A model generated the notes under the pieces. It made no database searches. It was not told where the DNA came from and was given only the letters and a program-made list of their open reading frames with translations. A stretch of DNA of 33,032 nt, from NCBI GenBank assembly GCA_947577075.1, contig CANPTW010000030.1, forward strand, positions 1 through 33,032, given 5' to 3'. A program made the position numbers and the translations under genes. Below are positions 1 to 33,032 of this stretch, piece by piece. How positions within the stretch are numbered: the stretch's first letter is position 1; each line of letters begins with the position of its first letter. Origin of the DNA: an uncultured Oscillibacter sp. GTDB taxonomy: Bacteria > Bacillota > Clostridia > Oscillospirales > Oscillospiraceae.

Positions 1-4
1 ATTT

Positions 5-80
<76 letters not shown>

Positions 81-83
81 GAA

Positions 84-117
84 AACTCCCGAAATCCTGC
101 GATTTCGGGAGTTTTTG
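84..117 (+). terminator. Intrinsic terminator just past tRNA-Thr
   Basis: A perfect 13-bp stem (84-96 with 101-113) with a 4-nt CTGC loop runs into a T-rich tract. It starts 3 nt after the tRNA. It lies inside the element, so the element supplies a replacement terminator. The original host terminator is probably the hairpin at 11113-11150. Confidence 0.85.
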
Positions 118-138
118 TTGCAGTTTTGCGAGAATTTG

Positions 139-187
139 TGTGGGTCAAAATGTGGGTCAACCGTCCTGACCCACACCGTGACCCACA
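139..187. promoter_or_regulatory. Putative integrase arm-type sites, left end
   Basis: The nonamer TGTGGGTCA occurs at 139-147 and 151-159. Its reverse complement TGACCCACA occurs at 167-175 and 179-187. Each pair has a 12-bp start-to-start spacing. The inverted pair lies in a 30-bp block (166-195) repeated with two mismatches at 10930-10959 at the other end. Short repeated sites inside both ends of an integrase element are the usual form of arm binding sites for the integrase amino-terminal domain. Binding is inferred. Confidence 0.7.
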
Positions 188-271
188 CGCCGAAATGTCC
201 GGAGAGGGACAGAAAGTGCCAGACAGGAAGTTTTGCCCTCCTGCCTGGTGTTTTTATTCTCTGCGGTGGTT

Positions 272-1426
272 TTACAGGACCTTTGCCATAAAATTTCCCA
301 TGGTTTCCGCCGCCTGATTCTGCATTTGCCGTGTGGCGTGGGTGTAGGTGCGGAGGGTGAAGCCGGCGTCATAGTGGCCCAGCATACTGCTGACGGTTTT
401 CACATCTACACCGTTTTGGAGGGCCAGGGTTGCGAAGGTGTGTCTCAAGTCGTGGAAGCGAATATGTTCCAGTCCGGCATCTTTCAGGATCTTCTCGTGG
501 AGCTTTACCACGGAGTCCGGGTGGTACATCTCTCCAGTTACCGGCGAAGGGAACATGTACGGGTTACCAGGGTGCTTGTCGTGTTCCTGGATCAGGAGAT
601 CCACCGCCGTTTTGGGGATCGATATCTGTCGCACCGAAGTTTCCGTCTTTGGTATGGAGAGGATCACCTCCCCGCTGGGATTGCGGACATACTGCTTGCT
701 GACGGAGATAGTCATGTGTTCTATATCCAGGTCAGACCAGAGCAGGGCAACCAGCTCACCTTTCCGCAGTCCGCTGACCAGTTCCAGGTAGAACATGGGG
801 AGGACATCTCTGACGTTGGCGGCGTCCAGGTAGGCTTTCAAGTCTTCCGGCAGGAGCGTTTTCATCTCCACTTTTTGCACCTTGGGGGCAATGCAGTCGT
901 CGGTAGGATTCCTGGGGATCAGACGCTCTTTCACTGCTCGCTCGAAGGCACAGTGGAGAGTGAGGTGGACGCTTCTGACCGTGGTACTGCTTAGGCCAGG
1001 GTTTCCCTTGCCGCTTCGCGTCTGGACCCTGCCGTGTTCCATCAGATCTTTGTAGAGCTTCTGGAGATCACGGGAGGTCAGCTTGGTGAGCTTGATCTTG
1101 CCGATGCGGGGGATGGTGTAGGTCTCGATGATCAGACGGTAGCGATCTGCCGTAGCCGGCCGGACATTGGGTTTGGCATAGAGTTCGTACCAGCTTCTCA
1201 GCCAACTGGCCACTGTGTAATCTTCGCTGCGGCCCACATCCAGGCCGACGGCTTCCTGCTGGGCCTGGGCCAGCTTTTTCTTGACCTCAGCCTGGGTCCT
1301 GCCAAGGACGTTCTTGATGATCCGCTTGCCCATCGTAGAATCGTAACCCGCAGTGTAGCGGCCCTCCCACCGGCCATCCTTGCGCTTGCGGATATTACCC
1401 TCTCCGTTTGCTCGCTTCTTTGCCAT
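272..1426 (-). CDS. int: Tyrosine recombinase (element integrase)
   Basis: This is a phage/ICE-type site-specific integrase that inserts and excises the element at the tRNA-Thr attachment site. The product has about 384 residues. It has a basic amino-terminal AP2-like arm-binding domain (residues about 1-60), a SAM-like core-binding domain (about 70-175) and a catalytic domain. The catalytic set is visible: Arg221 in SGLRKGE, Lys260 region, HDLRHTFAT with His325 and Arg328, His351 in LGH, and nucleophile Tyr361 in TYTHAT. The start at 1426 is chosen because GGAGG lies 9 nt upstream of it. A second ATG at 1432 sits on top of the ribosome site and overlaps the upstream gene's stop. The gene reads toward the tRNA and ends 76 bp from the left arm sites. 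Confidence 0.96.
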   Translation of the reverse strand: MAKKRANGEGNIRKRKDGRWEGRYTAGYDSTMGKRIIKNVLGRTQAEVKKKLAQAQQEAVGLDVGRSEDYTVASWLRSWYELYAKPNVRPATADRYRLIIETYTIPRIGKIKLTKLTSRDLQKLYKDLMEHGRVQTRSGKGNPGLSSTTVRSVHLTLHCAFERAVKERLIPRNPTDDCIAPKVQKVEMKTLLPEDLKAYLDAANVRDVLPMFYLELVSGLRKGELVALLWSDLDIEHMTISVSKQYVRNPSGEVILSIPKTETSVRQISIPKTAVDLLIQEHDKHPGNPYMFPSPVTGEMYHPDSVVKLHEKILKDAGLEHIRFHDLRHTFATLALQNGVDVKTVSSMLGHYDAGFTLRTYTHATRQMQNQAAETMGNFMAKVL

Positions 1427-1428
1427 CG

Positions 1429-1725
1429 TCATTCACCTCCGAAGTTGATATCGCCGTCGTTGTTATCCATGCACTCCGCCATCAGCCTGACACCGAGACG
1501 GAAGCCCAGGATGAAATTCTCGGTTGCTGTGATGCTGTTGATCGTCTGCTGAGAGCGGATAAGCCTCACGAGGATTTGCTGACTCTCTTCATCGAGAAGA
1601 GCCAGTAGCTGCTCCTCGCACTTGGTGACACGGTCCATCGCTTTCTTCAGCTCAGAGCCGTGGACCATCTGCTGGTCACAGGGTGTGATGTTGCCGTAGT
1701 AGAGATCCTCCAGGGTCTTTCTCAT
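1429..1725 (-). CDS. Small DUF6809-like protein next to integrase
   Basis: This is a 98-residue acidic, helical protein resembling the DUF6809 family, which I know as small proteins of clostridial mobile elements with no assigned function. Visible traits are the start MRKTLEDLYYGNITPC, a central region rich in Glu and Leu (possible coiled coil, residues 25-60), and a conserved-looking GFRLGVRLMAEC stretch near residue 80. AAGGAGGT lies 8 nt before the start. Its stop lies within 5 bp of the integrase start, so the two are probably translated together, and a role in integration or excision control is possible. The family name is from memory of similar sequences. Confidence 0.75.
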   Translation of the reverse strand: MRKTLEDLYYGNITPCDQQMVHGSELKKAMDRVTKCEEQLLALLDEESQQILVRLIRSQQTINSITATENFILGFRLGVRLMAECMDNNDGDINFGGE

Positions 1726-1866
1726 TTCCGCCTACCTCCTTTGCAGCAACACACAATACCCCAACTGCGTTTGAAAAGCTATCCCTAAACGGAAACTTTT
1801 TTGAGAACTTTTGTTGAGATCCTCTTCTTTGTAGACAGTGGTGCAATCGGCATCTGCATCCACTCA

Positions 1867-3609
1867 TTACATCGACATTGACGGTCCCTGGTACTCCTCA
1901 TGATCGTCCGGCTTGTGACCCATAGCGATTTTCTTTTCTCTGAGCTGCTGTAGACGCTTGCGGTCAATGCGGACACCGCCGGGAACGGACGGGGCTGGAG
2001 CTTGATCTTGAAAGATGCGGCTCATGTGGTGCAGCAGCCGCGTGACGGACAGCATCACTGTGGGAGGTTTCAGGTTGTCCCAGCGGTCCAGGAAGAACTG
2101 TGCGTACTCATTCCCTTGAGCAGCAGACTGCATGAACCGATAGCGTGCTTCTGTTTTATCGCCTTGCTCCAGGTACAGTTTACCGAGAGCGTATTGCGCG
2201 TACTGGTTCCCGGCATCAGCGGACTGTGTGAGGTACTCTATCGCTTTGGCTGTATCTCGGTTCACAACCTCTCCCTTGAGGTATTCCTTGCCCAGCCGAT
2301 AGGCCGCACGGTCGTTTCTGTTACGGGCGGCATACTCCAGCCACTGCACACCCAATTCTGGATTACGGATCTCCGGATCATCGGAGAGAAGCAACACCCC
2401 TAACTCATACTGCGCTGCGACCACACCCTGGCGAGCAGCTCGGTCGAACCAGGTCACAGCCTCCACACTGTCTGGGATTAGAACAGGCCCATCCATGTAG
2501 AGCCTGCCTGTGAGATACTGTGCGAACGGGTTGCCGCTTTGAGCTTTGCTGATGATCTGCGCCGCCGCTTCATCTCTATCTTCCATCGGGGCGGTGTCGT
2601 CTTGCGTGACCATCCACAGCTCCCAGCAGTTGTATGGCAGGGCAAAGAACTCTGTGGGCTCATCCATACTTGCATCCTCGAAAGTGACCACGCCCATACG
2701 GACGCTCTCCACCTCCTGGATGACCGCGTTCTTGATGGAGCGGAACTCCTTCTGCTGAGACAGCGGCGGACGCTGGCGCTCTTTCTCAGAATAAAAATCT
2801 TCTACCTGGCACTGGAACTCCCACCACGTCTGATAGCACTCGCTGATAACAGGCAGCTGTTCCATCTGATCAACGATCTCGTCTACGATTTTCTTCACTC
2901 CTTTTGGGAGGTAGCCGTATTTTTTCTTGCCCTTCACGGTTTCCAGCTGGGCGGCCAGCGTTATCATCAGCGACTCCACCTCTGGATGGCTGCCAAGGCT
3001 GCTCCGCATCTCCTGCGCCAGAGCTTTCATTTCCTCTCTGGCCCTGCGCACCAGCTTTTCTCTGGAGGAGGATTTCTGCTCGTAGGCGTGGAGCATCTCC
3101 TGCTTGAAAATGTCGTTTGTCAGTGTGGACTTGATCTTCCTGATCCCATCCTTGGAAAGATATGCCTGTCCTGGCTTCACCGACCACGCCATCATGTGGA
3201 TGTGAGGGTGGCCGCCTTCGTCATGGAAGGCGGCGTACCAGCGAAAATCACTGGGTGGAATATTCATGGCAGAGGCGATATCGTTGCGGTGGGCGCGAAT
3301 CAGGTTGCGCCATTGCGGAGCGTGGTCGTATCCCAGCCGCTCGGCGTCCTCCCGCTTGAGGGAGATGACGTGTGTCCAGATGTTGCCGGGATACTCATTC
3401 AGCTCTTTCATAGCCGCATTCATATCCACAGCATCCTCGTCGCTGAACAGTCCATGGGACCGTGGGCGCTCTGCCATGTACTCCATGTAGCCGGAGGGCG
3501 GCAGTTCCACACCTTCCCTGGTCCCGATGTACTTCAGGTAACCTCCCGGGCCACCGCCACCACCAGCGCCGCCCGTGACATAGGGACTCTTGACGATCAA
3601 CCTTGCCAC
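1867..3609 (-). CDS. MobP-type relaxase with C-terminal Sel1-like repeats
   Basis: This should be the relaxase that nicks oriT and pilots the strand during mobilization. The product has 580 residues. The amino-terminal third has the relaxase fold: an early glycine-rich KYIGTREGV segment (possible catalytic Tyr27), WTHVISLKREDAERLG near 78-94, and the metal-binding three-histidine motif in HDEGGHPHIHMMAW (His134, His136, His138). The pattern fits clostridial MobP3/MobL relaxases. Residues about 350-510 hold at least four Sel1/TPR-like units, with repeated AQYxLGxLYL-type helices, which suggest a protein docking surface. The start overlaps the accessory gene stop by 13 bp. No type IV secretion genes are nearby, so transfer would need a helper conjugation machine. 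Confidence 0.9.
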   Translation of the reverse strand: MARLIVKSPYVTGGAGGGGGPGGYLKYIGTREGVELPPSGYMEYMAERPRSHGLFSDEDAVDMNAAMKELNEYPGNIWTHVISLKREDAERLGYDHAPQWRNLIRAHRNDIASAMNIPPSDFRWYAAFHDEGGHPHIHMMAWSVKPGQAYLSKDGIRKIKSTLTNDIFKQEMLHAYEQKSSSREKLVRRAREEMKALAQEMRSSLGSHPEVESLMITLAAQLETVKGKKKYGYLPKGVKKIVDEIVDQMEQLPVISECYQTWWEFQCQVEDFYSEKERQRPPLSQQKEFRSIKNAVIQEVESVRMGVVTFEDASMDEPTEFFALPYNCWELWMVTQDDTAPMEDRDEAAAQIISKAQSGNPFAQYLTGRLYMDGPVLIPDSVEAVTWFDRAARQGVVAAQYELGVLLLSDDPEIRNPELGVQWLEYAARNRNDRAAYRLGKEYLKGEVVNRDTAKAIEYLTQSADAGNQYAQYALGKLYLEQGDKTEARYRFMQSAAQGNEYAQFFLDRWDNLKPPTVMLSVTRLLHHMSRIFQDQAPAPSVPGGVRIDRKRLQQLREKKIAMGHKPDDHEEYQGPSMSM

Positions 3610-4028
3610 TGCTCATCACCTTCAGCACTTTCCTCACGCTCTCTGGCTTTCTGCTCAAAGGTCAGCAGGCCGTTGGTGGCCTTCACACTCTTCACACTGT
3701 TCGCGCGCAGTTTCCGCAGATAGTCAGCGTCCACCTGAATGCAGTCCAGAACGGCGCTGATCCCCATATCCGTCTCCACCGCCAGTTTGTAGAGGAGCTG
3801 GGCCAGTCTGTCCTCGAATATCCCCAGCCGTCCGTCTATAGCGGACTGGATGGACACAGGGAGAACACCATTCACCTGCCCCGCCAGATAGTCCGCGTAA
3901 AAGTTCACCGCCTTGACCACGAACTCATTCCGGCTCTGGCAGTCATCCTTCTTGTACCAGCTTTCAATCTTCCATCGGGCCACATCGTCCAGCCGCAGCG
4001 GAAATCGGTTCTCATTCTTGTTATCCAT
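3597..4028 (-). CDS. MobC-like mobilization accessory protein
   Basis: The product has about 143 residues. Its start resembles a ribbon-helix-helix protein: a beta-strand-like RFPLRLDD, then WKIESWYKKDDCQSRNEFVVKAV, as in relaxosome accessory proteins that bind oriT and help the relaxase. The start at 4028 (MDNKNENRF) has an AGAGGG ribosome site a few bases upstream. A longer in-frame reading to 4268 runs through the structured non-coding segment and lacks a site, so it was not used. The gene overlaps the relaxase by 13 bp. Function is inferred from position and fold pattern. Confidence 0.72.
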   Translation of the reverse strand: MDNKNENRFPLRLDDVARWKIESWYKKDDCQSRNEFVVKAVNFYADYLAGQVNGVLPVSIQSAIDGRLGIFEDRLAQLLYKLAVETDMGISAVLDCIQVDADYLRKLRANSVKSVKATNGLLTFEQKAREREESAEGDEQWQG

Positions 4029-4280
4029 CAAAAACCCTCTTTTCCCGCCCAAAGACATCATCCGAATGCCTTGCCACAGGCGGATTACGTCTTTGGGCGA
4101 CCTCAATTTTTTGTTTCCTCGCTGTTTGTGACCCCACCCTCGTCTCCCGCAAACTGCCCGCACTGCGGGCAGAAGTGACCAGCGGGGCGGCGTAAGACGC
4201 CACGCTTTTATCCTGCTATTCTTCGTCCCTCGCCTTGCGCCTCTCAGCGGCCGCACGGCGGTTTGCACTGTTGGGACGGG
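4029..4280. other. Structured non-coding gap, candidate oriT
   Basis: This 252-bp gap sits directly upstream of the accessory and relaxase genes, the usual place for oriT. It has an 11-bp inverted repeat (CGCCCAAAGAC at 4046-4056 with GTCTTTGGGCG at 4089-4099) enclosing a second 5-bp stem (4060-4064 with 4081-4085). It also has a 9-bp palindrome about a single C (4154-4162 with 4164-4172) and a small GGCGT/ACGCC hairpin (4189-4201). No nic consensus was recognised, so the oriT assignment is inference from place and structure. The first hairpin lies just upstream of the accessory protein start and could instead act in its mRNA leader. Confidence 0.5.
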
Positions 4281-4991
4281 TCAGGTGTCTGCCGGAGCGG
4301 AGACCGAGGCACACAGGGCCGCTCTGGGGCGACGGCGACCGTATTCCACTTGCTGCCGAAGGACACGTCTGCGTTCTGCATCCAGCTCCAGCTGCTGGAG
4401 CTGCTTCTGATAGAACACATCCATTGCAACTCCAATCGGCAGGACCGTGTACAGGTTGTTACCCTTCCACTTCAGTCCGTGATTATCGAAGTAGCTGCTC
4501 GGCTCCGCAGTGATGAGACCCATCTCCAGAAGTGTGCCGATGCTTTTCATCGCAGTGTTCTTAGAGATTCCGGTTATGGCGGCGATGGTGTTGTAGCTGG
4601 GGTGGCAGGTGTGTGTCCTCCGATCCTCAATCAACAGCAGGTAGGCGTAGACCAGAAACGCAGAGGGTGGAAGCCGCAGCAGGAAGATCTCGTTGGGCAG
4701 AGTGAAAAATTTTGTGGTTTCACACTTGAGCGCAGGAGTACCATTTTCACTGACGATCCCTTTCGTTACCAGAGCAGCCAGAAGCTTTTTCACTGTACTC
4801 ACTGTCATATGAACGCCTGCTGAGATCAAGCCAGGAGTGAGCGTACTGGTGGAGCTGCAATAACAGAGGTAGGAAAAAATCACGAACTCAATTGGTTTTA
4901 GTTTATACTCCCACACTGCATTGGGCATAGTGAATCGGTAGTGCCGCGGGTCACGGCGGGGCCGGCTGATAAGTGTTGTGCGCCGTCTCAT
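4281..4991 (-). CDS. Winged-helix (HTH_36-like) protein, possible replication initiator or regulator
   Basis: The product has about 236 residues. Two helix-turn-helix units are visible: one around STVKKLLAALVTKGIV (residues 65-80) and one in YNTIAAITGISKNTAMKSIG (about 130-160), the latter typical of HTH_36. The carboxyl end is strongly basic and arginine-rich. Proteins of this kind appear between excisionase-like and mobilization genes in clostridial elements, as replication initiator-like or regulatory proteins. The start at 4991 is set by GGAGGG 8 nt upstream and by the ATGA overlap with the upstream excisionase-like gene. The role is undetermined. Confidence 0.7.
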   Translation of the reverse strand: MRRRTTLISRPRRDPRHYRFTMPNAVWEYKLKPIEFVIFSYLCYCSSTSTLTPGLISAGVHMTVSTVKKLLAALVTKGIVSENGTPALKCETTKFFTLPNEIFLLRLPPSAFLVYAYLLLIEDRRTHTCHPSYNTIAAITGISKNTAMKSIGTLLEMGLITAEPSSYFDNHGLKWKGNNLYTVLPIGVAMDVFYQKQLQQLELDAERRRVLRQQVEYGRRRPRAALCASVSAPADT

Positions 4992-5203
4992 GCCCGCTTC
5001 CCTCCGGCTGTGTTCTGCTCCACCCACTGAATGAACTTTTCCTTCGGCACGACCATGCGGCTGCCGACACGCAGCACCGGAAAGCCGGGCGTGTGCATCA
5101 GCTCGTAACCGCTGGACGGCGAAACACCCAGCACCTGCGACACCATACGTGCGTTGAGGAACAGGGGCAGGTCATCGTAGCTTTTGCAGACTGATGTTTT
5201 CAT
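4988..5203 (-). CDS. xis: Excisionase-like HTH_17 DNA-binding protein
   Basis: This is a 71-residue protein of the excisionase/MerR-like winged helix class. The core FLNARMVSQVLGVSPSSGYE, followed by FPVLRVGSRMVVPKEKFIQWVEQ, matches the helix-turn-helix plus wing of HTH_17 proteins. It may bend DNA to favour excision, or regulate the operon. GGGAGGT is placed well before the ATG at 5203. Translation is coupled to the next gene by a 4-bp ATGA overlap. It is the first clear gene of the minus-strand mobilization operon and follows a structured leader. Confidence 0.82.
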   Translation of the reverse strand: MKTSVCKSYDDLPLFLNARMVSQVLGVSPSSGYELMHTPGFPVLRVGSRMVVPKEKFIQWVEQNTAGGKRA

Positions 5204-5229
5204 TGTAATACCTCCCGAAAAAATTTCTT

Positions 5230-5288
5230 GCGTTTCGGAGGCTGCTTTGTTAGACTGTACTCAGATCAAGCTGTGTTTTCCGAAACGC
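5230..5288 (-). promoter_or_regulatory. Leader inverted repeat upstream of xis
   Basis: GCGTTTCGGA at 5230-5239 and TCCGAAACGC at 5279-5288 are perfect 10-bp inverted repeats, 39 bp apart. Read on the minus strand, this hairpin is followed by AAGAAATTTTTT and then the xis ribosome site. That arrangement could act as an attenuator-like or operator element controlling xis. No experiment or homologue is at hand. Confidence 0.45.
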
Positions 5289-5440
5289 GGCGGGCCGCTG
5301 AGCTGTTGCAGCAGTTCAGCGGCCTTTTTTTGTGTTGACTGTCTTGTTTGGCCATGCACCATACCCGTTCCTGCCCTGCGGCCTTGTTGGACCCCCACGG
5401 CGTTTTCTTCGACCTTGGCGCGCTCGGCTGTTCCCAGCAT
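5261..5440 (-). CDS. Possible 59-residue leader ORF before xis
   Basis: This short reading frame starts at ATG 5440 and stops at 5261. It carries a helical-looking stretch KKAAELLQQLSG near its end. It lies between a candidate minus-strand promoter and xis, and its stop codon falls inside the loop of the leader inverted repeat. Against it: the ribosome site is weak (GGGGA about 12 nt upstream) and other frames are also open here. It could be a leader peptide coupled to the attenuator-like structure. No family recognised. Confidence 0.25.
   Translation of the reverse strand: MLGTAERAKVEENAVGVQQGRRAGTGMVHGQTRQSTQKKAAELLQQLSGPPRFGKHSLI
5293..5331 (+). terminator. Terminator-like hairpin with T7 run (plus strand)
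   Basis: A 9-bp stem GGCCGCTGA (5293-5301) with TCAGCGGCC (5316-5324) is followed by seven Ts. It reads as a terminator for rightward transcripts entering from the mobilization side. On the minus strand the same bases fall inside the possible 59-residue leader ORF, so the structure may partly be coding coincidence. Confidence 0.5.
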
Positions 5441-5504
5441 CCTGGCGTCGCTTCCCCGGTGAGTATCGTCTCTGGTGATGGGTATTCAGTTTTCGTGGTA
5501 CAAA

Positions 5505-5533
5505 TTGACTTCCAGTTTACCGTCTGATACACT
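5505..5533 (+). promoter_or_regulatory. Sigma-A-type promoter for the DUF6076-like gene
   Basis: TTGACT at 5505-5510 and TACACT at 5528-5533 have 17-bp spacing. They lie about 105 bp upstream of the ATG at 5638 and face it. Confidence 0.55.
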
Positions 5534-5548
5534 GGTTGTCGTGATGAC

Positions 5549-5577
5549 AGGATAACATGGGCGGAAGGTCAGCTCAA
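5549..5577 (-). promoter_or_regulatory. Candidate promoter for the xis-mobilization operon
   Basis: On the minus strand TTGAGC (5572-5577) and TATCCT (5549-5554) have exactly 17-bp spacing. It would give a leader of about 340 nt before xis, covering the possible leader ORF and both hairpins. The 434-bp gap 5204-5637 thus appears to be a divergent control region. Confidence 0.45.
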
Positions 5578-5637
5578 TAGATTTGACTCCGATCAGGTAA
5601 ATCCCAAATCTCTATCGGGTACAGAGGAGGTACGAAC

Positions 5638-6714
5638 ATGGCAGGGGAACTGGACGGCACCGTATTTGAATACACCTACACGTATGATCAGTTCACCGTG
5701 TTCTTCTATGGTGACCGCATTTTCATCGGCAAGAAGGACTACCCCATCGGACAGTGCTGCGTGGACATTCTGAATTTGGACGAGGCTGTTTTGGATGAGA
5801 TCGACCGGAGGGCCCGAGAACTTATCCCGGCAGCCATGGGCCTTTTGAGAGAAAAAACAGACAGCGCCGCAGCTCTCGCACAGGAGAAGCTGAACGCTGT
5901 CTGGGAACTCATATTCGCCTTGCCGGTCTACCGGGATCTGAAAATGGACGAGCCGTGCAACTATCACACGTTCCAACGGCTCATGGCAGATGAGGAGAAA
6001 TGGGCGCAGATGCAGGACCCAACTTCCGAGGGGCATGCCACGTACCAAGGAGCGTTGATTGGTCTGATTCTTTTCGCGGAGCAGCTTCGGGACTTCCGCC
6101 GGTTGATCGACTTGATCGCAGAGAAATGCCTTGAGCCGCTGGAGCACAGGAACAGTTTCGCTTATGCTGAAGCGTACTCCGACTTCTATACGCAGATGCT
6201 CTCTTCCGGTGTTCAGGTCTTCGGAGATGATTTTGAGCAGGGCATCCCTATGGAAGTGGACTTCGTACCCATGATGCATCCCACCGAGAAGGATAAGGTC
6301 TTCATAGCGGAGAAGGCAACGTTCAACAGCTTGGTGGCGTTTTTGCAGGTAGAGTTTTACCGCGGCCTTGCCAAGGGAAACGCGCCACGCCGCTGCCACA
6401 ACTGCGGACGGTACTTCCTGCTGACGTCCGGGCACAACATCTGCTACTGCAATAACATCGCCCCTGGTGAGACGGATTGCACCTGCCGGAAGGTAGGCGC
6501 CCACCGCAAGGAGGCCCAGGGAAAAGCGAACCACACTCCAGCTCAAAAAGAATACGACAAGACCTACAACCGTCTGAAGGCCAGGAAGCAGAGAAGGAAA
6601 ATCAGCAAGGACGAGTGGAACACTGCTGTGGCCAAGGCGCAGGAACTGTTGGAGCGATCCGGGCGGGGAGAACTGACGGATGAGGAGCTAAGCCAACTTC
6701 TGGCAGAGCTGTGA
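5638..6714 (+). CDS. DUF6076-like zinc-ribbon protein
   Basis: This is a 358-residue cytosolic protein resembling the DUF6076 family, found in clostridial genomes and mobile elements, function unknown. The front 240 residues are mixed alpha/beta with no motif I recognise. A cysteine cluster follows (C253, C256, C269, C271, C281, C283, within CHNCGRYF and CTCRKVGAHR), which should bind zinc. A basic helical tail rich in Lys, Arg and Glu comes last. This resembles the CGNR zinc-finger layout of some transcription factors, so nucleic acid binding is possible. GGAGG lies 8 nt before the ATG. It is the only rightward gene in this half of the element and is convergent with the restriction-like pair. 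Confidence 0.72.
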   Translation: MAGELDGTVFEYTYTYDQFTVFFYGDRIFIGKKDYPIGQCCVDILNLDEAVLDEIDRRARELIPAAMGLLREKTDSAAALAQEKLNAVWELIFALPVYRDLKMDEPCNYHTFQRLMADEEKWAQMQDPTSEGHATYQGALIGLILFAEQLRDFRRLIDLIAEKCLEPLEHRNSFAYAEAYSDFYTQMLSSGVQVFGDDFEQGIPMEVDFVPMMHPTEKDKVFIAEKATFNSLVAFLQVEFYRGLAKGNAPRRCHNCGRYFLLTSGHNICYCNNIAPGETDCTCRKVGAHRKEAQGKANHTPAQKEYDKTYNRLKARKQRRKISKDEWNTAVAKAQELLERSGRGELTDEELSQLLAEL

Positions 6715-6781
6715 TATGGCTGTGTTGAAAACGGGCCTTATCTTTGTAGACGCTGGTGCAGATCGCGGCGATTCCTAATGC

Positions 6782-7876
6782 TCACTGCGCCCCTTTTTTC
6801 AAGTTGCAGTCCCGGCACAACATCTGACAGTTGTCCGGCGTGGTGTGGCCACCCTTCGACCACGGCTGGATGTGGTCGGCGTGCATTTCCTCAAAGTCGA
6901 ACGTCTCACCGCAGATCGCGCAATTGTGCCCCTGCCGCTCATAGGCCGCCTGCGCGTCCCGGCGGTCAAAGGCCCGAATGCTTAGCTTGCGCTCGTCTCC
7001 GGTCAGCAGATACTCATAAATACCGCTTTTCCGTGTCACGTCCTCGTCGCCTAAAAGACGCTGTATCTCCAGCTCCAATTTCTTCGGGTCAAGGTCAGTC
7101 CGCTGGCCGTGGGCGTTGTACAGCAGACCCCACGGCAGCCCCTTCATCTCCTTGCGGGTCTTGGGGAAAATGGCCTGCACCCAATCAATCACAGAGCGGA
7201 AATAATTCCAGAGTTGGACGGCGCTGGGGTCAAATTGGTGTTGTGCCATGTACGCCTCAATGGTCAGGCCCTGGGCGCTGGCGGCCCATAGAATGGCTGT
7301 CTCCAGGTATTCTTGGCGGATGGATGCGCCTTTCAGATAGTCCCCGGCCAGCGTCCCGGCGGCGCAGCCTGTCTTGGAAAAGTACCGCTTCGCGTCGGAA
7401 GTCCAGGAACCGGCATACACGGCGTTCCGCAGCTCCTGATCTGTGAGCTGTTCGCCCGCGATGTTGATGATGCGGAACCAGTCCAGCTTTTCCGAGTCCG
7501 TCCCGTCGCAGACATAGACAAACAACTCATAGTTTAAAATCTGCTGCTTCTGGTCGGAGGGCAGATTATAAAAATACTTGTCGTCCACGGAGAAGGATCC
7601 GTCCACATATTCGCACACGGAGATGGTACGCTGCTGGCCATCCAGCACCTCGTAGGAGTCCTCCCCGGTGCGGCACCAGTACATGACGTTCAGCGGCAGG
7701 CCCTTTCGGACAGTGCGAATCACTTCGTCCCGCTGGGCGTCCTTGTAGACAAATTCCCGCTGGTATTTCGGGCGGATATCCAGGCGCTCGTCATAGCCCA
7801 CCACGCCCTCCTCGGCGTCGTTGAAATACCCCTCGCAGAGTTCGCCAATAGTGACATTAAGCTGTTCAATCTTCAT
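6782..7876 (-). CDS. DUF262 (ParB-like) protein with C-terminal HNH nuclease domain
   Basis: The product has 364 residues. The amino half carries DUF262 hallmarks: [10 protein letters not shown] near residues 35-44 and the nucleotide-site motif VLDGQQRT (D79, G80, Q81, Q82, R83). The carboxyl end is an HNH module with a zinc knuckle: C319 and C322, [12 protein letters not shown] (H332, D334, H335), N349, C354, C357 and N358. DUF262 plus HNH is the plan of GmrSD-type and related anti-phage nucleases, in which DUF262 handles nucleotides and HNH cuts DNA. It overlaps the methyltransferase stop by 4 bp (ATGA), so the two are co-translated. It is probably the cutting partner of that methylase or a modification-dependent nuclease. 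Confidence 0.85.
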
Positions 7877-9000
7877 GGCTGTTTCGTCTCCTCCGGGTGT
7901 TTGTTGCGGATAAAGATTCGATCATATACCGTATGGGCGATACCGTCCGGAGTAACATAGTAACCATTTTGCACGCGCCACGTCTTATTCTGCTTTTTGT
8001 AAATGCTCTGTTTTTCTTCGGACGGCGGCGCAAAAAAAGAGCACTCACTTGTCGCCCATTCAATATTTCCTGTCCGACCAAATATCTCAAACTGGTCGGG
8101 GTTATAGCAACTCATGAACGTAATAGGTACACCCATGATACCAGTGTAATCACAAGGAATATCCGATAGTCTGTCTATGATGATTGCATCATAGTTATCA
8201 AATTGTATGTACTTTTCTGGACTATAACGCTTGACTAATATTAAATCCTCATGACGCTTTTTTATGTCAAGGTTTGTAAACCATGCAATATTGCCTAACG
8301 ATCTCCACTTATCGCCGTTTTCATCCACCCAAAAACGGGTTTCCCTTGGCTCAAAATAGTCGGGAACTCGAAAAGACATATCTCCGTTTCCATAACCTAA
8401 CCATACTTCATTATTCATGATGTGCGAAAAAGTTTCTCTATATTTCACAGCGTTAAGACTACCGATAATAATAAATTTCTTTCTATGCTCCATAAGCACA
8501 GACATATATTCCCGGAACAGCGAAAAGGGCGGATTTGTCACTACGATGTCTGCCTCGTCCAGCAGCTTCAGGCACTCCGGGCTGCGGAAATCCCCGTCTC
8601 CCTTCAGCTTCTTCAGCACATTCTCCCTGGCCCGGAACAGCTCCGCCACGTCGCACATATCCACGCCGCCGTCGCCGTTGGTGTCGCGCACTTGGGTGAC
8701 CACGGCCAGATAAGCGTCGCCCTGCTCGCCAGACACATCGAACAGGCTCAGCTGCCGGTTGGCGATGGGCGACCCGGCATAGCAGGTAGCGATCAGCTTT
8801 TTCAGGCCCAAGCGGTTGAAGTTCAGCGCAAAATATTTGAAAAAGTTACTCTCAAAGGGGTCATCGCAGTTGCAAAGCACCGTTTTGCCTTGGAAATGCT
8901 TCCGATAGTGCCGCAGCTCCTTTTCAATGTCGGTAAGCTGGGTGTAAAATTCGTCCTGCTTGGCGATGTTCGCCTTGTTCAAGCTGGCATTGCCTGCCAT
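7873..9000 (-). CDS. EcoRI-family adenine-specific DNA methyltransferase
   Basis: The product has 375 residues and resembles M.EcoRI along its length: the start with [20 protein letters not shown], then [21 protein letters not shown] (residues 41-61, cofactor-pocket region), and the amino-methyltransferase motif [17 protein letters not shown] (NPPF from N156). It should place m6A on DNA. Target specificity within the family is not certain to be GAATTC. No R.EcoRI-like gene is present; the overlapping gene is a DUF262-HNH protein instead. An acidic insert, DTNGDGGVD near residues 106-114, looks like a calcium-loop motif. The first half of the gene is GC-rich and the second (about 7880-8500) clearly more AT-rich, hinting at a mosaic. 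GGGAGG precedes the start. Confidence 0.9.
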
Positions 9001-9037
9001 TGGGATCAGCCTCCCTATATGTTTGTCTGTTCGTCTA

Positions 9038-9066
9038 ATTATACATGATTCGAGCGAAAAAATCTA
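9038..9066 (-). promoter_or_regulatory. Promoter for the methyltransferase/nuclease pair
   Basis: On the minus strand a perfect TATAAT (9038-9043) has a weak -35, TAGATT (9061-9066), 17 bp upstream. It lies about 40 bp before the methyltransferase ATG, in the divergent gap shared with the metallopeptidase gene. Confidence 0.6.
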
Positions 9067-9162
9067 GAGCAAACGAGAACTCGCACGAATGTGGGGAATT
9101 TTATGTATGCCGATGTGCAACAATGAGCATATAATACGTATGAATTGCGAGCCTTATTTTTC

Positions 9163-9191
9163 TTGACCAGCAGGATAGCATCTGCTAAACT
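9163..9191 (+). promoter_or_regulatory. Promoter for the IrrE/ImmA-DUF4411 pair
   Basis: TTGACC (9163-9168) and TAAACT (9186-9191) have 17-bp spacing and lie about 50 bp before the ATG at 9243. The 242-bp gap 9001-9242 therefore holds back-to-back promoters. It is AT-rich compared with the host chromosome. Confidence 0.6.
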
Positions 9192-9242
9192 GAATATAGG
9201 AAGTTGTTTTTTTATGATTTTAATTGGTGAGGAGGTGCCTTG

Positions 9243-10415
9243 ATGCAGACGAGGGTAAGTATTTCTGATGATATTTTACAATGGATCATGGCACAGGTTC
9301 GACTTGAATCTTTACCAGATAAAATAGCAAATAATTTGAGCATGTGGTGTAAAAAGGAAAAAATTCCGACATTCAATCAAATAGAAGATACTAGCCGAGC
9401 AACGGGGATCCCACTGGGATATTTTTTCCTTAAAACCCCGCCCAAAGAAGATCTATCCTTGGTGGAGTACCGCACAGTTGACAGCGCAGAGCTTACAAAT
9501 CCCAGCCGGGAGTTAATGGACACGATGCACGATATGGAACGAGTGCAGGAATGGGTGCGCAGTCAACTGATCGCAGAGGATGCTTCTAAACTACCCTTTG
9601 TCGGCGCACTGAAGCGAGAAAAAGACGCTAATCGGTGTGCAGACTTTATTCGGGAAATTTTAGGATTAGAGATCGATTGGTTTAGAAAATCTAAAGGAGC
9701 AGGGGACTCCTTTGGATGTCTTCGCACAGCCATGAGTGATAATGGTGTTGTTGTAATGACCAGCGGGATTGTGGCAAACAACACACACCGGCCCCTTGAT
9801 ATCAACGAGTTCCGTGCGTTTGCTGTGGGAGATGATATTGCGCCGCTTATTTTTATTAATGGAAATGACTCTGAAAACGGGAAACTGTTTTCTCTTTTGC
9901 ATGAGTTTACACATCTTTGCTTGGGAGAGAGCAGCCTTTATAACGATAGAGACTATTCTGGACCTAAAAGGAGCCACACAGAGATAATTTGCAATGCAAC
10001 AGCTGCAGAGATATTAGTTCCACAGACCATTTTTGCTAACGAGTGGCAGATCGAGATCAAAAATACAGATGCAGAACAGGTAATCCGCATTTTAGCAAGA
10101 TATTTTAAATGTGGATTGACGGTAATTGCTCGGCGTGCTTTAGATAACGGATATATTGAGCAACAACTGTACAATAAAATGGCTGATCTTGCAATAAAGC
10201 TCTATAACGAGCAAAGAAAACGACTGAAAGAGAATGGCGGTGGAGATTTTTATAAGACAGCAGCAAAGCGAATAGATGCCCGATTTCTACAGATGCTTGC
10301 GGGGAGCGTAGCAACAGGAAAAACACTTTACTCGGATGCTTTTCGCTTGACTAATACAAATAGATTCACCTTCGCAAAACTGATTGAACATACGGGAGGT
10401 GAACGGAATGAGTAA
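9243..10415 (+). CDS. IrrE/ImmA-type metallopeptidase
   Basis: The product has about 390 residues. The zinc-peptidase motif HEFTH (H220, E221, H224) is followed by AAEILVP with the expected third ligand E256, as in DUF955/COG2856 proteins that cleave repressors in elements such as ICEBs1. Residues about 30-65 (IPTFNQIEDTSRATGIPLGY) match the end of a degenerate Xre-like helix-turn-helix. The carboxyl part (about 325-375) resembles the trailing domain of the long family members. ATG 9243 is chosen over TTG 9240 because GGAGG sits 7-8 nt upstream. It overlaps the DUF4411 gene by 8 bp. In this pairing the Xre-peptidase protein is usually predicted to be the antitoxin side. Confidence 0.88.
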   Translation: MQTRVSISDDILQWIMAQVRLESLPDKIANNLSMWCKKEKIPTFNQIEDTSRATGIPLGYFFLKTPPKEDLSLVEYRTVDSAELTNPSRELMDTMHDMERVQEWVRSQLIAEDASKLPFVGALKREKDANRCADFIREILGLEIDWFRKSKGAGDSFGCLRTAMSDNGVVVMTSGIVANNTHRPLDINEFRAFAVGDDIAPLIFINGNDSENGKLFSLLHEFTHLCLGESSLYNDRDYSGPKRSHTEIICNATAAEILVPQTIFANEWQIEIKNTDAEQVIRILARYFKCGLTVIARRALDNGYIEQQLYNKMADLAIKLYNEQRKRLKENGGGDFYKTAAKRIDARFLQMLAGSVATGKTLYSDAFRLTNTNRFTFAKLIEHTGGERNE

Positions 10416-10929
10416 AGAAATATTCCTGATTGACTCAAACTCCTTAATTACACCTCATTTGGCATACTATCCGTTCGACTTTGCCCCAGGATTTTGGACA
10501 CAAATGGAGAAGCACATTAAGGAGGGGGCTATAAAGATTCTTGACATGGTAAAAAATGAAATTTGCCGTGGAAAGGAAACCGACAATTTAAAAGTATGGA
10601 TGGAAGAACTCGAAGTTGAAAGTATTGACCACAGGGAAAATGAAATTTTGGAAAAGTATGCAAAAATTGTTCAATACTTGTCTGACAGTAGCCTCTATAA
10701 GCCGAGTGCGCTTGCTGAATGGTCAAGAGAATCTATCGCAGATCCGTGGCTGATTGCAGTAGCGGCTACTTATGACTATACTCTAATTACATTTGAGAAA
10801 GCGAGCGGTGGGTTGAGTAAGCAGAACCCCAACAAATTTGCAAAAATACCTGATGTTGCAACTGCTTTTGGCGTAAGAACGCAGCCGTTATACTATCTGA
10901 TGCGCTCGCTTGGATTTAGATTATCGTAA
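10408..10929 (+). CDS. DUF4411 PIN-like protein, probable toxin
   Basis: The product has 173 residues and resembles DUF4411, a branch of the PIN nuclease fold. The amino end FLIDSNSLITP supplies an acidic residue (D9), DMVKNEI a second (E51), and ESIADPWLIAVAATYDYTLITFE the third and fourth (D112, D123). These match the usual PIN order Asp, Glu, Asp, Asp of metal-dependent RNases. GGAGGTG precedes the ATG at 10408. Toxicity and RNA cleavage are inferred from the family and from coupling to the metallopeptidase. It is the last element gene: its stop is next to the right-end integrase site block. Codon use is AT-rich. Confidence 0.82.
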   Translation: MSKEIFLIDSNSLITPHLAYYPFDFAPGFWTQMEKHIKEGAIKILDMVKNEICRGKETDNLKVWMEELEVESIDHRENEILEKYAKIVQYLSDSSLYKPSALAEWSRESIADPWLIAVAATYDYTLITFEKASGGLSKQNPNKFAKIPDVATAFGVRTQPLYYLMRSLGFRLS

Positions 10930-10959
10930 CTGACCCACACTGTGACCCACACGGCGAAA
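10930..10959. promoter_or_regulatory. Putative integrase arm-type sites, right end
   Basis: Two TGACCCACA nonamers (10931-10939 and 10943-10951) have the same 12-bp spacing as at the left end. The 30-bp block matches 166-195 at 28 positions in the same orientation. It begins right after the DUF4411 stop codon. The rest of the gap to attR shows no gene. Confidence 0.68.
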
Positions 10960-11065
10960 CGAGCGGACGGAACCAATGGACGGGAAAGCGTCAAAGTCCA
11001 TGGCCCTCCGCAGCAAAAACGCCCCGAAAGCGCTAAACGGAGGCACTCCTGAGGCGGGCAATCAG

Positions 11066-11110
11066 TTGGTAAGGATGAGGTCGGCGGTTCGAATCCGCCC
11101 AGCAGCTCCA
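11066..11110 (+). repeat. attR: displaced 3' end of the original tRNA-Thr
   Basis: This copy matches tRNA positions 32-76, but its T-stem is GGCGG/CCGCC in place of GGCAG/CTGCC. It has no 5' half, so it is not a second tRNA gene. By the usual logic of tRNA-targeting elements it is the host's former 3' end. Confidence 0.9.
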
Positions 11111-11112
11111 CC

Positions 11113-11150
11113 AAAATCCTTAGAGCCGTAAGGCTTTGAGGATTTTATTT
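11113..11150 (+). terminator. Former tRNA terminator, now right of the element
   Basis: A stem of AAAATCCT (11113-11120) with AGGATTTT (11139-11146) encloses GAGCC/GGCTT pairing and a GTAA loop, then a T-rich run. It starts 3 bp after attR, the same distance as the present terminator from the intact tRNA. Confidence 0.75.
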
Positions 11151-11259
11151 TTTGGAGGGGGCTTCCTGGACGGAAGCGCGAGAGCCTGCTTAAAACCGTC
11201 AAAACGCCGCCCCGGCGCGCCTTCGTCCCCCGGGGCATCTAAGAAAGGAGATTTTGAAG

Positions 11260-11718
11260 ATGGAACTGAAAAATCCCCTGTTGGCTGTGGCCGATATGGA
11301 GCGGGCCTTGGCCTTTTACGAAAACGTTCTGGGCCTTCAAGTGGTTCTGGACTTCGGGGCCAACAAAACCCTGACCGGCGGGCTGTGCCTGCAGACGCTG
11401 GAGAGCTGGCGGGACTTTATCGGAACGGAAACGGTGGCCTTCGGCGGAAACGACGGGGAGATCTATTTTGAGGAGGAGCGGTTTGACGACTTCCTCCGGA
11501 AGCTGGAGACCCTGGACCTCTGCTATGTCCACCCGGTCCGGGAGCACGCCTGGGGCCAGCGGGCGGTCCGGTTCTACGATCCGGACCGGCACATCATTGA
11601 GGTGGGGGAAGCCATGACTGCGGTCTGCCGCCGCTTTCTGGACAGCGGCATGACGCCGGAGCAGGCCGCGGCGCGGATGGACGTCCCCGTGGACTACGTC
11701 CGGGAGTGCGTGAAATGA
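11260..11718 (+). CDS. VOC-family (glyoxalase-like) protein
   Basis: The product has 152 residues. It starts NPLLAVADMERALAFYENVLG, the standard first beta-alpha unit of vicinal oxygen chelate proteins, and has the second unit ending VRFYDPDRHIIEVGEAM with a Glu metal-ligand candidate. A single VOC module would dimerise. The last 30 residues look like a small helical add-on (MTPEQAAARMDVPVDYV). Substrate unknown. ATG 11260 has AGGAG 9 nt upstream; a TTG at 11254 is too close to that site. It is the first host gene after the element and overlaps hemW by 4 bp. Confidence 0.85.
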   Translation: MELKNPLLAVADMERALAFYENVLGLQVVLDFGANKTLTGGLCLQTLESWRDFIGTETVAFGGNDGEIYFEEERFDDFLRKLETLDLCYVHPVREHAWGQRAVRFYDPDRHIIEVGEAMTAVCRRFLDSGMTPEQAAARMDVPVDYVRECVK

Positions 11719-12839
11719 GCCGCCCCCTGGGCCTCTATATTCATGTGCCCTTCTGCAGACAGAAGTGCGTGTACTGTGACTTCTATTCCCTTCCCCGGCG
11801 GGAAGATGAGATGGACGCGTATGTCTCTGCCCTGAGGGCCCAGCTGGCCGGAACGGATTTTTCCGGCTATGAGGCGGATACGGTCTATTTGGGGGGCGGC
11901 ACGCCCAGCTATCTGGGGCCCCGCCGGCTGACCGCCCTGTTGGAGAGCCTCCGGGGGGCCTGTCCCGTCTCGCCGGGGGCGGAGATCACCCTTGAGGCGA
12001 ACCCCGACTCCGCCCATGACCCGGAGGGCCTCGCCGCCCTCCGGCAGGCGGGCTTCAACCGGGTTTCCCTGGGGATGCAGTCCGCCGACGACGGGGAGCT
12101 GCGGGCCCTGGGCCGGGTGCATACCGCGGCCCAGGTGCGGGCCTCCGTAGAGGCGTTGCGGAAGGCAGGGTTTGAGAATCTCTCCCTGGACCTGATCTAC
12201 GGCCTGCCGGGGCAGGAGCTCTCCCGCTGGCGGAAGAACCTCGCCGCCGCCGCGGAGCTGGAGCCGGAGCACCTCTCCTGTTACGGGCTCAAGGCGGAGG
12301 AGGGCACGCCCCTTTATGCCCTCCGGGACACGCTGCCGGGGGACGAGGTCCAGGCGGACATGTATCTGGAGACGGTGGACTTTCTGGAGTCCCGGGGCTA
12401 CCGTCAGTACGAGATTTCCAACTTTGCGAAGCCCGGCCGGGAGTCCCGGCACAACCTGAAATATTGGACGCTGGCGGAATACGCCGGATTCGGCCCCGGG
12501 GCCCACTCCGATTTTCGGGGGACCCGTTATGCCTGGGCCCGGGACCTGGCGTCCTTTCTCCGGGGCGAGGCGGAGCGTTCCGAATTTCAGGTCATGACCG
12601 CCCGGGAGCGGGAGGCGGAATGGCTGATGCTGGCCCTCCGGACTGTCCGGGGACTGGACCCGGGGGAGTACGCGGAGCGCTTCGGCGCTTCCTTTCAGGA
12701 CTTCCTGCCCTTTCTGCGGCGCTGCGAGGCGGCGGGATACGCCCTCCGGACCGGAGAGCGCTGGCGGCTGACCCCCCGGGGGTTCCTGGTGTCCAATCCG
12801 ATCATCGGGGAGCTGCTTTCCGTCCGGGACGGGATATAA
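11715..12839 (+). CDS. hemW: Radical SAM heme chaperone HemW
   Basis: The product has about 374 residues. The radical SAM motif is in HVPFCRQKCVYCDF (CX3CX2C) near residue 20. It is followed by TVYLGGGTPSYL, LEANPDS, RVSLGMQS and DLIYGLPGQ, all hallmarks of the HemW/HemN-like group, and then the HemW-type carboxyl domain. The extra early cysteine typical of true coproporphyrinogen dehydrogenase is absent, which favours the heme-trafficking HemW. ATG 11715 overlaps the VOC stop (ATGA), suggesting translational coupling; a GTG at 11706 is a possible alternative start. Confidence 0.93.
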   Translation: MSRPLGLYIHVPFCRQKCVYCDFYSLPRREDEMDAYVSALRAQLAGTDFSGYEADTVYLGGGTPSYLGPRRLTALLESLRGACPVSPGAEITLEANPDSAHDPEGLAALRQAGFNRVSLGMQSADDGELRALGRVHTAAQVRASVEALRKAGFENLSLDLIYGLPGQELSRWRKNLAAAAELEPEHLSCYGLKAEEGTPLYALRDTLPGDEVQADMYLETVDFLESRGYRQYEISNFAKPGRESRHNLKYWTLAEYAGFGPGAHSDFRGTRYAWARDLASFLRGEAERSEFQVMTAREREAEWLMLALRTVRGLDPGEYAERFGASFQDFLPFLRRCEAAGYALRTGERWRLTPRGFLVSNPIIGELLSVRDGI

Positions 12840-13047
12840 GGGGCCTGGAGGGCGCCTGCAAGCACCCAAAAACACGGTCTTGGGGCCCAAGGGGCATGAG
12901 CTCCGCCGGCGGCAAGGCCGCTGGCGGACAGCCGGTCCCGCCGCGTCTGGCGAAGCAATCCGTCCCAATCCAGCCCCCCTGGATTATAAAGGCTTCCTTC
13001 AGGGTTGCGCCTGCGGCGGTATCCGGCCATATGAATATGAACTGGAA
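12840..13047. other. Gene-free stretch between hemW and the 208-bp repeat
   Basis: The 483-bp gap between the convergent hemW and aroK splits into this part and the repeat at 13048-13255. I see no gene here. There is a hairpin AATCCAG/CTGGATT around C-rich bases (12967-12985) without a T-run, and a short CTTGGGGCCCAAG palindrome near 12875. Neither has an assigned role. Confidence 0.5.
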
Positions 13048-13255
13048 GGCGCCCGCGTAAGCGGGCGTCTCAGACTGTCAAAAAAGGTGAAGACTACTTC
13101 AACGGGAAGGAAGGGTGTGCGCGGGAAACCCAGGAAGGGTTTCCTGCGCCATTCAAATCATAAGTTTTCAGAACTTCTTACGGGTTCTGAAAACTTGCTC
13201 AGGCTGGCAAAAAATTCTTTTTTGACAGCCAGAGACGCCCGCTTACGCGGGCGCC
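13048..13255. repeat. Hairpin-rich 208-bp dispersed repeat, copy 1
   Basis: The ends are 39-bp inverted repeats with two mismatches (13048-13086 and 13217-13255). The outer 23 bp of each also fold on themselves (CGCCCGC/GCGGGCG). Inside are a 13-bp hairpin around GGAAACCC/GGGTTTCC (about 13120-13150), a hairpin AAGTTTTCAGAAC/GTTCTGAAAACTT (about 13162-13196) and a third from CTCAGGCTGGC (13198) into the right end. A 56-nt core (13098-13153) is identical to 30656-30711. No target duplication or ORF was seen. Confidence 0.85.
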
Positions 13256-13322
13256 TCTGCTTTTCAGGCGCTCCATGCCGGGAGTGTGAGCGGGTGCGGC
13301 CCGCCAGGGGCCCGGCTGTGGC

Positions 13323-13835
13323 TTAAACCACGCCGGCCTCCCGCAGCTGGGCGAGAATGTTCCGGATCGTCTCCCCTACGCCCTGCTCGTCGGGGCAGTC
13401 GACAATCAGATCGGCGTAAGCCTCATAGAGGGGCGAGCGGAACGCCAGCACGTCCGCCAGGGTCTGGCCGTCCTCCATGGCAATTCCGCGGTTGGAGAGA
13501 TTTTGGATGCGGCGCTGGAGCTCCTCCAGAGGGACCCGGAGATAGACCAGCGTTCCCAGGCTCTTCAGGTGGAGGGCGGCCCGCTCCCGGCAGACGGCGC
13601 TGCCCCCGGGGGCAATGATATGGCCCCGGCAGTCGAGGGAGCGCACGGCGGCCTCCTCCGCGTCCAAAAAGGCGGCGGTTCCCCGGCTGTCCAGAATCTC
13701 CTGCAGCAGCGCCCCCTCCCGCTGCTGAATGAGCAGGTCCACGTCCAGGAACTGATACCCAAGAGATTTGGCCAGCAGGACGCCCAGGGTGCTCTTGCCG
13801 CTGCCCGGCATTCCGATCAAAACGATGTTTTTCAA
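13323..13835 (-). CDS. aroK: Shikimate kinase
   Basis: The product has 170 residues, a normal length for AroK. It phosphorylates shikimate with ATP in chorismate synthesis. Motifs are the P-loop GMPGSGKST (residues 8-16), the shikimate-binding DVD (31-33), a Walker B-like stretch with IIAPGGSAV (PGGS at 76-79), the substrate-binding RGTAAFLDAEE region in the place of RGExxFR, and a lid with Arg in LSNRGIA. The gene stands alone and convergent with hemW, with its own promoter at 13865-13893. Confidence 0.93.
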   Translation of the reverse strand: MKNIVLIGMPGSGKSTLGVLLAKSLGYQFLDVDLLIQQREGALLQEILDSRGTAAFLDAEEAAVRSLDCRGHIIAPGGSAVCRERAALHLKSLGTLVYLRVPLEELQRRIQNLSNRGIAMEDGQTLADVLAFRSPLYEAYADLIVDCPDEQGVGETIRNILAQLREAGVV

Positions 13836-13864
13836 GGCAAACCCAACTTTCTGTGTTTTTCTGC

Positions 13865-13893
13865 ATTATACCACAACCGGGCGCTTCTGAAAA
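13865..13893 (-). promoter_or_regulatory. aroK promoter
   Basis: On the minus strand TATAAT (13865-13870) lies 17 bp from TTTTCA (13888-13893), about 30 bp before the aroK ATG. The rest of the 13836-14154 gap holds the divergent regulator's promoter and palindrome and no other gene that I can support. Confidence 0.6.
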
Positions 13894-14067
13894 GGGGGCT
13901 GCCCGTATTCGTAAAAGCCGCCGGAGGGTTTCAAGCCTCCTCCATGTACATGCCCCGGCGGAAGACCGGAGGACCGTCCCTCCAAAGCCCTGGAAGGGTT
14001 CCCCAAACGGGCAAAAGGCCGTCTATATTTCACAAAAGCGGACCGCAATATTTTCAAAATACGACAA

Positions 14068-14096
14068 TTGAAATCAAGGGCGGAACGATGTAGAAT
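14068..14096 (+). promoter_or_regulatory. Promoter of the GntR-type regulator gene
   Basis: TTGAAA (14068-14073) and TAGAAT (14091-14096) have exactly 17-bp spacing. The palindrome at 14099-14128 covers the expected transcription start, which suggests repression at initiation. Confidence 0.65.
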
Positions 14097-14098
14097 AA

Positions 14099-14128
14099 AA
14101 ACACCAAATGACCGGACATTTGGTGTTT
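14099..14128. promoter_or_regulatory. 12-bp-arm palindrome, probable operator
   Basis: AAACACCAAATG (14099-14110) and CATTTGGTGTTT (14117-14128) are perfect inverted repeats around ACCGGA. The position just after the -10 box and before a GntR-family gene fits an autoregulatory operator. It does not match the usual HutC-type core I know. No second copy was seen upstream of the symporter gene. Confidence 0.6.
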
Positions 14129-14154
14129 AGGATTTATTGAGGGGAGGTGTCACT

Positions 14155-14958
14155 ATAAGAGTCAACCACAACAGTCCGATTCCGCTGTATTACCAGCTGC
14201 GGGAGCAGATTCGGGACAATATTCTCTCCGGGAAATGGGAATATGGGAAGGAGCTGCCCTCGGAGCTGCGGCTGTGCGAAACCCTGGGCCTGAGCCGGGC
14301 CACGGTGAAGCAGGCGATGGACGAGCTTGTCCGGGAGGGGCTGATTGAGCGCAAGCGGGGAAAGGGGACGTTCGTCACCTATCAAAACGAGGGGATTAAC
14401 GTCTTCGCGGAACCAAGCCTGGTAAAGCAGATGGAGAAGCTGGGGATGTCCATTCACTCCAGAGTAATCTCGGCCGGGGAAGGCCCCCTGGAGAAGGACG
14501 TCTCCGGGTATTTTGAGGAGAGCGCCGAAAATTTCTGCAAGATACGCCGGGTCCGCTACATCAAGGACAGCCCGATGATCCTGGAGGAGAATTTCATCCC
14601 GAAGAAATGGGCCAGGGATCTTCTGAAACAAAATCTGAACACCCTTTCCGTATACGGCTATCTGGAGGAGGTAAACGGAATTCACTTCGACTCCTACCAC
14701 ATTGAGGTCCGGCCCACGCTGCTCTCGACAGAGGAGAAGCGGCTTTTGGACCTGGAGGACGCCCGTGTTCAGCTCATCATCGTGAAAAAGGACATCGTGG
14801 GCATGCGCTTCGACCTGACGGCCTGCTGCCATGGCGAGGTGGTGATGGTCAACCGCCGCCTTCTGGACGGGAAAAATGTGCTCGTTGGCGCGGACTATGA
14901 CGCCAACAGCCACCAGTTCACGGCGACCAGCGGCAAGATCCTGCTGCCCTCCGACTGA
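14155..14958 (+). CDS. GntR-family (HutC/UTRA) transcriptional regulator
   Basis: The product has about 267 residues. The amino-terminal winged helix has the classic PIPLYYQLREQIRDNI, LPSELRLCETLGLSRATVKQ and GLIERKRGKGTFV segments (residues 8-74). A UTRA effector domain follows (about 85-255), including IRRVRYIKDSPMILEENFIP. The frame has no ATG or GTG near its ribosome site: GGGGAGG at 14141-14147 is best spaced for ATA at 14155, giving IRVNHNSPIPL. The only other in-frame start is TTG at 14137, which lies upstream of that site. It probably controls the downstream symporter-racemase-permease genes, sensing a small acid or amino acid. Confidence 0.88.
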   Translation: MRVNHNSPIPLYYQLREQIRDNILSGKWEYGKELPSELRLCETLGLSRATVKQAMDELVREGLIERKRGKGTFVTYQNEGINVFAEPSLVKQMEKLGMSIHSRVISAGEGPLEKDVSGYFEESAENFCKIRRVRYIKDSPMILEENFIPKKWARDLLKQNLNTLSVYGYLEEVNGIHFDSYHIEVRPTLLSTEEKRLLDLEDARVQLIIVKKDIVGMRFDLTACCHGEVVMVNRRLLDGKNVLVGADYDANSHQFTATSGKILLPSD

Positions 14959-15155
14959 GGAAACGCATAAAAATTCATCGTGCATTTTATTTCAGGCGCG
15001 AAACCGCGGCTGACAGATTTTTGTACCCATTTTTGAATTTTTTATGGAAATTTATCCAGAAAAATGAATAAATGGAACGTGATTCCAGAGAGCTCCAGGC
15101 GGCGGGAACGCCGGCTGTAACAATACATCTATTTTAAACTTTGGAGGGAAGAAAC

Positions 15156-16382
15156 ATGGCAAGCGTCAAACGACTTGGATTTGCGACAAAGGTGCTGATC
15201 GGCTTGATTTTGGGAGCGATCCTAGGCATCCTGGCCGGGCCCCGGGCCTCCGCGATCGGCTTTATCGGAACGGTGTTCCTCCGGCTGCTGCGGTGCGGCG
15301 TGGTCCCCCTGATTTTCTGCAACATCGTCCTGGCGGTGGCCGGCATGGGAGACGTCAAAAAGCTGGGCCGGATCGGCATGAAGCTGATCGTCATTTTCCT
15401 GGGCACGACCTTCTTCGCGGCCACGGTGGGTCTGCTGACGGCCCTGGTGGTCAACCCCGGAAAGGGCTTCGTGATGACGGAAGTGGGCGAGGTGGCCGAG
15501 CAGACGGCGCCCACCTTCTCGGGAATCATCCTGAACTTCTTCGGTACGAACATCGTGGGGTCCATGGCGGAGGGAACGATGCTGCACATCATCTCCTTCG
15601 CGATCATCTCCGGCATCGGCATCATGTTTATGAAGGAAGAGGACCAGGCGAAGCTGATCGGGGGCTTCGGCCTGATTTCCCGGTACATCATGAGCTTCCT
15701 GCGCCTGGTCATGAAGTTCACCCCCATCGGCGTCTTCTGCCTGATGGCCAACACCACCGGGACTTACGGCACGGACGTGCTGGGCCCCCTGGGAAAGTTC
15801 ATCCTGACCATTTACATCGGCCTGGCGGTTCACGCCTTCGTCATTTACGGCGGACTTTACGCAATCGGCACGCGGAAGAATCCCTTCACCTTCTGGAAGG
15901 ACATCGCCCCGGTCTGGACCACCAGCTTTTCCACCTGCTCCACCGCGGCCACCATGCCGGTTTCCATGCGCACCTGTGAGGAGAACCTGGGCCTGCGGAA
16001 GGAGGTCTCGGACCTGACCATCCCCCTGGGCGCCAACATGAACATGGACGGCAACGGCCTGTGGTACGGCGTTGTGGCGGTCTTTGTGGCCCAGGTTGTG
16101 GGCATCGACATGAACATCGGAACCATGGTGGTGGCGATTCTGACCGGCGTTCTGATGACCCTGGGCAGCCCCGGAATCCCCGGTGGCATCATTGTGGCCA
16201 CCACCATCTTCCTGCAGACGATGGGAATGCCCATTGAATTCGTGGCGCTGCTGGCGGGCATCTTCAGCATCATGGACATGGGGATCACCACGGTGAACTG
16301 CGTGGGCTCCGTGGTGGTCGCCGCGGTGGTTTCCGCCAGCGAGGACCGCCGGGCCCCCCGAGGCGAAACGACGAAGGCATAG
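15156..16382 (+). CDS. Dicarboxylate/amino acid:cation symporter (DAACS family)
   Basis: The product has 408 residues, the usual length for GltP/DctA-type transporters with eight membrane spans and two hairpin loops. Hallmarks are the amino-terminal KVLIGLILGAILGI span, the hairpin 1 serine/threonine-rich stretch TTSFSTCSTAATMPVSM in place of SSSSAATLP, and the sodium-site motif ANMNMDGNGLWYG, where family members usually have NMDGT. Hairpin 2 is at LGSPGIPGGIIV. It imports glutamate, aspartate or C4-dicarboxylates with Na+ or H+. GGAGGG sits before ATG 15156. It is followed 12 bp later by the racemase-family gene. Confidence 0.92.
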   Translation: MASVKRLGFATKVLIGLILGAILGILAGPRASAIGFIGTVFLRLLRCGVVPLIFCNIVLAVAGMGDVKKLGRIGMKLIVIFLGTTFFAATVGLLTALVVNPGKGFVMTEVGEVAEQTAPTFSGIILNFFGTNIVGSMAEGTMLHIISFAIISGIGIMFMKEEDQAKLIGGFGLISRYIMSFLRLVMKFTPIGVFCLMANTTGTYGTDVLGPLGKFILTIYIGLAVHAFVIYGGLYAIGTRKNPFTFWKDIAPVWTTSFSTCSTAATMPVSMRTCEENLGLRKEVSDLTIPLGANMNMDGNGLWYGVVAVFVAQVVGIDMNIGTMVVAILTGVLMTLGSPGIPGGIIVATTIFLQTMGMPIEFVALLAGIFSIMDMGITTVNCVGSVVVAAVVSASEDRRAPRGETTKA

Positions 16383-16394
16383 GAGGAAGACAGC

Positions 16395-17105
16395 ATGAGC
16401 GAGAAAGTCATCGGCATTATGGGCGGCATGGGCCCGGAGGCGGGCGCGGACCTGTTTTTGCAGATCACGGCGGCCACCCACGCGAAAACCGATACGGACC
16501 ACCTGCACATCATCATGGACAGCAACCCCAAGATGCCCAGCCGGCAGGACGCGATCCTCCGGGGAACCGAGAGCCCCGTTCCGGCCATGATCGAAGTGGC
16601 GCGGAACCTGGTGCGGGCGGGGGCGGACGCCGTCATCATCGGGGCCAACACCGCCCACTATTTCTATGACGAGGTGGCCGCGGCCGTCCCGGTCCCCTTC
16701 CTTCACATCATCGACGAGGCCGTTCAGGAGACCCGGCGGAGGGTTCCCGACATCCGGCGGCTGGGGGTCATGGCCACCACCGCCGCCATGCAGGCCGGCG
16801 TGTATGAAAAATCCTGCGGGAAGTTCGGCATCGAGGTCATGGCGGTGCCGGAGGATGTGCAGAGCCGGATGCAGGCCGCAATTTTTGACCACGACTACGG
16901 CTTCAAGTACAACGGCCGGACGGAGCGCTGCGTGTCGGAGGCGGAGGCGGTGGCGCAGTATCTGATCGGCCAGGGCGCCGAGGCGCTGATTATGGGCTGC
17001 ACGGAAATCCCGCTGATCCTTGGGGACGCCGCCTTCTCCGTCCCCCTGGTGGACCCCAACAAGACCATCGCGGAAGCGGCGGTGCGGTTCGCAAAGGGCG
17101 GCTGA
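16395..17105 (+). CDS. Aspartate/glutamate racemase-family protein with one catalytic Cys
   Basis: The product has 236 residues. It starts VIGIMGGMGPEAGADLF, the family's substrate-binding loop. The first catalytic cysteine, normally in CNTAH, is replaced: the sequence reads IIGANTAHYF with Ala84. The second is kept in IMGCTEIPLI (Cys202). Cofactor-independent racemases normally use a Cys pair. E. coli YgeA is known to use a Thr/Cys pair with one-sided activity, so an atypical or non-racemase reaction is possible here. GGAGGA precedes ATG 16395. It is 12 bp after the symporter gene, so its substrate is probably the imported amino acid or dicarboxylate. Confidence 0.87.
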   Translation: MSEKVIGIMGGMGPEAGADLFLQITAATHAKTDTDHLHIIMDSNPKMPSRQDAILRGTESPVPAMIEVARNLVRAGADAVIIGANTAHYFYDEVAAAVPVPFLHIIDEAVQETRRRVPDIRRLGVMATTAAMQAGVYEKSCGKFGIEVMAVPEDVQSRMQAAIFDHDYGFKYNGRTERCVSEAEAVAQYLIGQGAEALIMGCTEIPLILGDAAFSVPLVDPNKTIAEAAVRFAKGG

Positions 17106-17111
17106 GGGGAG

Positions 17112-17269
17112 TCCTTGTTTGAAACATGCCGAAACGGCCGGGCGGCGGATCTTTTTCCGCCACGCTGCGTGAAACGTTCTTGCCGGGCGGCGGCCCGCCG
17201 GTGAACAGCTGCCTTGATAGGCGAAAAAATCCCCCGCCGCCGAGCATTCCGCCATTGTTCAAACAAGGT
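17112..17269. repeat. 158-bp inverted-repeat unit, MITE-like
   Basis: The outer 18 bases (17112-17129 and 17252-17269) are inverted repeats matching at 15 positions, with the 11-bp core CCTTGTTTGAA perfect. The pairing continues imperfectly inward for another 30 or so bases through GGCGGCGG/CCGCCGCC and T-rich tracts. It lies between the racemase stop and the TauE start. No ORF of its own was seen. It could be a small non-autonomous transposable unit or a long mRNA hairpin dividing the operon. Confidence 0.55.
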
Positions 17270-17330
17270 CCAAGCGCGGGGGGGTCCTGCCCGGGGGCCC
17301 CCCGCCCGGCCGGGAGAAGGAGAGGTTGTT

Positions 17331-18128
17331 TTGGAAGCGTGTATATTCCTGGTGTGCCTGGGCGCCTCCTGCGTGGGGGGAATCTGCGGCATTGGCGGGG
17401 GCGTGATCATCAAGCCGGTGCTGGACGCCCTGGGCATTATGAGCGTCAGCGCCATCAGCTTTCTGTCCGGGCTCACGGTGCTGGCCATGTCCTCCGTCTC
17501 CGTCTTCCGCCAACGGAAGCTCCATCTGGTGGACGTCAGGACCGGCGGCCTCCTGGGGGCGGGAGCGGTTCTGGGGGGAATCGGGGGGAACGCCCTCTTT
17601 CAGGGGATCAAGGACGCCGCCGGGAACGACGCCTTTGTGGGCATGGCCCAGGCGGCGGCCCTGGGCGTGGTCACCCTGCTGACCCTGGCATACAGCGCCT
17701 GGGGGCGGAAGCGGCTTCCCTCTTACACGGTGACCTCCCCGGCGGCCTGCGTTCTGATCGGCGTTCTGATCGGCGCGTCCTCCTCCTTCCTGGGGATTGG
17801 CGGCGGGCCCATCAACCTGGCGATTTTGTACTTTGCCTTTTCCATGGACACCAAAACCGCCGCCTCCACCTCCCTTTACATGATCCTGTTCTCCCAGGCC
17901 GCGAACCTGCTGACCTATCTGGTAAAAGGGACCCTTCCGGCGGTTTCCCTCCATTACCTGGCGCTGATGGTTTCCGCGGGCCTTCTGGGGGGCGCGCTGG
18001 GCGCGAACATCTGTAAACGGGCCTCCGCCCGGACGACGGACCGGCTGTTTTCCGCGCTGCTGGCGGTGATTATCCTGATCTGCATGTACAACACCTGGCG
18101 GTTCGCGGGCCGGCTGGGGATCGCGTGA
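17331..18128 (+). CDS. TauE/SafE-family membrane permease
   Basis: The product has about 265 residues with seven to eight predicted spans. Two glycine-rich repeats mark the family's internal duplication: GICGIGGGVIIKPVLDALG near residue 25 and SSFLGIGGGPINLAILY near residue 150. Members export or import sulfonates, sulfite, sulfolactate or other organic anions. Start choice: the TTG at 17331 has AGGAGAGG upstream; the open frame continues to 17214 but passes through the inverted-repeat unit. Following a symporter and racemase, it may handle a product or related anion. The terminator 18187-18216 closes the unit. Confidence 0.85.
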   Translation: MEACIFLVCLGASCVGGICGIGGGVIIKPVLDALGIMSVSAISFLSGLTVLAMSSVSVFRQRKLHLVDVRTGGLLGAGAVLGGIGGNALFQGIKDAAGNDAFVGMAQAAALGVVTLLTLAYSAWGRKRLPSYTVTSPAACVLIGVLIGASSSFLGIGGGPINLAILYFAFSMDTKTAASTSLYMILFSQAANLLTYLVKGTLPAVSLHYLALMVSAGLLGGALGANICKRASARTTDRLFSALLAVIILICMYNTWRFAGRLGIA

Positions 18129-18186
18129 GGGCGGATTCACGGAGCCCCCGCCGGACCCGCCCCGGGAGGACCGGGAGCGGGCAAAA

Positions 18187-18216
18187 AAAATCCCCGGACG
18201 GCTGTCCGGGGATTTT
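18187..18216. terminator. Bidirectional terminator between tauE-like gene and mreB
   Basis: A perfect stem (18187-18199 with 18204-18216) has a GGCT loop and A-run/T-run flanks on either side. On the minus strand it ends in a T8 tract just after mreB. Confidence 0.88.
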
Positions 18217-18221
18217 GGCAT

Positions 18222-19241
18222 TCAGCTCATCTGCTTGCGCCGGCTGAGGTTCATGGTGCCGTCCTGCATGTTGTTCAGGGTTTCCAGGCTCTTGCCGGTG
18301 CCCAGGGCCACGCAGGAGATGGCGTCGTCGGCAATCATGGTATGGATGCCCGTCCGGGCGGTTACCAGCTTGTCGAAGCCGGACACCAGGCTGCCGCCTC
18401 CGGTCATGACGATGCCGTTGGTGGAGATGTCCGCCACCAGCTCCGGCGGCGTCCGCTCCAGCACGGAGTGGATGGCCTCCATGATGCGCTCCACCGGCTC
18501 CTCGAAGGCGTCCATCATCTCCGTGGAGCTGACGGCCACCACCTTGGGAAGGCCCGTGAGGAGGCACCGGCCCTTTACGTCCATGGTCTCCTCCTCCTCC
18601 TTGGGGAAGACGCAGCCGATCTGCTTTTTCATCTCCTCGGCGGTGCGCTCGCCCACCAGGAGGTTGTGCTTGCGGCGCATATACTTCACCACGGCCTCGT
18701 TGAGCTGGTCGCCGGCGATCTTGATGGAGGCGGACTCCACCACGCCGCCCAGGGAGATGACCGCGATGTCCGCCGTACCGCCGCCGATGTCCACCACCAT
18801 GTGCCCGTCCGGCTTGGCGATGTCGATTCCCGCGCCGATGGCGGCGGCCACGGGCTCCTCAATGAGATAGACCTTCCGGGCGCCGGCGGAGATGCCCGCG
18901 TCGATCACGGCGCGCTCCTCCACCTCGGTGATGCCGGAGGGAACGCAGATGATGACCCGGGGCTTGAAGACGGAAACCCCCGCCACCTTGTGGATAAACT
19001 CCCGGAGCATCCGCTCCGTCATGTCATAGTCGGAGATGACGCCCTCCCGCAGGGGGCGGATGGCGATGATGTTGCCGGGGGTGCGGCCCAGCATGGCCTG
19101 GGCCTCCTCGCCCACCTTCAGGAGCTTCCCGGTGTTTTTGTCCAGGGCCACCACGGAGGGTTCGTTCAGGACGATGCCTTTGCCTCTTACAAATACCAAA
19201 ACCGAAGCGGTACCAAGGTCGATACCGATATCCTTTGCCAT
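18222..19241 (-). CDS. mreB: Rod shape-determining protein MreB/Mbl
   Basis: The product has 339 residues, the normal length for a bacterial actin homologue that directs cell wall synthesis under the membrane. Motifs are the phosphate-1 loop DIGIDLGTASVLVF, connect/phosphate-2 region VVDIGGGTADIAVI, EEPVAAAIGAG, and the adenosine loop GIVMTGGGSLV. ATG 19241 is chosen because GGAGG lies 8 nt upstream; an ATG at 19256 precedes that site. No mreC or mreD follows, so it may be the solitary Mbl-type paralogue of Firmicutes. It has its own promoter and terminator. Confidence 0.95.
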   Translation of the reverse strand: MAKDIGIDLGTASVLVFVRGKGIVLNEPSVVALDKNTGKLLKVGEEAQAMLGRTPGNIIAIRPLREGVISDYDMTERMLREFIHKVAGVSVFKPRVIICVPSGITEVEERAVIDAGISAGARKVYLIEEPVAAAIGAGIDIAKPDGHMVVDIGGGTADIAVISLGGVVESASIKIAGDQLNEAVVKYMRRKHNLLVGERTAEEMKKQIGCVFPKEEEETMDVKGRCLLTGLPKVVAVSSTEMMDAFEEPVERIMEAIHSVLERTPPELVADISTNGIVMTGGGSLVSGFDKLVTARTGIHTMIADDAISCVALGTGKSLETLNNMQDGTMNLSRRKQMS

Positions 19242-19319
19242 GGGCAGTTCCTCCATTTATCGTTCATTCGTTTATTATGGGCGGAAAACCGCCCGCGATT
19301 CCATAAAGTTACAACGTAC

Positions 19320-19348
19320 ATTATACTGGCAGTCCGGCCAGAATGCAA
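19320..19348 (-). promoter_or_regulatory. mreB promoter
   Basis: On the minus strand TTGCAT (19343-19348), 17-bp spacing, then TATAAT (19320-19325). The leader contains a GGGCGG/CCGCCC hairpin (19279-19294) about 40 bp before the start codon. Confidence 0.7.
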
Positions 19349-19441
19349 GCCCATTCTTTCGCTTTTTCTCCCGGGTTTTCCCGGGACCCTCCGGGGCGGC
19401 GGGGCCGGTCCCGCCTTTTTTCCCGGCGGGAAAATTTTTTG

Positions 19442-19470
19442 TTGCCATTTGGGAAAGAATATAGTAAAAT
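19442..19470 (+). promoter_or_regulatory. Promoter of the SRP RNA gene
   Basis: TTGCCA (19442-19447), 17-bp spacing, then TAAAAT (19465-19470). The expected transcription start falls next to the RNA's first paired base at 19481. It is back to back with the mreB promoter. Confidence 0.6.
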
Positions 19471-19480
19471 AACAAAAGCA

Positions 19481-19617
19481 GTCCTCCGCAGGCAGCTGCG
19501 GAGCCGGTCTCGCGCAATGAAGCTCTGCGAACCATGTCAGGCGGGGAACCGAGCAGCATTAAGCGGAATGTTTCATGTGCCGCGAGGCAACCGGCTCCGC
19601 AGCTGCCTGCGGAGGAC
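19481..19617 (+). ncRNA. ffs: Signal recognition particle RNA (small bacterial type)
   Basis: A perfect 27-bp terminal helix (19481-19507 with 19591-19617) closes a central domain. That domain has the conserved helix 8 pattern GAACCATGTCAGGCGGGGAACC followed by GAGCAGCATTAAG, where Ffh binds around a GGAA-type tetraloop. It recruits nascent membrane and secreted proteins to SecYEG with Ffh and FtsY. Its place directly before dnaX is the Firmicute arrangement. The long GC-rich terminal helix is unusually strong, and the transcript ends may extend a few bases. Confidence 0.92.
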
Positions 19618-19718
19618 GCCGTCTGTTTCGGGCAGGCGGCGCAAGTTTTTGGGGTTCCCGGGCCGCCGGGGGGTTCTTCGGACCTCCGGGAAGGGCCCCA
19701 GGCAGGGAGGCGGAGATT

Positions 19719-21425
19719 ATGTATCAGGCGCTCTACCGGAAGTGGCGGCCGAAGGTTTTTGCCGACGTGATCGGACAGGAGCACATCACGCAGACCCTCC
19801 GCCGCCAGGTGGCCGAGGGCCGGACCTCTCACGCCTATCTCTTCACCGGGACCCGGGGCACCGGCAAGACCACCTGCGCCAAGATCCTGGCCAAGGCCGT
19901 GAACTGCGAGGCCCCCGTGGAGGGCGACCCCTGCGGGAAGTGCCCCTCCTGTTTGGGGCTGGAGAGCGGGAGCTTTCTGGACGTGCTGGAGCTGGACGCC
20001 GCCTCCAACAACGGGGTGGACCAGGTCCGCGCCCTCCGGGACGAGGCGGTGTATTCCCCCGCCCATGTGAAAAAGCGGGTGTACATCGTGGACGAGGTCC
20101 ACATGCTCTCCACCGCGGCCTTCAACGCCCTGCTGAAAATCCTGGAGGAGCCGCCGGAGCACCTGATGTTCATCCTGGCCACCACGGAGCTCCACAAGGT
20201 CCCGGCCACTATCCTCTCCCGCTGCCAGCGGTTCTCCTTCCGGCGCATCCAGCCGGGGGACGTGGCGGCCCGCCTTTCCTACGTCGCGGGGCGGGAGGGC
20301 ATCGACCTCCGGCCCGACGGGGCGGAGCTCTTGAGCCGTCTGGCCGACGGGGCCCTTCGGGACGGGCTGAGCCTGCTGGACCAGTGCGCGGCCTCCGGGG
20401 GGACCATCGACGCCGCCGCGGTGCTGGACGTGCTGGGGCTGGCGGGAAACCTCCAGACGGCCCGGCTGATGGAGCTGATTTTAAACCGGGACGCCCAGGG
20501 GGCCCTTCTCCTGCTGGACGAGCTTTACCGGGGCGGCAAGGACATGGGGGCGGTGCTCTCGGAGCTGTCCGTCCTCACGAGGGACCTGCTCCTCCAAAGG
20601 ACCGCCCCGGAGGGCGGCGCGGCCCTGCTCTCCGGCGGCTTTGACGCCGCCGTTCTGGAGCGGCTGGGCGGGCGGGCGGCCCCGGCGCGCTTTCTGCACC
20701 TGGCCTCCACGCTGCAAAAAGCCTCGGCGGAGCTTTACGCCAGCGTGAACCGCCGGCTGGACACGGAGCTGTGCCTCCTGCGGCTGTGCGACGAGAGCCT
20801 CTCCGGGGACCTGACGGCCCTGGAGGCCCGCATCCGCCGCCTGGAGGAGGGCCAGTCCGCCCGGGGGGAGCTGGCGGCCCGGCGGCCCGCTCCCCCCCCG
20901 GAGGCTCCGCTGCCGGAGAGGGAACCGGAGGCCCGGGAGGAGCCGGAGGACCCGCCCCCCTGGGACGAGCCCCCTCTGCCGGAGGAGCCGCCCGCGGAGG
21001 ACCGGCGGGCTTATGACGTCGCGGAGGAGCCGCCGGAGCCCCCGCGGGAGGACCGCCCCCCGGCGGAGCCCTCTCCTCCCGCCGCCCCCGCCGCCCCGGC
21101 CCGGGCCGTGAGCGGCGGCTGGTGGAGGACCCTGGCGGAGAACTGCAAGGGCCGCCTGCCGCCCATGTACCGCCCCTTCCTGGGGATGTGCTCCGGCTTT
21201 CTGGAGGACGGCCTGCTGACGGTCTGCGCCCCGGACGACCTGACCCTGGGCCGGCTGGACAACGACCGGGTCCGGGAGGCCCTGGCCCAGGAGGCGGAGG
21301 CCCTGGTTGGAGCCCCGGTGCGGCTGGCCCTTCGGGCGGGTTTGCCGCCCCGGTCCTCCCCGGAGGAGAATTTGAAAAACCTGCTGGAATCCGGCCGGCG
21401 GTTTGAGAACATTGAGATTAAATAA
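19719..21425 (+). CDS. dnaX: DNA polymerase III subunit gamma/tau
   Basis: The product has 568 residues. Motifs of the clamp-loader ATPase are Walker A GTRGTGKT (44-51), a four-cysteine zinc module from C63 to C78, Walker B DEVH (125-128), sensor 1 ATTE, and SRCQRF with the arginine finger (about 167-172). Domain III follows to about residue 360. Residues about 395-470 are an extreme Pro/Glu/Arg-rich linker, then a folded tau tail starting near GGWWRTLAENCKG. No A-run slippery site of the E. coli kind was seen, so a short gamma form is not indicated. ATG 19719 has GGGAGG 8 nt upstream. Confidence 0.95.
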   Translation: MYQALYRKWRPKVFADVIGQEHITQTLRRQVAEGRTSHAYLFTGTRGTGKTTCAKILAKAVNCEAPVEGDPCGKCPSCLGLESGSFLDVLELDAASNNGVDQVRALRDEAVYSPAHVKKRVYIVDEVHMLSTAAFNALLKILEEPPEHLMFILATTELHKVPATILSRCQRFSFRRIQPGDVAARLSYVAGREGIDLRPDGAELLSRLADGALRDGLSLLDQCAASGGTIDAAAVLDVLGLAGNLQTARLMELILNRDAQGALLLLDELYRGGKDMGAVLSELSVLTRDLLLQRTAPEGGAALLSGGFDAAVLERLGGRAAPARFLHLASTLQKASAELYASVNRRLDTELCLLRLCDESLSGDLTALEARIRRLEEGQSARGELAARRPAPPPEAPLPEREPEAREEPEDPPPWDEPPLPEEPPAEDRRAYDVAEEPPEPPREDRPPAEPSPPAAPAAPARAVSGGWWRTLAENCKGRLPPMYRPFLGMCSGFLEDGLLTVCAPDDLTLGRLDNDRVREALAQEAEALVGAPVRLALRAGLPPRSSPEENLKNLLESGRRFENIEIK

Positions 21426-21438
21426 AGGAGAGATCGTT

Positions 21439-21807
21439 ATGGGTTACAGCGCCCGCCGCGGCTTCAGCAGCGGCAGCATGAAGGCCACCGGCGCCCAGCG
21501 CCAGGCCGCCGTCCAGCAGCAGATCGCCCAGATGCAGGAGGCCATGAACGCCGCCCAGACGGAGGTGGAGAACCGTTCCTTCACCGCCAGCGTAGGCGGA
21601 GGGGCCGTGGAGGCCGTGGCCAGCGGCAAGAAGGAATTGACCGCCCTCACCATCAAGCCGGAGGCGGTGGACCCCGAGGACGTGGAGATGCTCCAGGACC
21701 TGGTGGTCTCCGCCGTCAACGAGGCCCTGCGCCAGGCCGGGGACGCCATGGACAAGGCCATGGACGGCATCACCGGCGGGCTGAACCTGGGGGGCCTGGG
21801 ACTTTGA
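21439..21807 (+). CDS. ybaB: YbaB/EbfC nucleoid-associated protein
   Basis: The product has 122 residues. The core QQQIAQMQEAMNAAQTEVE, followed by SVGGGAVEAVASGKKELTALTIKPEAVD, is the helix then sheet of the YbaB DNA-binding fold. The glycine-rich tail GGLNLGGLGL is typical. The amino end (about 20 residues, Ser/Arg/Gly-rich) is longer than in E. coli. It starts 14 bp after the dnaX stop with AAAGGAG in front, in the common dnaX-ybaB pair. recR, often third, is not present here. Confidence 0.93.
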   Translation: MGYSARRGFSSGSMKATGAQRQAAVQQQIAQMQEAMNAAQTEVENRSFTASVGGGAVEAVASGKKELTALTIKPEAVDPEDVEMLQDLVVSAVNEALRQAGDAMDKAMDGITGGLNLGGLGL

Positions 21808-21813
21808 TCAAGA

Positions 21814-21842
21814 GGCGGGGCCGTGACGGCCCCGCCCTTTTT
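21814..21842 (+). terminator. Terminator after ybaB
   Basis: A GC-rich 10-bp stem GGCGGGGCCG (21814-21823) with CGGCCCCGCC (21827-21836) has a 3-nt loop and is followed by CTTTTT. Confidence 0.85.
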
Positions 21843-21856
21843 CCTAAGGAGGGTTT

Positions 21857-23665
21857 ATGAAACGAGTGAAACGCCTCTTCGCGGCGGCGCTGGCCCTGGT
21901 TCTGCTGGCGGGCTGCGGGGCCCAACGGACGGAGCCCCTGCCCTATCCGGAGCCCGCCGCCTCGGAGCCGGGGAAGACCATCGCCTATGTGCCCCTGGAC
22001 GACCGGCCGGACAACGTGGAGCGGGTGGTCTATCTGGCGGAATCCCTGGGTTACGCCCTGGCCATGCCGGACCGGGACCTGTACCGGACGGCCCTGGACG
22101 GCCAGCCTCTCAACAGCAACGGCACCCAGCACGGGGACATGGGGCGGCTCTGCCAATGGGTGCTGGAGCAGGAGGAAGCGGGGTGCGACCGCTACATCCT
22201 CTCCCTGGACCAGCTTCACTCCGGGGGGCTGGTGGCCTCCCGGTCCATGACGGGGGACGGCCTTGAAATCCCCGGGGGCGGAACGGCCTCCGCATCCCGG
22301 CTGTTGGAGGAGCTGCTGGCAAAGCTGGCGGAGGACGAGAACAACGTGGTCTGGCTGCTGGATTCCGTCATGCGGCTGGCCAATGTCACGGTGGGATATG
22401 AAGGCGCCAGGCTGGAGCACTACAACTGGCTCCGGGCCTTCGGGGCCCAGCCCCGGGAGACGCTGGTGGAAGAGGACCTGACCGTTGAGAACGTCCTGGA
22501 AACCTACTGGCGGGGCCCCAATGGAGAGAACCCCTACGACGGAGCGGCCCGGCAGATGGGCGCAGTCAGCGCCGACGACTATTATCAGCCCTCCCGGTTC
22601 ATCGGGCAGTTCATGGAGTCCCGGGAGCGGAAGCTCCGGCTCTCCGATGAAGTCCAGCGCATCCTGGCCGGGCCGGGCTATGAGAACTTCCGCCTGCTCA
22701 TCGGCATCGACGATTCCTCCCTGGAGGACTGCATCCAGAAAAACGAGATCGCCTTCCTCCACCGGGGCCTCCGGGCCGAGAAGGGAGAAGACGGCAGGCA
22801 GATCGACTGGCTCCTCTCCGGGGTGGACGACCTGGCCTTCAAGGCCGTGGCCCGGCTGTACCTGGACGAAACGGGTTGGACGGGGGGCCGCGCGTGCGTC
22901 CAGTACTTCGGCGGCACGGAGGACCGGCCCGCCTGTGAGTACGACTTCCAGCCCCTGACGGAGATCATGGCGGAGCACCTGGCCTTCTTCGATTTGCGGG
23001 AGGCCGACCTTGCGGACCTGCAGATCCTGGTGCTGACCCAGCCGGAGGACGAGACAGAAAAGGCCGATTACCGTCAACAGCTCATCGGAGCGCTGCGGGA
23101 CTGCGAGAAGGCCCGAAGACCCGCCGTCCTCATCGACGCCAGCAACGGGACCTATGGCACGACGGTCTACGAGGCCCTGACCAAGCAGGCGGAGCTGGGC
23201 CGGCTCCTGGCCTACTCCGGCATGCTGGACATGGCCATTGTCACCGGCACGGCATTGAGCCACGGCGCGGCCCGGTACGCCGTCTTGAAAAACGGGGGCG
23301 GCACCGACGCCATGGACCGGGCCTGGGCCCGGACGCTGGCGGACAGCGTGCTCAAGGACTTCTGCTACAAGGGGGTCGTGCGGAATGACCTGCTGGCCTA
23401 TATCCGGAACGAGCTTGGCGGCGACCCCAACAACTTCCGGTCCCCGGACTTGGACCGGGAGGACCTGCTCCGCCGCCTGGAGGCGGGCATGGAGCAGGAG
23501 ACGGCCCCGGTGATCCGCAATCTGGAGCGCAGCTCCTTCCTCTCCTCTTACGATGGGGAGGCCAAAGAACGCCGCTGGGGCGGCGTGGCTCTGGGAAACT
23601 ACCGCTTCCCCTGGGACCGGGCCTTCGAGATCGGCATGGACATCCGCTTGGGGGAGTTCCGCTGA
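21857..23665 (+). CDS. DUF4127-family lipoprotein
   Basis: The product has 602 residues. It starts with a lipoprotein signal (basic MKRVKR, hydrophobic stretch, lipobox LLAGC with Cys at about residue 21). The mature part begins with IAYVPLDDRPDN, the marker of the DUF4127 family, and contains GGLVASRS, GIDDSSLED and VLTQPEDE segments. The family resembles proteins predicted to act on carbohydrate or cell wall material, but no catalytic residue can be assigned. It follows a terminator and has AAGGAGGG before the ATG. Its promoter may lie within or before the terminator region, and none is obvious. Confidence 0.85.
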   Translation: MKRVKRLFAAALALVLLAGCGAQRTEPLPYPEPAASEPGKTIAYVPLDDRPDNVERVVYLAESLGYALAMPDRDLYRTALDGQPLNSNGTQHGDMGRLCQWVLEQEEAGCDRYILSLDQLHSGGLVASRSMTGDGLEIPGGGTASASRLLEELLAKLAEDENNVVWLLDSVMRLANVTVGYEGARLEHYNWLRAFGAQPRETLVEEDLTVENVLETYWRGPNGENPYDGAARQMGAVSADDYYQPSRFIGQFMESRERKLRLSDEVQRILAGPGYENFRLLIGIDDSSLEDCIQKNEIAFLHRGLRAEKGEDGRQIDWLLSGVDDLAFKAVARLYLDETGWTGGRACVQYFGGTEDRPACEYDFQPLTEIMAEHLAFFDLREADLADLQILVLTQPEDETEKADYRQQLIGALRDCEKARRPAVLIDASNGTYGTTVYEALTKQAELGRLLAYSGMLDMAIVTGTALSHGAARYAVLKNGGGTDAMDRAWARTLADSVLKDFCYKGVVRNDLLAYIRNELGGDPNNFRSPDLDREDLLRRLEAGMEQETAPVIRNLERSSFLSSYDGEAKERRWGGVALGNYRFPWDRAFEIGMDIRLGEFR

Positions 23666-23682
23666 ACCCGCGGAGGAAACAA

Positions 23683-23714
23683 ACGCCCCGCCGTCCTTAT
23701 GGATGGCGGGGCGT
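23683..23714. terminator. Terminator hairpin between converging genes
   Basis: The stem ACGCCCCGCCGTCC (23683-23696) with GGATGGCGGGGCGT (23701-23714) includes one G-T pair and a TTAT loop. On the minus strand it is followed by TTTGTTT, so it serves mainly the leftward membrane protein gene. Confidence 0.7.
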
Positions 23715-23807
23715 CTCGATATGAAGGGGGATCGGCCGGAGGGGCGGCGCTTTCCGGGGCCTCCGGGATTTCCGAAGGAGCCGTTTCCGGCGGAAAGCGG
23801 CGGCGCT

Positions 23808-24545
23808 TTACAGCTGCCGCACCGTGTAGTAAACCGCCAGGGCGAAGACCACAATGGCCAGGCACCACATGGCGTAATAGGCCGCCGTGGCGCTGAACAG
23901 GGCCACGACCACGCCCGCGGCCGACAGGCCGCAGGCCGCGTAAAGGGGCATCCGGTCCGCTCCGGCGGGGAGCAGCTTCCCCAGCTTCCCGTTTTTCGCC
24001 AGCCAGCAAAGGCCGCCCAGCAGCGCGATATAGACCACGGACAGCACCTTGGCCGGCATGCCCAGGGTCAGATTGCTGAACAGGCGGCGGCAGACCCACA
24101 GGACGATCATGGACGCGCTCAGTATGGTCAGGGACACGGAGCACTCCCGCTCATAAAAGGCCCAGATGACACTCAGCACCATGACCACCGGCACCACGAC
24201 GCTCAGCAGCGTCACCGCCGAGGACTGGTACAGGCGCATCAGCAGGCTGCCCCCGGCAAAGAAGACCCCGGCGCCCGTCAGGCACCAGCCGATCAGCCGC
24301 TTCCGCGCGTCCGCCTTCCAAAGGACGCTCAGCACAACGCCCAGAACCAGCAGCGCCGCGCCGGCGGCGGCAATGGGCAGCAGGTAGCCGTGCCAGGCGA
24401 GGGCCTGGTCCACCGTGCCGTTGATATAGTACTTGCGGACCAGCAGCAGGTACAGCTCCGCCACGCAGGCGGCGGCGAAGAAAATGATTGCGCCGTACAG
24501 GGAATTTTCCCGCTTCATGGGCTTTCCGTTCGGATTCTTTGCCAT
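23808..24545 (-). CDS. Hypothetical polytopic membrane protein
   Basis: The product has 245 residues, with about eight hydrophobic spans (for example residues 18-36, 54-76, 84-106, 111-131, 137-155, 164-183 and two near the end) and short loops. The amino end is positively charged (MAKNPNGKPMKREN). No motif or family was recognised. GGAGG lies 9 nt before the ATG. It is divergent from apbE across a 217-bp gap and convergent with the DUF4127 gene. Confidence 0.75.
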   Translation of the reverse strand: MAKNPNGKPMKRENSLYGAIIFFAAACVAELYLLLVRKYYINGTVDQALAWHGYLLPIAAAGAALLVLGVVLSVLWKADARKRLIGWCLTGAGVFFAGGSLLMRLYQSSAVTLLSVVVPVVMVLSVIWAFYERECSVSLTILSASMIVLWVCRRLFSNLTLGMPAKVLSVVYIALLGGLCWLAKNGKLGKLLPAGADRMPLYAACGLSAAGVVVALFSATAAYYAMWCLAIVVFALAVYYTVRQL

Positions 24546-24698
24546 TTATCAAGACCTCCAAGGTGTTTTTTCTTTACAAAAGTGCCGGGCTGGAAGCTCC
24601 TCCGCCGACACGCTTAAATAGTATAACAGACTTTATTCCCTTTTGCAAGAGCCAAGCTGACACGTTTTTTATTTTTTAGCCGAAACGTCGGTTTTCCG

Positions 24699-24727
24699 TT
24701 GAGAAGCGGGCCGGGGCGTGCTATACT
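24699..24727 (+). promoter_or_regulatory. Promoter of the apbE operon
   Basis: TTGAGA (24699-24704), 17-bp spacing, then TATACT (24722-24727), about 35 bp before the apbE ATG. It is probably the main start for the six-gene run to 30597. Confidence 0.7.
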
Positions 24728-24762
24728 ATAGAAACCACAACCAGACGGACAAGAGGATTGCT

Positions 24763-25884
24763 ATGAAACGTCTTACCGCATATGTTTTGCTGCTGGCCCT
24801 GCTGCTGGCCGGCTGCGGCGGTTCCGCGGACCCGGACACGGCTCAGGAGAGCATCCAGGTCATCGCCATGGACACCGCCATGCTCATCACCACCTATGGG
24901 GAGCGCTCCCCCGCCGCGGCCTACGCCTGCGAGGACGTGATCCGGGACCTGGAGGCCAAGTTCTCCCGGACCGTGGAGGACAGCGACGTCTCCCGCCTCA
25001 ACGCCGCCGGAGGAGAGGCCGTTGCCATCTCGCTGGATACCTTTACCCTGCTGAACCAGGCCCAGCACTGCTGGCGGGCGGCCCAGGGTTTTGATATCAC
25101 CATAGCCCCCCTGGCGGCGGCCTGGGGCTTCGCCGGCGGGGAGGAATACCGGGTCCCCTCCCGGGAGGAGATCGACGCCCTGCTGACCCTGGTGGACCAA
25201 GGCGCCGTGTCCTGTACCTCGAAGACCCGGGAGGAGGACCCCGCCGATTACGAGGATGAGGCTTCTTATACCGCCGCCCTGGGCCCGGGGCAGGCCATCG
25301 ACCTGGGGGGCATCGCCAAGGGCTATGCCGCCGACAAAATCGTGAAGGTCCTCCAGGAGCACGACGTGCCCCGGGCCAACATCAATCTTGGCGGGAACGT
25401 GCTGGCCTACGGCGACCGGCCCGACGGGACCCCCTGGCGGGTGGGCATCCAGGACCCGGCCCGGGCGGACGAGCAGAACGCCTTTGCCGGGGTGCTGGCG
25501 CTGACGGATTCCTTCGCCGTCACCTCCGGGGGCTACCAGCGCTATTTTGAAGAAGGCGGGAAGCGCTATCACCACATCATCGACCCGGCCACGGGCTGTC
25601 CGGCGGACAGCGGCCTTGCCTCCGTCACCGTGGTGGCGGACGCCTTCAAGACCCAGCAGCCCTGGAACGGGACCATGTGCGACGCTTACTCCACCGCCCT
25701 TTTTGTCATGGGGGAGGAAAAGGCCCTGGAGTTCTGGCGGAGCTGCCGGGACCTGGTGGCGGAGGAGCCCCTGTTCCAGCTGGTCCTGGTGACGGAGGAC
25801 GGCCGGGTGGTGGTCACCGAGGGGCTGGCGGACCGCTTTGCTTTGGACGAGAGCAGCGGGTATACCCTTGAGGTTGTCTCTTGA
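24763..25884 (+). CDS. apbE: FAD:protein FMN transferase lipoprotein (ApbE)
   Basis: The product has 373 residues. A lipoprotein signal ends at LLLAGC (Cys18), so it is anchored outside the membrane. ApbE transfers FMN from FAD to Thr or Ser of partner flavoproteins using Mg2+. Visible motifs are MDTAMLIT, DLGGIAKGYAADKIV (residues about 182-196), NINLGGNVLAYG, HHIIDPATG and the metal-site end DAYSTALFVMG. A 10-12 residue insert (KTQQPWNGTM) precedes that last motif. ATG 24763 has AAGAGG upstream. The next gene starts at its last base, so the NusG-II protein is co-translated and a functional link is likely. Confidence 0.92.
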   Translation: MKRLTAYVLLLALLLAGCGGSADPDTAQESIQVIAMDTAMLITTYGERSPAAAYACEDVIRDLEAKFSRTVEDSDVSRLNAAGGEAVAISLDTFTLLNQAQHCWRAAQGFDITIAPLAAAWGFAGGEEYRVPSREEIDALLTLVDQGAVSCTSKTREEDPADYEDEASYTAALGPGQAIDLGGIAKGYAADKIVKVLQEHDVPRANINLGGNVLAYGDRPDGTPWRVGIQDPARADEQNAFAGVLALTDSFAVTSGGYQRYFEEGGKRYHHIIDPATGCPADSGLASVTVVADAFKTQQPWNGTMCDAYSTALFVMGEEKALEFWRSCRDLVAEEPLFQLVLVTEDGRVVVTEGLADRFALDESSGYTLEVVS

Positions 25885-26330
25885 TGAGGGCGTTTCCCAA
25901 GCTCCGGCCCACGGCCTGGGATGGGCTGGTGGTCCTGTGCGTTGCCGCCCTGGCCCTGGGGACCGCCCTCTTCCAGTGGCGGGGCGGGAGCTCCGGGGCC
26001 CTGACGGCGGTGGTGTCCGTGGACGGGGAGGAGACGGACCGCTTCGCCCCGGCGGAGCTTCTGGAGGCGCCCCGGATCTACAGCGCCAACGGCTATACCT
26101 TGGAGGTCTGCGCCGCCGTCCGGGGGGAGGCTTCCCCCCTGGACCACAGGAATTCCGGCGGGGAGGCGGGGATCCGGGTGAGCCGCTCCGACTGCCCCAC
26201 CCAGGACTGCGTCCACACCGGGACCATTACGAGGGGCGGGCAGAGCATCGTCTGCCTCCCGGCCCGGATCGTCATCCGCCTGGAGGGCGGAACCGTTGCC
26301 CCGGACGCCGTGGACGCGGTGCTGGGCTGA
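25884..26330 (+). CDS. NusG domain II protein (EetA-like)
   Basis: The product has 148 residues with one amino-terminal membrane span (about 16-33) and an exported NusG-II domain. The cysteine pattern CPTQDCVHTGTITRGGQSIVCLP matches the stand-alone NusG-II family. As I recall, EetA of the Listeria and Lactobacillus flavin-based extracellular electron transfer locus belongs to this family. It is fused in translation to apbE (TGATG) and followed by a Gx-family protein, the same company as in that locus. The electron-transfer role is inferred from context. Confidence 0.82.
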   Translation: MRAFPKLRPTAWDGLVVLCVAALALGTALFQWRGGSSGALTAVVSVDGEETDRFAPAELLEAPRIYSANGYTLEVCAAVRGEASPLDHRNSGGEAGIRVSRSDCPTQDCVHTGTITRGGQSIVCLPARIVIRLEGGTVAPDAVDAVLG

Positions 26331-26425
26331 ATCAAGAGAGGACTTCATCCCCCTTGAGCATTCCCCCCTTCCCGGCGGGGGGACGAGAGACAAAAGGCGG
26401 GAACTGGGAGGCGAGGAGGCGCGGG

Positions 26426-26941
26426 ATGAAACTGACCACGAAACAGCTGACCCTCTGCGCCCTGCTGACGGCCATGGCCCTGGCGCTGAGCTATCTGGAA
26501 AACCTCTTTCCCCTCTCCCTGGCGGTCCCCATCCCCGGGGTGAAGCTGGGCCTGGCCAACATTGTGACGGTGTTCGCCCTCTATGCCCTGGGGCCGGGGG
26601 AGGCGCTTTTGATCCTGCTGGCCCGGTGCTTCCTGGGGTCCCTCTTCGCCGGGAACATGAATGCCCTGCTCTTCTCCCTGCTGGGGGGGCTTTGCGCCAT
26701 GGGGACCATGATTCTCCTCTCCCGGCGGCGGGGGCTGTCCCTTTACGGCGTGTCCGTGGGGGGCGCGGCGGCCCACAACTGCGGGCAGACCGCCGCCGCC
26801 GTCCTGACTCTGGGCAGCGCCGCTCCCCTCTATTATCTGCCCGTTTTGCTGGCGGTATCCCTGCTCACCGGCGGATTGACCGGCCTGGCCTCCGCCTGCC
26901 TCTTCCAGGGACTGCGCCGCACCGGCTTGATGAAAGGCTGA
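26426..26941 (+). CDS. Gx-family integral membrane protein (heptaprenyl diphosphate synthase component I-like, EetB-like)
   Basis: The product has 171 residues with about five spans. The opening LTLCALLTAMALALSYLENL, followed by PGVKLGLANIVTVFALY, is the signature of the Hpre_diP_synt_I/Gx transporter family. Later segments include CFLGSLFAGNMNALLFSLLGG and AAAHNCGQTAAA. The biochemical role is unsettled. With ApbE and a NusG-II protein it resembles EetB, a membrane partner in flavin-based electron export. GGAGG lies before ATG 26426. The 95-bp gap before it contains no terminator that I can see. Confidence 0.82.
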   Translation: MKLTTKQLTLCALLTAMALALSYLENLFPLSLAVPIPGVKLGLANIVTVFALYALGPGEALLILLARCFLGSLFAGNMNALLFSLLGGLCAMGTMILLSRRRGLSLYGVSVGGAAAHNCGQTAAAVLTLGSAAPLYYLPVLLAVSLLTGGLTGLASACLFQGLRRTGLMKG

Positions 26942-26946
26942 ACGCT

Positions 26947-28044
26947 ATGGACAAGAAGGACAAAAAGGACGAGATCATCCTCCAGCAGCTGGAGGTCATC
27001 CAAACCCTGACGGAGCACAACCTCCGCCGGATGGGCACGGACTTCTGGGGCGCGCCCCCAAAGCCGGAGGCCAAGGGGCCGGAAACGCCCGCCCAGGCCC
27101 CGGAGGCCCCCCGGGAAAAGGCCCCGGAGGAGTCCCCGGCCGCCGGAGAAAGGCCGAAGGAGGCCCCGCCGGAGAAGCTGGAGGACCTCCAGAAGGAGCT
27201 GGACGGCTACATCGGCCTGGCCGCCGTAAAGCGGGAGGTCCGCAGCCTCATCGATCTGGTGAAGGTCCACCAGCTCCGGGAGAAGAACGGCCTCCCGGTT
27301 CAGGAGCTGTCCCTCCACATGGTCTTCTCCGGCAGCCCCGGCACCGGCAAGACCACCATCGCCCGCCTCATGGCCCGGATCTTCCACGCCCTGGGCATCC
27401 TCTCCAAGGGGCAGCTGGTGGAGGTGGACCGGAGCGGCCTGGTGGCGGGCTATGTGGGGCAGACGGCGCTGAAAACCGGAAAGGCCGTGGAGAAGGCCCT
27501 GGGGGGCGTGCTGTTCATTGACGAGGCGTATGCCCTGAACGGCTCCTCGGACAACGACTTCGGGCAGGAGGCCATCGACACCGTCCTCAAGGCCATGGAG
27601 GACCACCGGGACGACCTGGTGGTCATCGCCGCCGGGTATGACGATTTGATGGACCGTTTCATTCACTCCAACCCCGGCCTGGAGTCCCGGTTCAACCGCT
27701 TCCTCCACTTTGAGGACTACACGCCGGAGGAGCTGCTGGCGATCTTCAAAATGCGCTGCGCCAAGGGCTGCTATGAGCTGGAGGAGGCGGCCGAGGGCCT
27801 CGTCCGGGACTTCCTCCGGGAGGAGAACCGGGACCCGGCGTCCTTCGGCAACGCCCGGGGGGTGCGGAACGTCTTTGAGCGGATTCTAGTGTGTCAGGCT
27901 AACCGCCTGGCGGGCTTGGAAACCGTCACCCGGGAGGATTTGATGAAGCTGACGGCGGCGGACGTGCTGGCCGCCCGGGGACGGGAGGACGGCAAAGCCG
28001 AAGAGGCCCCGGAGAAGGCCGCTTTGGGGGAGGAGGCGCCATGA
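26947..28044 (+). CDS. CbxX/SpoVK-type AAA ATPase
   Basis: The product has 365 residues. A charged amino end, then a Pro/Glu/Ala-rich disordered stretch (about 36-75), precede the AAA domain. Motifs are GYIGLAAVKREVRSLI, Walker A GSPGTGKT (129-136), the pore-loop-like YVGQTALKT, Walker B VLFIDEAYAL (IDEAYAL at 191-197), and arginine finger region NPGLESRFNR (R248). The family includes CbbX (Rubisco activase) and SpoVK. The substrate here is unknown. It starts 5 bp after the Gx gene stop and overlaps the next gene by 4 bp (ATGA). Confidence 0.88.
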   Translation: MDKKDKKDEIILQQLEVIQTLTEHNLRRMGTDFWGAPPKPEAKGPETPAQAPEAPREKAPEESPAAGERPKEAPPEKLEDLQKELDGYIGLAAVKREVRSLIDLVKVHQLREKNGLPVQELSLHMVFSGSPGTGKTTIARLMARIFHALGILSKGQLVEVDRSGLVAGYVGQTALKTGKAVEKALGGVLFIDEAYALNGSSDNDFGQEAIDTVLKAMEDHRDDLVVIAAGYDDLMDRFIHSNPGLESRFNRFLHFEDYTPEELLAIFKMRCAKGCYELEEAAEGLVRDFLREENRDPASFGNARGVRNVFERILVCQANRLAGLETVTREDLMKLTAADVLAARGREDGKAEEAPEKAALGEEAP

Positions 28045-28580
28045 AAACGGCGAAGCTCTTTCTGGCGGGGATGTACGTCCACCTGCTGGCCAGCGTCGCC
28101 GCCCCCATCGGCATTGTGTGCCTGGGCTGGGGCGGCGCCGGGTGGAACCGCTCCAACGGCACGCTGCTGCTGGCCTATCTGCTGGTGATCGGCCTGGTCC
28201 AGCTTCTGGGCTGGGTCAGCGCGGGGGCCGCCGTTTTGGCCTACCGCCGGAACGACATGGCCCGGCTGCGCTCCGCCTGGCGGACCTTGAAGCTGGGGGC
28301 CGTCCCCTTTTACATCCTGAATTTTCTCTGGAGCGTCCTGGCCTGGGGAGCCCTGACGGCCGCCTCCAGGGGCGTCTTCCTTCTGCTGGTCCCCATTCCC
28401 ATCGGCCTGACCTGGCTGATGATCGTTCAAAGCGGCGTCACCGGCTGGCTGTACATCCGCTGCCTCCGGGAATCCGGGGAGGACGCCGCCATTCTCCACA
28501 GCGTCTGCCAGTTCCTCCCCGTGCTGGACGTGCTCAGCACCCTCCTGCTGCTCCGGCGGCGGGGCGGGGGAAAACCCTAA
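28041..28580 (+). CDS. DUF6652-like four-span membrane protein
   Basis: The product has 179 residues with about four membrane spans (near residues 7-28, 41-65, 88-110 and 112-133) and an arginine-rich carboxyl end. It resembles DUF6652-type hypothetical proteins of Oscillospiraceae; the name is from memory and uncertain. No catalytic motif is visible. The 4-bp overlap with the AAA ATPase gene suggests coupled production, and the two may act together at the membrane. Confidence 0.68.
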   Translation: MKTAKLFLAGMYVHLLASVAAPIGIVCLGWGGAGWNRSNGTLLLAYLLVIGLVQLLGWVSAGAAVLAYRRNDMARLRSAWRTLKLGAVPFYILNFLWSVLAWGALTAASRGVFLLLVPIPIGLTWLMIVQSGVTGWLYIRCLRESGEDAAILHSVCQFLPVLDVLSTLLLLRRRGGGKP

Positions 28581-28599
28581 TGCTCCGGGAGGTCCGCCT

Positions 28600-30597
28600 A
28601 TGCTGAAAAAAGCGCTCTGCCTGCTGCTGGCCCTGGCCCTTGTCTCCGGCCCGGCGGCGGCTGTGAAATGGGAATACCCCGCCTCCGCCCATCCGGAGAC
28701 GGACTACGCCGATATGCTTCCCGTCACCGGCTTTGACGAGACGGCCCTGCTGGCCGCCCTGAAGGAGCTGGAGAACGTCTGCTCCCGCCACAGCCGGGAC
28801 CGGGACGACAAGCAGACCCGCCGCCGGGTCCAGGCCCTCTATGAGCAGATTCTGGAGGAGATGGACCTCCTGTCCACCAAGGCGAATCTCAGCTCCATTC
28901 AATATGACGCCAGCGGCGGGGCCCCGGAGGCGTCGGCGCTGTATCTGGAGCTCTCCGCCCAGCAGACCCGGCTGACCGACCGCTGCTATCAGGCGCTGTC
29001 CGCCATGGCGGCCTCGCCCTACGCGGATCTGCTGGACGAGGACGCGGGGGAGGGGGCGGCCCGGAGCCTTCTGGGCTACCGGGGCCTGACGGAGGAGGAG
29101 GCCGCCCTCTACGAGGAGGAGGACCGGCTGATTCAGGACTACGACCGGATCATTGCCCAGGGCGTTCCGGTTCAGGCCCTGGGGCGGGTCTGGACGGCGG
29201 AGGAGCTGGAGGACGCCGGGGTGGACGCGGAAACCTATGAGGCCGTCAGCGAGGCGCTGATTGCCGGGCGGTACCAGGCCGCCGGGGAGCTCTATCTCCG
29301 GCTGGTCCGGCTGCGGACGGACCAGGCCCAACGGGCCGGGTACGACGATTACGCCGCCTATGCCTACGAGACCCTTTACACCCGGGATTACACGCTGGAG
29401 GACGCAGCGGCCCTTCGAGAGGCGGCGAAGCGGGAGATTCTCCCCCTCCAGCTCCGGCTGCTGGAGGAGTCCGGCGACCGGGAGCTCCGGGCCCTCAGCG
29501 TGCGGAGCCGCCTGAACGGGGAGGAGGTCCTGGACGCGGTCCGGCCCTTCATCCGGGACTTCGACCGGGAGATGGGGAAGACCTTTGACTTCATGCGGGC
29601 CCATGGGCTCTATGACATCGAATACGGCGAGGCGAAGCTGGCCACCGGATACACCGTGGCCCTGCCCGCCTATGGCAGCGCCTTTATTTTCAACAGCCCC
29701 TATGGGGACTATCAGGACCTCAGCGACCTGGTCCACGAGTTCGGCCACTTCAACGAGACGTTTCACTGCACCCAGCACGACCTCTGGGCGGACTTCAACA
29801 TCGACGTGGGGGAGATCGACTCCCAGGCCCTGGAGCTGATGTTCACGGAAGAGGCCGGAGAGCTCTTCGGGGAGCCCTATGGGGAGGTCTACCGGGACGC
29901 GATCCTCTATAACATTCTGGACTCCATCCTGGACGGCTGCCTCTATGACGAGTTTCAGGCGGCGGCCTATCAGGACCCGGGGATGACGGTGGAGGAGCTG
30001 GACCGGCTCTTCCTGCGGCTATCCGAGGAGTACGGCTATTCCTACGCCTCCGGCACGGAGACGGACCCCACCTGGGTGGAGAACGCCCACAACTTCCAAA
30101 ATCCCCTGTACTTCATCAGCTACGCCACCTCCGCCCTCTCGGCCCTGGACCTGTGGTTCCTCTACCTGGACCGGCCCCGGGAGGCCAAGGAGGTCTATCT
30201 GGAGCTCTCGGCCCTGTCCCTCTCCCTGCCCTACCGGGCGGCGGTGGAGGAGGTGGGCCTCCGGGACATCTTCGACCGGGAAACCGTCCCCGCCCTGGCG
30301 GAAACGCTGGAGGGCTATCTGGACGGGAAACCCGTGTCCCGAAGCGGGGGCGGGCGTCCCACGGCCCTCCTGGCCATGGAAGGTTTCGCGTTGGTCTATA
30401 TTGCACTCTGCGTCCTGCTGATATTCTTCCTTACCCGCTTCCTCTCCCGGAATCGGGCCTGGAGCAGCCGGCCCCGCCGAGCCGGGCGGAAGGACAGGGA
30501 CCCGCCCTCCCGGCTCTCCCGTCAGGCCCCGGGGACCCGCCGAACCGGGGAGGACCCCTGGTCCGCGCAGGACAAAAAGCCCCCCTGGGAGCTGTGA
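28600..30597 (+). CDS. M3-like zinc oligoendopeptidase, exported and membrane-anchored
   Basis: The product has 665 residues. A signal peptide (residues 1-21) is followed by a long helical domain with the M3/PepF layout. The zinc motif HEFGHFNE (H379, E380, H383) is followed about 25 residues later by GEIDSQALELMF, with a candidate third ligand Glu405 or Glu412. A single span near residues 592-614 precedes a 46-residue Arg/Pro-rich tail. Most M3 peptidases are cytosolic, so a secreted, tail-anchored form is less common. It probably degrades peptides outside the membrane. GGGAGG precedes ATG 28600. It closes the apbE operon and is followed by the second 208-bp repeat. Confidence 0.85.
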   Translation: MLKKALCLLLALALVSGPAAAVKWEYPASAHPETDYADMLPVTGFDETALLAALKELENVCSRHSRDRDDKQTRRRVQALYEQILEEMDLLSTKANLSSIQYDASGGAPEASALYLELSAQQTRLTDRCYQALSAMAASPYADLLDEDAGEGAARSLLGYRGLTEEEAALYEEEDRLIQDYDRIIAQGVPVQALGRVWTAEELEDAGVDAETYEAVSEALIAGRYQAAGELYLRLVRLRTDQAQRAGYDDYAAYAYETLYTRDYTLEDAAALREAAKREILPLQLRLLEESGDRELRALSVRSRLNGEEVLDAVRPFIRDFDREMGKTFDFMRAHGLYDIEYGEAKLATGYTVALPAYGSAFIFNSPYGDYQDLSDLVHEFGHFNETFHCTQHDLWADFNIDVGEIDSQALELMFTEEAGELFGEPYGEVYRDAILYNILDSILDGCLYDEFQAAAYQDPGMTVEELDRLFLRLSEEYGYSYASGTETDPTWVENAHNFQNPLYFISYATSALSALDLWFLYLDRPREAKEVYLELSALSLSLPYRAAVEEVGLRDIFDRETVPALAETLEGYLDGKPVSRSGGGRPTALLAMEGFALVYIALCVLLIFFLTRFLSRNRAWSSRPRRAGRKDRDPPSRLSRQAPGTRRTGEDPWSAQDKKPPWEL

Positions 30598-30604
30598 GCC
30601 CAAA

Positions 30605-30813
30605 GGACCGCCTGAAAAGGCGGTCCTCAGCTTGTCGAAAAACGCATAAAACCGATTCAACGGGAAGGAAGGGTGTGCGCGGGAAACCCAGGAAGGGTTT
30701 CCTGCGCCATTTAAATCCCAAGTTTTCAGAACTTTTTTGAAGTTCTGAAAACTTGCTCAGGCTGGCGAAAAATACGTTTTCGCCAGCCTGAGGGCCGCCT
30801 GAAAAGGCGGTCC
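30605..30813. repeat. Hairpin-rich 209-bp dispersed repeat, copy 2
   Basis: It has the same layout as 13048-13255. The end hairpins here are GGACCGCCT/AGGCGGTCC (30605-30626) and a near-identical one at 30792-30813. The 56-nt core 30656-30711 is identical to copy 1. The hairpin GTTTTCAGAACTT/AAGTTCTGAAAAC and a perfect CTCAGGCTGGCGAAAA stem-loop (about 30757-30792) follow. The right end hairpin runs into TTTTTT and so works as an intrinsic terminator for the peptidase gene. It starts 8 bp after that gene's stop. Confidence 0.85.
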
Positions 30814-30859
30814 TTTTTTGAAGAATTTTTCCGGGCTGCGCCGTATTGTTATTTGGGGC

Positions 30860-30888
30860 TTGACTTTGGAAAATCACAGGTGTACTAT
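30860..30888 (+). promoter_or_regulatory. Promoter of the S41 protease gene
   Basis: TTGACT (30860-30865), 17-bp spacing, then TACTAT (30883-30888), about 36 bp before the ATG at 30925. Confidence 0.65.
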
Positions 30889-30924
30889 TGTATTATTGAA
30901 CTAGTGAAATGGAGGGCGTACCTT

Positions 30925-32646
30925 ATGAAGATGCTGAAAAACCTGACCCGGCGGGTCCTGGGGCTGTGCCTGGCGGCGCTGCTGGCGGTCCCGGTCCTGG
31001 CGGCGGAGCCGCTGGGCGCCAAGCAGCGGCAGGAGGATTTGGATTTCCTCTACGAGGTTCTGGCGGGGGCCCATCCGGACGCCTTCGCCAAGACGCCGGA
31101 GAGCGAGTTTCTGGCGCTGAAGGCGGAGATCGCGGGGCGGCTGGAGACGGAGACGGACACAGAATTTCTGCTGGACCTCATGCGCCTGACGGCCCTGGCG
31201 GGGGACTCCCACACCAGCGTGTCCGTGGGAAGCCTGGCAAATTTCCGGGCCTATCCCTTCGCCCTGGTCCGGCGGGGGGAGAGCTGGTATCTCTCCGCCG
31301 CCGCGCCGGAGGACAAGGATCTCCTCTGCCGGGAGGTCACGGAACTGGCGGGAAAGCCGGTGGAAGAGGTCATTGAGGCCTATGGAACGCTGTTCTCCGC
31401 CGACAACCCGGTCCACCTCCGGCGGAGCTTCCGGCAGGCCTGCAATGTGGCGGACATCTACGAGTACTTAGGGCTGGTGAAGGCCGGGGAGCCTCTGACC
31501 GTTACGCTGGAGGGCGGGAAGGCCCTCACCCTGGAGCCCATGGGCATGGAGGAGATGAACAAACTGGAGGCCGTGCGGATCTCCGATCTCATTAAGGGCC
31601 AGCCGGAGACGGCGGCGCGGGATGCGTACTATTTCGCCGAGCCCCTGACAGAAGAGGTCTACTATATCCAGTACAACGTCTGCCAGGAGGCCGAGGACCT
31701 TCCCATGGAGGAGTTCGCCGCCCTTGTAAAAAAGGACCTGGAGGGCGGAGACTACCGCCGGGTTCTGCTGGACCTGCGGAACAACGGCGGCGGGTCCGAC
31801 GGGGTCATCTGGCCCCTCTTCGAGGTGCTGCGGAAGGAGATGGACGGCGAGGACGGCCTGGAGCTGGTGGGCCTCATCGGGGAGGCCACCTTCTCCTCCG
31901 CCCTCATCAACGCCGTGGAGATTCAGGAGATGGGAGGCGTACTGGCGGGGGAATCCGCCGGGGGCAGCGTCTGCCACTTTGGGGCCGTCAAGACCTTCTC
32001 CCTGCCCAACTCCAAGGTCCGGGGGCAGGTGTCCAGCAAGTACATCGACCTGAATACCCTGCTGGACGCGGCGGCGGGCCGGGGCGTGGAGGCTCTGGAG
32101 CCGGACGCGCAGGTGTATCAGACGCTGGAAGACACTCTGGCCGGAAAGGACACCCTGGTGGACTGGCTGCTGGCCCATCCGGAAAGGCTGGCGCAAAAAG
32201 CGTACCCCAGCGCGCCCCTGACCCGGGGACGGTTCGTCGGCCGGCTCTACGAGGCGGCGGGGAGCCCGGAGGCAGAGATCGGGGAGGAGCTTCCCTTCGC
32301 CGACAGCTTCGGCATCGAGTGGTATCTCCCCGCTGTGGCCTGGGCCAAGGCGCAGGGCGTCGCCAGGGGCGGCGCGGAGGGAGCCTTCTCCGCCGCCCGG
32401 CCCATTACCTGGCGGGAGGCGGCGGTCTTCCTGGGCCGCGCGGCGGAGGCCCTGGACCTCCGGCCGGACCCGGCGGCAAAGCGCATGGGCCCCGCCCCGG
32501 CGGCCCTGGCCCAGGGCTTTGACCAGAGCGCCGTAACCCGGGCCTGGGACCTGGGGCTGATCCCGGCGGACGCGGACTTCTCCGGAGGGCTCACCCGGGC
32601 CCAGGGGGAGGAGCTGGCGGCGGCTTTGAGGGCGCTGATGGAATAA
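30925..32646 (+). CDS. Exported S41-family protease-like protein with SLH-like tail
   Basis: The product has 573 residues. A signal peptide ends near residue 27 (PVLAAEP). Residues about 33-420 form an S41/tail-specific protease-like region: AGDSHTSV near residue 92-99, DLRNNGGGSDG (about 283-293), and GEATFSSALINA (319-330), where Ser324 or Ser325 would be the nucleophile. From about 430 to the end are two SLH-like repeats (TRGRFVGRLYEAAG, then WYLPAVAWAKAQGVARG; and ITWREAAVFLGRAAEAL), which bind secondary wall polymers. It should act at the cell surface. ATG 30925 is chosen for GGAGGG 8 nt upstream; a longer frame back to 30853 overlaps the promoter. Confidence 0.87.
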   Translation: MKMLKNLTRRVLGLCLAALLAVPVLAAEPLGAKQRQEDLDFLYEVLAGAHPDAFAKTPESEFLALKAEIAGRLETETDTEFLLDLMRLTALAGDSHTSVSVGSLANFRAYPFALVRRGESWYLSAAAPEDKDLLCREVTELAGKPVEEVIEAYGTLFSADNPVHLRRSFRQACNVADIYEYLGLVKAGEPLTVTLEGGKALTLEPMGMEEMNKLEAVRISDLIKGQPETAARDAYYFAEPLTEEVYYIQYNVCQEAEDLPMEEFAALVKKDLEGGDYRRVLLDLRNNGGGSDGVIWPLFEVLRKEMDGEDGLELVGLIGEATFSSALINAVEIQEMGGVLAGESAGGSVCHFGAVKTFSLPNSKVRGQVSSKYIDLNTLLDAAAGRGVEALEPDAQVYQTLEDTLAGKDTLVDWLLAHPERLAQKAYPSAPLTRGRFVGRLYEAAGSPEAEIGEELPFADSFGIEWYLPAVAWAKAQGVARGGAEGAFSAARPITWREAAVFLGRAAEALDLRPDPAAKRMGPAPAALAQGFDQSAVTRAWDLGLIPADADFSGGLTRAQGEELAAALRALME

Positions 32647-32710
32647 ATGGCGGAAACTGGGGGATGGCCCGGACAGGGGTCCGGGCCCCACACCCCTCCT
32701 ACCGAAAAAA

Positions 32711-32735
32711 GGACCACGGGCAGAGCCCGTGGTCC
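32711..32735. terminator. Bidirectional terminator after the S41 gene
   Basis: A perfect 11-bp stem GGACCACGGGC/GCCCGTGGTCC has a 3-nt loop. The plus side has TCTCTTGTT and the minus side has TTTTTT, so it can end leftward transcripts from the gene at the window edge as well. Confidence 0.85.
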
Positions 32736-32739
32736 TCTC

Positions 32740-32970
32740 TTGTTGAAAATCCTACCGATGCCATTCTCCCGTCTCCCGTCCCCCCGCAGGGGGTGGGGGC
32801 TGCGCAAGGCTGCGCCCGCAGGCGCGTTCCGGAGGCCAACCGCCCAAAGGGCGGCTCTCAGGCCGGAGATGGAGCCCGCTCCCCCTTGAAAAGAGGCGGA
32901 GGGAATGGAGCAGAGCGGAGCGTTCGCCGCCTTCAGCGGCGGAAGCGAAGCGGGCGGAATTTCCGACGCC
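32740..32970. other. Gene-free GC-rich stretch
   Basis: I see no supported gene. Several small hairpins are present (CCGCCC/GGGCGG near 32840, GCCGCC/GGCGGC near 32930). It resembles compact intergenic repeat debris, but no second copy was seen in the window. Confidence 0.4.
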
Positions 32971-33032
32971 TCACTCGGCGTACATTTCCTTCAGCTTCAG
33001 CAGGTGCTGATAGCGGTCCATGGCCGCCTTCT
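32971..33032 (-). CDS. C-terminal tail of an unidentified gene (cut by window edge)
   Basis: The last 19 codons before a TGA at 32971-32973 read as a charged helix (KAAMDRYQHLLKLKEMYAE). The codon use matches the host. There is too little sequence to name a family. Confidence 0.55.
   Translation of the reverse strand, partial: KAAMDRYQHLLKLKEMYAE

Follow-up and report, generated by a model that had tools for sequence, protein, structure and literature searches.

Why should two copies of one short repeat be enclosed by outer hairpins that are unlike between the copies but alike within each of them? The question is raised by a stretch of 33,032 nucleotides from an uncultured Oscillibacter sp. 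(GenBank assembly GCA_947577075.1, contig CANPTW010000030.1, positions 1 to 33,032), called the window here. An initial annotation, made from the letters alone, had described an identical 56-nt core common to both copies together with this pattern of ends. Both observations proved correct, i.e. positions 13098–13153 equal 30656–30711, and in both window copies the outer hairpins correspond within the copy and not between copies.

Architecture of the two window copies

The window holds two copies of a non-coding element of about 162 bp with CAGNNTGTCRAAAA ends, a length insufficient for a transposase gene. The features are arranged as follows.

11706–12839 (+), gene on the left of copy 1; domains Radical_SAM and HemN_C
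13047–13256, MITE copy 1 including its outer hairpins
13047–13070 (+), left target hairpin of copy 1; −20.5 kcal/mol, z −5.18; exact reverse complement of 13233–13256
13071–13085 (+), left terminal repeat of copy 1, CAGACTGTCAAAAAA
13098–13153 (+), 56-nt core of copy 1, identical to 30656–30711 of copy 2
13120–13148 (+), internal hairpin 1 of copy 1; its stem has double compensatory changes across the MITE family
13162–13196 (+), internal hairpin 2 of copy 1; −16.7 kcal/mol, z −6.70; folds alone
13200–13232 (+), right end of copy 1; a palindrome of two terminal repeats head-to-head
13233–13256 (+), right target hairpin of copy 1; orientation reversed relative to the left hairpin
13323–13835 (−), convergent gene on the right of copy 1; shikimate kinase domain
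28600–30597 (+), open frame before copy 2, with 6 nt between its stop and the left hairpin of that copy
30604–30814, MITE copy 2 including its outer hairpins
30604–30627 (+), left target hairpin of copy 2, read as the first copy of the target duplication; single in orthologous empty sites
30628–30790 (+), element of copy 2 between the hairpins, 163 bp
30791–30814 (+), right target hairpin of copy 2, read as the second copy of the target duplication; a T-tract follows directly

Copy 1 constitutes a 40-nt inverted repeat with 95% complementarity, and its outer hairpins are an exact inverted pair (0 edits when compared inverted versus 4 when compared direct). The outer hairpins of copy 2, on the other hand, are direct repeats with one mismatch in 24 positions and with the orientation of the loop kept. 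All four hairpins fold below shuffled sequences (z −3.27 to −5.93); the energy of the right hairpin of copy 1 was reached by 2 of 200 shuffles, and that of the other three by none. The right end of the MITE (e.g. 13200–13232) is doubled, so that each element has three end-like sequences. A Pfam search at 1e-5 with the frame 28600–30597 gave no match. Elsewhere in the window, 54 nt at 11066–11119 are 91% identical to 36–89, which overlaps the tRNA-Thr at 5–80, the sole tRNA reported by ARAGORN; Rfam places a bacterial small SRP RNA at 19501–19600.

Copies in the genome and the genus

A 131-bp core query had 46 BLAST matches in the genome to which the window belongs (2.79 Mb in 94 contigs, 83% complete), a number that includes split pieces and self-hits of palindromes. 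The end motif CAGNNTGNCRAAAA occurs 86 times in this genome, IS ends counted, as against no occurrence of the reversed control. When 60 genomes were searched, this one included, MITE matches were obtained in 21, all of which fall among the 37 of the same genus; the 23 genomes from other genera of the order gave no MITE match. In the other genomes of the genus, most of the 28 listed loci follow the same plan, that is, a hairpin, the element of about 162 bp and the same hairpin again. The search with the core and the comparison of end hairpins that the initial annotation had recommended therefore returned site-specific, matched hairpins in most copies.

An alignment of 41 MITE copies shows double compensatory changes (e.g. 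GC to AU; counted per sequence and not per event) in internal hairpin 1 and in the palindrome of the right end. Internal hairpin 2 is absent from the consensus structure of this alignment. An Rfam search of the MITE at relaxed threshold returned only matches far below the gathering scores.

Some copies depart from the common form. The cores of L009, L010, L012, L064 and L079, which come from more than one genome, have about 60 bp extra in internal hairpin 1. In L012 (G000:C11 ~49600–49850) one MITE has apparently inserted at an internal hairpin of another, and G000:C22 ~29680–30010 (L013/L014) holds a tandem hairpin-element-hairpin-element-hairpin array in which nearly the same hairpin stands three times. 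Two further repeats, also multi-copy and matched many times in related genomes, were noticed at G000:C11:54599–54790 (L138:10200–10391) and G000:C13 ~47281–47548 (L139:782–1049).

Left and right hairpins correspond site by site

When a match is defined as a best local-alignment score of at least 14, 45 of the 57 parsed MITE rows match left to right, and 29 of these 45 are from the window's own genome. In a control that paired left and right hairpins from different loci, 13 of 3180 pairs reached 14 (median 7, 99th percentile 12). The highest cross-locus score, 32.5, belongs to L053 (G015:C10) and L024 (G000:C15). On inspection, both loci proved to be one gene end as it occurs in two species, and each species has an insertion of its own there; the core types differ and the orientations are opposite. 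One terminator was thus hit twice, in independent insertions.

Among the 12 rows that score below 14, inspection put three down to chance hits of the core and took one for the inner member of a nested pair, whereas the other 8 are real MITE copies, several of them without one hairpin. The initial annotation had named two observations that would speak against its description, unmatched ends in other copies and one fixed end sequence in all copies. The first is true of the minority of 8 real copies and not of most rows; the second does not hold, since the outer hairpins differ between copies.

Empty sites retain a single hairpin

We examined 34 orthologous stretches from relatives, which cover 7 insertions. 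In 19 of them, at 6 of the 7 insertions, the two flanks and one hairpin are present without the element: copy 2 (4 of 8 stretches), L002 (5 of 5), L005 (4 of 5), L021 (2 of 4), L027 (2 of 4) and L007 (2 of 4, with a weak right flank). For L018, 0 of 4 stretches were informative. The 15 stretches without a clean single hairpin are diverged, contain other sequence or cannot be aligned on one side. At nine empty places the left and right flanks, as matched by BLAST, share 22–28 bp, namely for copy 2 in G060 and G005, for L002 in G015, for L005 in G005, G033, G015 and G060, and for L021 in G015 and G005; for copy 2 in G015 and G033 the overlap is 9–10 bp.

The clearest case is L005. Four relatives have the flank gttgcaag followed by one hairpin and a T-tract, the hairpin in L227 being AGGGACGGGAAAATTCCCGTCCCT. 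In the window's genome the relatives' hairpin is found to the left of the element, and to the right stands a second copy that carries two changes. Therefore, the hairpin is older than the element and was duplicated on insertion. Copy 1 offered no usable empty site, as among the matches listed the left-hand gene is conserved in relatives but the right side appears there in short pieces only; for L006, the right flank was found in relatives and the left flank was not.

From the empty-site comparisons it becomes clear that insertion of the MITE goes along with a target-site duplication. Empty sites with a single terminator hairpin, which the initial annotation had advised looking for, do exist. 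Its remark that no target duplication was seen was mistaken, as the outer hairpins themselves are the duplication.

IS1182-type elements as candidate partner

Matches to the IS1182-type protein of the window's own genome were found in 11 of 41 genomes of the genus, fragments counted. NCBIfam model NF033551 (IS1182) is the best model for all four transposase proteins (4/4), which carry DUF772 and/or DDE_Tnp_1_6. L112 alone lies above the cut-off of this model (340.9 vs 270), and it has no MITE-like ends among the IS loci compared; two contig-end fragments score 189.4 and 99.8, below 270. An intact partner transposase was not found in the own genome, where the best frame (344 aa) reaches 222.1 bits against the cut-off of 270 and may be degenerate.

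At six loci (L109, L115, L119, L120, L123 and L128) the transposase match starts some 134 bp inward of an IS end (CAGGCTGTCGAAAA-type, e.g. CAGGCTGTCGAAAAAGTC), and a hairpin adjoins that end. MITE right ends agree with IS ends of the genus in the first 14 bases (identical, L006–L008) or in 16 of 18 (L057), and the sharing of sequence between MITE and IS is limited to these outermost 14–18 bp. The repeat is short, lacks a transposase gene and has terminal repeats in common with an autonomous element, which is the make-up of a MITE of an IS1182-type element. Judged from these ends and proteins, the mobilising family is likely IS1182.

On inspection of L115, the IS sits at the foot of an internal hairpin of a MITE copy. 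Searching the own genome for DUF772 pointed to IS copies; only one of them, L033 on C10, has both ends, and its hairpins do not match. On the right, the hairpin resembles one at an IS end on C15; on the left, it is the reverse complement of one at an IS end on C13. The unmatched flanks of IS elements may accordingly be due to recombination between IS copies, a reading that is drawn from this one case.

Hairpin duplication around IS1182-type elements elsewhere

A scan of named genomes yielded 567 IS1182-type loci, of which the best 80 were kept; by title these are mostly from Bacillota, with one Chloroflexota MAG. With IS ends placed by motif only, both terminal repeats and flanks were available at 45 of the 80 loci, and the remaining 35, many of them cut by contig ends, were without. 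The flanks of 32 of the 45 elements match by score, with values of at least 19.5 compared to a maximum of 12.5 among 1980 cross-pairs, and those of 13 do not.

In 31 of the 45, an exact direct repeat corresponds to the whole hairpin (20–39 bp, median 26), and all 31 repeats have different sequences. When axes up to 4 bp off were tried, the dyad axis came to lie at the centre of the repeat in 30 of the 31 and half a base off in the other. The dyad scores average 9.2 in the repeats and −0.03 in 620 random stretches, whose 99th percentile is 5.0, so that the lowest repeat score (4) falls inside the random range. Among the 14 elements without an exact repeat, L158 is a near match with 2 mismatches in either orientation, and L209 looks misparsed. 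The left hairpin ends 0–3 nt from the element in the 32 matched elements, and directly at it (0 nt) in 22. In the 8 nt that follow the right repeat T accounts for 52% (background 25%), and ahead of the left repeat A accounts for 61%, as is expected for terminators.

The ends of the matched IS elements lie about 1.5 kb apart, and 31 of the 32 have exact direct repeats, L158 being equal both ways. An "inverted" label was given to five elements by plain score and to six in the anchored comparison. For five of them, which have exact direct repeats, it was rejected as arising because the palindrome extends past the repeat; L158 fits either orientation.

These elements, like the hairpin-targeting branch of IS1182, insert at hairpins of the terminator type. 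Removal of the target hairpin as by IS1272 is not what is found here, as an exact hairpin stands on both sides in 31 of 45 elements and the empty sites hold one. Of the causes considered in the initial annotation, the first, a terminator hairpin that becomes duplicated on insertion, is thus supported both by the empty sites and by the same pattern around transposase-bearing IS1182-type elements.

Proposed mechanism of insertion

Taking the comparisons together, we propose with a probability of roughly 0.9 that the feature is a non-autonomous MITE which would be moved in trans by an IS1182-family DDE transposase, with duplication of the target hairpin. Such a transposase would recognise the CAGNNTGTCRAAAA ends of the MITE and act in trans on the element of about 162 bp. 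Its target would be a stem-loop, in most cases an intrinsic terminator, presumably in the form of an extruded cruciform or a single-stranded hairpin. The two ends of the element would then be joined at the two 5′ feet of the stem, one per strand, and gap repair would leave the element with a complete hairpin on either side. If the ends join the 5′ feet and the gaps are filled, the expected result is a repeat that varies in length and is centred on a dyad.

According to this model, the outer hairpins would not be part of the element but a target-site duplication with a length set by the hairpin. Most copies would have a matched pair because insertion beside a terminator hairpin copies the hairpin to each side. 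After insertion, the T-tract would stay with the right hairpin and the A-tract with the left one; thereby, both neighbouring genes could keep a terminator. Copy 1 stands between convergent genes (Radical_SAM/HemN_C and shikimate kinase).

Reversed hairpins and other explanations

In an anchored comparison of 42 MITE rows, from which L012, one L013 and L075 were left out as matched rows with no scored hairpin, 32 pairs are closer as direct repeats and 10 as inverted ones. Inspection of these 10 showed seven clear reversals (L001, L006, L009, L020, L021, L027 and L077), two ambiguous cases (L024 and L070) and one direct pair (L022). Window copy 1 is one of the seven MITE copies with one hairpin reversed, an outcome that plain target duplication does not yield. 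One alternative is a foldback element, whose hairpins would be its own and would be held alike through gene conversion or template switching between the two ends. Of the 45 matched MITE rows 7 are reversed, and there is no clear reversal among the 32 matched IS elements, as this idea would have it (Fisher p = 0.037, in a test confounded by the different ages of the MITE and IS sets), and in comparison with empty sites in two relatives each, the hairpin that appears reversed is the right one in L021 and the left one in L027. However, conversion between inverted arms cannot make the 32 direct pairs, and single hairpins are present already at the empty sites, so that as a general account this is very unlikely. 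What survives is conversion or template switching as the origin of the reversed minority. The reversal of one hairpin is probably a later change than the insertion, and a switch between the MITE ends is a plausible source, because these are just ~160 bp apart. Gene conversion between ends, the second cause put forward in the initial annotation, is accordingly retained as a plausible secondary process for the seven reversed cases, copy 1 included, and abandoned as the main one.

An even less probable route dispenses with the transposase: a cassette with one hairpin would recombine with a matching hairpin, or copies would arise by unequal exchange. The tandem array on C22 has the appearance that such exchanges would give. 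Yet near-identical elements (L004–L008 and L011) reside at unrelated hairpins, which recombination between matching hairpins does not give, and transposase-bearing elements obey the same rule.

Least probable of all, and not needed, is the third cause suggested initially, hairpins of independent origin maintained by selection for end pairing or termination: the hairpins are terminator-like, with a T-tract, and compensatory changes are seen in internal hairpin 1 and in the palindrome at the right end, but many pairs are identical in direct orientation with the loop included, features that selection for pairing would not preserve, and 31 repeats around IS elements are letter-perfect.

Relation to known systems

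Returning to hairpin duplication by an IS1182-type transposase, we compared it with other short or terminator-associated elements. REP sequences and REPINs are likewise short, intergenic and palindromic, but their palindrome is a conserved family sequence in paired inverted arrangement, whereas the outer hairpins here are unique to their sites. A REPIN was rejected, because the outer hairpins vary from copy to copy and, of the 42 anchored pairs, 32 fit better as direct repeats. Group IIC introns also land at terminators; they are, however, RNA-based and have neither terminal inverted repeats nor hairpin duplication. A group II intron was ruled out, since Rfam at gathering threshold gave no intron RNA match in the window. 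IS tables list direct repeats of widely varying length for IS1182, and curators may have seen such repeats already.

In the open-licence literature searched, we recognised no report of regular whole-hairpin duplication by the IS1182 family. Hairpin targeting by this family is in print in two studies. IS1272/TnSha1 shares with the elements described here the IS1182 transposase family, stem-loop targets and the lack of a primary-sequence consensus (PMC4923244, PMC5678879). According to Furi et al. 2016 (PMC4923244), it inserts at hairpins, five of them confirmed terminators, with deletion and no duplication, and Wan et al. 2017 (PMC5678879) describe replacement of the stem-loop by IS1272. There the hairpin is lost in whole or in part, without target duplication, whereas the whole hairpin is duplicated here; duplication of the whole stem-loop is drawn by Wan et al. 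as hypothetical pathway b of their model. IS1182-family MITEs, too, have already been described, in Methanosarcina acetivorans (PMC3852290). ISPse1 (PMC3281130) and the ISMac2-assigned MITEs (PMC3852290) share the IS1182 family name, but their duplications appear to be given as 4 or 0 bp, as opposed to whole hairpins of 20–39 bp here. A term search of a recent review of prokaryotic MITEs (PMC10969869) gave no mention of IS1182.

The aspect that looks new is whole-hairpin duplication as a regular outcome, a variant on known IS1182 hairpin targeting. The initial statement that no named family has this plan thus needs to be divided: the transposase family has a name, IS1182, but its published hairpin-targeting member IS1272 removes the hairpin and does not duplicate it.

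Implications for the IS1182 family

We consider it fairly probable that a large branch of IS1182 consists of structure-guided DDE transposases, which would read an extruded hairpin or cruciform in place of a sequence, cut at its two feet and leave a duplication whose length (20–39 bp) depends on the hairpin instead of a fixed stagger. DDE transposases normally give a target duplication of nearly fixed length; that the length here follows the secondary structure of the target points to recognition of a folded target. The length rule is simple and testable, and the stem-loop replacement by IS1272 would become one of two outcomes within one family. If the model is true, the terminator is duplicated and not destroyed, so that the terminator of the host gene would still work, which would explain the accumulation of the elements and their MITEs. 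Duplicated terminators would then be a low-harm niche that a MITE family exploits across one bacterial genus.
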